From Halorussus rarus (GTDB taxonomy: Archaea; Halobacteriota; Halobacteria; Halobacteriales; Haladaptataceae), in NCBI RefSeq assembly GCF_003369835.1, contig NZ_QPMJ01000004.1:186001-250000 (forward strand): a stretch of 64,000 nucleotides of DNA. The letters are read 5' to 3'. How positions within the stretch are numbered: the stretch's first letter is position 1; each line of letters opens with the position of its first letter. Made by a program: the position numbers and the translations under genes. Of this stretch, positions 1-64,000 are shown piece after piece. Below the pieces are notes generated by a model. It was not told the origin of the DNA. It worked only from the letters and a program-made list of their open reading frames with translations, and ran no database searches.

Positions 1-1250
1 GCCAGGGGACGATCGCCCACCCCGTCAACGCCCTGTTCGAGTCGATGAGCGGGTTCACGACCACGGGCGCGACCGTGATGGGCGACATCGGCTTCGACAC
101 CCATTCGCGGGCGCTGATGATGTGGCGCCAGCAGACCCAGTGGCTCGGCGGGATGGGCATCGTGGTGCTGGCGGTCGCCATCCTGCCGGAGCTGTCGGTC
201 GGCGGCGCTCAGCTGATGGACGCCGAGGCGCCCGGTCCGGGCATCCAGAAGCTCACGCCCCGGATCGCCGAGACCGCCCGCGCGCTCTGGAAGGCGTACC
301 TCGGCATCACCGCATTGGAGGTCGTCCTGCTGATCGGTCTCAACGCCGTCGGCGTCGCCCCGAACGTGACCGTCTACCAGGCGGTCGCCCACGGATTCAC
401 CACGATGGCGACCGGCGGCTTCTCGCCCGCGGCCCGAAGCATCGAGTACTTCTCGGCCGCGGTCCAGTGGCTCATCGTCCCGTTCATGGTAGCGGCCGGC
501 ACCAACTTCGCGCTGTTCTGGCACGCGCTCAACGGCGAGCCCGAGGCGTTCGGCGAGGACACCGAGTTCCGGTTCTACGTCGGCGTGCTGGCGGTGTTCA
601 CCGGACTGACCGCGGTCCTGCTGTTCACCGGTGGTACCCTCCAGCCGACCCGGGTCGGTCCACTCTCCGGGAACCTCGAGCAGTCGGTCCGCCACGCGGT
701 CTTCCAGGTCGTCTCGCTCGTGACGACCACGGGGTACGCCAGCATGGACTTCGCGCAGTGGGGCCGCCCGGCCCAGTACGTGCTGTTCGTGGCGCTGTTC
801 GTCGGCGGGTCGGCCGGGTCGACCGGCGGGGCGGTCAAGATCGTGCGGTGGCTCGTCATCCTCAAGTCGCTCAAGCGCGAGTTGTTCACCACGGTCCACC
901 CCGAGGCGGTCCGTCCGGTCCGGCTCGGCGGCCGCGCGCTCGACGAGCGCGCGATTCGGGGCATCTACGCGTTCACCCTGCTCTACCTGGTCATCTTCTT
1001 CGCCGCGACCACGCTGGTGTACGTCGACGCCGCCCGCGTCGGACTGGACCTCATCGCGCTCGACGCGATGAGCGCGGTGGCCGCCACGCTCGGCAACGTC
1101 GGGCCGGGGTTCGGCATCGTCGGGCCGATGGAGAACTACCGGCCGTTCCCGAACAGCACGAAGCTGTTCATGGTGTTCCTGATGTGGATCGGCCGGCTCG
1201 AGATCCTTCCGGTGCTGGTGCTGCTGACGCCGGCGTACTGGCAGTCGTAG
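1..1250 (+). CDS. trkH: TrkH family potassium uptake protein, 5' end outside window
   Basis: Membrane subunit of a Trk/Ktr-type K+ uptake system. The reading frame is already open at base 3, so the start lies upstream; 415 residues are visible and roughly the first 110-120 are missing compared with the neighbouring paralogue. Four filter-loop segments with the expected glycines can be seen: SMSGFTTTG (at the window start), HGFTTMATGGFSP, VTTTGYASMDF and ATLGNVGPGFG, each followed by a hydrophobic helix. The C-terminus MWIGRLEILPVLVLLTPAYW is typical of the family. A second TrkH follows 129 bp downstream on the same strand and is closely similar over the shared part, so this is a tandem duplication. 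Function is secure; regulation is not visible because the promoter is outside. Confidence 0.93.
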   Translation, partial: QGTIAHPVNALFESMSGFTTTGATVMGDIGFDTHSRALMMWRQQTQWLGGMGIVVLAVAILPELSVGGAQLMDAEAPGPGIQKLTPRIAETARALWKAYLGITALEVVLLIGLNAVGVAPNVTVYQAVAHGFTTMATGGFSPAARSIEYFSAAVQWLIVPFMVAAGTNFALFWHALNGEPEAFGEDTEFRFYVGVLAVFTGLTAVLLFTGGTLQPTRVGPLSGNLEQSVRHAVFQVVSLVTTTGYASMDFAQWGRPAQYVLFVALFVGGSAGSTGGAVKIVRWLVILKSLKRELFTTVHPEAVRPVRLGGRALDERAIRGIYAFTLLYLVIFFAATTLVYVDAARVGLDLIALDAMSAVAATLGNVGPGFGIVGPMENYRPFPNSTKLFMVFLMWIGRLEILPVLVLLTPAYWQS

Positions 1251-1346
1251 CGACAGGGTGCTACGGTTAGCGCCGTTCGATGTGCGACGCGCTTCGGGGA
1301 ACCTGAACTGGCGTTGGCGGTGAGGACCGCGGTCGTCAGCCGAACT

Positions 1347-1356
1347 CCTTATTACC
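1347..1356 (+). promoter_or_regulatory. TATA-like box of second trkH
   Basis: CCTTATTACC is centred about 29 nt before the ATG at 1380, the usual archaeal TATA-to-start distance. It implies a leaderless transcript and argues against the upstream TTG at 1314 as start. Confidence 0.5.
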
Positions 1357-1379
1357 GAGCCTATAGAGGTTCGACACCG

Positions 1380-2960
1380 ATGAATTTCAATTTTCTAGAC
1401 GTGTTCGGAGGCAGTTGGAAATCGAACCTTGACGACGTTATCGGATACACATCGAGCCTCGCCTTCCTCGGAAGAACGCTGAAATATCTGTCTGTCACGC
1501 CGCTACTGCCTACCCTCGTCGCCCTCTATTACGGCGAGAGCCCGGTCCCCTTTCTGGCGACGTCCGGCGTGATGATCGGCCTGGGACTGGCGCTCGAACG
1601 GTTACAGTCGGAGCCGAATCTGGGCCACCGCGAGGCGTTCCTGTTCGTGAGCCTCACGTGGTTCGTCGTCCCGCTCGTCGGGATGCTCCCCTACCTGATA
1701 GCGGGGCAAGGGACGGTCGCCCATCCCGTCAACGCCCTGTTCGAGAGCATGAGCGGGTTCACGACCACGGGGTCGACCGTACTCGCGGAAATCTCGTTCG
1801 AGCGCCACTCGCGGTCGATACTCATGTGGCGGCAGCTGACGCAGTGGCTCGGCGGGATGGGGATACTGGTGCTCATGGTCGCGATACTCCCGGAACTATC
1901 GGTCGGGGGAGCCCAGATCATCCGAGAGGAATCCCCGGGACTGTCGATCGAGAAGCTCACGCCCCGCATCCAGGATACGGCCCGCGCTTTATGGGTCATC
2001 TACCTCGGATTCACGATCGCGGCCGTCGTCGTGTACTTCGGGCTCAACCGCCTGGGAATGGCGCCGAACATGGATTTCTACAACGCCGTCGCCCACGCGC
2101 TGACCACCCTCCCGACCGGCGGGTTCTCGCCCGAGGGCCGGAGCGTCGAAGCGTTCGCGCCGATCGTCCAGTGGGCGGTCGTCTTCTTCATGGTGGTCGC
2201 CGGGACGAACTTCGCCCTCTTCTGGTACGTCTCGGAAGGCGAGCCGCGGCGACTGACGCACAACGCGGAGTTCCGAACGTACCTCGCCGTGATGGCCGGT
2301 ATCAGCGGGCTCTTCGCGGTGTTGCTGTTCACCGGCGCCGGCCTCGCGGAGGTGCCGACCCGGATCGCGCCGCTGGCGGGCGACGTCGAGAACGCGCTCC
2401 GGCAGGCGGTGTTCCAGACCGTCGCCATCGTCACGACCACCGGGTACGCGAGCATGGACTTCAACACGTGGGGCGAGTCGGCCCAACTCGCGCTCCTCTT
2501 CGCGATGTTCCTCGGCGGGTCGGCCGGGTCGGCGGCCGGCTCGGTCAAGATAATCCGGTGGTACCTGATCCGGAAGGCGATGACGCGGGAGGTGTTCACG
2601 TCGATCCACCCCGAGGCGGTCCGCCCCATCCGGGTGTTCGACGACGTGGCCGACGAGGACGTCGTCAACAGCGTGCTGGTGTTCGTGCTGCTCTTTATCG
2701 CCATCTTCGCGGTCTCGACCGTGCTGATCTACGTCGACAGCCTCCGGATCGGGCTCGAACTCTCCGCGATCGAGGCGGTGAGCGCGTCCATCGCGACCCT
2801 CGGCAACGTCGGGCCGGGGGTCGGCGTCGTCGGTCCGATGAACAGCTTCCGCCGGTTCTCCTGGGCGTCGAAGCTCTACATGGTGTTCCTGATGTGGATC
2901 GGTCGACTGGAGATCCTCTCCGTCCTCGTCGTCCTTTCCCCCGCGTACTGGCGGACGTAG
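1380..2960 (+). CDS. trkH: TrkH family potassium uptake protein
   Basis: Complete TrkH paralogue of 526 aa if started at ATG 1380; a TTG at 1314 would add 22 residues, but the TATA-like box at 1347-1356 favours the ATG. It mediates K+ uptake across the cytoplasmic membrane together with a cytoplasmic TrkA-type regulator. The four pore loops are present (SMSGFTTTGSTV, ALTTLPTGGFSP, VTTTGYASMDF, ATLGNVGPGVG). The C-terminal two thirds closely match the upstream copy. The first about 40 codons are noticeably richer in A/T than the rest (for example aat ttc aat ttt cta at the very start), so the 5' part may have a different history. No trkA is adjacent; the nearest is at 11.3-12.0 kb. Confidence 0.94.
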   Translation: MNFNFLDVFGGSWKSNLDDVIGYTSSLAFLGRTLKYLSVTPLLPTLVALYYGESPVPFLATSGVMIGLGLALERLQSEPNLGHREAFLFVSLTWFVVPLVGMLPYLIAGQGTVAHPVNALFESMSGFTTTGSTVLAEISFERHSRSILMWRQLTQWLGGMGILVLMVAILPELSVGGAQIIREESPGLSIEKLTPRIQDTARALWVIYLGFTIAAVVVYFGLNRLGMAPNMDFYNAVAHALTTLPTGGFSPEGRSVEAFAPIVQWAVVFFMVVAGTNFALFWYVSEGEPRRLTHNAEFRTYLAVMAGISGLFAVLLFTGAGLAEVPTRIAPLAGDVENALRQAVFQTVAIVTTTGYASMDFNTWGESAQLALLFAMFLGGSAGSAAGSVKIIRWYLIRKAMTREVFTSIHPEAVRPIRVFDDVADEDVVNSVLVFVLLFIAIFAVSTVLIYVDSLRIGLELSAIEAVSASIATLGNVGPGVGVVGPMNSFRRFSWASKLYMVFLMWIGRLEILSVLVVLSPAYWRT

Positions 2961-3001
2961 CGACCGGGCGCTCCGCGCCGTCCGGAGGCGGCATCCCGCC
3001 G

Positions 3002-3405
3002 TCACCGGAACACCGACCGGATGTACCGGCTCACCGGGAACAGCGCCTCGCTGGCCCGGTCGCGCAGTCCCGTCGGCTGCGCGTAGACGACGACCGGCAC
3101 GCCGAGGTCGTCGGCCCGGTCGATGACCCGGTCGGGCGTCGACCCGAGCACCCACCGCTTCAGCAGTCGGGTCCGAGAGGCGCCGATGAACAGCGGGCCG
3201 CCGTTCTCCGCGGCCGTCGCGACCAGCCCCTCGGCGACGGTGTCGGCATCGACCTCGTGGACCTCGGGCGACGGGTCGGCCGGGAACGCGTCGAGGGTCC
3301 GCCGGACGTCCACGTTCTCGAAACTCCCGGGCGAACAGCACGTCGCGGGGCGCGTCGTACCCCTGCCACGACCGCGACGATCGTGTACGGGTCTCGGTGG
3401 GAACG
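3002..3405 (-). pseudogene. Broken universal-stress-protein domain (two frameshifts)
   Basis: An open segment of 103 codons (3002-3313, first possible start GTG) reads as the C-terminal half of a USP domain like those fused to haloarchaeal APC permeases: VDADTVAEGLVATAAENGG, FIGASRTRLLKRWVLGSTPDRV, VPVVVYAQPTG. Upstream, recognisable pieces continue in other frames: HRDPYTIVAVVAG at about 3361-3402, then YDAPRDVLFAR at about 3323-3360, then FENVDVRRTL back in the first frame. I infer an ancestral USP or APC-USP gene with a large internal deletion and two frameshifts. It lies between trkH and a permease-USP cluster, where such genes belong. The intact 103-aa part could still be expressed, but it lacks the N-terminal beta strand and half of the nucleotide site. 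Confidence 0.6.
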
Positions 3406-3612
3406 TTCTTGGTGTCCGTCAGCGGGAGGTTCCGCCCGGGTTTCCGAACTCTTCGGCGAGTGTCGGGATATTGGCGAATCGGAGAGACGAGTCGAGGGTT
3501 TGGAAGCCGCGTTCGCCTGCGCCCGCGCCATTTCGTTTTCGAATAGATAGTGGCTTAAAGGGAGAAATTCTGATTCCGTAACTCTAAGTACCGGGACTAC
3601 GAAGACCGAATT

Positions 3613-3978
3613 ATGAGTCCGACTTCCAACGACTCCTCCCGCTCTTCCGGTTCCTCTCCGAACGACCTCCCCGACGACCTCGTAGAGCGGGTCTCCCAAC
3701 TCGACGAATCCGAGATTCGGGCTCTCGTATCGTATGCCCGCTCGCAACTCCCCCAGCCCCCGACTGTCGAGGACCTGCTCGAAGAGCGACCCGGCGAGGA
3801 AATCCTCGACGTCGAGGACGATGGCGCTTACACGCGCGTCGTAAAGATGCAGCGGTGTGCGGACGGTTGTGAGGACTGCCCTCACGGACCGTATCTGTAT
3901 CACGTCCGGGTCGAACCGCACCCCGGAGAGGACCGGTCACCGTCCCTGCACTGGGAGTTTCTCGGTCCGGTCCGGTAG
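3613..3978 (+). CDS. Conserved haloarchaeal protein with Cys-rich motif
   Basis: 121 aa, unrecognised at the level of function. The N-terminus is Ser-rich and probably disordered (residues 1-20), followed by a predicted helical segment (PDDLVERVSQLDESEIRALVSYARSQL). The C-terminal half carries RCADGCEDCPHGPYLYHV: three cysteines and a histidine in a compact C-x3-C-x2-C-x-H arrangement that could bind a metal, in a setting (CxHGPYxY) reminiscent of small DNA- or RNA-linked DUF6788-type proteins. That resemblance is from memory and weak. TATA-like sequences lie at 3552-3559 (cttaaagg) and 3582-3590, the latter fitting a leaderless start. It stands alone between the broken USP gene and the APC-USP operon. 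Confidence 0.75.
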   Translation: MSPTSNDSSRSSGSSPNDLPDDLVERVSQLDESEIRALVSYARSQLPQPPTVEDLLEERPGEEILDVEDDGAYTRVVKMQRCADGCEDCPHGPYLYHVRVEPHPGEDRSPSLHWEFLGPVR

Positions 3979-4027
3979 AGCCGGACGAACCGCCATCGAT
4001 CGGATCACGAGCGGAGGTTCACACCTA

Positions 4028-4035
4028 CTTTTATC
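4028..4035 (+). promoter_or_regulatory. TATA box of first APC-USP permease
   Basis: CTTTTATC places the transcription start near 4058, downstream of the TTG at 4039. That rules against the TTG and supports ATG 4108, giving a leader of about 50 nt. Confidence 0.5.
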
Positions 4036-4107
4036 ATATTGACCGATAAGTTCGAAAAGCGACTCGATTCGGCGACGCTTTGGAAGCCGACAACCGACAC
4101 TTCACGA

Positions 4108-6330
4108 ATGCCAAAGGATCTCGAACGCGATCTCGGTCTTTACGCGACGATCACCATCAGCATCGGTGCGATGATCGGCAGCGGCATCTTCGTCCTCCCC
4201 GGGCTCGCAGCGAAGAAGACGGGACCGAGCGTCATCTTCGCGTATCTGCTCGCGGGACTGATCGTGTTACCGGCGGTCCTGTCGAAGGCGGAGATGGCGA
4301 CCGCCCTTCCCGAAGCCGGCGGCACGTACCTCTACATCGACCGGGCGATGGGGCCGCTCCTCGGAACGATTGCGGGCATCGGTGCGTGGTTCTCGCTCGT
4401 GTTCAAGAGTGCGTTCGCACTGGTCGGTCTCGGCGCGTATCTGCTTCTCCTGGTCTCGATCCCGAACGCCCTGTTGGTAACCGTCAGTCTCGGACTCGGC
4501 GTCCTCCTCGTCGCGGTGAACGTTGTCGGCGTGAAACAGAGCGGGCGACTGCAGGCGGTCGTCGTGAGCCTGGTACTGCTCGCCCTCGCAGCGTTCATCC
4601 TCGACGGCATCACGTACGTGGACAGCACCAGATTCCATCCGCTGGCCACGCACGACAGCGGCGGCGTCCTCGCCGCCACGGGCTTCGTGTTCGTCTCCTA
4701 CGCGGGGGTGACGAAGATCGCCTCCGTCGCCGAGGAGGTCGAGAACCCCGGCCGGAACATCCCCATCGCCATGCTCGCCTCGGTGGTGATGATGATGTTC
4801 GTCTACACGCTCACCGTGTACGTCATGGTCGGCGTGTCACCGGCCGACGACCTGATGGCGAACGACATGCTGACGCCGATGGCGCTGGCCGCGAGCCAGT
4901 TCGCCGGGCGGTTCGGCGAACTCGCCCTCTCGGCCGTCGCCGTCCTCGCCCTGACGAGCATGGCGAACGCGGGCATTCTCTCCTCGTCCCGGTTCCCGCT
5001 GGCGATGAGCCGGGACTCGCTGGCGCCGGAACGACTGAGCGACGTCAGCGAACGGTTCAAGACCCCCGTCGCTTCCGTGACGCTCACGGGCGTGTTACTG
5101 CTCGGCCTCATCGCGTTCGTCCCGGTCGTCGAACTCGCGAAGCTCGCCAGCGCATTCAAGATCCTCATCTTCACGTTCATCAACGTCGCTCTGATCGCGT
5201 TCCGGGAGAGTTCGCTGGAGTGGTACACCCCCGAGTTCACGTCGCCCGCGTATCCGTGGGTCCAGTTGGCCGGGATAGTCGGTGGGCTCGTCCTGCTGAC
5301 CCAGATGGGACCGGTGGCAATCGGCGGCGCCGTCGGCATCATCGTCGCTGGCGTGCTCTGGTACCGGGTGTACGGCCGCGAAAAGACCGAACGGGAGGGA
5401 GCCGCTCTCGACGCGATACGGCGGACCGCGGGATCTCGGTCGCTCACCGAGTTGGAACACGAGTTCACCCGAACAGACGGCACCGTCCTCGTCGCGATGG
5501 ACGAAACGACGTCGCCGAGGCGCGAGCGAACCCTGTTGACCGTAGCGGCGAGCGTGGCGGCCATGCAGAACGGACGGGTCTACGCGGTCCGGTTCGAGGA
5601 GGTCCCGGAACAGCTGAGTCTCTCGTCCGCGACGGACGTGACCGAAACCGACCGCGCGTTCGAGCGACAGACCCGGGAGTTGGCCGAGGACCTCCCTGCC
5701 GACATCGTCCCCTACGAGGTCGTCAGTCACGACCGCAAGCGGGCTGTCGTCAACTACGCCGCCGAGATCGACGCCGAACTGTTACTCGGCGAGTGGGAGC
5801 CCGACCGACTCCACGCCGAACTCCTCGGCAGCGACGTGGACTGGTTCATGGAGCACGCACCCTGCGAGACGGCGTTCCTCCGGGAGCGCGCCCTGGCCGA
5901 GGTCGACGACGTCGCCGTCATCACTCGCCGGGGGCCCCACGGGTCCGTCAAGGTGATGCTCGCGAACGCCCTCGCCGTGCAGTACGACGCGACCATCCGG
6001 TTCATTACGGCCGTCGGCGAGGACGCGTCGGACGAACTGGTCGACTCGACTGGGGAGTACCATCGCGAACTCGAAGCGCTCTGCAGCGCCACGACCCGAA
6101 GTGAGATCGTTCGAACCGGCGATCCCGTCGACGGGGTCGTGACGCGCGCGACCGACGCCGACGTGGCGATCGTGGGAACGGTGGCTCATTCGAGGGTGCA
6201 CGAACTGGTCCTCGGCGATCCGGCGACGGAAATCAGCGACCGGCTCGACTGTCCCGTGTTGCTGGTCCATCCGCGTCAGTCCAAGGCGCAGTCGCTCCTC
6301 CGTCGCCTGATCGAACGCGTAGTATTCTGA
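4108..6330 (+). CDS. APC family amino-acid permease with two C-terminal USP domains
   Basis: 740 aa from ATG 4108. The N-terminal about 420 residues form an amino acid-polyamine-organocation permease with about 12 membrane helices; the first helix carries the substrate-backbone motif IGAMIGSGIFVLPG and the second conserved block is EAGGTYLYIDRAMG. Two universal-stress-type alpha/beta domains follow in the cytoplasm, starting near residue 457 (TVLVAMDE...) and near residue 605 (VAVITRRGPHGSVKVMLANA). This fusion is a common haloarchaeal arrangement; the USP domains probably sense nucleotide or energy state and gate transport, which is inference. Substrate unknown. A free USP and a second APC-USP gene follow on the same strand, suggesting a functional set. 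Confidence 0.92.
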   Translation: MPKDLERDLGLYATITISIGAMIGSGIFVLPGLAAKKTGPSVIFAYLLAGLIVLPAVLSKAEMATALPEAGGTYLYIDRAMGPLLGTIAGIGAWFSLVFKSAFALVGLGAYLLLLVSIPNALLVTVSLGLGVLLVAVNVVGVKQSGRLQAVVVSLVLLALAAFILDGITYVDSTRFHPLATHDSGGVLAATGFVFVSYAGVTKIASVAEEVENPGRNIPIAMLASVVMMMFVYTLTVYVMVGVSPADDLMANDMLTPMALAASQFAGRFGELALSAVAVLALTSMANAGILSSSRFPLAMSRDSLAPERLSDVSERFKTPVASVTLTGVLLLGLIAFVPVVELAKLASAFKILIFTFINVALIAFRESSLEWYTPEFTSPAYPWVQLAGIVGGLVLLTQMGPVAIGGAVGIIVAGVLWYRVYGREKTEREGAALDAIRRTAGSRSLTELEHEFTRTDGTVLVAMDETTSPRRERTLLTVAASVAAMQNGRVYAVRFEEVPEQLSLSSATDVTETDRAFERQTRELAEDLPADIVPYEVVSHDRKRAVVNYAAEIDAELLLGEWEPDRLHAELLGSDVDWFMEHAPCETAFLRERALAEVDDVAVITRRGPHGSVKVMLANALAVQYDATIRFITAVGEDASDELVDSTGEYHRELEALCSATTRSEIVRTGDPVDGVVTRATDADVAIVGTVAHSRVHELVLGDPATEISDRLDCPVLLVHPRQSKAQSLLRRLIERVVF

Positions 6331-6462
6331 CCACCCTCCCGGGAGTACGACTCACCCCCAGCCGCGGCAACCTCGGTCAGTCCGACCGATGGAGGACCGA
6401 CCGAGTCGCGGGGAAGGTCCGAGAGACGCGAGCGAGTACGGGCGGTACGATTATAAAACCAT

Positions 6463-6471
6463 CTTTATATG
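6463..6471 (+). promoter_or_regulatory. TATA box upstream of USP/APC operon
   Basis: CTTTATATG, preceded by a second A/T-rich tract at 6451-6458 (ttataaaa), lies about 45 nt before ATG 6515. Transcription would start near 6493 with a short leader and cover the USP and the overlapping permease gene. Confidence 0.5.
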
Positions 6472-6514
6472 CTACTGGGGCCAACTCGTCGCTCTAGGGA
6501 CGCGAGGGACACGT

Positions 6515-6958
6515 ATGACTGATACTCTACTTCAGCGAATCGTACTCCCCGTGGCGTCGGAGGAGGACGCGAGAACGACCTGCGAGAGGGTAGTTCCTCG
6601 ACTCCGCGACGGCGGCAGTGCCGTGCTGGCCGTTCACGTCATCGAGAAGGCCGGCGGTGCGCCCGACAAGGCCTCCGTCGAACAGCGCGAAACCCTCGCA
6701 GGCGAAATCTTCGCAGTCGTCGAAGAGTCGCTCGACGGGGACGGGATCGACGTGGAGACGGCGATCCTGTACGGAACGGACGTCGCCGAAACCATCCGCG
6801 ATGCGGCGGACGAGTTCGATGCGTCGGCTATCGTCTTCACGCCCCGTGGCGGCAGCCGGTGGCTGAAACTCCTGACGGGGGACACGGCGTTGGGGCTGCT
6901 CGAACGGGCGACCCGGCCGGTCGTGGTCCTGCCGGACACCGAGGAGGGTGACGGATGA
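6515..6958 (+). CDS. Universal stress protein family
   Basis: 147 aa from ATG 6515, which follows a good TATA box; an in-frame upstream extension to 6389 is unlikely because it would precede the transcription start. Single alpha/beta USP domain: RIVLPVASEEDA at the N-terminal strand and VLPDTEEGDG at the end. The usual nucleotide loop G-x2-G-x9-G(S/T) is changed to PRGGSRWLKLLTGDTA, so ATP binding is uncertain. Its stop codon overlaps the start of the next permease gene (ATGA at 6955-6958), so the two are translationally coupled and the USP probably acts on that transporter. Confidence 0.88.
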   Translation: MTDTLLQRIVLPVASEEDARTTCERVVPRLRDGGSAVLAVHVIEKAGGAPDKASVEQRETLAGEIFAVVEESLDGDGIDVETAILYGTDVAETIRDAADEFDASAIVFTPRGGSRWLKLLTGDTALGLLERATRPVVVLPDTEEGDG

Positions 6959-9246
6959 CCGACCAGGAGCTCGCTCGCGACCTCGGCTTCCTCGAAGCGT
7001 ACACCATCGGACTCGGGACGATGATCGGCGCGGGCATCTTCGTCCTGCCGAGCATCGCGGCCGAGGCTGCGGGGCCGGCCAGCATGGTCTCGTTCGCCAT
7101 CGGCGGCCTCGTCTCGCTGCTCGCCGCCCTGTCGCTGTCGGAACTCGCGACCGGGATGCCGAAGGCCGGAGGGAGCTACTACTACGTGAACCGGTCGCTC
7201 GGGAGCTTCTTCGGGAGCATCGTCGGCTGGGGCATGTGGGCCGGACTGATGTTCGCCTCCGCGTTCTACATGCTCGGGTTCGGTCAGTACCTCACCTACT
7301 TCGTCCCGATGGGCTCGACCGGCGTCGCCGTCGCCGCGCTCGTCATGGCGGCCATCCTGACGGGCGTCAACTACTACGGCGTCAAGGAGACCGGGGCGCT
7401 CCAGAACGTCATCGTGCTCGCGCTGGTGGGGCTCATCCTCGTGTTCATCGCGTTCGGCGTCCTGAACGTCGACATGGACACCCTCGACCCGTTCAATCCG
7501 AACGGGTGGCCCGCGGTCGCCGCGACCGCCGGCACCATCTACGTCTCGTTCATCGGGTTCGAGGTCATCGCGACCAGCGCCGAGGAGATCAAGAATCCGA
7601 GCCGGAACCTCCCGCTCTCGATGATCGCCGCCGTCGTCACCCCGACGCTCCTCTACGTGCTCGTTATGTTCGTCAGCACCGGCACTCTCTCCATCGACGC
7701 GCTCGCGACCTCGAACATCCCGGTCGCCGTCGTCGCCGAAACGGTGATGAGTTCGTTCGGCAGGCTCGAACTCGGGCCGATTTCGATGTCGTGGGCCGAG
7801 GCGGGTGCGTTCGCCATGGTGGTCGGTGCGATGCTAGCGACGGTATCGAGCGCGAACGCGTCGATCCTCTCGGCGGCCCGCGTCAACTTCGCGATGGGCC
7901 GGGACAAGATCCTCACCAACTGGCTGAACCAGGTCCACGACCGCTTCCGGACGCCGTACCGGGCCATCGTCGCGACCGGCGTCGTCATCCTCGCGCTAAT
8001 CGCCAGCGGCGTCCCCATCGGCACGCTCGCGGAGGTCGCCTCCTTCTCGTATCTCATCACCTATTCGCTCGTCCACGTCGCGGTCGTCGTGATGCGGCGG
8101 GCCGACCCGGACGACTACGCCCCCGCGTTCCGGATTCCGAGCGTCCTCTATCCCGTCGTCCCGATCGTCGGCTTCCTCGCCTGCATCGCGATACTACTCC
8201 AGATGAGCTGGATCGTCCAGGCGATCGGCGTCGCGATCGTCGGCGTCGGCGTCGTCTGGTACTTCGCCTACGCCCGCGACCGGGCGATCACCGAGGGCCT
8301 GGTCGGCGAGGCCATCGCTCCGGAACCGACTGCGGTCACGGACGGCAAGGGGAACTACCGTGTCGTCGTGCCCGTCGCCAACCCCGACACCGAACGCGAC
8401 CTGCTCCGACTGGCGGCCGCGAACGCGCACGCCCACGAGGACGAAAACGCCGAGATCATCGCCGTCAACGTCATCGAAGTCCCCCAGCAAACGTCGCTCT
8501 CGCAGGACGTCGAGTTCGAGGAGGAACGCGTCGGTCGCCAGGCCGAACTCCTCGATGCGGCCCGAGACATCGCCGAGGATCTCGACATCGGTATCCGGAC
8601 GCGGGCCATCGTCGGACGCGACGTGGGCGACGTGGTGCTCGACGTCATCGACGAGGAGCAGGCCGACCACGTCCTGATGGGCTGGAAGGGCTCGCGGAGC
8701 CCGCGGGAACACATCCTCGGGTCGAACATCGACCAGGTCGTCGAACACGCGCCCTGCGAGGTGACGTTGGTGAAGCTGGCGACGACCGAACGCGTCGACA
8801 CGGTCGAGGACGTCGTCGCGCTTGCCGGCGAGGGGCCCCACGCACCCGTGGCGGCGCGTCGCGGCGCGGAACTGGTCGATACGACCCGAGGGAAGGGATC
8901 GCTGACGCTCCTCAACGCACAGCGACCGGACGACGAAGCCGACCCCCGGGACCGAGGCGAGGCGGTGATCGCCGACGTCGCCGAAGCGGCCGGCATCGAG
9001 TACGTGGACTACGAGAGCGAGGTCGTGGTCGGAGACGACGTCGAGGAGCTGCTACTCGACGCAGTCGCCGCGTACGACACGGTCTGCGTCGGCGCGACCC
9101 GGTCGGGTTCCGTTTCCCAGGCGCTGTTCGGTTCGATCCCCGAGACCATCGGGGAGGAGGTGGACGCGACGGTCGCGATGGTCCGCGGGCCGAGGCAGAC
9201 GACCCGGAGCGTCCGCGAGGGGCTCGTAGACCGACTGAACAGGTAG
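6955..9246 (+). CDS. APC family amino-acid permease with two C-terminal USP domains
   Basis: 763 aa. The permease part (about residues 10-440) begins LGFLEAYTIGLGTMIGAGIFVLPS with the unwound-helix glycine motif GAGIF of APC transporters, then MPKAGGSYYYVNRSLG and about 12 membrane helices. Two USP domains follow, the first from about 464 (YRVVVPVANPDTERDL), the second from about 620 to 750 (EDVVALAGEGPHAPVAARRGAEL...VCVGATRSGSVSQALFGSIPETI), the latter with a recognisable G-x2-G-like phosphate loop. It starts inside the stop codon of the free USP gene. It is a distant paralogue of the permease at 4108, so the two may handle different substrates. Substrate is not predictable from the sequence. 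Confidence 0.92.
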   Translation: MTDQELARDLGFLEAYTIGLGTMIGAGIFVLPSIAAEAAGPASMVSFAIGGLVSLLAALSLSELATGMPKAGGSYYYVNRSLGSFFGSIVGWGMWAGLMFASAFYMLGFGQYLTYFVPMGSTGVAVAALVMAAILTGVNYYGVKETGALQNVIVLALVGLILVFIAFGVLNVDMDTLDPFNPNGWPAVAATAGTIYVSFIGFEVIATSAEEIKNPSRNLPLSMIAAVVTPTLLYVLVMFVSTGTLSIDALATSNIPVAVVAETVMSSFGRLELGPISMSWAEAGAFAMVVGAMLATVSSANASILSAARVNFAMGRDKILTNWLNQVHDRFRTPYRAIVATGVVILALIASGVPIGTLAEVASFSYLITYSLVHVAVVVMRRADPDDYAPAFRIPSVLYPVVPIVGFLACIAILLQMSWIVQAIGVAIVGVGVVWYFAYARDRAITEGLVGEAIAPEPTAVTDGKGNYRVVVPVANPDTERDLLRLAAANAHAHEDENAEIIAVNVIEVPQQTSLSQDVEFEEERVGRQAELLDAARDIAEDLDIGIRTRAIVGRDVGDVVLDVIDEEQADHVLMGWKGSRSPREHILGSNIDQVVEHAPCEVTLVKLATTERVDTVEDVVALAGEGPHAPVAARRGAELVDTTRGKGSLTLLNAQRPDDEADPRDRGEAVIADVAEAAGIEYVDYESEVVVGDDVEELLLDAVAAYDTVCVGATRSGSVSQALFGSIPETIGEEVDATVAMVRGPRQTTRSVREGLVDRLNR

Positions 9247-9293
9247 TACCGGCGATTCATTTTCTCCGGTTCCAGCCACCGAAAGCGGACGGA

Positions 9294-9503
9294 CTATACC
9301 TGACCTCTCAGACCCTTGTAGAGCACGTAGCCGGCGAACCCGCAGAGGTACAGGACCGTCAGCCCGGTCGTGATCGGGTTGCGTCCGACGAGCGCGATCG
9401 ACGTGATCAGCAGCGGACCGAAGAGGATCAGGAGGTCGAACACCCGGTCGGCCGGTCCGACCCGGAACACCGCCCGGAGCACCGGCACGTCGGTCCAGTT
9501 CAT
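9294..9503 (-). CDS. Small two-helix membrane protein coupled to trkH
   Basis: 69 aa, starting with ATG 9503-9501 that overlaps the trkH stop (ATGA at 9503-9500). Two hydrophobic helices are visible: VFDLLILFGPLLITSIALVG (about 21-40) and TGLTVLYLCGFAGYVLYKG (about 47-65), joined by a short RNPI loop. No family recognised. Translational coupling to trkH suggests an accessory subunit or assembly partner of that K+ transporter; this is inference from position only. Confidence 0.8.
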   Translation of the reverse strand: MNWTDVPVLRAVFRVGPADRVFDLLILFGPLLITSIALVGRNPITTGLTVLYLCGFAGYVLYKGLRGQV

Positions 9504-11107
9504 CGGTACCCCTCCGCACCGACGAACAGGCTCCGCAGCAGCACGAGAACGGGGATGATCTCGAGCCGGCCGATCCACATGTTGAACAGGAACGCGACCT
9601 TGGCGACGGTCGGCATCCCCGGCCCGGTGATGCCTGACGAGAGGCCGACGTTGCCCTGGGCGCTGGCGACCTCGAAGACCACGTTCGCCAGCGTGAACGC
9701 GTCCTCGCCCGGGCCGACCGGGACCGCGACCAGGAGGACGAAGATTCCGAGCGCGAGGAACACCAGCCAGAGGAACGAGACGATGGCCGCCTCCTCGAAC
9801 TCCCGGGCGGCCTCGTCGTCCGAGTAGTTCCGGCCGTTCATCTCGAACGTGCGGACCGCGGTCTCGGGCAGGAACACGCCCCGGATCCGGAACACGGTCC
9901 CCTTGACCAGGGTCAGCGCCCGGACGAGCTTGATGCCGCCGACCGTCGACCCCGCTGCGGCGCCGACGACCATCCCCAGCGAGACGACGAGCTGGGCGGT
10001 CGCGGGCCACCGCGTCCCGAGCGTCCCGGCGGTCTGGAACCCCGTGCACGAGGCGGCCGAGACGAACTGGAAGAGCGCGAATCGGAACGTCTGGAACAGC
10101 GCGGCCGCCGACCCGGACAGCGCGAGCGCGCCGGGGACCACGACGAGTCGCCCGGGGTCGTAGCTGCCGCTCAGCAGGAGGAACCCGGTGAGGGCGGCGG
10201 TCCCGAGCGCGAAGAAGCCGAACACCCACCGTGTCTGGAGGTCCGCGTAGAGGTTCCGGAGGTCGCCCCGGAGCACGAGGTAGTGGACCGGGAACGCGAT
10301 GCTGCCCAGGATCATCACCGGGACGAGCGCGAAGTCGATGGCGACGCTGTCGTAGGTTCCGATGCTGTTGTCGGTGACGCTGAATCCGCCGGTCGCCAGC
10401 CCGGTCATCGCGTGGTTGACGGCGTCCCACAGCGGCATCCCCGCGACCCACAGCAGGAGGACCGAGACGACGGTGAACAGCAGGAAGATCCACCAGATGG
10501 TCCGGACCGTCGAGACGATGCTCGGGTGGATTTTCTCGGAGCGGGCCTCGCTCTCGTAGAGGGTGAGCGACCCGCTGCCGGGCCGGGCGAGGACGGCGGT
10601 CGTGAGCACGATGACGCCCACGCCGCCGACCCACTCGGTCAGCGACCGCCACCACTGGAGCGTGTGGGGGATGCGGTCCTCGTGGACCGTCATGGTCAGC
10701 CCGGTCCCGGTGAAGCCGCTCATGCTCTCGAAGAACCCGTTGAGCGGGTTCAGGAACGCCCGGAGCGTCTCGGTCCGTACCGACGCCGGCACCGGGACGA
10801 GACCCGGGTCGACGAAGGCGGTGAGCGCGACGAGGTAGAACGGGAGCGACCCGAACACCGCGACGAAGAACCACCCGGAGGCCGCGATCATCATCCCGTG
10901 GAGCTTGCCCGGCTCGGCGGCGTCCGCGAAGCGCCGCGCGAGGGCGGTCCCCGCGGCCAGCGGGATCGCCCCGGCGAGCACCAGCCCGGGTATCGCGTAG
11001 AACTCGCCCCAGACCAGCGGGACGACGACCGAGACGAACACCATGCCCGAGAGCGCCTGGAACATCCGACCCAGATCTCGCCCGATGGTTCGGAGTGATT
11101 CGCGCAT
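9500..11107 (-). CDS. trkH: TrkH family potassium uptake protein
   Basis: 535 aa, a third TrkH and clearly diverged from the tandem pair at the window start. Pore-loop segments: SMSGFTGTGLTM, AMTGLATGGFSV, SAASCTGFQTAG and ASAQGNVGLSSG, so filters 3 and 4 differ from the other copies (SCTGFQ instead of TTTGYA; AQGNVGLSSG instead of TLGNVGPGFG). The N-terminus (MRESLRTIGRDLGRMFQALSGM) is basic and precedes the first helix. A CCTTTTTAGG box centred 27 nt upstream of the ATG predicts a leaderless mRNA that also covers the small membrane protein at 9294. TrkA lies 208 bp upstream on the same strand with its own promoter and is the likely regulatory partner. Confidence 0.94.
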   Translation of the reverse strand: MRESLRTIGRDLGRMFQALSGMVFVSVVVPLVWGEFYAIPGLVLAGAIPLAAGTALARRFADAAEPGKLHGMMIAASGWFFVAVFGSLPFYLVALTAFVDPGLVPVPASVRTETLRAFLNPLNGFFESMSGFTGTGLTMTVHEDRIPHTLQWWRSLTEWVGGVGVIVLTTAVLARPGSGSLTLYESEARSEKIHPSIVSTVRTIWWIFLLFTVVSVLLLWVAGMPLWDAVNHAMTGLATGGFSVTDNSIGTYDSVAIDFALVPVMILGSIAFPVHYLVLRGDLRNLYADLQTRWVFGFFALGTAALTGFLLLSGSYDPGRLVVVPGALALSGSAAALFQTFRFALFQFVSAASCTGFQTAGTLGTRWPATAQLVVSLGMVVGAAAGSTVGGIKLVRALTLVKGTVFRIRGVFLPETAVRTFEMNGRNYSDDEAAREFEEAAIVSFLWLVFLALGIFVLLVAVPVGPGEDAFTLANVVFEVASAQGNVGLSSGITGPGMPTVAKVAFLFNMWIGRLEIIPVLVLLRSLFVGAEGYR

Positions 11108-11128
11108 CGTATACGGAATCGAAAAATC

Positions 11129-11138
11129 AGCCTAAAAA
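11129..11138 (-). promoter_or_regulatory. TATA box of third trkH (leaderless)
   Basis: CCTTTTTAGG on the minus strand, centred about 27 nt before the ATG at 11107, so transcription should begin at or beside the start codon. Confidence 0.55.
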
Positions 11139-11211
11139 GGAACCGGTTTCAGATTAGTTTTGACGGTACAGATTTGGTCTTCCGGGTATCCGTGGCGTTC
11201 TCCGCGACGCC

Positions 11212-11226
11212 GACACCGTCGGTGTC
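11212..11226. repeat. Short perfect inverted repeat
   Basis: GACACC-GTC-GGTGTC, six-base arms with a three-base loop, between trkA and trkH. It could be a terminator stem for trkA or an operator; no poly-T tract follows on the minus strand, so its role is open. Confidence 0.35.
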
Positions 11227-11315
11227 AGTCTTCCCGTCGCTATCGTCCAGTTGTCACCTGCGAGCTCGACGCCGTCCGCGTTTCCGAGAGGTCGCCGACG
11301 CGTTCGCTCGATCGG

Positions 11316-12002
11316 TCACACCCGCGTCGCCTCCCGATTCTCGCCGGTGAACACTTCGAGGATGGCGGGCGCGAATCCGCGCTTCGAGAAGACGGTGACC
11401 AAATCGCCCTCGCGGATCTCGGTGTCGCCCCGCGGGAGCAGTGCCGACTCGCCGCGCTCGACGGCGACCACCCGGACGTCGTCGGGGAGCACGTCCGCCT
11501 CGTCGGCGTCTCGGAGCGTCCGGCTCGCGATGGGGCCGTCCTCGCCCACCGTTATCTCGAAGACCTCGGCGCCGTCGGCCAAGTGCATGAAGTCCTTGAC
11601 CGACGGCCGCTGCACCGCCCGGTAGAGGTACTCCGCGATGAGGTGCTCGGGGTTCTCGAGGACGTTGACGTTGAGCTGGCGGAACAGCCGCATGTGATCG
11701 GGGTTCTGGACGACCGACACCTGCGAGGGGATGCCGAACTCCTGGGCGAGCAGCATCACCATGACGTTGGTGGCGTCGTCGTCGGTCGTGCTGATGACGG
11801 CGTCGGCCTGGTCGGCGCCGGCCTCCTCGAGGGTCTCCTTCGTCGTGGCGTCGGCGTTGAGCACGAGGCAGTCGTAGCTCTTGGCGACTTCGTTGGCCGT
11901 CGCCTCGTTCCGTTCGACCACCACGACGTTGTTCGTCTCCCGGGTGACCAGGTCGAGCAGCTGTGACCCGATATCCCCGGCACCGACGATGATGATATAC
12001 AT
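11316..12002 (-). CDS. trkA: TrkA K+ uptake regulatory protein (RCK domains)
   Basis: 228 aa, peripheral cytoplasmic subunit that binds NAD(H) or other nucleotide and gates TrkH. Residues 1-130 form the Rossmann TrkA-N domain: MYIIIVGAGDIGSQL with the dinucleotide glycine motif GAGDIG, the acidic ribose binder VVVVERNE about 20 residues later, and LNADATTKETLEEAG. Residues about 140-225 form the TrkA-C domain (FEITVGEDGPIASRTLRDAD ... REGDLVTVFSKRG). A TATA box 28 nt upstream predicts a leaderless transcript. It is the only TrkA in the window for three TrkH proteins, so it may serve more than one. Confidence 0.94.
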   Translation of the reverse strand: MYIIIVGAGDIGSQLLDLVTRETNNVVVVERNEATANEVAKSYDCLVLNADATTKETLEEAGADQADAVISTTDDDATNVMVMLLAQEFGIPSQVSVVQNPDHMRLFRQLNVNVLENPEHLIAEYLYRAVQRPSVKDFMHLADGAEVFEITVGEDGPIASRTLRDADEADVLPDDVRVVAVERGESALLPRGDTEIREGDLVTVFSKRGFAPAILEVFTGENREATRV

Positions 12003-12026
12003 GTTCTGGGTGGAATCGTGAAGGGG

Positions 12027-12034
12027 CTTAAAAG
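12027..12034 (-). promoter_or_regulatory. TATA box of trkA (leaderless)
   Basis: CTTTTAAG on the minus strand, about 28 nt before the ATG at 12002. Confidence 0.55.
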
Positions 12035-12122
12035 TAGCGTTTGTGGAACGGTAACCAACCGTCGATTTCCCACCGTGGGCCGGAACGCCTAGCGCGCCCG
12101 AGGTCGACTCGACGACCGTCCC

Positions 12123-12142
12123 TTTCGACGCCCGAACCAGAA
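12123..12142 (+). promoter_or_regulatory. Shared 20-nt upstream element, copy 1
   Basis: TTTCGACGCCCGAACCAGAA ends exactly 34 nt before the ATG of the DyP-like gene. The identical 20 bases occur at 16565-16584, also 34 nt before the ATG of the P19-like lipoprotein gene. It contains TTCG-N5-CGAA, a small inverted repeat, and sits just upstream of where the TATA element should be. I read it as a shared regulator site or BRE-overlapping element. Confidence 0.6.
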
Positions 12143-12175
12143 CCCCCTTTCGGGTCCCGTCCTTAGGGCCGGGCG

Positions 12176-13561
12176 ATGGACGACACCGGACCGAGCGAAC
12201 ACGGACGAAGCGGGGCCGACCGCGACGCCCGGCCGCGCGGCGAGTCGGCGGACGCCGCCCGAGACGGCGCCGACCGGGACCGCCGGAGCCGCGGCATCTC
12301 CAGGCGGGAGTTCGCCAAGGCCGCGGTGGCCATCGGGGGCGCCTCGGCGCTGTCGGCGTGTCTGGGCCGGAACGGCGGGCCGGACGTGGCCACCGGGCCC
12401 GAGGACCTCTCGACGCTGCCCTCGCGCCAGCACGCGTGGAACGAGTTCCTCCCGACCGACGACCACGGCAACGTCGTCGCGCCCCGCCACCGGGTCCTCC
12501 TCCTGTTGAACTACGCCGGCGACGGGACGCCGACCGACGCCGACCGCGAGACCGCCGAGTCGGCGTTCCGGAGCCTCGAGCGCGCCTACGAGCGGGGCGG
12601 CGACGGCCTGCTGTTCACGGTAGGCTACTCGCCGTCGTACTTCGAGCGGTTCGACGCGCCGCTGCCCGACTCCGTGGACCTCCAGCAGCCCCGGGCGCTC
12701 GCCCCGTTCGAGGACCCGGAACTCGACCGCCAGGACGCGGTGGTCCACCTCGCAAGCAACCACGCGTCGGTCGTGCTGGCGGCCGAGCAGGCGCTGCTCG
12801 GCGAGCAGTCGACGGTGAACGGCGTCGAGGTGACGGCCGACCTCTCGGGGGTGTTCGAGCGGGCCGACCGCCGGACCGGGTTCATCGGCGAGGGGCTGCC
12901 CGCCGACCACCAGGACGTCGACGGCCTCCCCGACTCCGACGCGGTGCCCGAGGACGCGCCGCTCTACATGGGGTTCAAGTCGGGCTTTCGGAAGAACCAG
13001 GCCAGCGAGGACCGCGTGACCATCCGGGACGGGCCGTTCGCCGGCGGGACGACCCACCAGCTCTCGACGATCGAGCTCAACTTGGAGCAGTGGTACGAGC
13101 AGGACAGCCGGTCACAGCGCGTGAGCAAGATGTTCTGCCCGGTCCACGCCGAGGAGGACCTGGTCGAGGACGCGGGCGACAACCTCGGCGACTCCGCCAG
13201 GATGGAGGAGAAGGGCTGTCCCGCCCACTCGGAGGAGCACGCCCGCAAGAAGGGCGTGGTGGGCCACTCCCAGAAGTCGGCGCGGGCCCGCGACGACGAC
13301 GGCTCGCCGCTGATGATCCGCCGGGACTTCGACTCGACCGACGGCGGCCGGGCGGGCCTCCACTTCGTCTCGCTCCAGCGGACCGTCGCGGACTTCGTCG
13401 ACACCCGCGACGCGATGAACGGCGAGGACCTCGCCGAGCGGTCGGCGGTCGGGCAGAAGAACAACAACGGCATCCTCCAGTACATGGAGGTGCTCCGGCG
13501 CGGGAACTTCCTGCTGCCGCCCCGGGAGCACCGCGCGCTGCCGACGCCGAATCCGGCGTGA
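12176..13561 (+). CDS. DyP-type peroxidase-like Tat lipoprotein
   Basis: 461 aa. A basic, charged leader carries a twin-arginine motif (ISRREFAK, 41-48), a hydrophobic stretch and a lipobox LSAC (59-62), so it should be exported folded and lipid-anchored. The rest resembles the dye-decolourising peroxidase/EfeB fold: MGFKSG at 265-270 takes the place of the GxxDG motif, GHSQKSARARD (363-373) matches the proximal haem-histidine region, and MIRRDFDST (380-388) plus AGLHFVSLQRTVADFV match the C-terminal end. The distal catalytic Asp appears replaced by Ser269. Two CPxHxEE motifs (321-327, 348-354) are an extra feature that could bind metal. EfeB-type proteins work in iron uptake; here that role is inference, supported by the shared upstream element with the P19-like gene. 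Confidence 0.75.
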   Translation: MDDTGPSEHGRSGADRDARPRGESADAARDGADRDRRSRGISRREFAKAAVAIGGASALSACLGRNGGPDVATGPEDLSTLPSRQHAWNEFLPTDDHGNVVAPRHRVLLLLNYAGDGTPTDADRETAESAFRSLERAYERGGDGLLFTVGYSPSYFERFDAPLPDSVDLQQPRALAPFEDPELDRQDAVVHLASNHASVVLAAEQALLGEQSTVNGVEVTADLSGVFERADRRTGFIGEGLPADHQDVDGLPDSDAVPEDAPLYMGFKSGFRKNQASEDRVTIRDGPFAGGTTHQLSTIELNLEQWYEQDSRSQRVSKMFCPVHAEEDLVEDAGDNLGDSARMEEKGCPAHSEEHARKKGVVGHSQKSARARDDDGSPLMIRRDFDSTDGGRAGLHFVSLQRTVADFVDTRDAMNGEDLAERSAVGQKNNNGILQYMEVLRRGNFLLPPREHRALPTPNPA

Positions 13562-13682
13562 CGGCCCGATCCTTCCGACCCGCCGCCACTCCGGCTCGCC
13601 GCCGACCTGACCCGTGCGAGGAGTAGCCGAAGATATCGCCGCACCGCGAACCTCTTTGTAGGCCGACCTCCCACGTTCCGGC

Positions 13683-14414
13683 ATGCGCAGAGTCAGATTC
13701 CGCGACCCCGCGGGCAGCACCAGAGTCGGCGAGTGGACCGACGGCCGGATCGAGGCGGCCGGCGAGACCTACGACGCGGCCGACGTCGCGGTGCTTCCGC
13801 CGGCCGAACCGACCAAGATCGTCTGCGTCGGGTTGAACTACCGGGACCACGCCGACGAGCGCGACAGCGAGATCCCCGACCGGCCGCTGCTGTTCCTCAA
13901 GCCCCCGAACAGCCTCTCGGCCCACGGCGACACCGTGACCCTCCCCGCCGGGAAGGAGCGCGTCGACCACGAGGCCGAACTCGCGGTCGTGATGAGCGAC
14001 CAGGCACGTAACGTCTCCGCCGACGAGGCGATGGACTACGTCGCGGGCTTCACCTGCATGGACGACGTGTCGAACCGCGACGACCAGGACCGCGAGCAGA
14101 ACTGGGTCCGCGGGAAGGCGTTCGACAACGCCGCGCCGCTCGGGCCGGTGCTGGCCACCCCCGACGAGGTCCCCGACGACGCCGCGGTCGAACTCCGCGT
14201 GAACGGCGAGACCCGCCAGCGGTCCTCGCGCGACGAGTTCATCTGGTCGGTGCCCGAGCTGATCGAGGAGGTGACGACCTACATGACCCTCGAACCGGGC
14301 GACGTCGTCTCGACCGGGACGCCCGCGGGCGTCGCGCCGCTCGACGACGGCGACGAAGTCGAGGTCGAGGTGGAGGGCGTCGGCGTCCTCCGCCACGACG
14401 TGCGCGAGCCCTGA
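13683..14414 (+). CDS. Fumarylacetoacetate hydrolase (FAH) family protein
   Basis: 243 aa, ATG 13683. Metal-dependent hydrolase/decarboxylase fold acting on 2-keto or diketo acids in the cytoplasm. Conserved blocks: GLNYRDHADE (50-59), the metal triad VDHEAELAVV with E97 and E99, and the third ligand D128 in FTCMDDVSNRD, then VSTGTPAGV near the C-terminus. It lacks the longer N-terminal region of true FAH and is closest in layout to acylpyruvase/2-hydroxyhepta-diene-dioate isomerase types. A paralogue of 280 aa sits in the catabolic island at 27402-28244. No operon partner: flanked by the DyP-like gene upstream and a convergent histidine kinase. Substrate not assignable. Confidence 0.9.
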   Translation: MRRVRFRDPAGSTRVGEWTDGRIEAAGETYDAADVAVLPPAEPTKIVCVGLNYRDHADERDSEIPDRPLLFLKPPNSLSAHGDTVTLPAGKERVDHEAELAVVMSDQARNVSADEAMDYVAGFTCMDDVSNRDDQDREQNWVRGKAFDNAAPLGPVLATPDEVPDDAAVELRVNGETRQRSSRDEFIWSVPELIEEVTTYMTLEPGDVVSTGTPAGVAPLDDGDEVEVEVEGVGVLRHDVREP

Positions 14415-14417
14415 CGC

Positions 14418-16178
14418 TCAGCGCGGGTTCGCCGCGCGGTCGTCGCGGGAGGGGCGGAGCGACCGCCCGCCGACGTCGGTGGCGATGGGGAGTTCGACGG
14501 CGACGACCGTGCCTCGGGGGTCGTTGTCCGCCACCCGGACGTCGCCGTCGAAACCGGAGACGATTCTGTCGACCAGGTAGAGGCCGATGCCCGTGCCGGG
14601 GCTCTCGAGACCCTTCTCTCCCCTGCCGAACACCGTCTCCTTCCGGTCGTCCGGTATCCCCGGGCCGTCGTCCGCGATCCGGACGACCGCCGTCTCCTCG
14701 GTCACGGCGAGCGAGACGTCGACCTCGGGGGCGTCGGTGTCGTTGTGGATCACGGCGTTCGTGATGACGTTCAGCAGCGCCGACCCCAGCAGGTCGTTCG
14801 CGCGTATCCGCACGTCCGGCAGGTCGGGCGGTACCGCGACGCTCGCCTCGGGGTACGCCTGCCGGACCTGCTCGGCCGTCTCCTCGAGCTCCCGACACAG
14901 ATTCATCGGCCGCATCTCGTCGTCTTCCAGCATCACGCGCATCAGGTCGGCGACGGTGTCGGTCAACTCGTCGATGTGCTCGGCGTACTCGAGTGCGGTC
15001 CGGAGTTCGTCCACGACCTCTTCTCCGAGGTCGTCGCGATCGAGCGCGAGTCTGAGGTACAACGTGACGACGCTGACGTCGTTGGTGACGTCGTGGCGGA
15101 CGACCCGATTGAGTATCTCGAGCTGGTCGTTCGTTGCCTCCAGTTCGCGCTGGTAGGTGCGCTGCGAGGTCACGTCGTGGGCGGTGAGTACCCACCCGAC
15201 GGTCGCACCGCCGCGCCGGAGCGGCCGGCGGAACACGTCGAGGTACCGCTCGCGGTCCGGGCCGGCCCGGACCGTCGCCGACTCCAGGCCGTCGCGGAGC
15301 GCGTCGTACTCCGGGATGGCGTCCGCCGCGTCGTCCCCGACCGCCGAGCCGAGTCCGAACAGCGACTCGGCGGCCGGGTTGCGGTAGACGATGCGCTCGT
15401 CCTCTTCGAGGACGACGATACCGGTCGGGGAGTGCTCGACCGTCGTCCGGTAGGCCAGCGGGAGCGCGCCGAACAGCTTGTACCGGAACACCGCGACCCC
15501 GAACGAGACCGCGGTGAAGGCCAGCGACGCCGGAAGCAGGTTGACCCCGACCCCGTCCGGGGGATAGACGTCGGCGAGTTCGAGGTAGACGACGACGGCG
15601 GGGGGCACGACGCCGACCAGGAGGAAGCCGGCCTGTTTCCGGTCGTCCCACCGCGACCGGACCGCGTACTGGAGGATGAGCCCGATCGCGAACAGGTCGA
15701 GGACGAGACCGTACGCGATCCGGAGCACCGACGCCGGCCCGGACTGGACCTCGATAGTGGTCACGCCGCCGCTCGCGACGAGTCGCCAGTCGATGATGGC
15801 GACGGAATTGGGGTTGACGAACAGGAGCAGCAGGGTCACCGACGGCACCGCGAAGAGGGCGGCCAGCGTCGGGCGGGTCAGCCACTCGCTGCGGTCGGTG
15901 TAGGCGAGCGCGAACGCGAAGAACAGCGGACTCGCGAACGTGCTCCCGACGTGGAACAGCTTGAACGCGAGCAGCTTGACGGCCGGGTCGAGGCTCAGAA
16001 CCTTGACCGCCGTGACGATAGTCCACACCGCGATGGCGAGGTTCAGCCCCACGAACGAGAGCACGACCGTCCGCCGGCGACGCCTGCGGGCGTACGCCGC
16101 ACCGTAGGCCGCCAGGACGGCCGAGACGAACCCGCCGATCAGCATCGGGTAGACGTGTGCGGTGTGTTGCCAATCCAT
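14418..16178 (-). CDS. Membrane histidine kinase with 7TM sensor, PAS and HATPase domains
   Basis: 586 aa from ATG 16178. The first about 225 residues hold seven hydrophobic helices of the HisKA_7TM type (MDWQHTAHVYPMLIGGFVSA...). A PAS domain follows (YRTTVEHSPTGIVVLEEDERIVYRNPAAESLFGL), then a phospho-acceptor helix NRVVRHDVTNDVSVV with the H-box histidine, N-box LLNVITNAVIHND, and G-boxes IADDGPGIP and GTGIGLYLVDRIV. The family autophosphorylates and signals to response regulators, but none is nearby. It ends 3 bp from the convergent FAH gene. A TATA box and a palindrome lie directly before the start codon, suggesting regulated leaderless transcription. Confidence 0.9.
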   Translation of the reverse strand: MDWQHTAHVYPMLIGGFVSAVLAAYGAAYARRRRRRTVVLSFVGLNLAIAVWTIVTAVKVLSLDPAVKLLAFKLFHVGSTFASPLFFAFALAYTDRSEWLTRPTLAALFAVPSVTLLLLFVNPNSVAIIDWRLVASGGVTTIEVQSGPASVLRIAYGLVLDLFAIGLILQYAVRSRWDDRKQAGFLLVGVVPPAVVVYLELADVYPPDGVGVNLLPASLAFTAVSFGVAVFRYKLFGALPLAYRTTVEHSPTGIVVLEEDERIVYRNPAAESLFGLGSAVGDDAADAIPEYDALRDGLESATVRAGPDRERYLDVFRRPLRRGGATVGWVLTAHDVTSQRTYQRELEATNDQLEILNRVVRHDVTNDVSVVTLYLRLALDRDDLGEEVVDELRTALEYAEHIDELTDTVADLMRVMLEDDEMRPMNLCRELEETAEQVRQAYPEASVAVPPDLPDVRIRANDLLGSALLNVITNAVIHNDTDAPEVDVSLAVTEETAVVRIADDGPGIPDDRKETVFGRGEKGLESPGTGIGLYLVDRIVSGFDGDVRVADNDPRGTVVAVELPIATDVGGRSLRPSRDDRAANPR

Positions 16179-16183
16179 CAGGC

Positions 16184-16200
16184 GCGTACTCGCAGTACGC
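16184..16200. promoter_or_regulatory. Perfect palindrome between TATA box and kinase start
   Basis: GCGTACT-CGC-AGTACGC, seven-base perfect arms with a three-base centre, lying 6-22 nt upstream of the histidine kinase ATG. That is between its TATA-like box (16203-16212) and the predicted leaderless start. A dimeric repressor bound here would block initiation. Confidence 0.55.
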
Positions 16201-16202
16201 CA

Positions 16203-16212
16203 CCAAAAAACC
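16203..16212 (-). promoter_or_regulatory. TATA-like box of 7TM histidine kinase
   Basis: Minus strand GGGTTTTTTG; centre about 29 nt before ATG 16178. Confidence 0.4.
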
Positions 16213-16295
16213 CCGTCATAGTCACCCTGATTCGACCTCGACCCCACTGGCCGCGAGCGAGGGTGTTTTCCCGACGGGGCCCGTCGAGTCGGACG

Positions 16296-16529
16296 ATGAC
16301 CGACGAGCGCGCGACGGTGACCTGCCCCGACTGCGACCTCGAGGAGACGTTCGACCGGCTCGGGGCGGCCCGGTCCCGCATCGAGACCCACCGGACCGAG
16401 ACCGGCCACGAGGCGGTCTGGAAACTCCACCGGCTCGATTCGGGCGTCGAGCGCGCCGGCGACGAGGCCGGCGTCTGCGGGCGGCCGGAGTGCACGAACG
16501 AGGAGTCGCCGCTCTACCGGGGCGAGTAG
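16296..16529 (+). CDS. Small zinc-finger-like haloarchaeal protein
   Basis: 77 aa, divergent from the kinase. Two Cys pairs, CPDC at 10-13 and CGRPEC at 61-66, with histidines at 32 and 39, suggest a small zinc-binding fold; the first half (TCPDCDLEETFDRLGAARSRIETHRTETGHEAVW) resembles a C2H2-like knuckle. This kind of short protein is widespread in haloarchaea (I recall it as a DUF7542-type family, unverified). It lies 88 bp before the P19-like lipoprotein gene on the same strand, so cotranscription is possible, though the latter has its own upstream element. Confidence 0.8.
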   Translation: MTDERATVTCPDCDLEETFDRLGAARSRIETHRTETGHEAVWKLHRLDSGVERAGDEAGVCGRPECTNEESPLYRGE

Positions 16530-16564
16530 TCCGGGCGCGATTCGCCCATCGTCTCGGACGCGCT

Positions 16565-16584
16565 TTTCGACGCCCGAACCAGAA
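16565..16584 (+). promoter_or_regulatory. Shared 20-nt upstream element, copy 2
   Basis: Identical to 12123-12142 and at the same 34-nt distance from the following ATG (16618). The bases around the two copies differ, so this is a conserved element and not simply a recent duplication of the whole upstream region. Confidence 0.6.
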
Positions 16585-16617
16585 TCCGTATTCGTACGAC
16601 GCGGCTAGAGCCACCCG

Positions 16618-17676
16618 ATGAGACGACGCGACTTCCTGCGGGCGGGCGCGCCGGTCGGCCTCGCCGGCCTCGCCGGGTGCACGGGGCTGCTCGATACCCA
16701 GTCGGCCGCCTCCGGGCAGTTCACCACGGTCGCCGACCGGACGGAGCAGGTGTACTACCCCACCCACGTCGACGGGATGGAGATGGTCGGGATGGGCGGG
16801 AAGGGGCGCTACAAGGTCGGGCTGATGTACAGCACGCCTCACGCGTTCTGGAACATCACCGGCACGGACACGAACCTCGCGCAGGTCGGCGAGAGCGTGA
16901 GCGCCCACCTGATGGCCATCCTCTGGGACGACCAGACCCGGACCGTGCTGCCGACCGCCAACGTCTCCGCGACCCTCCTGAAGGGCGGCGAGGAGGTCGA
17001 TTCGCGGCGCCTCTGGCCGATGCTCTCCCAGAACATGGGCTACCACTTCGGCGACAACGTGGAGCTGTCGGGCGACGGGACCTACACCGCCGAGCTCTCC
17101 ATCGGGGCGATGCAGGCCCGCCCGATGGGCGCGCTGCGGGGCGCGTTCGGCGAGCAGACCGAGCTGGCGGTCGAGTTCGACCACAGCCGCTCGAAGCTCG
17201 GCGACGTCTCCTACGAGCCGCTCCCAGACAAGAAGGGGAAGCCGGGCGCGATTTCGCCGATGGACATGCAGATGCCAGTCTCGCAGGTGCCCGAGCGGAG
17301 CGACCTGCCGAACGTGCTCGGGACCGGGACCAGCGGCGACGCCGACTTCGTGGCGTTCGCGCCCGACGAGAACCCCCACTTCGTCGCCGACGGCAAGCGG
17401 TACCTCGCGGTGTCGCCCCGGACGCCGTACAACCGCTACCCGCTGCCGTTCATGTCGCTGTCGGCGACGCTGAAGCGGGGCGGCTCGACCGTCTACGACG
17501 ACATCCTCCGGCCCGCGCTCGACCCCGACCTCGGTTACCACTACGGCGCCGCGGTCGACGGCGTGCAGTCGGGCGACTCGCTGACGGTAACGGTGGGCGC
17601 GCCGCCGCAGGTCGCCCGCCACGAGGGGTACGAGACGGCGTTCATCGAGATGCCCGCGATGGAGATGACGGTCTGA
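16618..17676 (+). CDS. P19/Tp34-like iron-trafficking Tat lipoprotein, two repeats
   Basis: 352 aa. Twin-arginine leader MRRRDF and lipobox LAGC (18-21) predict export and lipid anchoring. The mature part looks like two tandem copies of the P19-type metal-binding beta-sandwich. Repeat 1 has ATLLKGGEEV (118-127), LWPMLSQNMGYHFGDNVEL (132-150) and GTYTAELSI; repeat 2 has ATLKRGGSTV (283-292), ILRPALDPDLGYHYGAAVDG (296-315) and SLTVTVGAPP. In known P19 proteins the Met/His positions in this block bind Cu and Fe outside the membrane. MGYH (140-143) and LGYH (305-308) keep the His in both repeats, Met-rich stretches occur at 54-59, 215-219 and 345-350. Family assignment is by motif memory. The shared 20-nt element ties it to the DyP-like gene. 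Confidence 0.75.
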   Translation: MRRRDFLRAGAPVGLAGLAGCTGLLDTQSAASGQFTTVADRTEQVYYPTHVDGMEMVGMGGKGRYKVGLMYSTPHAFWNITGTDTNLAQVGESVSAHLMAILWDDQTRTVLPTANVSATLLKGGEEVDSRRLWPMLSQNMGYHFGDNVELSGDGTYTAELSIGAMQARPMGALRGAFGEQTELAVEFDHSRSKLGDVSYEPLPDKKGKPGAISPMDMQMPVSQVPERSDLPNVLGTGTSGDADFVAFAPDENPHFVADGKRYLAVSPRTPYNRYPLPFMSLSATLKRGGSTVYDDILRPALDPDLGYHYGAAVDGVQSGDSLTVTVGAPPQVARHEGYETAFIEMPAMEMTV

Positions 17677-17724
17677 ACCGGCCGAGGGCGGTTCGGTCCC
17701 GCGCCGCGGACAGGGACCACCGGC

Positions 17725-18828
17725 CTACGCTGTCAGCCCCACGACCACGGCGACCGCGAGCAGATTGGCGAACGACAGCATCAGCATCCCCTTCCAGCCG
17801 ATCTCGATGAGCTGGTCGATGCGGACGCGGGGGACCGCCGACCGCGCCCACTGGGTGAACAGGAAGACGGCCCAGATCTTGGCGGTGAACCAGACGAACC
17901 CGGGCAGCACCGGGCCGGCCGGGCCGCCCAGGAAGAGCGTGGCCGCGATGGCCCCGCCGAGGAAGATGTGGACGAACTCGCCGACGTAGAGCAACACGAA
18001 GTACACCGACGAGTACTCGGTCATGTAGCCCGCGACGATCTCGGTCGGCGCCTCCGGCACGTCGAACGGGTTCCGCCCGACCTCCGCGAGGTTCGCCACG
18101 AGGAACAGAACGAACGCCAGGGGATTCACGAGGGCGTACCACGAGGGAATCGAAACGCCGGCGACCGAGACCAGCGTCGCCCGCTGGGCGGCCACCACCT
18201 CGCTGGTCCGGAGCGAGCCGGCGAGCAGCACCACGGAGGCCGCGGTGACGACCAGCGGAATCTCGTAGGCGATGTTCTGGGCGACCGCGCGCAGCCCGCC
18301 CAGCAGCGAGTACTTGTTGTTCGACGCGTAGCCCGCCATCGTCAGCCCGAGCGTCGCCAGCGAGGAGACCGCGAAGACGTACGCGACGCCGGTCTCGGGG
18401 TCTGCCAGCTGGACGTTCACGCCGAAGAGGCTCCCCATCGGAATCACCGCGAACCCCAGTATCGCCGACAGCGGGACGAGAATCGGCGACACGTCGAACG
18501 CCGGCCGGTCGGCGCGGTCGGGGATTATCAGCTCCTTCGAGAGGAAGCGCATCGCGTCGGCCACGATGATGAGCAGCCCCGCCGGCCCGACCCGGTTCGG
18601 GCCGATCTTGTCCCAGAACGCGGCCGCGACCTTCCGCTTGGCCCAGGGACCCGCGACAGCAGCGTTGACCATCAGGTAGGTGCCGACGAGGCCCGCCGCG
18701 GCGAGCGACGCGAGCGCGGCTTCGAGCGGCCCCATCGGCGCCCACCCGAGCGCCCGGCCGACGGTCTCCGGGAGTGTAGCGGACGGGGCCTCCGGCGGTG
18801 TCCCGAAAACCGCGTGTGCTCCGGTCAT
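17725..18828 (-). CDS. nuoH: NADH-quinone oxidoreductase subunit H (solitary)
   Basis: 367 aa from ATG 18828. Membrane subunit H of respiratory complex I, at the junction with the quinone site. Signature blocks: KIGPNRVGPAG in the first loop, PMGSLFGVNVQLAD, YASNNKYSLLGGLRAVAQNIAYEIP in the third loop and GRNPFDVPEAPTEIVAGYMTEYSS with the conserved acidic residues, plus about eight membrane helices. Normally nuoH sits inside a nuoABCDHIJKLMN operon; none of the other subunits is within this 64 kb. It is either a detached complex-I gene or a second copy with a different partner. Neighbours are the P19-like lipoprotein (convergent) and an HTH-10 regulator (divergent). Confidence 0.92.
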   Translation of the reverse strand: MTGAHAVFGTPPEAPSATLPETVGRALGWAPMGPLEAALASLAAAGLVGTYLMVNAAVAGPWAKRKVAAAFWDKIGPNRVGPAGLLIIVADAMRFLSKELIIPDRADRPAFDVSPILVPLSAILGFAVIPMGSLFGVNVQLADPETGVAYVFAVSSLATLGLTMAGYASNNKYSLLGGLRAVAQNIAYEIPLVVTAASVVLLAGSLRTSEVVAAQRATLVSVAGVSIPSWYALVNPLAFVLFLVANLAEVGRNPFDVPEAPTEIVAGYMTEYSSVYFVLLYVGEFVHIFLGGAIAATLFLGGPAGPVLPGFVWFTAKIWAVFLFTQWARSAVPRVRIDQLIEIGWKGMLMLSFANLLAVAVVVGLTA

Positions 18829-18882
18829 GTCCGGAGATTGGGAGGCCGAAACGGTAGCCCTGCTGCCGCGCATCCGCGGTGG

Positions 18883-18890
18883 TTTTAAGC
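18883..18890 (+). promoter_or_regulatory. TATA box of HTH-10 regulator (leaderless)
   Basis: TTTTAAGC, about 26 nt before ATG 18912, confirming that start over an upstream in-frame start at 18879. Confidence 0.55.
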
Positions 18891-18911
18891 GCTCCCGTCG
18901 AACCGCCGCGC

Positions 18912-19565
18912 ATGCGCTACGTCACCGTCGTCGCGCGACCGATCGACGGGGCGCTCCACCCGCTCGACCGCGCGCTCGGGGACGAACCGGCGGTCTCGCG
19001 CGAGGCGATCCACCGCGCGGAGCTGCTCGACGACGACACAATCGTGATGTTCGCGGAGGCGACCGGCGACGCCGACCGGCTCCGCGAAATCCTGGCCGAC
19101 AGCGACCACGTCCTGGACTTCACGGTCACCGCCGACGACGAGGGGCGGCTCTACTCCTACAGCCACTACGACCCCAACGACACGCTCCGGGACCTGCTGC
19201 TCCGGCGGCGCGAGCAGGAGCTGGTCGTCCGGATGCCGGTCGAGTACACCGACGACGGCGCGATGCGCGCGACCTACGTTGGCCGCGACGAGGCGTTCCG
19301 GGCGGCGATGGCCGACCAGCCCGAGGCGGTCGAGATTGAGATCGAGTCGACCGGCGACTACCACCCGAAGGCCGAGGACCTGTTCGCCCGGTTGACCGCC
19401 CGCCAGCAGGAGGTGCTGAAGGCCGCGGTCAGGCTGGGCTACTACGAGAACCCACGGGAGGCGACCCACGAGGACGTCGCCGAGGCGGTCGGCCTCTCGT
19501 CGGGGACGGTCGGCGAGCACCTCCGGAAGGTGGAGTCGGCGGTGCTGAAGCGGCTCGTGCTCTGA
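18912..19565 (+). CDS. HTH-10 family (bacterio-opsin activator-type) transcription regulator
   Basis: 217 aa. The N-terminal about 150 residues form an alpha/beta sensor-like domain (MRYVTVVARPIDGALHPLDRAL ... LYSYSHYDPNDTLRDLLL). The C-terminal segment LTARQQEVLKAAVRLGYYENPREATHEDVAEAVGLSSGTVGEHLRKVE is the HTH-10 helix-turn-helix found in Bat-like haloarchaeal regulators. Leaderless promoter at 18883-18890. It is divergent from the solitary nuoH (83 bp between starts), so it is a plausible regulator of that gene, but this is only positional. Confidence 0.9.
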   Translation: MRYVTVVARPIDGALHPLDRALGDEPAVSREAIHRAELLDDDTIVMFAEATGDADRLREILADSDHVLDFTVTADDEGRLYSYSHYDPNDTLRDLLLRRREQELVVRMPVEYTDDGAMRATYVGRDEAFRAAMADQPEAVEIEIESTGDYHPKAEDLFARLTARQQEVLKAAVRLGYYENPREATHEDVAEAVGLSSGTVGEHLRKVESAVLKRLVL

Positions 19566-19594
19566 GCTCCGCCTCGACGCGCCGGCGGCTTGCG

Positions 19595-19990
19595 TTACTC
19601 CTCGACCTCCTCGGCGTCCATCAGCGCGAAGAGGTCCTCGTAGTCGTCGGGGAGCTGCGCGCGGACCTGCTCGATCTCGCCGGCCGAGACGAGCTCGCTG
19701 ACGAGCCCGAACACGACCTTCCCGTAGTAGGCGGCGTCCGACCGGTCGACGTTCGCTCGGTCGGCCACGCGACCGACGAACTCGTCGTAGTCGAACCGCT
19801 GGCCCGAGTCGGCCGACTCGAGGTAGTAGTCGACCTCCATCGGCAGCGACGCCGCCAGGTCCTCGGCCTCGCCGGCCTGGAGCCGCTCGGCGAGCGACTG
19901 GAGCACCGCGCGGGTCGCGCGGACCGCGCGGCCGGTGTCGGGCAGTTCGAGTCGGTGCTGGACTTCCCCCATGAAGTCGTCGTACTTCAT
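19595..19990 (-). CDS. DUF2267 family protein
   Basis: 131 aa from ATG 19990. Two similar helical halves typical of DUF2267: MKYDDFMGEVQHRLELPDTGRAVRATRAVLQSLAERL, with SLPMEVDYYL, then FDYDEFVGRVADRANV ... AAYYGKVVFGLVSELVSAGEI with QLPDDYEDLFAL. Function unknown; such proteins often occur beside stress genes. A USP gene starts divergently 100 bp away. Confidence 0.85.
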   Translation of the reverse strand: MKYDDFMGEVQHRLELPDTGRAVRATRAVLQSLAERLQAGEAEDLAASLPMEVDYYLESADSGQRFDYDEFVGRVADRANVDRSDAAYYGKVVFGLVSELVSAGEIEQVRAQLPDDYEDLFALMDAEEVEE

Positions 19991-20090
19991 GCGCGGGCCT
20001 ACCACGGTCGTCCGAAAATACGTGTCGGTGGGTTCCCGGTCGCCGGGAACCACCGGTGCGTTCTTGTCAACCTGCGGCGAACGGGAGGGT

Positions 20091-20534
20091 ATGTACGACC
20101 GCATCCTCGTCCCGACCGACGGCAGCGACCAGTCCGAGCGGGCGTTCGAGCAGGCGCTCGACCTCGCGCTGACCTACGACGCCGAGCTCCACCTCCTCAA
20201 CGTGGTGGACGTGTCAGCGCTGGCCGGCGAGTTCGACGCCGTGACCGTCGTCGACTCGCTCGAAGAGAGCGGCCGCCAGCTGACCCACCGCCTCCGCGAC
20301 CGCGCCGAGGAGGCGGGCGTCGAGACGGTCGAGACGCTGGTCCGCGAGGGCGTCCCGTACTCGACTATCCTCGACTACGCCGACGACAACGACGTCGACC
20401 TCGTGGTGATGGGGACCCACGGCCGAACCGGGCTCGACCGTTATCTGCTCGGGAGCGTCACCGAGCGCGTGGTTCGCAAGAGCGACGTGCCGGTGCTGAC
20501 GGTCCGGGGCGAGTCGGACCGCGACGACGCGTAG
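20091..20534 (+). CDS. Universal stress protein (ATP-binding type)
   Basis: 147 aa, single USP domain. MYDRILVPTDGSDQSERAF at the N-terminus and the nucleotide loop VVMGTHGRTGLDRYLLGSVTERVVR (full G-x2-G-x9-G-S/T pattern) predict ATP binding and dimerisation through the C-terminal strand VPVLTV. Start at ATG 20091. It is a close paralogue of the USP at 21536, with the stretch LDYADDNDVDLVVMGTHGRTG identical; the two flank the VIT1-DUF211 pair. Confidence 0.93.
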   Translation: MYDRILVPTDGSDQSERAFEQALDLALTYDAELHLLNVVDVSALAGEFDAVTVVDSLEESGRQLTHRLRDRAEEAGVETVETLVREGVPYSTILDYADDNDVDLVVMGTHGRTGLDRYLLGSVTERVVRKSDVPVLTVRGESDRDDA

Positions 20535-20561
20535 CCGGTCACGTCTCCGCCGGTGCGAGCG

Positions 20562-21140
20562 CTACCCCGGCAGGAAGACGTTGATGGCGGCCACGACCAG
20601 CCCCGCCAGTCCCATCCGGAACGCCGCGACGTACCACCGCTGGCCCGATATCGAGCCCATGTAGGCGCCGAACGACGCCAGCAGGCCGACCCCCAGCGCG
20701 ACCGCGACCGCGGCGGCCTGCGGGAGCGTGAACAGCGCGCCCTCGAAGACGAACGGCAGTAGCGGAATCAGGATGCCGATGAGCGGCCCGATGCCGCTGG
20801 CGACGGCGTGGACCGTGCGGGCGCCCTGCTGGCGTCGCTCGAACTCGGTGTCGTCGAGGTCGCTCAGCATCGCGCGCTCGGTCCGCCGGATCTCGGCCTT
20901 CGTCTCGGCGCGCTCGATCTCCCAGACGCTCCAGACGCCGGAGGTGCCCAGCCCCACCGCCGCGCCGACGCCGATCTTGACGACCGCGAACCCGTCCGGG
21001 ACGCCCGAGAGCACCGCGCCGATGACGACGCCGATGCTGGTCAGGGTCCCGTCGAACCCGTTCGAGACGAAGTACCGCCGGGAGATGGCGCGGACGTCCT
21101 CCCGGCCCAGCAGGTCGAGGAAGCGGCGGAGCGAGACCAC
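20562..21140 (-). CDS. VIT1/CCC1 family Fe2+/Mn2+ transporter-like protein
   Basis: 192 aa, GTG start at 21140. Predicted five membrane helices with family hallmarks ISRRYFVSNGFDGTLTSIGVVIGAVLSG in helix 1 (the NGFDG segment) and a cytoplasmic helical hairpin RAETKAEIRRTERAMLSDLDDTEFERRQQ. Eukaryotic VIT1 exports Fe2+/Mn2+ from the cytosol; archaeal members are presumed metal exporters, but the Glu-rich metal-binding insert of plant VITs is shorter here. It follows the DUF211 gene with a single base between them, so the two form an operon. Confidence 0.85.
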   Translation of the reverse strand: MVSLRRFLDLLGREDVRAISRRYFVSNGFDGTLTSIGVVIGAVLSGVPDGFAVVKIGVGAAVGLGTSGVWSVWEIERAETKAEIRRTERAMLSDLDDTEFERRQQGARTVHAVASGIGPLIGILIPLLPFVFEGALFTLPQAAAVAVALGVGLLASFGAYMGSISGQRWYVAAFRMGLAGLVVAAINVFLPG

Positions 21141-21141
21141 G

Positions 21142-21429
21142 CTAGTCCTGCGGGGTCGACCGCTCCTCGACGACGTACTCGCCGGCCGCCGCCTCGTCTA
21201 TCGAGTGGAGGCTCCCGCCCACGTCCTCGATGGCCTCTTCGAGCCGGTCGGCCGAGACCTCCTCGCCCTCGACGGTGAGCTTGACGTTCTGGACCTCCTT
21301 GTCGAGTTCGATGAGCGAGACGCTCGCGCCCGCGACGCCCTCGACCCCGGCCATCCGGCGGGCGAACGCCGCCAGCGAGGGTTCGTGGGGCTTCAGCACG
21401 TCGGCGACGATTCGACGAATCGGTGGCAT
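21142..21429 (-). CDS. DUF211 family protein
   Basis: 95 aa. Ferredoxin-like beta-alpha-beta protein family DUF211: MPPIRRIVADVLKPHEPSLAAFARRMAGVEGVAGASVSLIELDKEVQNVKLTVEGEEVSADRLEEAIEDVGG. In archaea it is repeatedly found beside metal transporters, and here it is directly upstream of the VIT1-like gene, so a metal-sensing or chaperone role for that transporter is plausible but unproven. Confidence 0.88.
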   Translation of the reverse strand: MPPIRRIVADVLKPHEPSLAAFARRMAGVEGVAGASVSLIELDKEVQNVKLTVEGEEVSADRLEEAIEDVGGSLHSIDEAAAGEYVVEERSTPQD

Positions 21430-21535
21430 CGTCGGGACTCACGGTTCCGACTCGCAAAGGTCTGGCGCACGTCGGGTTCCCGCGGACCGGGAATCGCCCC
21501 GCCCTTTTCCGTCGCTCCGACGCGAAAACCGAGGT

Positions 21536-21985
21536 ATGTACGACAGCATCCTCGTGCCCGTCGACGGCAGCGAGCAGTCGAGTCGCGCGCTCGACCACGC
21601 GGTCGGCCACGCCGAGACCTACGACGCCGCGGTCCACCTCCTGTTCGTGGTCGACGTGGCGTCGCTGCCCGCCGAAGTGGACGCCGCGCCGGTCGCGGAG
21701 AGACTCGACACCTACGGCGAGCGCATCGTCGCCGGCGCGGCCGACCGCGTCGGGGCCGCCGACGTCGACCGGATCGAGACGGCGGTGGTCCCGGGCGTCC
21801 CGCATCAGGCTATCCTCGACTACGCCGACGACAACGACGTCGACCTCGTCGTGATGGGGACCCACGGCCGGACCGGGCTCGACCGCTACCTGCTCGGGAG
21901 CGTCACCGAGCGGGTCGTCCGGCGCTCGCCGGTGCCCGTGCTCGCGGTCCGTACCGACGAGGCGGCCGCGGCGAGCGGGGAGTAG
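21536..21985 (+). CDS. Universal stress protein (ATP-binding type)
   Basis: 149 aa, ATG 21536. MYDSILVPVDGSEQSSRALDHA at the start and MGTHGRTGLDRYLLGSVTERVVRRS near the end show an intact ATP-binding USP. Close paralogue of the 20091 gene; the intervening DUF211 and VIT1-like genes point the other way, so this looks like a duplication of the USP gene around the metal-transport pair. Confidence 0.93.
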   Translation: MYDSILVPVDGSEQSSRALDHAVGHAETYDAAVHLLFVVDVASLPAEVDAAPVAERLDTYGERIVAGAADRVGAADVDRIETAVVPGVPHQAILDYADDNDVDLVVMGTHGRTGLDRYLLGSVTERVVRRSPVPVLAVRTDEAAAASGE

Positions 21986-22092
21986 CCCGCCGTGTCAGTG
22001 CGGGGAGGGCTCGGCTCCGGCCCGGCTCCGACCACGTCGGCGAGATCGGCGAGTTCGTCGACCAGCAGCTGGTCGCGGTCGTCGAGCGTCAC
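21886..22092 (-). CDS. Possible small gene or gene remnant downstream of DJ-1
   Basis: 68-codon frame starting MTLDDRDQLLVDELADLADVV, an acidic sequence with haloarchaeal character, 31 bp after the DJ-1 stop on the same strand. The second half runs antisense through the 3' end of the USP gene and loses the acidic character. It may be the 5' remnant of a longer gene that was lost. No family recognised. Confidence 0.25.
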   Translation of the reverse strand: MTLDDRDQLLVDELADLADVVGAGPEPSPPRTDTAGYSPLAAAASSVRTASTGTGERRTTRSVTLPSR

Positions 22093-22123
22093 GATGCCCG
22101 CGAGGGCCCACCGTCGGACCGCC

Positions 22124-22726
22124 CTACTCCTCGGCCGGTTCCGCGGCCGCCGACTCGCCGTGGTCGATCTCGGTCCCGAGCACGTCGAGGAACTGCGAGA
22201 GCCACTCGACGTGGTCGCTCCAGTCGCGCCCCGTCACGAGGTTGCCGTCGGTGGTCACGCCGTCGTAGTACTCGCCGCCCGCGCGCTCCACGTCGGCTTC
22301 GAGCGCGCTGTACGCCGAGCAGGTCCTGCCCTCGACGACGTCGGCCGCCGCGAGAATCTGGGCGGCGTGACAGATGGCGGCGACCGGCTTGTCCGCCTCG
22401 AAGAAGTGCCGGACCGCGTCGAGCACCTCGTCGTGGGTCCGGAGGTACTCGGGCGCGCGCCCGCCGGGCAGCACGAGTCCGTCGTACTCCGCGGGGTCGA
22501 CCTCGTCCATCGACGCCGTGAGCTGGAAGTTGTGGCCCCGCGACTCCACGTACGTCTGGTCGCCCCGGAAGTCGTGGACCGCTGTCTTGACGGTGTCACC
22601 TTCTTCCTTCTCCGGGCACACCGCGTCGACCTCGTGGCCCACGGCCTGGAGGGTCTGGAAGGGTACCATGATCTCGTAGTCTTCGCCGAAATCGCCGACT
22701 ATCATCAGCAGTTGCTTGCCGGACAT
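22124..22726 (-). CDS. DJ-1/PfpI family protein
   Basis: 200 aa from ATG 22726. Class I glutamine-amidotransferase-like fold used for protein or glyoxal-adduct repair or as a peptidase. The nucleophile elbow AAICHAAQIL places Cys119-His120, and Glu15 in FGEDYE is the expected acidic partner; GLVLPGGRAPEYLR (83-96) is the substrate-side loop. Length is as usual for PfpI/YhbO-type members. Function is probably stress protection, not resolved further. Confidence 0.92.
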   Translation of the reverse strand: MSGKQLLMIVGDFGEDYEIMVPFQTLQAVGHEVDAVCPEKEEGDTVKTAVHDFRGDQTYVESRGHNFQLTASMDEVDPAEYDGLVLPGGRAPEYLRTHDEVLDAVRHFFEADKPVAAICHAAQILAAADVVEGRTCSAYSALEADVERAGGEYYDGVTTDGNLVTGRDWSDHVEWLSQFLDVLGTEIDHGESAAAEPAEE

Positions 22727-22890
22727 AGGTCTCTCTCGAAGGAAATACGGCGCAAGAGGGAATATAGGTGCCGCCGTCGAGAGAACAGCGCGTCGCAACA
22801 GCTACCGGGCAACTCGTCGATAGAACGGTCCGCGTCAGCGTTCGACTGACAGCCTTCGACTGTCGGCGCGCGCGGCGAAGAACCGTCGGA

Positions 22891-23886
22891 TTACGCCGCC
22901 ACCGAACCGCTCTCGGAGGCCTCGAGCAGCTCGTGGTAGCGGTTCCGGATGGTGACCTCGCTGACCTGCGCGACGTCGCTGACCTCGGCCTGCGTGACCT
23001 TCTCGTTGGTCAGCAGCGGGCCGGCGTAGACCGCGGCGGCCGCGAGGCCGACCGGCGACTTCCCGCTGTGGATGCCTTGGCGCTTGGCGTTCCGGAGCAG
23101 TTCACGGGCCCGGCGCTCGGACTCGTCGGAGATGCCCAGTTCGCTGGCGAACCGCGCGACGTAGTCCTCGGGGTCGGCCGGCTGGATCTGGAGGCTGAGC
23201 TCCCGGACGATGTAGCGGTACGTCCGCTTGAACTCCATCTCGTCGATGCGGCTGACGTTGGCGACCTCGTCGATCGACCGGGGCGTCCCGGTCTGGCGGG
23301 CCGCGGCGTACAGCGACGCGGTGGCGACGCCCTCGATGGAGCGGCCCGGGAGGAGGTCCTCGTCGAGCGCCCGCCGGTAGATGACCGACGCGGTCTCGCG
23401 CACGTCCTCGGGAAGGCCGAGTGCGGAGGCCATGCGGTCGATCTCGCCGAGGGCCTGCTTGAGATTGCGCTCCTTGGAGTCGCGGGTGCGGAACCGCTCG
23501 TTCCACTTGCGGAGCCGCTGCATCTTCTGGCGCTGGCGACTGCCGAGCGACTTGCCGTAGGCGTCCTTGTTCTGCCAGCCGATGTTGGTCGACAGCCCCT
23601 TGTCGTGCATCATCTTGGTCGTCGGGGCGCCGACCCGGCTCTTCTGGTCCTTCTCGCTGGCGTCGAACGCGCGCCACTCCGGCCCGCGGTCGACGTTGTC
23701 CTCGTCGATGACGAGACCGCAGTCGCTGCAGACGGTCTCGCCGTGCTCCTCGTCGGAGGTGACCCGCCCGCCGCACTCGGGGCAGATCTGCTCGTCCTCG
23801 CGCTCGCTCGCCGGCCGCTCGTCCTCGTCCGTTCGCTCTGTTACGTCGGTCTGTTCGTCGTAGCTCTGGATTCGTGTACTCGTCAT
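22891..23886 (-). CDS. tfb: Transcription initiation factor IIB (TFB)
   Basis: 331 aa. Archaeal TFIIB homologue that binds the TBP-TATA complex and recruits RNA polymerase. N-terminal acidic tail, zinc ribbon CPEC...CSDC (Cys 35, 38, 53, 56), B-reader/linker region GPEWRAFDASEKDQKSRVGAPTT, then two cyclin-like repeats (about 130-220 and 225-320) ending in a helix-turn-helix TQAEVSDVAQVSEVTIRNRYHELLEA that reads the BRE. Haloarchaea carry several TFBs, so which paralogue this is cannot be told. A TATA box (TTATTTAGG, 23926-23933) lies about 43 nt upstream, giving a leader of about 16 nt. Confidence 0.96.
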   Translation of the reverse strand: MTSTRIQSYDEQTDVTERTDEDERPASEREDEQICPECGGRVTSDEEHGETVCSDCGLVIDEDNVDRGPEWRAFDASEKDQKSRVGAPTTKMMHDKGLSTNIGWQNKDAYGKSLGSRQRQKMQRLRKWNERFRTRDSKERNLKQALGEIDRMASALGLPEDVRETASVIYRRALDEDLLPGRSIEGVATASLYAAARQTGTPRSIDEVANVSRIDEMEFKRTYRYIVRELSLQIQPADPEDYVARFASELGISDESERRARELLRNAKRQGIHSGKSPVGLAAAAVYAGPLLTNEKVTQAEVSDVAQVSEVTIRNRYHELLEASESGSVAA

Positions 23887-24227
23887 GGTTGGATGGGGCT
23901 GTTGAGGCCCGGAGAGGGAGAAAACCTAAATAACCTCCGTGCCTCGCTTCCTAACCAACAGTAAGGCCGACAACTACTTAAGCATTTCGCTGCCGTGCGT
24001 ATTGTTTGCACGCAGAGCCGGCAGATTCGGCCGGGAACGCCCACCTATACGCGTGCGCTGAACCGCCAAAATTAGGACGGTTATCCCGGTGGAGTCGCCG
24101 TTCTTCGGACTTACAGATTTCGGGATTGTATTGTGATATCGAACCAATTCTATTCTCGGGTCGACCACCGGAAATGGACGTATCCGTCACCCATTCGCGA
24201 ACGGACGCGACGTCCGGGCCCGCTCCG
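23887..24227. other. Intergenic region, TFB promoter, otherwise no gene seen
   Basis: 341 bp between TFB and the phosphoribosyltransferase gene. It holds the TFB promoter near 23926-23933 and a moderately A/T-rich tract (about 23940-24170) that may carry further regulatory sites. No convincing ORF or RNA gene. Confidence 0.5.
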
Positions 24228-24851
24228 TCAGCGGTCGAGGTACGCCATCGCCTCCTCGTCGGAGATCTGGTCGAACGACCGGTAGAACTGGCCGACGGCG
24301 CTGAAGTGCGGCGGCGTCTCGACGGCCACGACGTCGTCGGCCTCGGCGCGGAGGCGCTCGACGGCGTCGGGCGACCCGACCGGCACGGCGAGGACGACGC
24401 TGTCGGCCCCCGCCGCCCTGACCTGCCGGAGCGCCGCGATAGTGGTCGCTCCCGTGGCGAGACCGTCGTCCACGACGACCACGCGCTTGTCCGCGAGGTC
24501 CGGCAGGTCGGCCGTCCCCCGGTAGCGTTCGAGTTTCTCGCGCGCGGCCTCGGTCTCCGCGTCGCGTTCGCGCTCGACGTACGCCTCGTCGACGCCCAGT
24601 TGGTCGATGAGGTCCTCGTTGCGCCACAGCGACCCGTCGCTGGCCACCGCGCCGATGGCGAGTTCCGGGCTGTCCGGCGCGCCCAGCTTCGAGGCGACCA
24701 CCACGTCGAGCGGCGCGCCGAGCGCGTCCGCGACCGCCCGCGCGACCGGCAGGCCACCCCGGGGTATCCCCAGTACCACGTCGGCCTCCACGTCGCGGTC
24801 GGCGAGCAGGTCGGCGAGCTGTCGTCCGGCGTCGGTTCTGTCCTTGAACAT
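24228..24851 (-). CDS. Phosphoribosyltransferase family protein
   Basis: 207 aa. Type I PRTase with the PRPP-binding loop VVVVDDGLATGATTIAAL (124-141), preceded by GIPRGGLPVA (28-37) and an inserted flexible hood with a charged helix (residues about 85-112). This family (COG1926-like) is often annotated only as a predicted phosphoribosyltransferase; in bacteria it is linked to esterase or stress operons. Substrate base unknown. A TATA-like box (24882-24889 on the minus strand) lies about 34 nt upstream of the ATG. Confidence 0.9.
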   Translation of the reverse strand: MFKDRTDAGRQLADLLADRDVEADVVLGIPRGGLPVARAVADALGAPLDVVVASKLGAPDSPELAIGAVASDGSLWRNEDLIDQLGVDEAYVERERDAETEAAREKLERYRGTADLPDLADKRVVVVDDGLATGATTIAALRQVRAAGADSVVLAVPVGSPDAVERLRAEADDVVAVETPPHFSAVGQFYRSFDQISDEEAMAYLDR

Positions 24852-24895
24852 CGTCCCCCGACCGGAGACGCGGCGCCGTCGCGCTTAAACCTACC

Positions 24896-25025
24896 CGCGG
24901 GCGACGAGCTGACCACTGTCGACGCGGAGACGACTGAGAAACTGAACGACGTGCTCGCCGTGGCCGACCGCACCGAGCCGGTCCGGATCGGGAGCCGGGA
25001 AGCGGCGATGGTCGAACGCATCTGA
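24896..25025 (+). pseudogene. Possible C-terminal gene remnant
   Basis: Open segment reading AGDELTTVDAETTEKLNDVL then AVADRTEPVRIGSREAAMVERI and a stop. Its acidic composition and helical pattern are like real haloarchaeal coding sequence, unlike most spurious frames here. There is no credible start of its own. I cannot assign a family; it may be the last 43 codons of a lost gene. Confidence 0.25.
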
Positions 25026-25064
25026 GCGCCGGACTGTCGAAACGGGCCGCCGGATCGGGCTCGG

Positions 25065-25235
25065 CTACCAGACCATCTGGCCGTCGTCCTCGGTGTTGCC
25101 GACGTACAGCAGGTGGGCGAACGGTACGAACGCGATGAACTCGCCGCTCTCGTCGAAGAGTTCCACGCCGCTGTCACCGACCTCGTAGTCCTCGCACTCG
25201 ATCTGCTCGCCGTCCGATATCTGGGCCTTGAACAT
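25065..25235 (-). CDS. Small acidic conserved haloarchaeal protein
   Basis: 56 aa from ATG 25235; an upstream extension to 25337 is basic in character and unlikely. Sequence MFKAQISDGEQIECEDYEV ... GVELFDESGEFIAFVPFAHLLYV reads as a short beta-rich domain, similar in style to small haloarchaeal proteins of unknown role. It lies next to the AT-rich boundary. Confidence 0.65.
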   Translation of the reverse strand: MFKAQISDGEQIECEDYEVGDSGVELFDESGEFIAFVPFAHLLYVGNTEDDGQMVW

Positions 25236-25339
25236 CCGTGGGTACTCCCAACGCCGACCGGCAAATGAGTGTCGGTGGAACGTCCGCGGCATTCCGCTGG
25301 CCGGGCTACCAGCATCCGTATATCCGCGAGTACTCACCG

Positions 25340-25868
25340 ATTCATGTCTAAGAGCATATCATTAGCAAGGTGTGGTCGTGAAGTTGGGCCGAGAAATAAT
25401 CTTACTATCTTATCTGTAATAGTGATAGATTTCTGTTTCCCCCACGAGCAAAAACAGCCATTCTACCCAACAATTCATTTCTAATAAATTCTATATAAAA
25501 TATACGTCGCTGCGTCGGTTCTATGAGGAACAGACGGAGTTTCAAGACCGGTAGAATAGATAGCAGTAAGACTAACCACCACTGAATAATCATAATTCAG
25601 TAATATTGGGACATATTTCTATAAATTGCTAAAAGTAGTCGGTAAATAAAAATTTATAAAAGGACAATATTTCTATTAAAAGTCTGCTCTCAACGCTATA
25701 TTTTGGATATATTGCCATGTTCTGCCAGTAAATAGGTGAAGAACTCTCACAATTAAAATCCAAATATCTTTCCGATTCCACACTTATATATTTAAAACGA
25801 GTTCATATCGTCCAACTCTTTCTCTGGAATCCGGATTCCCGAGTTCGTCGACTTTCTCGCGGTCCGTA
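25340..25868. other. AT-rich gene-free stretch at edge of catabolic island
   Basis: About 530 bp with base composition strikingly richer in A/T than both sides (runs such as taaataaaaatttataaaagg around 25640-25665). Short open frames here (for example minus strand 25405-25593) are non-acidic and rich in Ile/Leu/Arg, as expected from chance in AT-rich DNA. No tRNA, transposase or repeat recognised. It marks the 3' border of the enolase-superfamily gene and may be a recombination scar or a remnant of mobile DNA. Confidence 0.6.
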
Positions 25869-27311
25869 TCAGTCGATGCGTTCACTCGCCCACTCCTCCA
25901 GAGGCGTGAACTGCCCGGTATCGATGAGGGGAGCGACGCCGAACGGAGCGTCGACGACCGTGCGGAGGTCGAGCGTTCCGTCCTCGACGCGGAGCGTGGC
26001 AAAGCCGTCCTCGTGGCGCCGGTAGAGGTCGCCGTGGTCCGTCAGGACCGCTCGCTGGACCGCCTCGGAGAACCCGCTCAGTCCCCGGAAGTAGTGGTGG
26101 CCGTTGCGTTCGACGTGGTCGGCGCCGAGGATCGCGACGACCGCGAGGTCCTGGAGCAGTTCGACTGGACCGACCGTGGTCAGGTCCTCTGCGCTGATGA
26201 CGTACTCGCGGTCGTCGATGCGGTTACGGTGGGCGACGAGGCAGGCGTTGACGACGCCCTTGAACGCGCCTTTGCAGTTCTTGTGGCTCGTCCCGGCGTA
26301 GCCGTGCGCGAGGGCTGTGCCGGCGCTGTCGATTCGCCCGTCGGACTCGTCGATGATGACGGGCGGCGCGTCGTCCCACGCCGCGAACACGTCTTCGGTC
26401 TCCGGCGTGAACGCCTCGTCGCGGGGGAGCGGCTGTTCGACGTAGGCCAGGCTGTCGAACAGGTCGGCGCAGTCGGGTTCCGCCCGGAGCGATTCCCACT
26501 GACGCCTGAACTCGGCGGCGGAGTCGTAGCCCTCGTTCGCGTCGACGGTGCAGCGGTACTCCTCGACGCCCAAATCCCCGAGTACGTCGGCGATCCGACC
26601 GAGGCGCGCCGCGTCGGTCTCTCGGTCCGCGGCGAGCTTGATCTTGAAGTGGTCCACACCGTCCTCGCGGACGTACTCGGCGAGCGTCAGCGGGAGGCCG
26701 TCGTCGGGTCGCTCGCCCGCGACGTCCGCGTCCGTGAGCGGGTCGTCGAGGCCGACGGTGTGTCTGACCGCCGTACTGCGTCGGGACTCGGCCGGAAGCA
26801 GGTCCGCGGGTTCGTACGGAGCCAGTTCGTCGTAGACCGACCCGAGGTCGATGCCGAGCACGTTCTCTCGGACCGCGCTCGCGAAGGAGACGCCCTTCGC
26901 GCGGCAGACGGCGTCGATCAGCGCCTGCTCGACGAGGCTCACGCCGTACGACCACAGCAGCGGCGGGTGGTCCGTGCCGTCGGCCCACTCGCGCTGGCGG
27001 TCGTAGAGCGACCGCCAGAACTCGAACGCCGACGGCTCCGGGTCGAGGGTCGTCGCGGCGTCCGCGGCCGACCGGAAGACCTCCACCATGCTCCGGTAGC
27101 CCGCGTCGAGGCCCATCTCCGGGTCCTTGTAGAACCAGCCGGGAATCAGGCCGGCCATCCCGACCCCGACCTCCGACTCCCCGTCGACCTCGGCCTCGAC
27201 CCTGAGGAAGAGCTTCGGGATCTCTGTCACCTCCACGTTGCCGAAGTGGAAGGGCAGACGGGTCTCGAGGTCGACGACGCGGAACGCCGTGCGCGTCACT
27301 GCGACAGTCAT
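25869..27311 (-). CDS. Enolase-superfamily (mandelate racemase/MLE-like) enzyme
   Basis: 480 aa. Mg2+-dependent enzyme that abstracts the proton alpha to a carboxylate, usually a sugar-acid dehydratase, racemase or cycloisomerase. Active-site pieces are all visible: KIK (Lys223, Lys225), metal ligands Asp257 (VDANEG), Glu292 (VEQP) and Asp321 (IIDESDG), and Lys344 in SHKNCKGAFKG on the opposite face. The KxK plus Lys pattern is of the muconate-lactonising/epimerase type rather than the His-Asp dyad of mandelate racemase. It is longer than usual (480 versus about 370-420 aa), with an insert around residues 165-210. First gene of the catabolic island, running toward the AT-rich edge; an FAH gene lies 90 bp upstream on the same strand. 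Substrate unknown. Confidence 0.88.
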   Translation of the reverse strand: MTVAVTRTAFRVVDLETRLPFHFGNVEVTEIPKLFLRVEAEVDGESEVGVGMAGLIPGWFYKDPEMGLDAGYRSMVEVFRSAADAATTLDPEPSAFEFWRSLYDRQREWADGTDHPPLLWSYGVSLVEQALIDAVCRAKGVSFASAVRENVLGIDLGSVYDELAPYEPADLLPAESRRSTAVRHTVGLDDPLTDADVAGERPDDGLPLTLAEYVREDGVDHFKIKLAADRETDAARLGRIADVLGDLGVEEYRCTVDANEGYDSAAEFRRQWESLRAEPDCADLFDSLAYVEQPLPRDEAFTPETEDVFAAWDDAPPVIIDESDGRIDSAGTALAHGYAGTSHKNCKGAFKGVVNACLVAHRNRIDDREYVISAEDLTTVGPVELLQDLAVVAILGADHVERNGHHYFRGLSGFSEAVQRAVLTDHGDLYRRHEDGFATLRVEDGTLDLRTVVDAPFGVAPLIDTGQFTPLEEWASERID

Positions 27312-27401
27312 GGCGGGTTCGACGCGGGCCGTCGTGAAGTGGTTTCCCTGGGAGTGACGCGGACACCGCCGCGGTGGGAGTCCTGCGGAATCACCGGTCG
27401 C

Positions 27402-28244
27402 TCACTCCTCGACGACCGGGTTCGCGAGCGTCCCGATGCCCTCGATCTCGGCCTCGCAGGTCTGGCCCGGTTCGAGCAGGTCGACGGGGTCGCGGAAGAT
27501 GCCGACGCCGCCGGGGGTTCCGGTCGAGACGACGTCGCCGGGCTCCAAGGTCATGTTGTGGCTGATGTACGACACCAGTTCGTCGACGTCGAAGATGAAC
27601 TGCTCGGTGTTCGAGGACTGCTTGGTCTCCCCGTCGACCCGGAGGGTGACGTCGACCGCGTTGGGTTCGAAGTCGTCGCCCGCCACCAGCGCCGGGCCCA
27701 TCGGCGAGAACGTGTCGTAGCTCTTGCCGCGGAAGAACTGGCCGTCCGAGAACTGCGCGTCCCGGCCGCTCACGTCGTTGAGCACCGTGTATCCAGCGAC
27801 GTAATCCCGGACCTCGTCCTCGTCGAGGTCCCTCGCGGTGCGACCGACGACGACCGCGAGCTCGACCTCGTAGTCGACCTGCTCGCCCTCGGGGTGGACG
27901 ATGGGACTGCCCGGGTTCGTGACCGTGGTCGGCGCCTTCGCGAACAGGAGCGGCACGTCGGGGATCTCCTCGTCCTGCTCCTCGGCGTGGTCGCGGTAGT
28001 TGAGGCCGGCGCAGACGATCTTCGGCGGCTGAGGCACCGGCGCTAACAGGCTCACCTCGCCGGCGTCGACGACCGTGAGGGCCGCGTTCTCGACCGCTCG
28101 CTCCACCCGTTCGAGGTAGCGCGGGTTCGTGAGGTCCTGGTACGACGGCTCGCCGGCCGGGAAGTCGGCGAGCGCGTGAATCTCGTCGTCGGTTCTGACG
28201 CCCCACGCGGGGCCGGCACCGTCGGTGTATCGAACGAACTGCAT
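27402..28244 (-). CDS. FAH family hydrolase (diketo-acid type)
   Basis: 280 aa from ATG 28244; the TATA box at 28270-28275 lies 29 nt upstream, so the ATG at 28265 is excluded. Fumarylacetoacetase-like fold with GLNYRDHAEEQDEEIP (80-95), metal ligands Glu126 and Glu128 in VDYEVELAV, Asp157 in VLNDVSGRD, FFRGKSYDTFSPMGP and VSTGTPGGVG. Members cleave C-C bonds of 2,4-diketo acids or decarboxylate related compounds, for example in the diketo-hydrolase branch of L-rhamnose or L-fucose breakdown. Next to an enolase-superfamily gene on the same strand, which fits dehydratase then hydrolase. The exact substrate is inference. Confidence 0.9.
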   Translation of the reverse strand: MQFVRYTDGAGPAWGVRTDDEIHALADFPAGEPSYQDLTNPRYLERVERAVENAALTVVDAGEVSLLAPVPQPPKIVCAGLNYRDHAEEQDEEIPDVPLLFAKAPTTVTNPGSPIVHPEGEQVDYEVELAVVVGRTARDLDEDEVRDYVAGYTVLNDVSGRDAQFSDGQFFRGKSYDTFSPMGPALVAGDDFEPNAVDVTLRVDGETKQSSNTEQFIFDVDELVSYISHNMTLEPGDVVSTGTPGGVGIFRDPVDLLEPGQTCEAEIEGIGTLANPVVEE

Positions 28245-28269
28245 CGATTCGAAGAGGCGGCGCATCCAC

Positions 28270-28275
28270 CTTAAA
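28270..28275 (-). promoter_or_regulatory. TATA box of FAH gene (leaderless)
   Basis: Minus strand TTTAAG within GTTTAAGG, 29 nt before ATG 28244. It probably serves the FAH and enolase-superfamily genes together. Confidence 0.5.
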
Positions 28276-28378
28276 CGTTGAGATAGTCGGTACCGTCTCT
28301 CACGGGAACTGCACGCTCGTCCGACCCCGTCTCCCCGGCGGGGGCATATTTATCACGGAACCCGCCCAGCGTTGTGGT

Positions 28379-29737
28379 ATGGACCAGAACTCGTCGAGGA
28401 GTTCGCTCGCAGTCCCGGAGGAGTCGATCCGCGAGGCGTGCGGCGAGACCCCGCTCCCGGAGCTCGGCGTCGTCGAGCAGGTGTGGGTGACCGACCCGAT
28501 TCCGCGCGACGAGATAGCCGACCGGGCCGGGGCGGCCTTCGGGTCGCTCCCCCTCGAAGACGTCCCCGACGGCGGGGAGATCGCACTCGGCGTCGGGAGC
28601 CGGGGCATCGCGAACCTCGACGTCATCGTCGCGGGCGTCGTCGCCGAGGCCCAGGACCGCGGGTACGAACCGTTCGTGTTCCCGGCGATGGGGAGCCACG
28701 GCGGCGCCACCGCGGAGGGCCAGCGCGAGATGCTCGCCGACCTCGGCGTCGACGAGTCGACCGTGGGCTGCGAGATCCGGTCGAGCATGGACGTCGTCGA
28801 GGTCGGCCGGACCGCCGACCGGGACGTGCCGGTCGTCGCCGACGCCAACGCGGTCGAGGCGGACGCCATCGTCCCGATCAACCGGATCAAACCCCACACC
28901 GACTTCGACGGTACGGTCGAGAGCGGCCTCTCGAAGATGCTCGTCATCGGGATGGGCAAGCAGCGCGGCGCGAAGATCGCCCACGACTGGGCGGTCGACT
29001 GGTCGCTCCGGAACATGGTCCCCGAGATCACCGAGCAACTGCTCGACGAACTGCCGGTCGTCGGCGGGGTCGCCATCCTCGAGGACCAGCGCGACGACAC
29101 GGCGCTCCTCGAGGGGGTCCCGCCGGCGGGCTTCCTCGATCGGGAGGCGGAGCTCCTCGAACGGGCCTACGACGTCATGCCGACGCTCCCGTTCGACGAC
29201 CTCGACGTGCTGGTCCTCGACCAGCAGGGCAAGGACATCAGCGGCCAGGGGATGGACACGAACGTCATCGGTCGCCGGCCGTTCGCCATCCAGGAGCCCG
29301 AACCCGACCTGCCGGACATCAAGCGCATCTACACCCGGTCGCTCACCGAGACGACCCACGGCAACGCGATGGGCATGGGGTCGGCGGACTTCGTCCACGC
29401 CGACCTCCTCGCGGAGATCGACATGCCGACCACGCTCATCAACGCGCTGACCGCGAGCACGACCAGGGGCGTCCGGCTGCCGCCCGCGGTCGAGACCGAC
29501 CGCGCGGGGCTGGTCGCGGCCCTGTCGACCATCGGCATCGTCGACCCCGACGAGGTCCGGGTCCTCCGCGCGGCCGACACGATGCACCTCCAGCGGCTCT
29601 ACGCCTCGACGGCGCTCGTCGAGGAGGCGCGCGACCGCGACGACCTCCGCGTCGTCGAGGAGCCGTCGCCCGTCGAGTTCGACGCGGGCGACTTCGCGGC
29701 GCCGTCCCCGCACGCGGCGGGCGACGCGGACGAATAG
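28379..29737 (+). CDS. LarA-type (lactate racemase, DUF2088) nickel-pincer racemase/epimerase
   Basis: 452 aa, divergent from the FAH gene. LarA proteins racemise or epimerise 2-hydroxy acids with a nickel-pincer nucleotide. The N-terminal domain has FPAMGSHGGATAEGQREML with His107. The next block RIKPHTDFDG (169-178) and SGLSKMLVIGMGKQRGAKIAH gives His173, Lys186 and His202. These match LarA His108, His174, Lys184 and His200, and the Lys-to-His spacing of 16 is identical. The cofactor should therefore bind covalently to Lys186. Cofactor genes larB, larC and larE are not in the window. Non-lactate LarA homologues act on malate, hydroxyglutarate or gluconate, so a hydroxy-acid or aldonate substrate is likely. 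The C-terminal 30 residues are acidic tail. Confidence 0.88.
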   Translation: MDQNSSRSSLAVPEESIREACGETPLPELGVVEQVWVTDPIPRDEIADRAGAAFGSLPLEDVPDGGEIALGVGSRGIANLDVIVAGVVAEAQDRGYEPFVFPAMGSHGGATAEGQREMLADLGVDESTVGCEIRSSMDVVEVGRTADRDVPVVADANAVEADAIVPINRIKPHTDFDGTVESGLSKMLVIGMGKQRGAKIAHDWAVDWSLRNMVPEITEQLLDELPVVGGVAILEDQRDDTALLEGVPPAGFLDREAELLERAYDVMPTLPFDDLDVLVLDQQGKDISGQGMDTNVIGRRPFAIQEPEPDLPDIKRIYTRSLTETTHGNAMGMGSADFVHADLLAEIDMPTTLINALTASTTRGVRLPPAVETDRAGLVAALSTIGIVDPDEVRVLRAADTMHLQRLYASTALVEEARDRDDLRVVEEPSPVEFDAGDFAAPSPHAAGDADE

Positions 29738-29841
29738 GGCGGCTGCAAAATCAAGCCGTAGTTCGAGTCGGGCCTTTCGTCGATTGTTCGCCTCGCCGCA
29801 CCGGGTGTCACGGTTCTCCGGGTACTCCCGCGCGACGCCCC

Positions 29842-30990
29842 TCAGATTTCGAGGGGGTCGATTGCGACGCGCCGTCCCTCGTCCGAGGACTCGTAGCTGG
29901 CTTCGGTGAGCTGGACGCCCCGGGCGCCCGCGGCGAAGTCCCAGGGGAACGGCTCGTCGGCGACGACGTGGCGGATGAACTTCTTCCACTGGTGCTTGAA
30001 CGCGTTCTCGAACTCCTGGTTGTTCGGCACCCGCTCCCAGTCCTCGTAGAAGTCGTGCTCCTTCGGCGTGTCGGGGTTCCACTCCGGCTTGGGGGTGTTG
30101 GAGTGGTGCTGGGTCTTGCAGTCCCGCAGGCCCGCGACCGCGCTGCCCTCGGTCCCGTCGACCTGGATCTCGAGCAGGTCGTCGCGGTTGACCCGGGTGG
30201 TCCACGAGGAGTTGAGCTGCGCGACGACGTCGTCCTCGAGTTCCATGATGGCGTAGGCGGCGTCGTCGGCGGTCGCCTCGTACGGGTCGCCGTTCTCGTC
30301 GACGCGCTCCGGGATGTGCGTCTTCTCGAGACACTGGACCGTCTCGACGCTCCCGAACAGGTTCTCGAGGACGTAGCTCCAGTGGGAGAACATGTCGTCG
30401 ATGATGCCGCCGCCGTCCTCGGCGCGGTAGTTCCACGACGGTCGCTGGGCGGGCTGGACGTGCCCGGTGAACACCCAGTAGCCGAACTCGACGCGGACCG
30501 ACAGGATATCGCCGAAAAAGTCCTGGTCGATGAGCCGCTGGAGCTTCAGCAGCCCGGGGAGCCAGAGCTTGTCTTGGACGATGCCGTGCTTGACGTCGCT
30601 CCGCTCGGCCGCGCGGGCCACCTCGAGCGCGGTGTCGAGGTCGCCGGCCAGCGGCTTCTCGCAGTAGACGTCCTTGCCGGCCTCGATGGCCTTCAGGAGG
30701 GCGTCGGGGCGCCGCGGGGTCACCTGCGAGTCGAAGTAGATCTCGTCGTCGCCGTCGAGGCAGGTCTCGAGGTCCGGGTCGGCGGCCCATCGCTCGACGC
30801 CGTGTTCCTCGCTCAGCCTGCGGAGTTTGCGCTCGTTCCGACCGACCAGTATCGGGTCCGGCAGCACCCGCTCGCCGCCGGGGAGCTCGACCCCGCCGTC
30901 CTCCCGGATCGCCAGGATGGAGCGGATGAGATGCTGGTTGGTGCCCATTCGGCCGGTCACGCCGTTCATGATGATGCCAATCTCTTGCAT
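29842..30990 (-). CDS. Gfo/Idh/MocA family oxidoreductase
   Basis: 382 aa, ATG 30990. NAD(P)-dependent sugar or cyclitol dehydrogenase family. Rossmann start QEIGIIMNGVTGRMG (2-16), then ILVGRNERKLRRL, and the conserved EKPLAG motif with its catalytic-site lysine; the C-terminal alpha/beta domain has EDGGGIIDDMFSHWSYVLENLFG, where the family often has a histidine-containing active-site segment. Predicted to oxidise a sugar acid or related alcohol in the cytoplasm. Converges on the LarA-type gene (104 bp gap) and is divergent from the second oxidoreductase (207 bp between starts), so both may share a regulatory region, a likely site for the IclR protein. Confidence 0.92.
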   Translation of the reverse strand: MQEIGIIMNGVTGRMGTNQHLIRSILAIREDGGVELPGGERVLPDPILVGRNERKLRRLSEEHGVERWAADPDLETCLDGDDEIYFDSQVTPRRPDALLKAIEAGKDVYCEKPLAGDLDTALEVARAAERSDVKHGIVQDKLWLPGLLKLQRLIDQDFFGDILSVRVEFGYWVFTGHVQPAQRPSWNYRAEDGGGIIDDMFSHWSYVLENLFGSVETVQCLEKTHIPERVDENGDPYEATADDAAYAIMELEDDVVAQLNSSWTTRVNRDDLLEIQVDGTEGSAVAGLRDCKTQHHSNTPKPEWNPDTPKEHDFYEDWERVPNNQEFENAFKHQWKKFIRHVVADEPFPWDFAAGARGVQLTEASYESSDEGRRVAIDPLEI

Positions 30991-31165
30991 GGGGATAGTG
31001 CGTCGTCGCAAACTCCCATTTGAAACTACAAGAACATTTTGGTCAGAAAGTAGACTGCTATCGCGAATCGTTGCGAAACCGGCGGCGGAATCGGGAGGCG
31101 GTCTGCAAGCGGACCGGAGTACGTTTGGCTCGGACTCTCCGCCACGTCCTTGCCTGTAACAATAG

Positions 31166-31175
31166 TTTCTTATAG
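31166..31175 (+). promoter_or_regulatory. TATA-like box of second Gfo/Idh/MocA gene (leaderless)
   Basis: TTTCTTATAG centred about 27 nt before ATG 31198; this favours that ATG over ATG 31177. Confidence 0.5.
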
Positions 31176-31197
31176 TATGTCGCTTGACACTGGATGT

Positions 31198-32304
31198 ATG
31201 GGCGTGAACATCGGCTACGTCGGCATCGACCACCACCACCGCGACCCGTACTTCGCCGTCGCGAGCGAACTCGACGCCACCGTCACGGCGGTCTGCGAGC
31301 CCGGCCGACGGGTGGACGTCGCCAACATCGCCGCCATGGACGAGCGACCGGACGAGGTCACCACGGAGGGACAGGACGTCGCCGACCTCGTCGCTGGCGC
31401 GGCGGTGTACGAGGACCCCCACGAACTCGTCGCCGACGCCGACGTCGACGTGGTCTGGATCACGTACCGGAGCGACGAGACGCCTGCCATCATCGAGAGC
31501 GCGGTCGAACACGGCGTCCACGCCATCAGCGAGAAACCCATCGCCCGGACGGCCGCCGACCTGGAGGACGTGGCCCGGAAGGCCAAGGAGGCGGGCGTCA
31601 CCGTCTCGCCGACGATGTACTATCGGAAGAACCCGGTCGCGATGGAACTGCGCGACCGCGTCCGGGACGGCTTCTTCGGCGACGTGTGGACGGTCGAGGG
31701 CCGGTTCAACGCCAGCCAGCTCTCCTACCGGAACACCGACCATTACATCTACGACGAGGCGACGAGTCGCGGCGGCGCGCTCCAGTGGGTCGGTCCCCAC
31801 TGGGTCGACGTCATCCCGTGGGTCCTCGACGACCCCATCGCCCGGGTGAACGCCGAGTTCCACGAGGCGGAGGAGACCGACGTCGAAGCGGGCGCCGTCC
31901 TCCAGTTCGAGACCCGCGACGGGACGCTCGGCACCTACCACACCGGCTACTACCTGAGCGACCGCGGCAAGGACACCCACCTCGGCGTGTACGGGACCGA
32001 CGCCCAGGCGCTGACCCCGCTCCACCACGACTCGCTCCAGCACGAGCCGACGGTGCCCCTCGAGATGACGTCGGAGGACCCCGACTGGACGGCCGCCCCG
32101 ACACGCACCACCGAGTTCGAGTTCTCCTACGACCGGTTCCCGGCCTGGGGCGACTTCGTCCAGGACTACTTCGAGGCGTACTTCGACGGGTACGAGACCG
32201 GCGACGTCCCCGCGACAGTCGACGACGCCGTCCAACTGCTCCGGGTCCTCGACGCGGCGTACGAGTCGGGCGACACCGGCGGTTGGGTCGGGGTCGCGGA
32301 CTGA
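31198..32304 (+). CDS. Gfo/Idh/MocA family oxidoreductase
   Basis: 368 aa from ATG 31198. N-terminal Rossmann domain MGVNIGYVGIDHHHRDPYFA (the glycine motif is changed: GYVGIDHHH instead of GxGxxG), TAVCEPGRRVDVANIA for the ribose contact, EKPIART for the catalytic lysine block, and a C-terminal domain with RGGALQWVGPHWVDVIPWVL. It is distant from the neighbouring 29842 gene, so the two probably catalyse different steps. Sits just upstream of the IclR regulator on the same strand. Confidence 0.92.
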   Translation: MGVNIGYVGIDHHHRDPYFAVASELDATVTAVCEPGRRVDVANIAAMDERPDEVTTEGQDVADLVAGAAVYEDPHELVADADVDVVWITYRSDETPAIIESAVEHGVHAISEKPIARTAADLEDVARKAKEAGVTVSPTMYYRKNPVAMELRDRVRDGFFGDVWTVEGRFNASQLSYRNTDHYIYDEATSRGGALQWVGPHWVDVIPWVLDDPIARVNAEFHEAEETDVEAGAVLQFETRDGTLGTYHTGYYLSDRGKDTHLGVYGTDAQALTPLHHDSLQHEPTVPLEMTSEDPDWTAAPTRTTEFEFSYDRFPAWGDFVQDYFEAYFDGYETGDVPATVDDAVQLLRVLDAAYESGDTGGWVGVAD

Positions 32305-32475
32305 ACTCGCTCTTTCCCGGGAACGAGCGGCTCCGGATTTTTCGACGCTCTGTCCTTCGATACACGGTCGTCAGCCGATAGGCGTAACGTTCCCGAGGCT
32401 GAACCCGTCCGGGCATCGCGCTCTGATTTCGGTCCGTCAGGGTCATCGATGTCGGTGCGTTCGACTATCCTGAAC

Positions 32476-32483
32476 TTTATATA
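32476..32483 (+). promoter_or_regulatory. TATA box of iclR-type gene (leaderless)
   Basis: TTTATATA, 27-28 nt before ATG 32507. Confidence 0.6.
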
Positions 32484-32506
32484 CGTTTAGAGCGTGGGTA
32501 CCGCAT

Positions 32507-33274
32507 ATGACGGGGACGGACGAGTCGAAGACGCTCCAGACGACCGCGACGTCGATAGAGGTACTCGAACTCCTGGAGGAGTTCAACGGCGCCAGGATCT
32601 CCGAGATCGCCGACCGGATGGACCGGCCGAAGAGCACGATACACGGCCACCTGGCGACGCTCAATGACAAGGAGTTCGTGGTCCAGGAGGGGGACTTCTA
32701 CTCGCTGGGGCCGGAGCTCCTTCGACTGGGAAACCACGTCCGGACGCGCGAGGACGGCTTCGTGCTCGCGCGCGAGTTCACCGAACGGTTGTTCGAGGAG
32801 GTCGGACTCCGGTCCATCTTCGCCGTCGAGATGGGCGGGAAGGCGGTGTTCGTCCACACGGCGTCCGGGAACAAGATGGGCTGGACCCACGAGCGGCTCG
32901 GCAACCGGCTCTATCTCCACAACACGGCGGTCGGCAAGGCGATACTCGCCGAGTTCCCGGACTCGCGGGTCGACCAGGTCCTCGACGAGTGGGGGCTCCC
33001 CGAGGAGACTGCGAACACGATCACGGACCGCGAGGCGCTGTTCGCCGAACTCGAGGAGATCCGCGACCAGGGGTACGCGGTCAACAACGCCGAGAACTTC
33101 CGGGAGCTCCACGCTATCGGCGTCGCGGCGACCAGACAGTCGGGCGACGTCATCGGGGGGTTCAGCGTCACCGGACCGGAGCACTCCATCACCGACGAGG
33201 GCCGGGAGCGCCGGCTCGCGGACGCGGTCAAGGAGATCGTCAACGAGTTCGAACTGGAACTCGCGCTCGCGTAG
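32507..33274 (+). CDS. IclR family transcriptional regulator
   Basis: 255 aa. N-terminal winged helix: TTATSIEVLELLEEFNGARISEIADRMDRPKSTIHGHLATLNDKEFVV (about 10-57). C-terminal ligand-binding domain of the IclR type (about 75-250) with LFEEVGLRSIFAVEMGGKAVFVHTA, LHNTAVGKAILAEFP, IRDQGYAVNNAENFRELHAIGVAA and VIGGFSVTGPEHSI. It is the only transcription factor in the 25.9-40.1 kb island and presumably responds to its substrate or an intermediate. Candidate targets are the divergent Gfo/Idh/MocA promoter region and the ABC-transporter promoter at 33528. Confidence 0.93.
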   Translation: MTGTDESKTLQTTATSIEVLELLEEFNGARISEIADRMDRPKSTIHGHLATLNDKEFVVQEGDFYSLGPELLRLGNHVRTREDGFVLAREFTERLFEEVGLRSIFAVEMGGKAVFVHTASGNKMGWTHERLGNRLYLHNTAVGKAILAEFPDSRVDQVLDEWGLPEETANTITDREALFAELEEIRDQGYAVNNAENFRELHAIGVAATRQSGDVIGGFSVTGPEHSITDEGRERRLADAVKEIVNEFELELALA

Positions 33275-33527
33275 CGTTCGGTCGGGGTTGGAACTCCGAC
33301 TAGCCGTTCGATGCATCCGAACTTTATTACTACCTCCGTTAGAATAACAGGATTAGAGTTGTTATATAGTGGGTATCATTGACGTACCAAGTCGGGCCGC
33401 AGTAGATATCCGTTCGTCAGTGTCGAACTCTTTATACCGATCTCGATAGTCGTCCACGGAGCGCCGTAACGGCGCTGACGCGGCAGTCAACCGAGCCCCG
33501 ATAAGTACCACTAAATATACACAACCA

Positions 33528-33536
33528 TTTTTATAC
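33528..33536 (+). promoter_or_regulatory. TATA box of ABC importer operon (leaderless)
   Basis: TTTTTATAC, about 29 nt before ATG 33561; the 200 bp upstream is rather A/T-rich and may hold regulator sites. Confidence 0.6.
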
Positions 33537-33560
33537 AAGGAGCATGAATACGCTTGTTGT

Positions 33561-34835
33561 ATGTCCGACCGAGAACCGAGTGCGGCGGAAGAGCAGATAG
33601 TGGACGACCTGGACAACGTTCTCCCGGGGGGTATCGACCGACGGAAGTTCCTGCACGGCTCGCTGAGTTCGCTCGGCGCGATGATGCTGGCCGGCTGTAC
33701 CGGCGGCGGGGGGAGCCAGGAGACCACGACGACCGACGAGGGAACGACGGCGGGCGGCGGGGGAACCACCACCGCCGGAGGCGGGTCGTTCACGGACGAA
33801 ACGAACGCCGTCTTCACGACGCCCTGGAAGAAGGAGCCGTCGTGGGGACACGCGCACGTCGCCGAGGGCCGGGGCTACTGGGCGGACGAGGGCGTCCCCA
33901 ACATCGACGGGGTGCGCGGGAACGGTTCGGACACGGAGGCCCAGAACATCGGCGTCGGCAACAAGCCGATGGGCATCAGTTCGCTGACGACGGCGCTGAG
34001 CGTCTACCCGGAGACCCAGGACACCGAGGCGCTGGACATGAGCATCGTGGGACTGGCCCGGGGGCGACCGCTCCTGTCGCTCATCTGGCGCAAGGACCAG
34101 ATGCAGGACCGGTCCGACATCGCCGGCAAGACGATCCTGGCGGCCTCGGGATTCGCGGCGGCGACCTCGGAGGTGTACCCCAATCTGGTCGGCGTCGACC
34201 CGAGCGAGGTGACAATCGAGGAGGGGACCGAGGAGGTGGCCGCGCCCCGACTCGCCAACAACGAAGTCCAGGCCATCTGGGGCTCCATCGACCTCTACCC
34301 CACCTACCAGGAGCAGGTCGACGCCGAACTCGGCGTGACCCCGCTCACGGCCTTCGGCGCGTTCCCCGGCTTCCCGATCTGGGTCAACGACAACTGGTAC
34401 GAGAACAAGGAGAACAACGTCGAGTTCATGTCCCACGTGCTGACCGGGTACTTCAAGGCCATGAAGTGGGGGCTGCTGAACCAGTCGGAGTACCTCGACT
34501 ACCTCAAGTCCGAGGTCAACCCCAACCTCCGGACCTGGACAGAGGGGGAGCTGGTGGGCCAGCACTCCGTGAACTGCGCCCAGGCGGTCACGCTGGCCAT
34601 GCAGGACAACGGGCTCGGCTACTTCACCGAGGACGACATCTCCTTCGTCCTCGACAACGCCGCGTCCGCACTGGTCGACAATCCGGACGCGCTCCCGTCC
34701 GCGAGCGATCTCGTCGACCGGCGCGCCTACGAGCAGTCCGAGAAGGTCACGTTCACCGACCAGGAGTGGAACCAGTTGGCCGAGAACGCGGGCGAGATCT
34801 GGGGCATCTTCGAACAGGCCGAGTCCGGTAACTAA
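33561..34835 (+). CDS. NitT/TauT-type ABC transporter substrate-binding lipoprotein
   Basis: 424 aa. Tat leader with twin arginines IDRRKFLHG (25-33) and lipobox LAGC (43-46), then a Gly/Thr-rich linker (about 47-78) typical of haloarchaeal surface lipoproteins. The mature part is a type II periplasmic-binding fold of the SsuA/TauA/Thi5 class: FTTPWKKEPSWGHAHVAEGRGYW, GNKPMGISSLTTAL, DIAGKTILAASGFAAATSE and LANNEVQAIWG. Such proteins capture sulfonates, nitrate, pyrimidine precursors or aromatic and hydroxy carboxylates. Together with the ATPase and two permeases downstream it forms a complete importer, and the surrounding enzymes suggest a carboxylate substrate. Confidence 0.92.
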   Translation: MSDREPSAAEEQIVDDLDNVLPGGIDRRKFLHGSLSSLGAMMLAGCTGGGGSQETTTTDEGTTAGGGGTTTAGGGSFTDETNAVFTTPWKKEPSWGHAHVAEGRGYWADEGVPNIDGVRGNGSDTEAQNIGVGNKPMGISSLTTALSVYPETQDTEALDMSIVGLARGRPLLSLIWRKDQMQDRSDIAGKTILAASGFAAATSEVYPNLVGVDPSEVTIEEGTEEVAAPRLANNEVQAIWGSIDLYPTYQEQVDAELGVTPLTAFGAFPGFPIWVNDNWYENKENNVEFMSHVLTGYFKAMKWGLLNQSEYLDYLKSEVNPNLRTWTEGELVGQHSVNCAQAVTLAMQDNGLGYFTEDDISFVLDNAASALVDNPDALPSASDLVDRRAYEQSEKVTFTDQEWNQLAENAGEIWGIFEQAESGN

Positions 34836-35008
34836 GCGACTTCGGGTCCCGCACTGCCAGTCCTCGCGGGGCCACCCTTCGATGCAGTGCTAGATATTCA
34901 CAATCGGCCGATGGCAGCCGATGAAATGGTCGTCCCCCGACAAAATACCACAAATATGACAACAACAGTTACGTTTAATAATTCAGAATCCGACGGCAAT
35001 GGTAGAGA

Positions 35009-35847
<839 letters not shown>

Positions 35848-35851
<4 letters not shown>

Positions 35852-36696
35852 TCGGGAGCGTCGCGCGGAAACTGGGACTCGGCTCCTCGGGCGGGGAGTG
35901 GTACACGGTCGACAACACGCGGGCGACTCGGTGGGGGCTGTCGGCGCTGGGTATCGTCCTCCTGCTCGCGTTCTGGGAGGGGGCGACGACGATGCTGGCG
36001 CTCAACCCGCAGTACTTCCCCGGACCGGTCGACGTCGTCGACGAACTCGCCCGCATCTGGGGAGCGATCACGTTCGTGCTGCCGAACACGCTCTCGGCGG
36101 CCTTCGTCGGGTACTTCATCGCCCTGGCGCTGTCCGTCGCCGTCGCGATACCGCTGGTCGCGAACGAGCGGCTGCTGAACGCCCTCATGCCGTTCATCGT
36201 GGGCATCAACACCGTTCCCCGAATCGCGCTGACCCCGCTGGTCATCTACTGGGTGAGCTTCGTCACCGTCTCCGGACTGGCCATGGCGAACTACGTCATG
36301 GCGGTGTGGGTCGCCTTCTTCCCCATGCTGATCGCCGCCATCGACGGCTTCAGCGACGTCGACGAGTCGACGGAGAACATGCTCGAGATATACGGCGCGA
36401 CGACCTGGCAGGAGTTCAAGTACGTCCGGCTCCGGAAGGGGCTCCCGTTCATCTTCGACGGGATGAAGATCGGGTTCATCCTGGCGATGATCGGGGCGGT
36501 CGTGGGCGAGTTCGTCAGCGGGACGCCCGGCATCGGGTCGATGGCCTCCTCGGCGATCGGCCGGACGAGCATCTCGCGGGCGTTCGCCATCGTCCTCGTG
36601 CTGGGGTTCATCAGCACCGGCGTGGTGTTCGCCATCTACCTGATTGAGAGCAGGGTCATCTTCTGGCGGGAGTCCTCCATCATGGGTGATAACTGA
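35848..36696 (+). CDS. ABC transporter permease (NitT/TauT type)
   Basis: 282 aa, inner-membrane permease with about six helices. The binding-protein-dependent transport motif EAA appears as MLEIYGATTWQEFKYVRLRKGLPFIFDGMKIGF, followed by AMIGAVVGEFVSGTPGIG. It begins in the stop codon of the ATPase gene and ends in an overlap with the second permease (TGATG at 36694-36698), so all three are translationally coupled. Confidence 0.94.
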
Positions 36697-37565
36697 TGTC
36701 GATGAGATCGAACCGACGGCTCTGGCAGGCCCGGCGGTGGATCAAGCGACAGCTACCGACCGTCGTCGCGGGCGTCGTGATGCTCCTCCTCTGGGAGGGC
36801 ATCGCCCGGTACATCGACAACAACCGCATCGTCGCCAGCATCCCGTACACCCAGCGGCAACTGATGGCCGAACTCGACACGGTCAGCATCAAGGTCACCG
36901 AGACGTTCACCTCGGTGGTCGTCGCGTTCGTCCTCGCGGCCATCGCGGGCGTCCTGCTCGGCGTCGTGATCGCCGAGGTGTTCACGATCCGCCAGATGTC
37001 GATGCCGCTCATCATCTTCGCGTACGCGGTGCCCCACCCGGTGCTCGCGCCGATGTTCGTCATCTGGTTCCTGGTGGGCAGCGACGTCGTGCTGTTCACC
37101 TTCACGGGCCCCTCCGCGTACCTCTTCGGCTCGGTCACCGTCGAGCAGGCCCAGCAGGTCGTGGCGATAAACGGCGTCACGACGTTCGGGGCCTGGGTCG
37201 GGTTCTTCCCGGTGTTCATCAACACCATCACCGGGATGAACGAGCTCGAGGAGCGGTTCGAGCACCTCGGCACCGTGCTCGGAGCCACGCGGTGGCAGAT
37301 GGTCAAGTACTTCCGGTTCTGGCGGGCGCTGCCCAACATCGCGAGCAGCATGAAGTCGACCGTCCAGCTCTCCATCGTGGGCGTCATCGTCGCCGAGTTC
37401 ATCGCCTCCTCGCAGGGCATCGGCTACCAGATCGTGCTGGCCTGGAAGAACGCCGACCTCGGGTACATGTTCGGCGTGGTCCTGGTCATCATGGTCGGCT
37501 CCTACATCTTCTACCAGACGGTCGTGTGGGCGCTGAAGACCGTGACGCCGCCGGGCTCGGTCTGA
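36696..37565 (+). CDS. ABC transporter permease (NitT/TauT type), second subunit
   Basis: 289 aa, paralogue of the preceding permease; about six helices and an EAA loop HLGTVLGATRWQMVKYFRFWRALPNIASSMK, then SIVGVIVAEFIASSQGIGYQI. Two different permease proteins imply a heterodimeric channel, whereas many TauC/SsuC systems use one protein twice. Last gene of the coupled importer set; the glycerate kinase gene starts 63 bp later. Confidence 0.94.
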   Translation: MSMRSNRRLWQARRWIKRQLPTVVAGVVMLLLWEGIARYIDNNRIVASIPYTQRQLMAELDTVSIKVTETFTSVVVAFVLAAIAGVLLGVVIAEVFTIRQMSMPLIIFAYAVPHPVLAPMFVIWFLVGSDVVLFTFTGPSAYLFGSVTVEQAQQVVAINGVTTFGAWVGFFPVFINTITGMNELEERFEHLGTVLGATRWQMVKYFRFWRALPNIASSMKSTVQLSIVGVIVAEFIASSQGIGYQIVLAWKNADLGYMFGVVLVIMVGSYIFYQTVVWALKTVTPPGSV

Positions 37566-37627
37566 CGCTTCCCCCTCGGCTCGAACTCGATTCCGCCGAC
37601 AGCTACGACGGATTACCCGGGACAACT

Positions 37628-38980
37628 ATGTACGAGTGCACCAATGACACGGCCATGATACCAGACGTCGACGCGGTCGACGACCCGGCGCGACGCCTCG
37701 CCCTCGAGTGCGTGGTCGCCGGCATCGAGGCCGCGGAGCCCGCGACCGTCGTCGCCGAGCAGTTGTCGCTGGACGGGCCGACCCTCGTCGTCGGCGGCGA
37801 GCGATACGACCTCGACGACTACGACGAGGTGATCGTCGTCGGCGGCGGCAACGCGGCCGCCACCGCCGCGAGCGCGCTCGAAGCCCTCCTGGGCGAACGG
37901 CTCGACCGCGGTGCGGTGGTCACCGACAACCCGGCGGAGACCGACCGCGTCGAGGTCCTGCCCGGCGATCACCCCGTGCCGAGCGAGCGCGGCGTCCGGA
38001 GTACGCGGGCGATGATCGATATCGCGGCGTCGGCCGGCGCGGACGACCTGGTCGTCGGAATCGTCACCGGCGGCGGGAGCGCGCTCATGCCCGCGCCGGC
38101 CGACGGTATCGGCCTCGCGGACCTCCAGGCGACCACCGAGGGGCTGCTGGCGAGCGGCGCGACCATCGGGGAGATCAACGCGGTCCGCAAGCACTGCTCG
38201 GACCTCAAAGGCGGTCAGCTCGCCGAGGCGGCCTCGCCGGCGACGGTGCTCGGCCTGGTGTTCAGCGACGTCGTGGGCAACCGGCTCGACGTCGTCGCCA
38301 GCGGTCCGCTGACGCCCGACGAGTCGACCTTCGCCGACGCCATGGAGGTTCTAGAACGCTACGACGTCGACGTCCCCGAAGCGGTTTCGACGCGACTCCG
38401 CCGGGGCAGCGAGGGGGGCTACCCCGAGACGCCCGGTCCGGACGACGAGGCCTTCGCGACCGTGTCCCAGCACGTGCTCGCGGACGGGACCACCGCGCTC
38501 GACGCGGCCGCCGCGGCGGCGCGCGAGGCCGGCTACGAACCGCTGGCGCTGAGTTCGCGGATTCGCGGTGAGGCCCGGGAGGCGGCGAAGGTCCTGACCG
38601 GCGTCGCGGAGGAGTGCGCCGCCACCGGGACGCCGGTCGAGCCCCCGGCGGTCCTGCTGTCGGGCGGCGAGACGACCGTGACCATCAGGGGCGACGGCGT
38701 CGGCGGCCCGAACCAGGAGTTCGCGCTGAGCGCGGCCCTCGAACTCGGCGAACCGGAGGTGGTCGTCGCCAGCGTCGACACCGACGGCATCGACGGCAGT
38801 TCCGAGGCCGCCGGCGGAATCGCGACCCGGGCGACCGCCGATCCCGTCGACGAGGCCCGGGCGGCGCTCGCGGACAACGACGCCGGGAGCTTCCTCGAGC
38901 GCCGCGACGGTCTGATAGTAACCGGCCCGACCGGGACGAACGTCAACGACCTCCGGGTGTTCGTGGTGCCCGAGCGATGA
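37628..38980 (+). CDS. Glycerate 2-kinase / MOFRL family protein
   Basis: 450 aa from ATG 37628; an ATG at 37655 (MIPDVDAVDD) is an equally good start. Two-domain DUF4147/MOFRL kinase that phosphorylates glycerate at C2, feeding 2-phosphoglycerate into central metabolism. Visible motifs: VIVVGGGNAAATAA near residue 75, VLPGDHPVPSERGVRSTRAM, VTGGGSALMPAPADGI, NAVRKHCSDLKGGQLA, FSDVVGNRLDVVASGP and C-terminal MOFRL segments GGETTVTIRGDGVGGPNQEFALSAALEL and TDGIDGSSEAAGGIA. Placement after the importer suggests that the pathway of this island yields glycerate or hydroxypyruvate, which is inference. Confidence 0.92.
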   Translation: MYECTNDTAMIPDVDAVDDPARRLALECVVAGIEAAEPATVVAEQLSLDGPTLVVGGERYDLDDYDEVIVVGGGNAAATAASALEALLGERLDRGAVVTDNPAETDRVEVLPGDHPVPSERGVRSTRAMIDIAASAGADDLVVGIVTGGGSALMPAPADGIGLADLQATTEGLLASGATIGEINAVRKHCSDLKGGQLAEAASPATVLGLVFSDVVGNRLDVVASGPLTPDESTFADAMEVLERYDVDVPEAVSTRLRRGSEGGYPETPGPDDEAFATVSQHVLADGTTALDAAAAAAREAGYEPLALSSRIRGEAREAAKVLTGVAEECAATGTPVEPPAVLLSGGETTVTIRGDGVGGPNQEFALSAALELGEPEVVVASVDTDGIDGSSEAAGGIATRATADPVDEARAALADNDAGSFLERRDGLIVTGPTGTNVNDLRVFVVPER

Positions 38981-39036
38981 GCCCGACCGGGGTTTGTCGG
39001 TGGGTCGACGGACTGACACCGGGACCGCCGCGGTAC

Positions 39037-39044
39037 CTTTATCG
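39037..39044 (+). promoter_or_regulatory. TATA box of amidohydrolase gene (leaderless)
   Basis: CTTTATCG, about 28 nt before ATG 39068. Confidence 0.55.
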
Positions 39045-39067
39045 TTGCCGCGCGAGGTAGTATTCCT

Positions 39068-40078
39068 ATGCGGATAGACGTCCACAGTCACCTCCTGCCC
39101 GAGCCGTACGTCGACCGCCTCCTGGAACTCGACGCGCCCGTCGGCCTGGAGGCGGAGGGCGACCAGTTGTACATGATTCATCAGCGCTCCGGGACCGCCA
39201 GCGTCGCGGCGGGCAACCGGATCCCCGTCAACGAGGGGTTCACCGACGTCGAAGCCAGGTTCGAGTGGATGGACGAACACGACGTCGAGCGGACGCTCGT
39301 CTCCGTGTCCACGCCGAACCCGCTCCACGACGCGTTCGCGCCCGAGCAGTCGACGGAGCTGATCCGCGCCATCAACGACGGTTTCGCCGACCTCCAGTCG
39401 GCGTACCCGGACCGGATCGCCGGCCTCGGCATGCTCCCGCTCCGCGAGCCGGAGGCGGCGGTCGCCGAGGTCGACCGCATCGCGACGGACCTGGGCCTCG
39501 CCGGTATCGCGCTGCCGACGTCGGTCAACGGCCGGAAGCTGTCCGCGCCGGAACTCGCGCCCGTCTTCGACCGGGTCGACGACCGCGGACTGACCGCGTT
39601 CGTCCACCCGCACGGGAACGCCCTCAGCGACGAACTCGGCCCCGACGAGTCGTTTCTCAACCCGCTGGTCGTCTTCCCCACCGAGACGACGTTTCAGATC
39701 GCTCGGCTCATCTACGACGGGTTCTTCGACGACCACGACTTCGACGTCGTGCTCTCGCACATGGGCGGCGCCCTCCTCCAGCTCGCCGGGCGGCTGAACA
39801 GGGGTCGCGACGAGATCGACGACCCCGACGCGCGGCCCGACAGGCCGGTCGTCGAGTACCTTCGGGAGTTCTACTACGACTGCATCTCGTTCCACCGCCC
39901 CGCGCTCGCGGCCGCGATCGACACGGTCGGCATCGAGCAGTTCGTGTTCGGGACGGACTTCCCGTTCGACGAGGAGGACACCCGTACCATCGTCGCCGAC
40001 GTCGAGGCCGTCGTCGAGTCGGAGACCGACCGGGAGCGGCTCATGCACTCGACCGCGGCGTCGCTCTTCGACCTGTAG
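39068..40078 (+). CDS. ACMSD-like amidohydrolase/decarboxylase
   Basis: 336 aa. Amidohydrolase-superfamily TIM barrel of the amidohydro-rel/ACMSD group (metal-dependent decarboxylases and hydrolases). Metal and catalytic positions: DVHSHLLPE (His5 and His7; the family usually shows H-x-H), HPHGN around residue 179, SHMGG near residue 231 and the conserved Asp in FGTDFPF. Members decarboxylate unsaturated or aromatic acids such as aminocarboxymuconate or resorcylate, or hydrolyse lactones. It has its own leaderless promoter and closes the catabolic island. Which reaction it performs here is open. Confidence 0.9.
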   Translation: MRIDVHSHLLPEPYVDRLLELDAPVGLEAEGDQLYMIHQRSGTASVAAGNRIPVNEGFTDVEARFEWMDEHDVERTLVSVSTPNPLHDAFAPEQSTELIRAINDGFADLQSAYPDRIAGLGMLPLREPEAAVAEVDRIATDLGLAGIALPTSVNGRKLSAPELAPVFDRVDDRGLTAFVHPHGNALSDELGPDESFLNPLVVFPTETTFQIARLIYDGFFDDHDFDVVLSHMGGALLQLAGRLNRGRDEIDDPDARPDRPVVEYLREFYYDCISFHRPALAAAIDTVGIEQFVFGTDFPFDEEDTRTIVADVEAVVESETDRERLMHSTAASLFDL

Positions 40079-40150
40079 GGGGCTGCCCAGACGCGACCGT
40101 TGTCAGTCGTAACCTTTTACCTTGGTAGCGAATAACGTAGTACTGTGAGC

Positions 40151-40357
40151 ATGGGACGAGTGACCCAGATCGAAGCGAGCGGAACCATCCCCGAGGACGC
40201 GGTCGTCCTGCACTACGACGAACTCGACGACAACTTCCGACACTGTTTTCCGTCGTTGGTAGAACGCGCTCCGTTCGAAGCGGCGGCGCCGGAGAGCGAC
40301 CGCGGAGACGACGTCTACGTGAAGTTCACGGACTACTACCGGATCAGTTGTCGGTGA
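40151..40357 (+). CDS. Small conserved haloarchaeal protein
   Basis: 68 aa from ATG 40151 (a GTG at 40145 is also possible). Reads MGRVTQIEASGTIPEDAVVLHYDELDD...FPSLVERAP...YVKFTDYYRISCR. This acidic short protein with a terminal Y-V-K-F-T-D-Y-Y-R-I strand resembles a haloarchaea-specific family (I recall DUF7979, not verified). Function unknown. Located just outside the catabolic island. Confidence 0.7.
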   Translation: MGRVTQIEASGTIPEDAVVLHYDELDDNFRHCFPSLVERAPFEAAAPESDRGDDVYVKFTDYYRISCR

Positions 40358-41024
40358 TGTTCCCCGACTGGTAGAACAGATGCCGACCGGTAGTATCGTC
40401 CGGATAACGGTTCGGTTTCGATTATGGTTGCCCGAAAGACCGGCGTAGGCCACGCTGAGGGCGAACGGGCGCGAATGTGGCGCCGAGTCCTCGGTTTGAG
40501 CCGTTCCGTGCCGACCGTATGCGACTGGAAACGGCCGATTACTACCAGAAACGCGATCACGCAAACCTAGGAAACCGATCGGCGATACTCTTATCCAGCC
40601 ACCTCCGTTCCCGATCTCCGCCAATCTCCGATGCTACATCATGTACTGCGAGTGTGGTATCGACATAAATACCAATTCACTATCATATTTCCGCGACTGG
40701 TCTCGTTAGGCCGAGCTTTAATTCACTGGCCAGTTCTGCTATAGTTTTCTCTCAGTCCCCGGTGGTCCTCGGGGATCACCCGAATCCTACAACGATAACG
40801 TCGTATTAACACTGGCCTGTGTCGATAGCTCGAACCTAGATGTAAATAATCGAAGTAGGAGCTGACGCTGTCAGTTCAGGTTGGTATCGGTGTCAATCCA
40901 GCCGAAATATCTCGACGGTAACGAGGGGCGATACGCCGGTCGTCTCGCTGTGTCTCTCGCCCGCGCTCGTTCACCGGCGTGAACTACCCAAAGACACGTG
41001 TCGGTTCTCGCCGTACGCTCGTTC
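40358..41024. other. Long intergenic region without recognisable gene
   Basis: 667 bp of mixed composition. The part from about 40610 to 40900 is more A/T-rich (atcgacataaataccaattc, ctagatgtaaataatcg) and includes a small inverted repeat CTGAC-GCT-GTCAG at 40862-40874. No ORF with haloarchaeal codon character, tRNA or transposase remnant recognised. A second boundary of this kind on the far side of the catabolic island. Confidence 0.5.
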
Positions 41025-41564
41025 ATGAGCACGGACTGGAGAGAGACCATCAGACGGCGTCGGTCCGAAAAGGACGACTACTTCGGCGAGCATCCCCGGT
41101 CGCCCATCCCGGACGGCGAGCGCGACGCGTTCGAGGGACTCGACTACTTCCCTCTCGACGAGGACTTCCGCTTCGTCCTTCCGCTCCACGAGCACGACGA
41201 CGTCGAGCGAATCACCGTGGCCACGAGCACCGAGGGCGATCAGGAGTACCACCGTATCGGCGAGTTCCGGTTCGAGGTCGACGGCGAGGAGATCACCCTG
41301 CAGGCGTACAAGGCCGACCTCGACGACGACCGGCTCTGGGTCCCGTTCCGCGACGCGACCAGCGGCGACGAGACGTACGGCGCCGGCCGGTACCTCGACC
41401 TCGAACCCGACGACCACCGGACCGACGACGGCGAGTGGGTGGTCAACTTCAACGAGGCGTACAACCCGACCTGCGCGTACTCCGACCGGTACGAGTGCCC
41501 GCTCCCGCCGACGGAGAACTGGCTCGACGTCCGCATCGAGGCCGGCGAGAGGACGTACCGGTAA
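41025..41564 (+). CDS. DUF1684 family protein
   Basis: 179 aa from ATG 41025. The order of blocks is that of DUF1684: N-terminal WRETIRRRRSEKDDYFGEHPRSPI, GLDYFPLDEDFRF, a central beta region with FEVDGEEITLQAYK, LWVPFRDATSGDETYGAGRYLDLEP and the C-terminal VVNFNEAYNPTCAYSDRYECPLPPTENWLDVRIEAGE. The last block holds two Cys near conserved Pro-Pro-xx-Asn. Biochemical function of the family is unknown. Monocistronic. Confidence 0.9.
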   Translation: MSTDWRETIRRRRSEKDDYFGEHPRSPIPDGERDAFEGLDYFPLDEDFRFVLPLHEHDDVERITVATSTEGDQEYHRIGEFRFEVDGEEITLQAYKADLDDDRLWVPFRDATSGDETYGAGRYLDLEPDDHRTDDGEWVVNFNEAYNPTCAYSDRYECPLPPTENWLDVRIEAGERTYR

Positions 41565-41706
41565 AATCGACGGCGGGCCAGTCCACACCGGTGTCCGTCG
41601 AAGCAGCGTCGTCGAAGTATCGGCCACCGCCGGTTTTTCATTACGACATATTATGACAGGAAACTCGAAGTGAAACTTTCGGCGCCGCGGTCCGACATTG
41701 CTGGTC

Positions 41707-42030
41707 ATGTCGATGGGAAACGAGAACGGAAGCCGAACCGACGGCAACGCTGGAACCGAAATCTACCACCGGAAGGTGACGCCTGACGTCGAGGAGGCCA
41801 CACGGAGTCTCCTCAGGCTCGTTGCAAACCTGGAGAACTGCGAGGTGACCGACCTCCCGCCGCTCTACGACTGCATCGACCACATGGTCGAGCATCTGTT
41901 CGACAGTCCGCCCTCTCCCGAGGCCCAGACGGAACTCGAGTTCTCGTACTTCGGCTACCGGATTCGCATCGACCAGAGCGGGAACGTCTCGCTGAAGAAA
42001 CTCGCCGACATCGAGCGGGACGGGGACTGA
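41707..42030 (+). CDS. HalOD1 output-domain protein (stand-alone)
   Basis: 107 aa. After a short charged N-terminus the single HalOD1 domain runs from about 25 to 100: EEATRSLLRLVANLENCEVTDLPPLYDCIDHMVEHLFDS then ELEFSYFGYRIRIDQSGNVSLKK. In haloarchaea this domain is the output of some response regulators but also occurs alone, as here. Likely signalling or gene regulation. A second stand-alone member is at 50590-50928. Confidence 0.88.
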   Translation: MSMGNENGSRTDGNAGTEIYHRKVTPDVEEATRSLLRLVANLENCEVTDLPPLYDCIDHMVEHLFDSPPSPEAQTELEFSYFGYRIRIDQSGNVSLKKLADIERDGD

Positions 42031-42102
42031 CGGTGGTTGCTCGCCTCCGACGGCGGTCTACTCGTCTCTCGCTCGGCCGACCGACGACCGAGCTGCCGAC
42101 GG

Positions 42103-42798
42103 CTACTCCACAACCGCAGCCAGACCGCGGTCGGCGAACCACAGCGCGGCGGCCACCCCCGCCGTCATGACGAGGTGGTTGCCGACGAGTCCGAGCGCGA
42201 TGCCGATGGAGTAGGCCGCGCTGTCGAACCCAACGGCGGGCGCCGACCAGCCGTCCCACTTCGTCGCGTGCCACGCCGCCAGCGCGAGTGCCGCGACGTG
42301 CGGCGCGTGCCGGACCCCGGCCGCCAGCGGCGTGGCTCCCTCGAACGACCGGAGGACGTCGGCCCGGAACGCGAACGGGACGTAGACGAGCGCCAGCGCG
42401 TAGACGAAGCTCGATCCGAGGACGCTCTCGGCGCCCTCCGCGTACCGGCTCAGGATGACCAGCACGACCGAGACCACCAGGGTGACGAAGGCGTACATGA
42501 AGACGGCGTAGCCGAACACGAGCAGGTAGTCGCCGTGCCGACGCGCCCGCTCGGAGCACCAGTAGGAGTTCCTGACCGCGACGGCCGACGTGAGCAGGAA
42601 CAGCAGCAGCACCGCCCCGACCGCCCCGGTGCTCGCGGTCGTCGAGCGCTGGAACTTCATCAGGTACACCGAGAGCGCCCCGAAGATGCCGATGACCGTG
42701 AACAGCTGGTGGTTGGCCTCGAGGAACGCCTCCATCGAGGGCGGTCGCTCGTCGCGCTCGCCGCGTCGCCGTCGTGCGAGTTCGCCCCAGCGACCCAT
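42103..42798 (-). CDS. Polytopic membrane protein of unknown function
   Basis: 231 aa from ATG 42798. About six hydrophobic helices (for example LFTVIGIFGALSVYLMKF, AVGAVLLLFLLTSAVAV, LLVFGYAVFMYAFVTLVVSVVLVIL, VMTAGVAAALWFA). The N-terminus is basic (MGRWGELARRRRGERDERPP). No family recognised. It follows the AglF-like nucleotidyltransferase gene by 77 bp on the same strand. Confidence 0.8.
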   Translation of the reverse strand: MGRWGELARRRRGERDERPPSMEAFLEANHQLFTVIGIFGALSVYLMKFQRSTTASTGAVGAVLLLFLLTSAVAVRNSYWCSERARRHGDYLLVFGYAVFMYAFVTLVVSVVLVILSRYAEGAESVLGSSFVYALALVYVPFAFRADVLRSFEGATPLAAGVRHAPHVAALALAAWHATKWDGWSAPAVGFDSAAYSIGIALGLVGNHLVMTAGVAAALWFADRGLAAVVE

Positions 42799-42875
42799 GC
42801 GTTGGTGGGTCCGCGGGGCGTCCATAAATGCGGCGCAACCGCGCCCCGACAGGTCGGCAGCGGAACAGGTTGCGG

Positions 42876-43634
42876 TCAGTCGCTCTCGGCGGTCGCCTCG
42901 GTCCCGTCGGCCTCGGGCTCCCCGTCGCCCTCGAGCAGGCGCTCGGCCTTCTCGCGGTCCTCGGGGTAGCCCACGTCGACGCGCCAGCCGTCCATCCGGA
43001 TGGCGTCGATGGTCCGGCCGCTCTGGATGAGCAGGTCGATGGCCTCGCTGATCTCGTACTCGCCGCGGTTCGACGGCTGGACCAGGTGGCAGGCGTGGAA
43101 GATAGCCGGCGTGAACGTGTAGAAGCCGGTCATCACCAGGTTCGACGGCGGCTCGTCGGGCTTCTCGACCACGTCGGTGATCTCGCCGTAGTCGTTGGTG
43201 TCGCAGACGCCGTACCGGTCGGCATCTTCGTAGGGGACCTCCTCGGTGAGGAACGCGGCGTCGGCCCGGTCCTCCTGCTGGCGGTTCACCACGTCGCCGA
43301 GGTTGGCGTCGAAGATGTTGTCACCGAGAATCAGCATGAAGTCGTCGTCGATGTGGTCCTCGACGGTCAGCAGGGCGTGAGCCAGCCCCTTCTGCTCGCG
43401 CTGGTGGGCGTACGTGATGGGGATGTCCCGGAACTCGTCGTCGTAGTGCTCGATGATGTCCTGTTTGCGGTAGCCCACCACCACGACGAACTCGTCGGCG
43501 TCGAGCGCGGCCAGTTGCTCGAAGCAGTGGGTGAGGATCGGCTTGCCGGCCACCTCCACCATCCCCTTGGGCTTGTCTTCGGTCAGCGGTCGTAGGCGGG
43601 TTCCCTTCCCCGCGGCTAGGATGACTGCCTTCAT
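42876..43634 (-). CDS. aglF: Sugar-1-phosphate nucleotidyltransferase (AglF-like)
   Basis: 252 aa. NTP-transferase that makes UDP- or dTDP-glucose from sugar-1-phosphate for surface glycans. GTP/UTP-binding loop LAAGKGTRLRPLTEDKPKGM (6-25), EQKGLAHALLTVED (79-92), metal-site LILGDNIFD (100-108), VEKPDEPPSNLVMTGFYTF and WRVDVGYPEDREKAERLL. Closest in size and motifs to AglF, the UTP-glucose-1-phosphate uridylyltransferase of Haloferax protein N-glycosylation, but the exact nucleotide is not proven. A TATA box (ATATTTATC on the minus strand, about 43665-43673) lies about 35 nt upstream. Confidence 0.88.
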   Translation of the reverse strand: MKAVILAAGKGTRLRPLTEDKPKGMVEVAGKPILTHCFEQLAALDADEFVVVVGYRKQDIIEHYDDEFRDIPITYAHQREQKGLAHALLTVEDHIDDDFMLILGDNIFDANLGDVVNRQQEDRADAAFLTEEVPYEDADRYGVCDTNDYGEITDVVEKPDEPPSNLVMTGFYTFTPAIFHACHLVQPSNRGEYEISEAIDLLIQSGRTIDAIRMDGWRVDVGYPEDREKAERLLEGDGEPEADGTEATAESD

Positions 43635-43759
43635 CTCCCTTCTCTACCGGTACGTCTACCGCGCGAGATAAATATCCCGTGCCCGCTCGACCGGTGACTG
43701 GCGAGCAGCCGCGCCCGTCTATCCGAAGGACTTTCCCGGCGGCCTTCGAAGCCGCTCCC

Positions 43760-44317
43760 ATGTGGCCCTGGGGGCATCTGGCAGTGGGTTACCTGGCGTA
43801 CACCGCCGCCGTCCACCTGCGGGAGCGCCGGGCGCCGGACGGCTTCGCGACCGTCGCGCTGGCGTTCGGCACGCAGTTCCCCGACCTGGTGGACAAGCCG
43901 CTGGCGTGGACGTTCGGCGTCATCCCGAACGGCCGGTCGCTGACCCACTCGCTGCTCACCGCCGTCCTCGTCGTCGCGGCGGTGGAGTGGCTCCTCCGCA
44001 GGCGGCAGTACGGCCGCGTGGCGACCGCGTTCGCCGTCGGGTACCTCTCGCACCTCTTCGGCGACGCGCTCTACCCGCTGCTCTCGCGGGACTTCTCGAG
44101 CCTCGCCTTCCTGGCGTGGCCGGTCGCCCCGCCGGTCGAGTACGAGACCGAGCCCAGTTTCGCCGCCCACCTCGCGCAGCTGTCGCTGGACTCGTTCGTG
44201 ACGTTCGAGGCCGGACTCGGCGCACTAGTATTCGTCGTGTGGCTCGCCGACGGTGCGCCCGGCGCCGGCGTACTCGCGGCCGTGCCCCGGTGGCTCTCCC
44301 GGAAATTTTCTATCTGA
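43760..44317 (+). CDS. Membrane-bound metal-dependent hydrolase-like (DUF457/YdjM)
   Basis: 185 aa from ATG 43760. Four or so helices with the family histidines: MWPWGHLAVGYLAY at the start, GTQFPDLVDKPLAWTFGVIPNGRSLTHSLL, and VGYLSHLFGDALYPLLS. The H...D...H...H-x3-D pattern is that of the YdjM/DUF457 group, regarded as metal-dependent membrane phosphohydrolases; the substrate is unknown. Confidence 0.85.
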   Translation: MWPWGHLAVGYLAYTAAVHLRERRAPDGFATVALAFGTQFPDLVDKPLAWTFGVIPNGRSLTHSLLTAVLVVAAVEWLLRRRQYGRVATAFAVGYLSHLFGDALYPLLSRDFSSLAFLAWPVAPPVEYETEPSFAAHLAQLSLDSFVTFEAGLGALVFVVWLADGAPGAGVLAAVPRWLSRKFSI

Positions 44318-44418
44318 TCACGGACAGTTAATGGGTGCTCACCGGTCGAGACGACCCGTTTCGGTCGCCAGCGGATTTATGGCCCTCGTCGTAGATTGTC
44401 CGGTGGGGGAGAAATTCG

Positions 44419-46578
44419 ATGAGTCGCAAGCACGCAACCTTGGCTATCATGCTCGTGACCGCGACGGTTTTCGGGGGCGTAGCGTCCTCGCTCGCGGCCA
44501 CGGCCCCGGACGCCGACCGGACACAGTCGGCGTCGAACGGGGTGACTCTGGCAGCGCAGAACCAGACTCAGAACACGACTGTCGCGTTCGAGAACCAGAC
44601 GAGCAACGGCACCGTCGTCACCGTCTCGGAGGTGACGCTCGCCGAAGGGGGCTTCGTGGTGATCCACAACGAGAGTCTCCTGAACGGGTCGGTGCTCAAC
44701 AGCGTCCTGGGTAGCTCGGAGTACCTCGAGGCCGGCACCCACGAGAACGTGACGGTCCGGCTCGACCAGCCGATCGAGGAGTCCCAGCGCCTGCTCTCGC
44801 TGGCCTACCGCGACACGAACGCCAACGAGGAGTTCGACTTCGTCACGTCGCAGGGCCAGGCCGACGGCGCGTACACGGTCGAGAACCAGATCGTAGCCGA
44901 CGCCGCACTGGTGACGGTCGAAGCGGAGGCCGAACCGACCACGACCGAGCAGACGACTACGACCGAAGAGACAACGACGACCACGGCGGACGAGACGACC
45001 GAGGAGACGATCACGCCGGAGGAAACGACGGTTCCGGCTGTCGAGACCACGACGACCGAGGAAACGACGACCGAGGAAACGACGACCACTGAGGAGACGA
45101 CGACTACGGAGGAGACGACGACTACGGAGGAGACAACGACAACCACTGAGGAGCTCGTAGAGACCACGATCACCGAGGAGACTACAACGACCGAAGAGAC
45201 GACGACCACCGAAGAAACAACTGAGGAGCCTGCAGAGACCACGACCACCGAGGAGACGACCACCGACGTCGAGGCGGAAATCCCGGAGCGGACGATTAGC
45301 TTCCCCCTCGACAGCGTCCAGGTGTCTAACTTCGCGGTCGTCGTGGGCCAGGGCGAGATCGACCGGACCGTCGTGGTCGAGGACGAGACGGTGTCCGACG
45401 AGACGGTCCAGCTCGACGTCACGGCGCTGATGCGCGAAGGCGCACCGGAGGGCGAACTGCAGACGGTCCGGGTCGTCTTCCGGAACGTGAGCGTCGAGGA
45501 CTCCGTGCTGGTCGTGACCGCGCCCGAGGGCGTGATTCCGCAGCTCGCCGAACAGGTCGATCTGCCGGTGACGACGACCGTGGCACCCGAGCAGACCACG
45601 ACTGCGGCTCCTGAGGAAACCACGACCGAGGCGCCCGCGGAAGAGACGACCACCGCGGCGCCCGAGGAGACCACGACCATGGAGGTCGAGGAGACGACCA
45701 CGGCACCCGCAGAGACGACGACCGAAGAACTCGAAGAGACCACCACCGCGGCGCCAGAGGAGACGACCACTGAAGCGCCCGAAGAGACCACGACGGCCGC
45801 CCCGGCCGAGACCACGACAGCCGAGCCCGTGGAGGCGCCCGGACTCCGAGTCACGGACCTCGGCGTGGCCGGCGACGTCGTCGTCCAGCTGGAGGACGAC
45901 CGGCTGGTCGTGACCGCGACGGTCGAGAACCCCGGCGAGGAGACCGTGACCGAGACGGTCGAACTCCGGACCAACGGGAGCGTCGCGGACACCCAGGAGG
46001 TCGAGGTCGCTCCCGGCGAGACCCAGGAGGTCCGGTTCGAGACCCAGGCCACGCCGGGCCAGAAGTTCATCAGCGTGCTGACCGCCGACTTCGGTCGCGT
46101 CACCCTCCTCACTATCCAGATAGAGGACGAGGAGACGACGGAGGCGCCCGAAGAGACCACGGTCGAGGAACCTGAAGAGACGACGGAGGCGCCCGAGGAG
46201 ACCACGACGGAGGCGCCTGCGGAAGAGACCACGACCGAGACCGAGCAGGCGCCGCTGCTCCAGGTGTCGGGACTCGACGTGTCCGACCCGATCGTCCTGG
46301 ACGACGAAACGCTGACCGTGTCGGCGCAGGTCGATAACCCCGGCGACGAGGCCACGACCGAGCGGGTCGAACTCAGGGTGAACGGCACCGTCATCGAGAC
46401 CCAGCAGGTCGAGGTCGGACCGGGCGAGACCGTCGACGTCGAGTTCGAGGTCGACAAGGACGACCTGGGCGTCGAGCCCGGGGAGGCGTTCGTCGAAGTG
46501 CTGACCGATAACTTCGGCCAGTCGATCACGGTCGAGGTCGAGGCTGCTGACGAGGAGACGACGACCGCAGAGGGCTGA
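44419..46578 (+). CDS. Large secreted Thr/Glu-repeat protein with DUF7282-like and CARDB-like domains
   Basis: 719 aa. N-terminal Sec signal (MSRKHATLAIMLVTATVFGGVASSLAATA). Residues about 45-165 form a beta-rich domain (VAFENQTSNGTVVTVSEVTLAEGGFVVIHN..., a DUF7282-like pattern). A mucin-like linker of TTTEE repeats follows (about 172-288), then a second beta domain (about 295-385), a TTT-AAPEE linker (about 388-473), a CARDB-like domain (LRVTDLGVAGDVVVQL..., 475-567), a third linker and a second CARDB-like domain (LLQVSGLDVSDPIVLDDE..., about 614-710). The Thr runs and N-x-S/T sites suggest heavy glycosylation. No PGF-CTERM or C-terminal anchor is visible, so retention at the cell surface is unexplained. 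Confidence 0.85.
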   Translation: MSRKHATLAIMLVTATVFGGVASSLAATAPDADRTQSASNGVTLAAQNQTQNTTVAFENQTSNGTVVTVSEVTLAEGGFVVIHNESLLNGSVLNSVLGSSEYLEAGTHENVTVRLDQPIEESQRLLSLAYRDTNANEEFDFVTSQGQADGAYTVENQIVADAALVTVEAEAEPTTTEQTTTTEETTTTTADETTEETITPEETTVPAVETTTTEETTTEETTTTEETTTTEETTTTEETTTTTEELVETTITEETTTTEETTTTEETTEEPAETTTTEETTTDVEAEIPERTISFPLDSVQVSNFAVVVGQGEIDRTVVVEDETVSDETVQLDVTALMREGAPEGELQTVRVVFRNVSVEDSVLVVTAPEGVIPQLAEQVDLPVTTTVAPEQTTTAAPEETTTEAPAEETTTAAPEETTTMEVEETTTAPAETTTEELEETTTAAPEETTTEAPEETTTAAPAETTTAEPVEAPGLRVTDLGVAGDVVVQLEDDRLVVTATVENPGEETVTETVELRTNGSVADTQEVEVAPGETQEVRFETQATPGQKFISVLTADFGRVTLLTIQIEDEETTEAPEETTVEEPEETTEAPEETTTEAPAEETTTETEQAPLLQVSGLDVSDPIVLDDETLTVSAQVDNPGDEATTERVELRVNGTVIETQQVEVGPGETVDVEFEVDKDDLGVEPGEAFVEVLTDNFGQSITVEVEAADEETTTAEG
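44932..45282 (+). repeat. Low-complexity Thr/Glu codon repeat (first linker)
   Basis: Imperfect tandem units of acc/acg-act-gag-gag (TTTEE). Comparable tracts run at about 45580-45835 and 46120-46245 in the same gene. Slipped-strand changes in such DNA would alter linker length without breaking the frame. Confidence 0.75.
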
Positions 46579-47145
46579 CCGCCGGAGGTCCACTCCGGTC
46601 GGGCAGCACCGCGTTTCGAGGGCCCCGTTCGGTCGGGGCGATTATTTTTCGCGCGTTCGCGTCTCGGCCCGCGTTCGGAATCCGCCGATACGGGTGCGAA
46701 TCGAGCTTGTAGAACACGGTTCCATGCTACCCGCTCGTGCGGCCCGGCACGCGGTTCTGGTCGACCACGCCGATAGTCTGGCCCTCCTCCGATTGACGCG
46801 CCGACTGCGGCGTTCTCGGACGACAATTCACGCTCACGCCAACGGTGACAGCCGTCTATTCGTGCGGTCGGTGGATGTCACCGCCCGCAGCTGAGTTGCC
46901 ATATCTATCGGAGGGTCGGCCGGAGACCGGAGCAGTCGGAGGTGTAACTGTCAGACCCGGGTCGACCGAGGAAGCACATCCGTGATGGAGGCCGCCGGGG
47001 AGCGTCCGGTCCTTTCGAGAAGAGCGACTGGTCATTTGCGCGTCGTCGCGAAGTGTCGGACGTATCGACTCGCGCTCGATACCGAAAGGGTGAGGAGGGT
47101 CCCAGCGACTGAGAGACGGTCCTTGTCGAGCGACCGAGCGGCGAC
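46579..47145. other. Intergenic region without recognisable gene
   Basis: 567 bp between the secreted repeat protein and the convergent ABC genes. The short open frames (for example plus strand 46694-46894) are Arg/His-rich and non-acidic, as chance frames in GC-rich DNA. An A/T tract (gattatttttcg, near 46640) resembles a promoter but no gene follows it convincingly. Confidence 0.45.
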
Positions 47146-48357
47146 CTACCGCGAGAGCTGGTCGATGCCGACCGTCCGGACCGTCCGCCAGCCCGCGACC
47201 GCGGCCGCCAGCGTCCCGATGACCAGCGCGATGGCCGCGCCGACCGCGAGGACCGACCCCGGGGCCTGGACCAGCCCCTCGAACCCGACGATCTGCGCGG
47301 CCACGAAGTTCAGTGCGGCCACGAACGGCGGCGTTACCGCGACGCCGATCACGCCTCCGACCGCGCCGAGCAGGACGCCCTGTGCGGCGACCATCGCCAC
47401 GAGCGTCCGCGAGGAGACTCCGAGCGCGGTCAGCGCCGTCAGCTCCTCCTTCTGCTGGAAGATGACGATGGAGAGGACGTTGAGCGTCAGCGCGAACCCG
47501 GCGACGACCGCGAGCACGACCAGCGCCCCGCCGACCGCGATGACGACCGCGTTCTGCTGGAGCACCGACCGCATCTGCTCCTGGTTGGTCCGGATCTCCA
47601 GCTGGGGATAGGCCTGCTGGAGTTGCTGCTCCAGCGCGCCGATGTCCGCGCCGTCCTTCGCGTCGATGGTGATGAACGTCGCCTTGTCCGTGCCTGTCGT
47701 CCCGGTCACCTCCTGGAGCTCGCTCAGGTAGGTGGTCACGGTCGGCGCGCCCAGGAAGCTCGAGAACGTCGAGGAGATGCCGGTCACCTTGAACTCGTTG
47801 CCCTTGGCGCTCTGGACCGACCCGCCGACGTAGATGGTGTCGCCGACGCCCACGTCGAGCATCTCGGCGGTCCGCGGGTCGATCACGATCTCGTGGAACA
47901 TCACACCCTCGTAGGTCCCGTTCTCGTAGTGGGCGTCCCCGTGTGGCAGGTCGCCCTTCTCGTAGGAGATGGAGCTGCCGCCGTTGGTGATGCCGACCCC
48001 GACGAGGGTCTTGAACTCGCCCGAGCCGTTGCCGACGTACACCGCCCTGAAGGCCATCGGGACCGCGGACTTCACGTTCTCGCGCGACTGGATGTCGCGG
48101 GCCAGCTCGTGGGAGTTGACGATGGAGGTGCCGAAGCCGCTCGGTCCCTGCGAGATGGAGCCGCCGGTCGCCCAGAGGTCCCGGCCCGACGCGTCGAACT
48201 TCTGCTGGCCGGTCTCGATGACTCCGTAGCCGAGGCTGGCCAGCAGCGTGGTCGAGAGCACCGCCACTGCGATGCCGACCACCGCGAGCACCGTGCGAGC
48301 GCGGTCGTGGCGTAACTGGGCGGCCGCGACCGACGCTGCCATCCGGAGTCTGCTCAT
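47146..48357 (-). CDS. FtsX-like ABC transporter permease
   Basis: 403 aa, MacB/FtsX-type permease with an N-terminal helix (TVLAVVGIAVAVLSTTLLASLGYGV), a large extracellular MacB-like domain (about 45-250) and three C-terminal helices (VVIAVGGALVVLAVVAGFALTLNVLSIVIF; TLVAMVAAQGVLLGAVGGVIGVAV; AVGAAIALVIGTLAAAVAG) with the FtsX linker ...KEELTALTALGVSSRTL. These exporters move lipoproteins, peptides or glycolipids, or couple ATP use to extracytoplasmic mechanics. The start codon overlaps the upstream permease stop (ATGA at 48357-48354), so the two permeases are coupled. Confidence 0.92.
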   Translation of the reverse strand: MSRLRMAASVAAAQLRHDRARTVLAVVGIAVAVLSTTLLASLGYGVIETGQQKFDASGRDLWATGGSISQGPSGFGTSIVNSHELARDIQSRENVKSAVPMAFRAVYVGNGSGEFKTLVGVGITNGGSSISYEKGDLPHGDAHYENGTYEGVMFHEIVIDPRTAEMLDVGVGDTIYVGGSVQSAKGNEFKVTGISSTFSSFLGAPTVTTYLSELQEVTGTTGTDKATFITIDAKDGADIGALEQQLQQAYPQLEIRTNQEQMRSVLQQNAVVIAVGGALVVLAVVAGFALTLNVLSIVIFQQKEELTALTALGVSSRTLVAMVAAQGVLLGAVGGVIGVAVTPPFVAALNFVAAQIVGFEGLVQAPGSVLAVGAAIALVIGTLAAAVAGWRTVRTVGIDQLSR

Positions 48358-49592
48358 CGAATTACCTCCGTGACGCCCTGCGTTCGACCTTCCATCGCCA
48401 TCAGGTACGGCGCGACCAGCAGCCCGATGACCACCGAGACGCCCAGTCCGTAGGCGATCAGCAGCGGGTGGAAGGTCGCGATGGGTATCGGCGCGATGGC
48501 CTGCATGGCGGCCCAGTTGGTGACCGCCGTCGTGAGGTACGCCAGGACGATCCCGACCGCGCCGCCGACGACGGTGAGCGCGAGCGCCTGCACGACGAGC
48601 AGCACCGTGCGGGCCTGCCGCGAGAACCCGATGGCGGTCAGCGTCGCCAGCTGCTCGCTGTCAGCCTCGACCTGGAGGCCCTGCGTGGTCGCGACGAACA
48701 GCGTGCCGACCACGACGGCGATGAGTAGCGCCGCCACCCCCATCGCCAGCGGGAGCTCGGCGTCGACCGACTTCTGGGCGGTGAACCCCGAGCGGGTGAC
48801 CGCGCTCGCGCCCTCGAACCGGTCCTCGAGCGTCGACTCGAGCCCGCCCTCGTTCGACTGGACGAGTATCTGGTCCGCGAGGTCGCCCGACTGCGCGCCG
48901 GTGATGGTCTGGAGCTCGCTCAGGTGGACCAGCATCACGGGCATCCCCGACAGCCCCGAGGAGACGTCGGCGCTCCTGACAGCCGTGACCTCGAGGCCGC
49001 GATTCGACGATCCCGAGATGGCGCCGCTGACCGAGAGGTTCGCAGTCTCGTTGACACCGAGCTGATTGGCCGCGCCCTGGGAGAGCACCGTCTCGCCGGT
49101 CCAGGTTCCGTTGTAGCTCCCGTTCGCGTAGTAGGGGTCGCCCGGCGACAGCGGCGCGGTCGGGAGCCCGGCCACCCTGTCGAGCTTGGGGTCGGGCACG
49201 ACGCCGACGCCGAGCACGTAGTTGCTCTTGCCGCCGGACTGGACCTGCAACACCGATATCTGGACCGGAGAGGCGTACTCGACGCGCCGGTCGTCGTTGA
49301 GCGCGGCGGCCTTGTCGTGGACCCCGCCGAGCTGGACCGACTCGGTCGAGACCACCATCGTCGAGGCGCCGCCGCCCTCGGGGACGACCCAGTAGTCGAC
49401 GGAGTCGCCCCGGACGGTGGTTCCCTGGACCAGACCGAGGCCGGTCGCGGTCACGACCAGCATCAGCGCCACCGCGACGGCGACCCCGAGCACGCTGACC
49501 GCGGTCTGGCGCGGCGCGGTGCTGGTCGCCTTGGTCGCGGTTCGGCGGAGCGCGACCCCGATTAGCCCGAGCCAGCGGGTCACCGCCGACAC
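48354..49592 (-). CDS. FtsX-like ABC transporter permease
   Basis: 412 aa, GTG start at 49592. Same architecture as its partner: first helix RQTAVSVLGVAVAVALMLVVTATGLGLV, extracellular domain, then three helices including LAMGVAALLIAVVVGTLFVATTQG. Both permeases share the HLSELQTITGA / YLSELQEVTGT segment in the extracellular domain, showing they are paralogues that probably heterodimerise. The ATPase gene lies 33 bp upstream. Confidence 0.92.
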   Translation of the reverse strand: MSAVTRWLGLIGVALRRTATKATSTAPRQTAVSVLGVAVAVALMLVVTATGLGLVQGTTVRGDSVDYWVVPEGGGASTMVVSTESVQLGGVHDKAAALNDDRRVEYASPVQISVLQVQSGGKSNYVLGVGVVPDPKLDRVAGLPTAPLSPGDPYYANGSYNGTWTGETVLSQGAANQLGVNETANLSVSGAISGSSNRGLEVTAVRSADVSSGLSGMPVMLVHLSELQTITGAQSGDLADQILVQSNEGGLESTLEDRFEGASAVTRSGFTAQKSVDAELPLAMGVAALLIAVVVGTLFVATTQGLQVEADSEQLATLTAIGFSRQARTVLLVVQALALTVVGGAVGIVLAYLTTAVTNWAAMQAIAPIPIATFHPLLIAYGLGVSVVIGLLVAPYLMAMEGRTQGVTEVIR

Positions 49593-49625
49593 CGCCTCAC
49601 CTCCGGCAGCGGATGCGCTCTCAGT

Positions 49626-50387
49626 TCAGGCATTCTTCACCTGTCCGTCGAGCAGCCGGATGACCCGGTCGGTCCGGTCGAGCGCCTGCTCGTCGTGGGA
49701 CGCGAGCACGACCGCGCGGTCCTCCGCGAGGTCCGCGAGCAGGTCGAGGATGACCGCGCCGGTCTCGGTGTCGAGCTCGCCGGTCGGCTCGTCGGCGAAC
49801 ACGACCAGCGGGTCGCCGGCGAGCGCGCGGGCCACCGCGACCCGCTGCTGCTCGCCGCCCGAGAGCTCGCCCGGCCGGTGGTCCTGCCGGTCGCCCAGCC
49901 CCACGCGGTCGAGCAGCTCTGCGGCCTCCTCGCGGCGCTCGGACTTGCCCATCCCGCGCTCGACCAGCGGGAGCGCGACGTTGGCCCGCGCCGACAGCGA
50001 GGGCAGCAGGTGGAACCGCTGGAAGACGATGCCGACCTGCTCCAGGCGGAGCCGGGTCAGCTCCTTCTGAGAGAGCGCCGAGACGTCCTCGCCAGCCAGC
50101 GTCACGGTGCCGTCGGTCGGCGCGTCCAGTCCTGACAGCAGGTGGATGAGCGTGGACTTGCCGCTCCCGCTCGGCCCCGAGAGCCCGACGAACTCGCCGC
50201 GTTCGATGGTCAGCGACACCTCGTCGAGCGCGGTCACGGTCGGCCTCCGGTCGTCGGAGTCGTCGCTCCCGAACGAGAACCACCCGCCGTCGCCGCCGCG
50301 CTCGTACGTCCGACTCACCCTCGAACACTCCACGACCGCTTCTCTCCGGCCCGATTCCTCCGTCGCTGCTCGTGTGGTCGCGTCCAT
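49626..50387 (-). CDS. MacB-type ABC transporter ATP-binding protein
   Basis: 253 aa from ATG 50387. Walker A GPSGSGKST (71-79), Q-loop VFQRFHLLPSLSARANVALPL, signature LSGGEQQRVAVARALA (175-190), Walker B VVFADEPTGELD and SHDEQ switch. This is the LolD/MacB class that pairs with FtsX-like permeases. There is an acidic insert just before the Walker A strand (residues about 31-50, GGDGGWFSFGSDDSDD), unusual for the family and possibly a haloadaptive loop. First gene of the three-gene operon. Confidence 0.94.
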   Translation of the reverse strand: MDATTRAATEESGRREAVVECSRVSRTYERGGDGGWFSFGSDDSDDRRPTVTALDEVSLTIERGEFVGLSGPSGSGKSTLIHLLSGLDAPTDGTVTLAGEDVSALSQKELTRLRLEQVGIVFQRFHLLPSLSARANVALPLVERGMGKSERREEAAELLDRVGLGDRQDHRPGELSGGEQQRVAVARALAGDPLVVFADEPTGELDTETGAVILDLLADLAEDRAVVLASHDEQALDRTDRVIRLLDGQVKNA

Positions 50388-50589
50388 CTCCCCCACCAGA
50401 ATGGAAGGTTAGAGGACGCCGACGCACTTAGCGTTTCAGGCCGTTCACCCCGGGGACCCGATTAAATCAACGATTGGCGGCGTTACGTCGCCGTTGAACC
50501 CCGACGAGGTCCGGGTCGCTGTCGCTTCGGAACCGCGTTCTGGCGGGCGCGACGACTGTCCCGAGTCGGCGACCGCACCACGACTCGAC

Positions 50590-50928
50590 TCAGTTTCGCC
50601 GGAACACCGATTCGGTCGGGCTGCGCGACCGCAGGACCATGCGGCCGTAGCTCTTGACCGTGACCTCGTAGCCGTAGTAGTCGAACGCGACCCGGCACTC
50701 CGGGACCCCGCCGCCGGCGTCGGGGCGGAACAGGTCGTCGAGCGAGTCCGGGTCGACCGACCCCGTCTCGTACAGCGGCGGCAGGTCGGTCACGTTCCGA
50801 CCGGTCGTCTCGGCCACCGCGAGCGGGACGGCGATGCTCGGAGGATTCGACGGGTAGGAGTACGTCACGCGGTACGTGCCGGCGTCCGGGTCGGCCGAGA
50901 GTATCTGCTTTGAGTCGTCGACGTCCAT
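50590..50928 (-). CDS. HalOD1 output-domain protein (stand-alone)
   Basis: 112 aa from ATG 50928. A single HalOD1-like domain: IAVPLAVAETTGRNVTDLPPLYETGSVDPDSLDDLF then CRVAFDYYGYEVTVKSYGRMVL. The V-T-D-L-P-P-L-Y motif is shared with the 41707 protein. Probably signalling, target unknown. An upstream open extension to 51057 exists but lacks the acidic bias; the ATG 50928 was preferred. Confidence 0.82.
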   Translation of the reverse strand: MDVDDSKQILSADPDAGTYRVTYSYPSNPPSIAVPLAVAETTGRNVTDLPPLYETGSVDPDSLDDLFRPDAGGGVPECRVAFDYYGYEVTVKSYGRMVLRSRSPTESVFRRN

Positions 50929-51232
50929 GCAGACGACGTACACAGCCAACCGTATTGAAGAAGCGACTCCGTGCCGTTCCTCCCACCAGTTAACGTCGAA
51001 ATTAAGGGTCGTAACGTCGGAGTTGTCCGCTGCGCCGTTCCCGTACCGACTCGTCATCCGACAGTACTCGGTTAATTATTCGAGTAACAACGGTAATACT
51101 ACCGGGTGTAATCGTTCGGCGTAACGGCGTCTCGCCATCGACGCAGGCGCCGGCCAAGGCTCGGCCGACGGCGCGAGCGCCGCACTACTTTTTCTGCTCG
51201 AACTCGTCGACGACGATGGAGAGGTGTGTTCA

Positions 51233-53101
51233 ATGGGAACCAAAGACCGGTGGTACGAGAACGCGACGTTCTACGCCATCGACGTCGAGGCGTTCGCGGA
51301 CGGCGACGGCGACGGCGTGGGCGACTTCGAGGGACTGACCGACCGGCTCGACTACCTGGAGAGCCTCGGCATCGACTGCATCTGGCTGCTGCCGTTCTAC
51401 CCGTCCCCGAACCGGGACAACGGCTACGACGTGATGGACTACTACGGCGTCGACGACCGCCACGGCACGCTCGGGGACTTCGTGGAGTTCGCCCGGGAGG
51501 CCGACCGCCGCGGCATCCGGGTCATCGTCGACCTGGTGGTCAACCACACCTCGGACCAGCACCCCTGGTTCCAGCGGGCGCGCGAGGACCCCGACTCCCG
51601 GTACCGGGACTACTACGTCTGGCGCGACGACCTGCCGGAGGACCCGGACCCCCACCGGGGCCCGGTGTTCCCCGGCGAGGAGGACAGCGTCTGGAGCTAC
51701 GACGAGCGGGCCGAGGCGTTCTACTACCACCGGTTCTACCACTTCCAGCCCGACCTCAATATCGCCAACGAGGACGTGCGCGAGGAGATCCGCAAGGTAA
51801 TGGGGTTCTGGCTCGAACTCGGCGTCTCGGGCTTCCGGGTCGACGCCGCCACCCTCATGATCGACAACAAGGGCGGGCTCGAGTCCACACGGCTCGACGA
51901 CCCCCACGGCGTGCTCCGGGACATGCGCAGTTTCGTCGAACGCCGAGGCGACGACGCCATCCTGTTCGCCGAGGCCGACGACGCGCCCGAGCACCTCGGC
52001 GACTACTTCGGCAGCACGACCGGCCGCCAGCCCTCCGACGCCGCGACCGAGGCCGAACTCGGCGAGGGCGACGAGATGAACGTCCTCCTGAACTTCCTGC
52101 TCGACGCCTACCTGGTGCTGGCGCTGGCCGAGCGGGAGGCCGGGCCCATCCGGGAGGTGCTCGACCTCCTGCCGCCCACGCCCGAGGGCGGCCAGTGGGC
52201 CAACTTCCTCCGGAACTACGACGAGCTCAACGTCGGCCGGCTGCCGGAGGCCGACCAGCGGAAGGTGTTCGAGGCGTTCGCGCCCGACGAGGACATGCGC
52301 ATCTACGGCCGGGGCATCCGGCGACGGCTCGCGCCGATGCTCGGCGCGGTCTCCGGGAGCAGCGAGGGACGACGTCCCTCGGACCATTCGAGCGGGCAAG
52401 GCCCGCGAGAAGACGATGCGACTGGAGGCTCGTTGGACTCGTCCGACGGCGACCCCGACCGAATCCGGCTGGCCTACAGCCTCCTGTACTCGCTGCCGGG
52501 CACGCCGCTGCTGGTGTACGGCGACGAGATCGGAATGGGCGACGACCTCGACCTGCCCGGCCGGACCGCGGTCCGGACCCCGATGCAGTGGTCGGGCGAG
52601 CGCAACGCCGGGTTCTCGACGGCCGACCCCGAGGACCTGGTCCGGCCGGTCGTCTCGGGCGGTCCGTACGGCTACGAGTCGGTCAACGTCGCCGCCCAGC
52701 GCGGCGACCCCGACTCGCTGCTCCAGTGGTTCTCGCGGCTCAACCGACTCCGAAGCGAGTGCCCCGAGATCGGGAGCGGCGACTGCGAGGTCCTGGACGT
52801 CGACGACCCCTCGGTGTTCGCCCACCGCATGGTCAGCGACCACGGCCGGGTCGTCGCGGTCCACAACCTCGACGACCGCCCGGCCGAGGTGACGCTCGAC
52901 CTGGTGGCCGAACCCGACCGGCTGTTCGGCGAGGCGGCGTTCGAGCGGGTCAGTCCCGACAGCGGTGACACAGCGGTCGCAGACGGGAACGGCGGCGACG
53001 CTTCCGGCGCCGACGCTTCCGGGGGCGCCGACGCGGGCGCGTGGCGGTTCGAACTGGGCCGATACGGCTTCTGCTGGGTCCGGGTGGAGCAGCACGTCTG
53101 A
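51233..53101 (+). CDS. GH13 family enzyme (trehalose-synthase-like) with in-frame insert
   Basis: 622 aa from ATG 51233. Alpha-amylase superfamily barrel, closest to trehalose synthase/maltosyltransferase-type members. Catalytic regions: I DLVVNH (100-105), II GFRVDAATL with nucleophile Asp204, III LFAEADD with acid/base Glu247, IV FLRNYDEL with Asp330. Region IV has Tyr329 where His is nearly universal. Residues about 374-406 (SGSSEGRRPSDHSSGQGPREDD...) are an extra segment encoded by a palindrome-rich stretch, placed between GIRRRLAPMLG and RIRLAYSLLYSLPGTPLL, which normally join with a short loop. A Gly/Ala/Asp-rich linker precedes the last strand. Probable role: compatible-solute or glycogen-type alpha-glucan metabolism; product unproven. 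Confidence 0.88.
   Translation: MGTKDRWYENATFYAIDVEAFADGDGDGVGDFEGLTDRLDYLESLGIDCIWLLPFYPSPNRDNGYDVMDYYGVDDRHGTLGDFVEFAREADRRGIRVIVDLVVNHTSDQHPWFQRAREDPDSRYRDYYVWRDDLPEDPDPHRGPVFPGEEDSVWSYDERAEAFYYHRFYHFQPDLNIANEDVREEIRKVMGFWLELGVSGFRVDAATLMIDNKGGLESTRLDDPHGVLRDMRSFVERRGDDAILFAEADDAPEHLGDYFGSTTGRQPSDAATEAELGEGDEMNVLLNFLLDAYLVLALAEREAGPIREVLDLLPPTPEGGQWANFLRNYDELNVGRLPEADQRKVFEAFAPDEDMRIYGRGIRRRLAPMLGAVSGSSEGRRPSDHSSGQGPREDDATGGSLDSSDGDPDRIRLAYSLLYSLPGTPLLVYGDEIGMGDDLDLPGRTAVRTPMQWSGERNAGFSTADPEDLVRPVVSGGPYGYESVNVAAQRGDPDSLLQWFSRLNRLRSECPEIGSGDCEVLDVDDPSVFAHRMVSDHGRVVAVHNLDDRPAEVTLDLVAEPDRLFGEAAFERVSPDSGDTAVADGNGGDASGADASGGADAGAWRFELGRYGFCWVRVEQHV
52363..52406. repeat. Twin-hairpin palindromic element inside GH13 gene
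   Basis: CGAGGGAC-GAC-GTCCCTCG (52363-52381, eight-base arms) is followed by GCGGGC-AAG-GCCCGC (52392-52406, six-base arms). Together they look like a small REP/MITE-type element that inserted in frame and is now translated as part of the protein. Confidence 0.55.
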
Positions 53102-53133
53102 GGCGGCGGGACGGGCCCCAACCTCGCCGCAAC

Positions 53134-54759
53134 TCACTCCAGGTAGCCCATGTCCTCAAGTCGGCGCTCGACGCCCTCGTCGGTCGTCGCCGTCTCTCGT
53201 CGGGGGTCGTACGGCGGGTAGGACGCGACGCCGGCCGGCGAGACGACGTCGAGAGCCTCGCCGTCCATCCGCTCGCTCGCCGGCACGCCGAACGTCGCCA
53301 GCACCGTCGGGCAGACGTCGAAGAGGTGCGGCCGGTCGAGCGTGTCCTCGCGGTCGACGGCCGCGCCGCGGGCCGCGAAGATGCCGTCGCGCTTGTGGTT
53401 CCACCTCCCCGACAGTCCCGCGAAGACGTCGCCGCCGACCGCCACCGACAGCAGGTTCTCGAAGTCGGCCGGCACCGTCACGACGTCGGGGCCCCGCTCG
53501 ACGTGCGGGCCTTCGAAGTACTCCTCGCGAGGCGCGACGCGCTCGAACACCGGCTCGCCGTCCGGGGTCGTGGCCGACGACAGCAGGCCGACGAGCTCCT
53601 CGCGGACCGCCTCGTACTCCTCGCGGGGGACCGTTCCGTTCGGTTCGCGCCCCTCGACGTTCAGCCGGACGCCGCACTCGCTGCGGGTCCGGGCGTAGGC
53701 GACCGAGTTCGGAAAGTCCACGCTCGCCTCGGTGGTGGCGACCACCTCCTCGGGGACTATTTGGCCCAGGACGCGGTTCAGCCCCACCTTCCGCAGCAGG
53801 GGAACGACCCGCTGGGGCGTCACGTCGTACCGCGCCAAGAGGCCGGCGGCGCGGGTCGCCAGCGCGGTCACAGCGTCCGTCGCGGCCGCGCCGGGTAATG
53901 AACCGCCGTCGGCTCCGTCCGAACCTCCGAGGGTCGACTTCCAGCGCGGTCGGCCGACGCCGCCGGTCGTCGTCTCGGTCCAGCCCTCTCGACGGAGGAA
54001 CTCGTTGACCCGGAACTCGTAGCCGGCGTACGGGCCCGTGCCGTGGTCGCTCACCAGGAACACGTTCTCCGGGTCCCACCGGTCGAGCAGCCGGTCGATC
54101 TGGTCGTCGACGCAGGAGTAGACCGCGTCGAGCGCCTCCCAGTCGCCGGGTCGGGCGTGAATGATGGAGTCGGTCTGCTGGAACTCCACGAAGCCGAACG
54201 CGGGGTCGACCCGGCCGGCCAGCAGGTCGAACGCCGCGCGCCGGCTCCGGACCGCGTCGAGCCGACGGTCGAGGTCGGTCCCCTCGGCCCCGGTGACGTC
54301 CTCCTGAGGGTAGACCTCGTACTCGCCGAGTTCGTCGCGGAGCTCCTCTAGGATGCCGTCGGGATGGCACGTCGGCTCGGCCGGTGCCATGTACCCCGGC
54401 ACGAGCGCGCCGTCGAACGACGTGGACGGGTGGGTGGCGGGCACGTTGACGACGACGCTCGACCGGTCGCGGCGGTCGAGCACCTCCCACAGCGACGGCT
54501 CCCGGACGCTGGTCGCGTTCGCGAGGTCCCACTCGTAGCCGTCGTAGGTCAGGAAGTCGAAGACCCCGTGCTTGCCCGGATTCGTTCCGGTGTACAGCGA
54601 GGGCCACGCGCTCGGGGTCCACGGCGGAACCTGGGAGACCAGGGGCGCGCGGACGCCCTCGGTCGCTATCGACCGGACGGTCGGCGCGCTCCCGCGCTCG
54701 AACAGCCGGTCGAGCACGCCCCAGCTCGCCCCGTCCAGCCCGATCAAGAGGGTGCGCAT
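53134..54759 (-). CDS. Alkaline-phosphatase-superfamily phosphodiesterase
   Basis: 541 aa from ATG 54759. Type I phosphodiesterase/nucleotide pyrophosphatase fold: LLIGLDGASWGVLDRL with the first metal Asp (about 9), VPPWTPSAWPSLYTGTNPGKHGVFDF holding the Thr/Ser nucleophile, FQQTDSIIHARPGDW and VFLVSDHGTGPY (Asp-His metal pair), then WNHKRDGIFAARG and the final HLFDVCPTVLATFGVP. Likely acts on phosphodiesters or sulfate/phosphate esters of surface glycans or lipids; haloarchaeal relatives sit in glycosylation loci. No signal peptide, so cytoplasmic. Converges on the GH13 gene. Confidence 0.9.
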   Translation of the reverse strand: MRTLLIGLDGASWGVLDRLFERGSAPTVRSIATEGVRAPLVSQVPPWTPSAWPSLYTGTNPGKHGVFDFLTYDGYEWDLANATSVREPSLWEVLDRRDRSSVVVNVPATHPSTSFDGALVPGYMAPAEPTCHPDGILEELRDELGEYEVYPQEDVTGAEGTDLDRRLDAVRSRRAAFDLLAGRVDPAFGFVEFQQTDSIIHARPGDWEALDAVYSCVDDQIDRLLDRWDPENVFLVSDHGTGPYAGYEFRVNEFLRREGWTETTTGGVGRPRWKSTLGGSDGADGGSLPGAAATDAVTALATRAAGLLARYDVTPQRVVPLLRKVGLNRVLGQIVPEEVVATTEASVDFPNSVAYARTRSECGVRLNVEGREPNGTVPREEYEAVREELVGLLSSATTPDGEPVFERVAPREEYFEGPHVERGPDVVTVPADFENLLSVAVGGDVFAGLSGRWNHKRDGIFAARGAAVDREDTLDRPHLFDVCPTVLATFGVPASERMDGEALDVVSPAGVASYPPYDPRRETATTDEGVERRLEDMGYLE

Positions 54760-54905
54760 ACCGACCGGCCACGCCGTCCACCTACATATTCGGTTCCCCC
54801 GACGCGCTGACCGGACCGGCGACAAGAGTGATTACTGTCGGCGCCGCAGAGTCATCCGAATCGGGAGACCGCCCGGTCCCCGCCGAGGTCCCCGATCCGA
54901 TAACT

Positions 54906-55619
54906 ATGCCAGAGCCGCTGTCACCGTTCGAGCAGTCCCGCGTGGTAGAGTCGGCCGCCGCCTCGACAGACGACGGTCTGTTCGACGTCGAGCGCCGGGT
55001 GGTCGAATCGCACTTCACCGACCGCGACGCAGCGGTGCTGGACCTGGGCTGCGGGACCGGCAGGACGACCGCCGCGCTCGACCGGCTGGGGTTCGACGTC
55101 GTGGGCGTCGACGTCAGCGAACCGATGATACGACGCGCCCGGTCGCTGTTCCCGGCTATCGACTTCAGGACCGGCGACGCTGCGGACCTGTCGTTCGCCG
55201 ACGAGCGCTTCGAGTACGTCCTGTTCTCGTTCAACGGCCTCGACTACGTCCGGCCCGAGGGCGACAGGTACGTCGCGCTCCGGGAGATCCACCGCGTGCT
55301 CAGGCCCGGCGGGACGTTCGCCTTCAGTTCGCACAACCCGTTCTACGTCCTCCCGGCCGACCCGACGAGCCCGTACGGCTACTACCTCGTGGCCCGGTTC
55401 TGGCTCCGGAACCTCCGCGACGGGACCGCGACTGCGGCGTACAAAACCGACGTGCTCGGCGACAGGACGCTCGACACCTACTTCATCTCGCCGCGGGGCC
55501 AGCGCCGCCAGCTCTCGCGCTGCGGGTTCCGCGTCTGCGAGGTGGTCGCGAAGGAGAGCGCACCTTCGGTCTGGCTCGACCCGTGGCCCTACTACGTCGC
55601 GGAGCGACCCGGCTCGTGA
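54906..55619 (+). CDS. Class I SAM-dependent methyltransferase
   Basis: 237 aa from ATG 54906; a GTG at 54828 would add 26 residues. Methyltransf_11/25 fold: motif I VLDLGCGTGRTTAAL, acidic motif II VVGVDVSEPMI, then FRTGDAADLSFADERFEYVLFSFNGLDYV and VLRPGGTFAFSSHNPF. It probably methylates a small molecule or sugar in the surface-glycan pathway, judged from its neighbours only. The next gene (FemAB-like) starts 126 bp downstream on the same strand. Confidence 0.9.
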   Translation: MPEPLSPFEQSRVVESAAASTDDGLFDVERRVVESHFTDRDAAVLDLGCGTGRTTAALDRLGFDVVGVDVSEPMIRRARSLFPAIDFRTGDAADLSFADERFEYVLFSFNGLDYVRPEGDRYVALREIHRVLRPGGTFAFSSHNPFYVLPADPTSPYGYYLVARFWLRNLRDGTATAAYKTDVLGDRTLDTYFISPRGQRRQLSRCGFRVCEVVAKESAPSVWLDPWPYYVAERPGS

Positions 55620-55744
55620 CGGGGTGCCGGCTCGACCGCGTCTCGCGTCGCGAAAAGGGCTTAGGCCCGTAATTTATGTAACCGACCGTCGTACCTGTTC
55701 GCGGCATCTGCTCGGATCAAACGAAAGACATCGGACAACTCTAC

Positions 55745-56815
55745 ATGAGTGAGAAAACCGTCCAGATTTACCGAAGCATCGACGACGTCAACGAGAATCA
55801 GTGGAACACCCTGGTCGACCAGTCCGAGCGGGGGAGCGTCTTCCACAGGACCGGGTGGCTCCGGGCCGTCGAGCGGGGACTCGGCCGGCCTGCGCGCCAC
55901 CTCGTGGTGAAGAAGGGCGGCAACCCGATAAGCGTCTTCCCGAACTTCCTCGTGGACGTCGGCGTCTCGGACGTCGTGCCGATGTCGCCCGACGGCCTCG
56001 GGCTGCAGCGGCTCGCCTCCAGCGACCCGGGGTTCGGCGGTCCGCTGTTCGTCGGCGACGAGGCGGCGAACTTCGAGGTGGCCTTCGACTCCGCCGAGAA
56101 GCTGCTGGCCGCGACCGACGCCGTCCACCACCTGCTGAAGCCCTCCGACGCGGACTTCGCGCGCTACACCACGCACCTCGCCGATCGGGGGTACCGGCCG
56201 ACCGTCCGGAGCTGTCGGTTCGTCATCGACCTCCGGCAGGGGTGGGACGCGGTCGAGGCCGGGATGGACCGGTCGAAGCGGTCGAACCTCGACAGCGCCC
56301 GCGAGAACGCGATGACCGTCGAGAACGCGCCGCTCGACGGGTCGGTACTGTCGTCGTTCTACGACACCTACCGAGCGGCGATGGAGCGGATCGACGGGAC
56401 GACCTACCCCTTCGAGTTCTTCGAGTCGCTGGCCGACGGCTTCGCCGACCGCGTGGAGCTGTTCGCGGCGCGGATCGACGGCGAGTTCGCGGGCGGCCAG
56501 CTCTACCTGGTCGACGACGACCGATCGACCGTCCACGAGTTCTTCCGGGGCATCGACGCCGACTACTTCGAGTACAACCCGACCGAACTGCTCGGCGAAC
56601 GCGCCATGAAGTGGGCCATCGAGCGGGGGTACGACGAGTACGACCTCGGCAGCACGACCCCGGACTTCACCGACGGCTCGTTCACCTACAAGGACGAGCT
56701 CGGCGCCGAGATACGACCCATCCTCCTCTGGGAGCGCGGCGGCTCGGCGGTCAGGTGGCACGCCTACCGGGCCGGTCGGTGGCTGCTCCGGAACCGCGAC
56801 GGAAAGAAGAAGTAG
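55745..56815 (+). CDS. FemAB/GNAT-fold acyl- or aminoacyltransferase
   Basis: 356 aa. Two GNAT-like halves as in FemX/BioF2-type transferases: N-terminal NENQWNTLVDQSERGSVFHRTGWLRAVERGLGRPARHLVVKKGGNPISVFP and C-terminal FEFFESLADGFADRVELFAARIDGEFAGGQLYLVDDD ... FEYNPTELLGERAMKWAIERGYDEYDLGSTTPDFTDGSFTYKDELG. The final F-K/TYKDELGA block is the substrate-end signature. Bacterial FemAB adds amino acids to peptidoglycan; archaea lack this, so the haloarchaeal protein likely N-acylates an amino-sugar or peptide in exopolysaccharide. A paralogue lies at 58891-59946. Confidence 0.87.
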   Translation: MSEKTVQIYRSIDDVNENQWNTLVDQSERGSVFHRTGWLRAVERGLGRPARHLVVKKGGNPISVFPNFLVDVGVSDVVPMSPDGLGLQRLASSDPGFGGPLFVGDEAANFEVAFDSAEKLLAATDAVHHLLKPSDADFARYTTHLADRGYRPTVRSCRFVIDLRQGWDAVEAGMDRSKRSNLDSARENAMTVENAPLDGSVLSSFYDTYRAAMERIDGTTYPFEFFESLADGFADRVELFAARIDGEFAGGQLYLVDDDRSTVHEFFRGIDADYFEYNPTELLGERAMKWAIERGYDEYDLGSTTPDFTDGSFTYKDELGAEIRPILLWERGGSAVRWHAYRAGRWLLRNRDGKKK

Positions 56816-56836
56816 CGATGCGGTTCGGGACGCGGG

Positions 56837-57226
56837 TTACTCGTCGATACCTAACTCCTCTTCGAGCAGCGCGACGTTGCGCTCGTTGGCCTTCCACACC
56901 GCGTCGATGACGGTCCCGAGCACCGGCACCGAGCCGACGACCGCGTCGACACCGACGTTGAACAGCATCTTGAGCAGGGTGTCCCGCGAGGCCCCCATCT
57001 GGGCGCCCTCGGCCACGATGTACAGCGAGATGGCCGCCGACACCGCGTCGCCGCCCACCGGCAGGATGCCGAGGATGGGGTCGAGCCCGATCTTGTAGTT
57101 GATCACCGGGAGCTCGATGGCCTCGTCGAGCAGTCGCGCGACCGTGCGGACGCGCTCCATCGCGGGCGGTTCGTCCTCGACCGAGACCTCGATCGGCTGG
57201 CCGCGTTCGTCGGATCCGGAGTCCAT
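56837..57226 (-). CDS. DUF4112 family membrane protein
   Basis: 129 aa. Short acidic N-terminus, then VRTVARLLDEAIELPVINYKIGLDPILGILPVGGDAVSAAISLYIVAEGAQMGASRDTLLKMLFNVGVDAVVGSVPVLGTVIDAVWKANERN, which is the DUF4112 pattern of two hydrophobic hairpins rich in Gly/Pro. Function unknown. Convergent with the FemAB-like gene. Confidence 0.88.
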   Translation of the reverse strand: MDSGSDERGQPIEVSVEDEPPAMERVRTVARLLDEAIELPVINYKIGLDPILGILPVGGDAVSAAISLYIVAEGAQMGASRDTLLKMLFNVGVDAVVGSVPVLGTVIDAVWKANERNVALLEEELGIDE

Positions 57227-57337
57227 AATTGCATCGAGTCGGTCCGAACCGAAAGGTCTGCTGGCCCGTGGCCGGCCGACGGCTGCCCGACATACTCATG
57301 CCCGTGGAGCCGTCACCTCCACGTACACGGTGGGGAA

Positions 57338-58636
57338 ATGACCACGCTCAAGCTGACACGTACGGAGCCGACTGAGTCGTCGGTGCGCTACGAGTTCGAC
57401 TACCCGGAGGCGCTCAGCGGGTTCTTCCTCGACACGACGTTCGAGGCGGAGTACGGCGTCGACGTCGGCGACGTCCCCGAGAGCGTCCTCGCGATTCCGT
57501 GGGTGGCGAACGTCTGCCCGCTCGCGTGGGCGACCGGGGTCGACGTCGAACTCCCGCGGCTCGACGACCGGTTCCACGAGTCGCTGACCGCCGTCCGGCG
57601 GAACCTGCGGGAGATGTACCCCCAGGTCGTCCAGGGGAGCGAGGTGCGATGCCGTGAACTGGTCGACAACGACCCGGACGCCGGGACCGCTCGGAACAGC
57701 GCCGTGCTGTTCAGCGGCGGCATCGACGCGCTCCACACCTATCGCCGACACCGGGACGAGGACCCGACGCTCGTCAGCATCCACGGCTTCGACGTGGACC
57801 TCGACGACGGGACCGCGTGGCGCGACAAGAAGGAGCGGGTCGACGCGTTCGCCCGGAAGCGCGGCCTCGACTCGGTCTCCATGCGGACGAACATGATGTC
57901 GTTCCTGGAGGACTTCATGCTCAACGCCCACTTCCGGCGATTCCTCCAGAGCGACTGGTACGACGCGGTCCAGCAGGGGCTCGGAATCACGGGGCTCTGC
58001 GCGCCGCTGGCGTACGCGGAGGGATTCGACACCATCTACATGGCCGACGGCGCCTCCGAGACCTACGACATCAAGGTCGGGAACCACCCGCGCGTCGTCG
58101 ACAACATCGCGTGGAGCGGGACCGCGGTGCGCAGCGACGGGTACGAGTTCACCCGCCAGGAGAAGATCGAGCAGATGGCCGGGTTCCTCGAAGACGAGGA
58201 CATCTCCCCGCACACCTGCCTCAAGTCCGGGGCGGGCAACTGTAGCGAGTGCGAGAAGTGCCTGCGGACCGCGTTCGGGCTGGTGCTCGCCGGATTCGAC
58301 CCCAACCGACACGGCTACGACGTCGACGGGGACAGCTTCGAGTACGCCCGCGACAGGCTCGTCGCCGGCGACTGGCACCTCGGGCCGGCGAAGGCGGTCA
58401 TGTGGCGGGACCTCCGGGATCACGCCCGACTGGACCTCGACGAGCGACTCGACGCGGACGCGTCCTACTACTCCGACGCTCGCGCGTTCTTCGAGTGGCT
58501 GGCCGAGGTCGACGTCGACCGATTCGAGGACCCGACGAACACGTCCGGGTTCCGGGCGTACAAGCTCACCCGGCAGCTCCCGGCCTCGCCGCTGGTCCAC
58601 TCGGTCCGCAGGCAGGTGCTGGACGTGATCTGGTAG
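57338..58636 (+). CDS. PP-loop-like ATP pyrophosphatase with Cys cluster
   Basis: 432 aa. No close family recognised. Residues 123-133 read VLFSGGIDALH, a PP-loop (SGGxDS) nucleotide-binding signature with Ala in place of the last Ser; after it come LVSIHGFDVDLDDG and KERVDAFARKRGLDSVSMRTN, the expected second strand and helix of the HUP fold. Near the middle is CLKSGAGNCSECEKCLRTAFG (Cys294, 302, 305, 308), a C-x7-C-x2-C-x2-C cluster that probably binds zinc or FeS. PP-loop enzymes adenylate a carboxyl or carbonyl and transfer N or S. Its place between two FemAB-like genes points to modification of a surface sugar or peptide; this is inference. Confidence 0.72.
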   Translation: MTTLKLTRTEPTESSVRYEFDYPEALSGFFLDTTFEAEYGVDVGDVPESVLAIPWVANVCPLAWATGVDVELPRLDDRFHESLTAVRRNLREMYPQVVQGSEVRCRELVDNDPDAGTARNSAVLFSGGIDALHTYRRHRDEDPTLVSIHGFDVDLDDGTAWRDKKERVDAFARKRGLDSVSMRTNMMSFLEDFMLNAHFRRFLQSDWYDAVQQGLGITGLCAPLAYAEGFDTIYMADGASETYDIKVGNHPRVVDNIAWSGTAVRSDGYEFTRQEKIEQMAGFLEDEDISPHTCLKSGAGNCSECEKCLRTAFGLVLAGFDPNRHGYDVDGDSFEYARDRLVAGDWHLGPAKAVMWRDLRDHARLDLDERLDADASYYSDARAFFEWLAEVDVDRFEDPTNTSGFRAYKLTRQLPASPLVHSVRRQVLDVIW

Positions 58637-58692
58637 GTCGGTCCGCCCGCGTGCTTCCGCCGACAGTCGGCAAAACGTTCTCAGTTCGGTCT

Positions 58693-58797
58693 CTACTGTC
58701 CCGTGAGGTCGCGTGCACGTTCCCGCTCGGCCACCAGCTCGGGGTCGTCTGCGTCGTACAGTTCCCCGTTCAGCATCTTCTCTTTCTCGTTGTTCAT
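58693..58797 (-). pseudogene. Truncated maltose/galactoside O-acetyltransferase
   Basis: 34 codons reading MNNEKEKMLNGELYDADDPE and on to RARDLTGQ, then TAG. This is the N-terminal Mac domain of maltose O-acetyltransferase/NodL proteins, which are normally about 185 aa with a left-handed beta-helix of hexapeptide repeats after this point. The whole acetyltransferase domain is missing and the PP-loop gene ends only 56 bp beyond the stop. It is a gene remnant, probably left by the rearrangement that placed the flanking genes. Confidence 0.7.
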
Positions 58798-58890
58798 GCG
58801 TGTCGTTGATTCGGCGGCCGAGTTATACTCTCCGCACTCCCTGAAGCGATCAAGGGCAGAACGTCCGCTTCGGTCGCGCCTCGCCGCGGG

Positions 58891-59946
58891 TCAGAGGCTC
58901 AGCGCGGCCGCCAGCTCCGACTTGAGCGAGCTGACCGGCCCCGAGAGCCGCCGGCCGAGCCTGTAGGCGGGCCACTTCAGCGGCGAGACGCCGCGCTCCC
59001 ACGCCAGCGCCGGCATCGGGCGCGCGCCGAACTGCTCCTTGAACCGGAACACGCCGTCCCGGAAGTCCAGGTCGGTCCCGCCGAAGTTGTACGTGTCGTA
59101 GCCGTGCTCCTGACCCCACTTGATGGCGTGCTCGTGGAGCAGTTCCGAGGGGTTGTACTCGAAGTGCTCCTCGGTGATGGCCGACGACTCGTAGTGGAGG
59201 GTCGAGCGCTCGTCGTCGAGCGTGAGCAGTATCGTGCCGCGGTCGCCGCCGTCGGCCCGGAGCGTCAGCAGCTTCAGCCGGTCGTCGAAATCGGCGAGTT
59301 CGAGCCAGAACCGGCGGGGCGTCTTCCTGCCGCCGACCCGGTCCATCACCGACGAGAACCCCTCGTAGAACTCGGCCATCGTCTCCTCGGTCACCTCCCG
59401 GTCGACGATCTCGTACTCCCGGTCGTTGGCCCGCCTGATGGCCTGCCGGCGCGACTTGTCCATCCCGGCGAGGATCTCCTCCCAGTCCCGGCCGATGTCG
59501 AGCGTGAAGTCGCCGTAGATCAGCCGCTGGCGGTAGCCGTGCTCGCGGAACAGCTCGTGGTAGCGGCTGAACTCCGGTCCGGAGGTCTGGACCTGGTTCG
59601 AGATGACGTCGTCGTCGCAGACCGCGGGCACCGCGTCGAGCAGCGCGTCGATCACCGCCTCCTCGTCGGTCATCGCGATCGGGCCCGCGGGGCCGGGCTT
59701 GGGCGACGAGAGGTGCTTGACCGGCAGCCCGTCGCTCTCCGTCACGAAGTTCGGGAAGAGGCCGACCGGGTTGCCCTTCTTCTCGACGACCAGGTGGCGC
59801 GGCTCGTACCTGGTCCCCCGTTCGATCGCGCGCTGCCAGCCGTACCGGTGGTACACTCTTCCCACCGCCGCGTTCTCGACGACCTGGTTCCACTGGTTCC
59901 GGTTCACGGACTCGATGGTGTCGACTCCGCGAACGTCTAGAGACAT
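58891..59946 (-). CDS. FemAB/GNAT-fold acyl- or aminoacyltransferase
   Basis: 351 aa, paralogue of the 55745 gene with the same layout: NRNQWNQVVENAAVGRVYHRYGWQRAIERGTRYEPRHLVVEKKGNPVGLFPNF at the start, then MDKSRRQAIRRANDREYEIVDREV, FYEGFSSVMDRVGGRKTPRRFW and FEYNPSELLHEHAIKWGQEHGYDTYNFGGTDLDFRDGVFRFKEQFGA at the end. The two copies differ clearly in the middle, so they may add different groups. Divergent from the ATP-grasp gene (169 bp between starts). Confidence 0.87.
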   Translation of the reverse strand: MSLDVRGVDTIESVNRNQWNQVVENAAVGRVYHRYGWQRAIERGTRYEPRHLVVEKKGNPVGLFPNFVTESDGLPVKHLSSPKPGPAGPIAMTDEEAVIDALLDAVPAVCDDDVISNQVQTSGPEFSRYHELFREHGYRQRLIYGDFTLDIGRDWEEILAGMDKSRRQAIRRANDREYEIVDREVTEETMAEFYEGFSSVMDRVGGRKTPRRFWLELADFDDRLKLLTLRADGGDRGTILLTLDDERSTLHYESSAITEEHFEYNPSELLHEHAIKWGQEHGYDTYNFGGTDLDFRDGVFRFKEQFGARPMPALAWERGVSPLKWPAYRLGRRLSGPVSSLKSELAAALSL

Positions 59947-60115
59947 CCGACTCGTTCCCCCTGATTACCTGCCTCTGACGGCGGGCGCGGGGAAAAGTGG
60001 TTCGGCGGTCCCGGTAACGCACCGCACGCCCGCGGTCGCCGCGGAACGCCGTCGCGCCCGGGAGGTGCGCGAACTGGCAGGTAGCTTCATTACGAAGCGC
60101 GCGGATACGTCACCC

Positions 60116-61324
60116 ATGGGGGAGACGCGGAACGGTCGCGGAGCGGCGTTGGTACCGAGCGGCGCGCGCGAACCGCCGGGGTACCAGTGCCTGCGGTCGC
60201 TGGGCCGGGCGGGCGTCCACACGATCTACGGGAAGAAGTACGACAGCGACACGATACCGGCGTCGCGCTACTGCGACGAGGCCGTCTCGCTCCCGGATCC
60301 CGACGAGGACATCCTCGCCTACCGCGACCGACTGGTCGAGATCGCGCGCCGGCCGGACGTGCGGACCATCGTTCCGACGAACGAGTACGACGCCTACGTC
60401 CTCTCGAAGTTCGACGACGCGTTCGCGGGCGAGGTGTCGCTGCCGGTGCCGCCGTTCGAGTCGCTGCGCACCGTCCACGACCGGATCCAGCTCGCGGCGG
60501 CGGCCGAGGCGGCGGGCGTGCCGGTGCCCGAGACCCGGACGTTCGACCAGGTCGACGACTGGGACCGGGAGCTGATAATCAAGTCGCGGTACAACCTGCT
60601 CGCGCACGACTACGACGAGTCGTGTCCGCGAGACGAGGTCGAGATCGTCAAGGACGTGACTTACCTCGAACCCGGCGAGGTTCCCGACCGCGAGGCGGTC
60701 GTCGACCGGATGTGCCACGTCCCCATCGTCCAGGAGTGCGTGCAACGGGCGGGCGAGTACATGGTGGGCGCGCTCTACGACCACGGCGAACCGGTCGCCA
60801 CGCTCCAGATACGCCAGATCCGCGAGGACTCGTACATGGGCGGCGGCGGGGTCTACCGCAAGTCGATGTACGACCCGGAGCTCGAACGGGTGGCCCGCGA
60901 CCTGCTCGACGAACTCGACTGGCACGGGCTGGCCTGTATCGAGTACATGGAGGACGAGGAGACCGGCGAGTACAAGCTCGCCGAGATCAACCCCCGGATG
61001 TGGCAGTCGCTCGTGCCGGCGGTCCGGGCGGGCGTGGACTTCCCGTACTACTACTGGCTGCTGGCGACGGGCCGGCGCGACCGCATCGAGCCCGAGCCCC
61101 GGGCCGGGGTCGGCAGCCACCTGATACGCGGCGAGGTCAACCACCTCCAGAGCATCGTCGAGGCCGAGTCCGACAGGGTCGAGCGGCCGAACCTCTACGC
61201 GACGGTCGGCGAGATGGTCGTCTCGACCGTGCTCGACCCGCGGTTCGACACGCTCCGGTTCGACGATCCGCGGCCGTTCGCCGAGGGGGTCCTGTCGGGG
61301 CTCCGCCACCGGATGAAGTCGTAG
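60116..61324 (+). CDS. ATP-grasp family carboxylate-amine ligase-like protein
   Basis: 402 aa from ATG 60116. Pre-ATP-grasp domain (ALVPSGAREPPGYQCLRSLGRAGVHTIYGKKYDSD), then an ATP-grasp domain: LIIKSRYNLLAHDY with the ATP lysine, VQECVQRAGEYMVGALYDHGEPVATLQIRQIR and metal ligands in CIEYMEDEETGEYKLAEINPRMW. Such enzymes join a carboxylate to an amine using acyl-phosphate. Beside two FemAB-like transferases it could make a peptide or amide substituent for a surface polymer. Substrate not predictable. Confidence 0.87.
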   Translation: MGETRNGRGAALVPSGAREPPGYQCLRSLGRAGVHTIYGKKYDSDTIPASRYCDEAVSLPDPDEDILAYRDRLVEIARRPDVRTIVPTNEYDAYVLSKFDDAFAGEVSLPVPPFESLRTVHDRIQLAAAAEAAGVPVPETRTFDQVDDWDRELIIKSRYNLLAHDYDESCPRDEVEIVKDVTYLEPGEVPDREAVVDRMCHVPIVQECVQRAGEYMVGALYDHGEPVATLQIRQIREDSYMGGGGVYRKSMYDPELERVARDLLDELDWHGLACIEYMEDEETGEYKLAEINPRMWQSLVPAVRAGVDFPYYYWLLATGRRDRIEPEPRAGVGSHLIRGEVNHLQSIVEAESDRVERPNLYATVGEMVVSTVLDPRFDTLRFDDPRPFAEGVLSGLRHRMKS

Positions 61325-61497
61325 CGACCGACTCCGCTCCGGACCGAATACGTATATGCGAGACGCACGTTCGACGTTCCATGGCGCCGCATCGACCGCA
61401 TCAACTTCCGGGGAGGCAGACTCGCCGTTCGACCGCAAGACCCGGTCCTCGTTCGACGGACCAGCGCGACCGACGGGGGCCGGAGGTGTGACCGCCC

Positions 61498-61719
61498 GTG
61501 GCTGACCGACTCCTCCCGTCCGCGGACGGCGTGCTGTTCGCGGTGCTGTGGGCGGGTATGGCGGGGTTCGTCGTCCTCCACAGCGTTACGCTGTTCGAGA
61601 GCACGGGCGAGCGCGCCGTCTCGCTTATCCGACTCGCGTGGTTCCTCGGACTCGGCGTCGTCGTCATCGCGGGTGCCTACGCCGTTGTTCGTGGCGATCT
61701 GACGGGGACCGATGCGTAG
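61498..61719 (+). CDS. Small two-helix membrane protein
   Basis: 73 aa, GTG start 61498. Two hydrophobic helices: GVLFAVLWAGMAGFVVLHSVTLF (about 11-33) and LIRLAWFLGLGVVVIAGAYAVV (about 43-64). Unrecognised. Follows the ATP-grasp gene by 173 bp. Confidence 0.6.
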   Translation: MADRLLPSADGVLFAVLWAGMAGFVVLHSVTLFESTGERAVSLIRLAWFLGLGVVVIAGAYAVVRGDLTGTDA

Positions 61720-61804
61720 GCACGCCCGTCGCTGACGTCGGTGAACCGTCGGCTGTGGCGCTCGTTTCACAACTGCCGCGTGGTGTGCGGCCTCAACGAG
61801 GTGG

Positions 61805-62767
61805 TTACTGGAGTCGGTTGAGCGTCCGCTTCGTCCACCGCGCGGCCTGGTACGTCGGCGGTCCGCCGACCGACGGCAGGAAGTGCTTGAAGAACTTGGG
61901 TTCGACCGGATACAGTCTCACCGCACGCTTCAGGAACGGTCGGCCCTCCCACACCCGATCGGCCATGACCAGTTCCTTCCCGACCCGGTAGGCGGTCCAC
62001 GCGCGCATCTTCCGCTCGAACACCGGGCCGAACTCGGCGGCGAGCGACCCGTACTTCTCGACGAAGAGAGGGTACGACTCGTCCTTCACTGCGTCCAGGT
62101 CGTCGGTGAGCCTGTCGCCGGAGTGTCTCGTGTACCGGAGTAGCGGTTCGGGCACGGCACCGAACCGGCAGTGGCGCGACAGGCGGACGTACCACTCCAG
62201 GTCCTGCCAACTCGGAAATCGCTCGTCGAATCCGCCGGTCGCTTCGACCACGTCCGCGTCGACCATCACGGCTGAACAGGAACCGACGACGTTCCGGCAG
62301 AGCAGCGTCTTGGTCAGCGCGGACCGCTTCCGGGGCATGTCGAACCTGGTCTTCTGCTGTATCTTGTTCCCCTCGTCGTCGACGACTTTGGACCCGGAGG
62401 TCACCAGTCCGACGTCGTCCTCACGGAACCGTTCGACGTGGCGGGCCACCTTCTCGGGTTCCCACCGGTCGTCGTCATCCAGCAGCGCGATGTAGTCGCC
62501 GGTCGCCTCCCGCATCCCCGTGTTCCTGGCGGCGGCGCCGCCCCTGTTCTCGTCGTGGCGGAGGACCTCGAACTTATCGAAGTGTCGGGCGTAGTCGTCG
62601 TCCAGTTGGTCCGCGACGGGTACCTCGGAGCAGTCGTCGACGACGACGAGTTCGATCGGGTCATAGGTCTGGTCGGCGACGGTTTCGATCGCGTCGGCCA
62701 GACGGTGAGCTCGGTTATATGTGGGTATGACAACGCTGACTACCGGACTCTGAGACGCCCCCATCAT
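61805..62767 (-). CDS. Family 2 glycosyltransferase
   Basis: 320 aa from ATG 62767 (an adjacent ATG at 62764 is equivalent); a TATA box 28 nt upstream predicts a leaderless message. GT-A fold: VVSVVIPTYNRAHRLADAIETVADQTYDPIELVVVDDCS at the nucleotide-sugar site, the DxD-like ALLDDDDRWEPEK for the metal, and FDERFPSWQDLEWYVRLSRH with the catalytic-base region. Transfers a sugar in surface-glycan assembly. Immediately downstream of the flippase on the same strand (51 bp). Confidence 0.93.
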   Translation of the reverse strand: MMGASQSPVVSVVIPTYNRAHRLADAIETVADQTYDPIELVVVDDCSEVPVADQLDDDYARHFDKFEVLRHDENRGGAAARNTGMREATGDYIALLDDDDRWEPEKVARHVERFREDDVGLVTSGSKVVDDEGNKIQQKTRFDMPRKRSALTKTLLCRNVVGSCSAVMVDADVVEATGGFDERFPSWQDLEWYVRLSRHCRFGAVPEPLLRYTRHSGDRLTDDLDAVKDESYPLFVEKYGSLAAEFGPVFERKMRAWTAYRVGKELVMADRVWEGRPFLKRAVRLYPVEPKFFKHFLPSVGGPPTYQAARWTKRTLNRLQ

Positions 62768-62790
62768 CTCGACGATATCACGGTCGGCAA

Positions 62791-62800
62791 GATAAACGTA
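62791..62800 (-). promoter_or_regulatory. TATA box of GT2 gene (leaderless)
   Basis: Minus strand TACGTTTATC, centred 28 nt before ATG 62767; the box lies in the short gap behind the flippase gene. Confidence 0.5.
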
Positions 62801-62817
62801 GTGGCTTTCAGGCGGCT

Positions 62818-64000
62818 TCACTCGGCGGATACGAAGGGAAACCGGGCGAGTGGAAGCTGTTCCATCAGTTCGTCCACTTCGCTCCGGTCGACGGCGCCGG
62901 TCGCGTAAGTGACCGCCGCGAACGCAAGAAAGCCCGCTGGCGGGACAACCACCAGCGAGAGGAGGTCCGACCGGATGGCGTCGGCGAGGAGGAATATCAC
63001 CGCCGCCGACGGGACCGCAGTCAGCGCTACGCGACCGAGTCGGAGATCGCCCGCCGGGTCGAACCCGATCTGTCGGGCGCTCCAGATGTGCAGCAACACC
63101 ATCGACCCGTACCCGACGCTGGTCGCGACGGCCGCCCCGATCATGCCGTACTGGGGTATCAGCACGAGGTTCAGCACGACGTTCAGCGTCGCTGCGACCC
63201 CCGTCGCGTAGATGAGGACGCGAAGTGACCCCTCGCCCTGGCCGATTGCGAAGATGGGCCGCGAGACCGCGAAACCGATCGCGCCGGGCAGCAGCACCAG
63301 CAGCGGTCCGACCGCGGGCGCGAACTCGTCGCCGAAGTACAGCGGGACGACGACGTCCGCGAGCGACGCCAGCCCGGTGGCGAGCAGGAGCGCGAACAGC
63401 AGGCAGTACCGCGTCGTCCGCGAGGCGAGTTCCGTAATGCGCTCGTGCCGGTCGTTCGACCAGAGTTGGGAGGTCGAGTGCAGCAGCACCATCTGGAGCG
63501 ACCGGGGAGCGAACCACATGAACTCCGCCATGACGAGCGCGGCCTTGTAGTAGCCCGTCCTGGTGCTGCCGACGAACGTCTTGAGCAACAGCACGTCGGT
63601 ATGGTACAGCGACGCCATCAGGAAGGTCAGGACGATGCTCAGCGAGTTGAACGAGAGGAGCTCGCGCCGCGGGAACTCCTCCTGGATGGGCGACATCACC
63701 GAGCCCAGCGAAATCTTCCGGTGGACGAGCATGAAGCCCCCGGCGGCGACCACCACCGTCGCCACGAACCGACCCAGCAACATCCCGTCGACGGCGTACC
63801 CGGCGGCAGCGAGCGAGAGCCCGATGCTCAGCAGGAGGACGAGCCGGAACAGTCGGATGGACTCGGAGAACTCCTCGTACCGGAACCCCATTAGCGCCCC
63901 GCGGCTGACCGCCCACACCTGCTTCGCGACGATGATGCCGGCCGCGATGTAGAAGTACGACTCGAACACCGGGCCGAACACCATCTGGACGATTCCGAAG
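62818..64000 (-). CDS. Polysaccharide flippase (Wzx/MATE-like), 5' end outside window
   Basis: At least 394 residues; the frame stays open to base 64000, so the start is beyond the window. About ten hydrophobic helices with polytopic-exporter features: QVWAVSRGALMGFRYEEFSESIRLFRLVLLLSIGLSLA, SFNSLSIVLTFLMASLYHTDVLLLKTFVGSTRTGYYKAALVMAEF and PQYGMIGAAVATSVGYGSMVLLHI. Predicted to flip lipid-linked oligosaccharide across the membrane for surface glycan assembly. Sits upstream of the GT2 gene in the same direction. Confidence 0.9.
   Translation of the reverse strand, partial: FGIVQMVFGPVFESYFYIAAGIIVAKQVWAVSRGALMGFRYEEFSESIRLFRLVLLLSIGLSLAAAGYAVDGMLLGRFVATVVVAAGGFMLVHRKISLGSVMSPIQEEFPRRELLSFNSLSIVLTFLMASLYHTDVLLLKTFVGSTRTGYYKAALVMAEFMWFAPRSLQMVLLHSTSQLWSNDRHERITELASRTTRYCLLFALLLATGLASLADVVVPLYFGDEFAPAVGPLLVLLPGAIGFAVSRPIFAIGQGEGSLRVLIYATGVAATLNVVLNLVLIPQYGMIGAAVATSVGYGSMVLLHIWSARQIGFDPAGDLRLGRVALTAVPSAAVIFLLADAIRSDLLSLVVVPPAGFLAFAAVTYATGAVDRSEVDELMEQLPLARFPFVSAE

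Follow-up and report, generated by a model that had tools for sequence, protein, structure and literature searches.

Haloarchaea have promoter-proximal activator sites such as the bop UAS of Bat, the gas-vesicle UAS of GvpE, and the sites of TrmB. The element described here resembles them in being short, in lying upstream of or overlapping the BRE, and in keeping a fixed distance to the TATA box of a gene with a short leader or none, but it differs from them in sequence, in the family of its candidate regulator, and in the genes it precedes; moreover, it is asymmetric and present in separate copies at divergent promoters. A denitrification motif of Haloferax mediterranei, CGAAYATDKTYG, is also a haloarchaeal promoter motif of exported copper/redox proteins; it was defined by comparison, is common to these proteins, and has no regulator assigned in its source (PMC11218638). 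Its sequence is different from that of our element, and no DyP or P19 targets were seen among those named for it.

Outside the Archaea, an operon of Streptomyces (sco-ecuc-SLI_4212-dtpA) encodes Sco and ECuC together with a putative Cu transporter and the DyP DtpA (PMC4736821). Like the regulon proposed here, it places a Tat-exported DyP under common control with Sco and has a link to copper delivery. Yet it is a single bacterial operon, whereas here separate leaderless promoters carry one cis-element and P19 replaces ECuC.

The pair of genes that bear the element is also reminiscent of FtrABCD, which has a P19 relative, and of EfeUOB, which has a DyP (EfeB). Unlike in those systems, SCO1 and NosL genes bear the same element as DyP and P19, and an FTR1 permease gene was not recognised among the conserved neighbours of the pair. 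The candidate regulator, finally, is like ArsR/SmtB proteins in that its second winged helix matches HTH_metalloreg above the cut-off, its first being Pfam HTH_HVO_0163_N. It departs from them by having two wHTH domains per chain and no cysteine, and by a putative site that looks promoter-proximal and asymmetric rather than a palindromic operator.

An element repeated before two lipoprotein genes

The window, i.e., the whole stretch of DNA analysed, comprises 64,000 nt of Halorussus rarus (contig NZ_QPMJ01000004.1, positions 186,001-250,000, forward strand). The features that matter for the argument are these, the last one lying outside the window:

12123..12142, + strand: copy A of the regulatory element (TTTCGACGCCCGAACCAGAA), spanning -53 to -34 relative to the DyP-like ATG
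12148..12150, + strand: TATA-like TTT at -28 to -26 relative to the ATG, promoter of the DyP-like gene (57-site matrix; leaderless fit)
12176..13561, + strand: Tat lipoprotein of 461 aa, DUF7405, DyP-peroxidase fold (Pfam 1.6e-167; AlphaFold model against the PDB)
14418-16178, - strand: 7TM-PAS histidine kinase gene, between the DyP-like and P19-like genes
16565..16584, + strand: copy B of the regulatory element, the same 20 bases as A, spanning -53 to -34 relative to the P19-like ATG
16589..16592, + strand: TATA-like TATT at -29 to -26 relative to the ATG, promoter of the P19-like gene (57-site matrix)
16618..17676, + strand: P19-like Tat lipoprotein (Iron_transport and DUF7350), 352 aa (Pfam)
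18879..19565, + strand: HTH_10 / HVO_0513_N regulator gene, beside the P19-like gene
22891..23886, - strand: TFB (transcription factor B) gene, near the pair in 9/21 neighbourhoods
G000:C4:183454-183960: HTH_HVO_0163_N double winged-helix gene (P0001), 2 kb upstream of the window and 14 kb upstream of DyP

The 20-mer is present in two exact copies, where the first-pass annotation had placed them. When up to three mismatches are allowed, these remain the only two in the window (shuffle mean 0.02) and in the whole genome of 4,372,177 bases (reversed control 0); the genome-wide search that had been proposed thus found no copies scattered at random positions. Both start codons (12176 and 16618) lie 34 positions past the last base of the 20-mer. 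The annotation was right about the equal distance, but its 34 nt are positions, and the intervening nucleotides number 33. These starts are plausible, since each N-terminus has a twin-arginine motif and a lipobox. The surrounding bases differ, as had also been noticed: 18/67 positions are identical upstream and 16/33 downstream, the latter figure being raised by promoter features that the two genes share. The chance of an identity run of 20 bases at one register is ~1e-9. The full 20/20 identity is nevertheless partly lineage chance; in other Halorussus, the DyP and P19 copies are mostly not identical, with one to three differences in the spacer.

The protein families guessed from the letters stood up to closer analysis. 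The P19-like protein matches Pfam PF10634 (Iron_transport) at 32.1 bits, above the gathering score of 21, and its weak matches in the PDB are solely to FtrA, a P19 relative (E 0.05). The DUF7405 protein has no sequence match to solved structures; its AlphaFold model (pLDDT 76.6, with a disordered N-terminal tail) compared by Foldseek with the PDB gave 50 DyPs among the 50 matches listed (best E 8e-16, TMt 0.71). DyPs carry a GxxDG motif with the catalytic Asp. At its likely place, by sequence, this protein has GFKSG (266-270), where Ser269 is nearly invariant, and the catalytic Asp thus appears to be replaced by Ser. His364 and Arg382 are invariant in the family and 18 residues apart, a spacing that we take to be that of DypB, with His364 presumably proximal and Arg382 distal. 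The DyP and P19 genes are neighbours in many haloarchaea, and in Halorussus they usually have other genes between them. The genome studied here also has another pair of DyP/P19-like genes, with P19 preceding DyP (L108, G000:C1:1567500-1573000), and no copy of the element was found at this pair (C1:1,570 kb).

Consensus and promoter geometry

The upstream regions of orthologues carry the same element in the same place, and a consensus and position weight matrix were built from 57 distinct sites in relatives (Halorussus being the same genus, Haladaptatus and Halomicrococcus the same family). The conserved element reads TTTCGA-N5-G-N-ACCAGAA, with a TATA box 4-5 nt downstream, and the start codon always comes 30-35 nt after the element. 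Across the 57 sites, TTTCGA is fixed, the spacer prefers CG[CG], and then come G, a variable base, and a fixed ACCAGA; A20 is present in 86%, followed by YCC, and the TATA box (TTTT or TATT) occupies positions 25-28 of the matrix, with W at 26 in all sites and T at 27 in 98%. Since the sites were picked by 13 core positions, only the freely varying positions constitute independent evidence. The palindrome initially taken as the core, TTCG-N5-CGAA, is kept in just 20/57 sites; what is conserved instead is TTTCGA and ACCAGA(A). Judging from this set of sites, the conserved element is asymmetric and directional, and not that palindrome.

The way in which copies are arranged at neighbouring promoters is in line with this asymmetry. 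Where regulon genes are divergent, there are two back-to-back copies, each at its own fixed distance (L173 6535/6536; L278 5143/5155; L309 695/698; L415 4731/4734), which, together with the asymmetry of the site, argues against a single shared palindromic operator. Where DyP and P19 are adjacent and codirectional, as in Haladaptatus and Halomicrococcus, each gene has an element and a promoter to itself. The BRE position coincides with the 3' end of the element, and the TATA box lies -29 to -26 from the ATG. In Haloferax volcanii, 72% of the protein-coding transcripts are leaderless, and the TATA box and BRE have been given as 'TTWT' and 'CGAAA' (PMC4983044). The geometry of the element and TATA box fits leaderless haloarchaeal promoters with predicted start sites at the start codons, and this geometry accounts for the equal distance at both genes.

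Breadth and membership of the regulon

The same element precedes DyP/P19 orthologues at the same promoter position in many lineages, which bears out both the conserved control site and the link between the two genes that had been proposed. In 28 genomes of the family, the core pattern with 0 mismatches marks essentially the starts of DyP and P19, plus one small Cys/His-rich secreted peptide. When the core and TATA pattern was searched in 293 genomes of the order, there were 66 exact sites in 41 genomes and 0 for the reversed pattern, a soft control because it does not preserve CpG content. All but one of these sites (65/66, counting those inside the family and those read outside it) precede DyP or P19. 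A scan of ~85,000 prokaryote species gave 38/38 haloarchaeal sites at 31-35 nt before DyP or P19 genes (the last 12 loci being assigned by encoded protein), in Haladaptatus, Halorussus, Halomicrococcus, Haloglomus, Halorarius, Halococcus, Halomarina, Haloarcula, Halolamina, Halostella, and uncultured lines; the matches outside haloarchaea were scattered. By all comparative criteria, the element is real, conserved, and regulatory. A literature search, which covered few subscription papers, did not find the element or the regulon described; this is apparently a new regulon.

Small secreted peptides rich in Cys and His (CxGLHxAD...CHxGE; L101, L102) are orthologous in two Halorussus, have the element upstream, and are possibly metal-binding.

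Wider membership was sought by allowing one mismatch or by using the matrix, always with the correct gene spacing. SCO1 and NosL are copper chaperones. Among the SCO1/SenC lipoprotein homologues of the family, 11/13 have a site with at most one mismatch and a gap of 31-33 nt. Weaker copies with correct spacing precede genes for NosL, a plastocyanin-type cupredoxin, HiPIP, DsbD_2, and His-rich lipoproteins, targets that are predicted to be mostly exported copper/redox proteins; the added members include a Tat protein from Haladaptatus whose tail is His-rich. Calling the linked families iron-related, as the first-pass annotation did, was justified for P19 and DyP and too narrow for a regulon with these further members. 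Near the regulator gene, the element also precedes, at 31-32 nt, genes for Tat lipoproteins that have a His-rich stretch at the N-terminus and a body that looks repeat-like (L412 4919, L418 3136).

In the genome of H. rarus itself, SCO1 was not found. The element is rare elsewhere in this genome, and a wider scan (three mismatches) gave 66 matches, with just two spacing-correct plausible additions. The better one is a 469-aa polytopic membrane protein (G000:C1; score 18.8 vs 40 for the true sites), whose family is also found beside DyP in Haladaptatus, Halomicrococcus, and G053. The other is a Tat lipoprotein (G000:C2:898475, L483) with CCTCGAAAGACGAACCAGAA at 32 nt before its ATG; its score of 12.3 makes it a weak candidate, because the best window match with gene spacing that is not a true site scores 11.9.

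A double winged-helix candidate regulator

The clustering of 21 neighbourhoods produced three transcription-factor candidates: a double winged-helix protein, a TFB, and an HTH_10 protein. The best candidate is most likely the first, for which the case from gene linkage is strong but unproven. The copy of H. rarus, 88% identical to a homologue in the genus, has Pfam domains HTH_HVO_0163_N (first) and HTH_20, and its second winged helix is above the cut-off for NCBIfam HTH_metalloreg. The predicted fold (pLDDT 87.6) consists of a pair of winged helices plus a C-terminal helix, and its matches include metalloregulators of the ArsR/SmtB type (CzrA, SmtB, CadC) and the related SqrR. The protein has conserved histidines and no cysteine, so that the classical thiol metal site is absent.

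The gene adjoins DyP (G046, G038, G053), P19 (G029, G033), SCO1 (G031, G058, G001, G003, G036), and NosL (G020, G046, G036), spread over many lineages, and its neighbours mostly carry the element. Two of the 11 members of the cluster (Haladaptatus G020 and G023) are a different, membrane-anchored wHTH, and the linkage therefore rests on the other nine and on further neighbourhood searches. Among 59 relatives, the element-positive genomes have a strong regulator homologue (E 1e-40 or better). Three genomes with DyP/P19 and no regulator homologue have no element, two of the three being incomplete. A co-occurrence table compiled by hand (27/0/7/3; Fisher p 0.015) is confounded by phylogeny, includes incomplete genomes, and carries little weight. 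Seven genomes encode the regulator but have no element at the promoters of their DyP/P19 genes; it precedes another gene near the regulator in two of these (G031, G058) and, as a weaker case, in G055, and in the remaining four none was found. The DyP/P19 pair of Haladaptatus is far from the regulator gene, and no element was found in the regulator's own promoter. In Haloferax, HVO_0163 increases under hypochlorite (PMC10294847); our literature search found no description of its function. The DtxR/Idr-type regulators first put forward for this site give way to the double winged-helix protein as the linked factor. Taken together, comparison establishes the element, its position, directionality, and breadth, the regulon's membership by sequence, and the linkage of the regulator gene.

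Discussion

We consider it probable that the double winged-helix regulator binds the 20-mer and that it likely activates a regulon of exported copper/redox proteins. The 20-mer would serve a dedicated one-component regulator as its site, immediately 5' of the BRE in leaderless promoters and overlapping it. Two unlike wHTH domains would read two unlike half-sites, TTTCGA and ACCAGAA, whose centres are about one helical turn apart. Unlike recognition helices reading unlike half-sites beside the BRE would explain the asymmetry, the directionality, and the fixed spacing. The regulator may thereby switch on a small regulon: here the DyP-like and P19-like lipoproteins, elsewhere SCO1, NosL, cupredoxin, HiPIP, and DsbD_2, Tat-exported targets that would supply or use copper/redox metals outside the cell. 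Binding, sign, and signal are what we infer from these patterns. Activation is favoured, since the element lies immediately before the BRE and the TATA boxes are weak, and repression through blocked TFB is possible, with a substantial minority chance. The signal may be copper, iron, or oxidative/redox stress. The membership of SCO1, NosL, and cupredoxin argues for copper, for which the Streptomyces Sco-DtpA operon (PMC4736821) is a precedent; the 13-fold increase of the haloarchaeal NosL HVO_A0549 under iron starvation in Haloferax volcanii (PMC11349517) argues for iron.

Haloarchaea carry several TFBs, and the element could be an extended BRE read by a dedicated paralogue, e.g., the product of the 22891-23886 gene. 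We rank this second and think it rather unlikely. The directionality of the element, its fixed spacing to the TATA box, and its overlap with the BRE position would all fit, as would the presence of a TFB gene near the pair in 9/21 neighbourhoods. In Halorussus, Haladaptatus, and Halomicrococcus, a TFB gene stays close to the P19-like gene. However, outside the family it is near the pair in just 1/9 neighbourhoods, it was not seen at the element-bearing loci of G046 and G053, and in the loci searched it was not found beside SCO1 or NosL, where the wHTH gene was found; the element also extends to -53, past a BRE. The assignment to the wHTH protein rests on gene linkage, and some regulator-positive genomes have no element near the regulator gene, so the element might define a regulon and be bound by some other factor. 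This is unlikely, given that a single regulator family is repeatedly linked to several different element-bearing genes.

An iron regulon under a DtxR/Idr/SirR-family repressor that binds the TTCG-N5-CGAA palindrome would suit the iron-linked P19 and DyP families and the response of NosL to iron starvation, but we regard it as very unlikely: the palindrome is not conserved, divergent promoters have two copies where one shared operator would be expected, and the conserved neighbours included no recognisable DtxR-type gene. Still less probable is the HTH_10 (HVO_0513-type) protein, which adjoins P19 in H. rarus and some other Halorussus but is near the pair in this genus only (4/21 neighbourhoods), whereas the element is order-wide. 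The identity of all 20 bases, weakly constrained spacer included, might also suggest that promoter DNA was copied recently, by duplication or gene conversion, without regulatory meaning. The flanks differ, both sites are kept in numerous genera, and within one genome the two usually have different spacers; conservation across families contradicts this explanation, which is almost certainly wrong.

Returning to the double winged-helix regulator, we advance only tentatively, and with some doubt, a larger proposal: an order-wide archaeal regulon for extracytoplasmic copper supply, governed by a cysteine-free, tandem winged-helix, one-component sensor through an asymmetric, directional element fused to the BRE, of which each leaderless promoter, including those of divergent pairs, would need its own oriented copy.

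Haloarchaeal regulators with a known site, regulon, and signal are few. The gain here is threefold: the element is sharply defined, the exported metalloproteins to which it points (DUF7405, DUF7350) form a short list, and a single candidate regulator can be named. The proposed circuit is testable in culturable haloarchaea. The metalloproteins on the list defined by the element are mostly without known function, and the tie of an archaeal DyP-fold protein and P19 to copper handling by SCO1 and NosL suggests functions for two DUF families.
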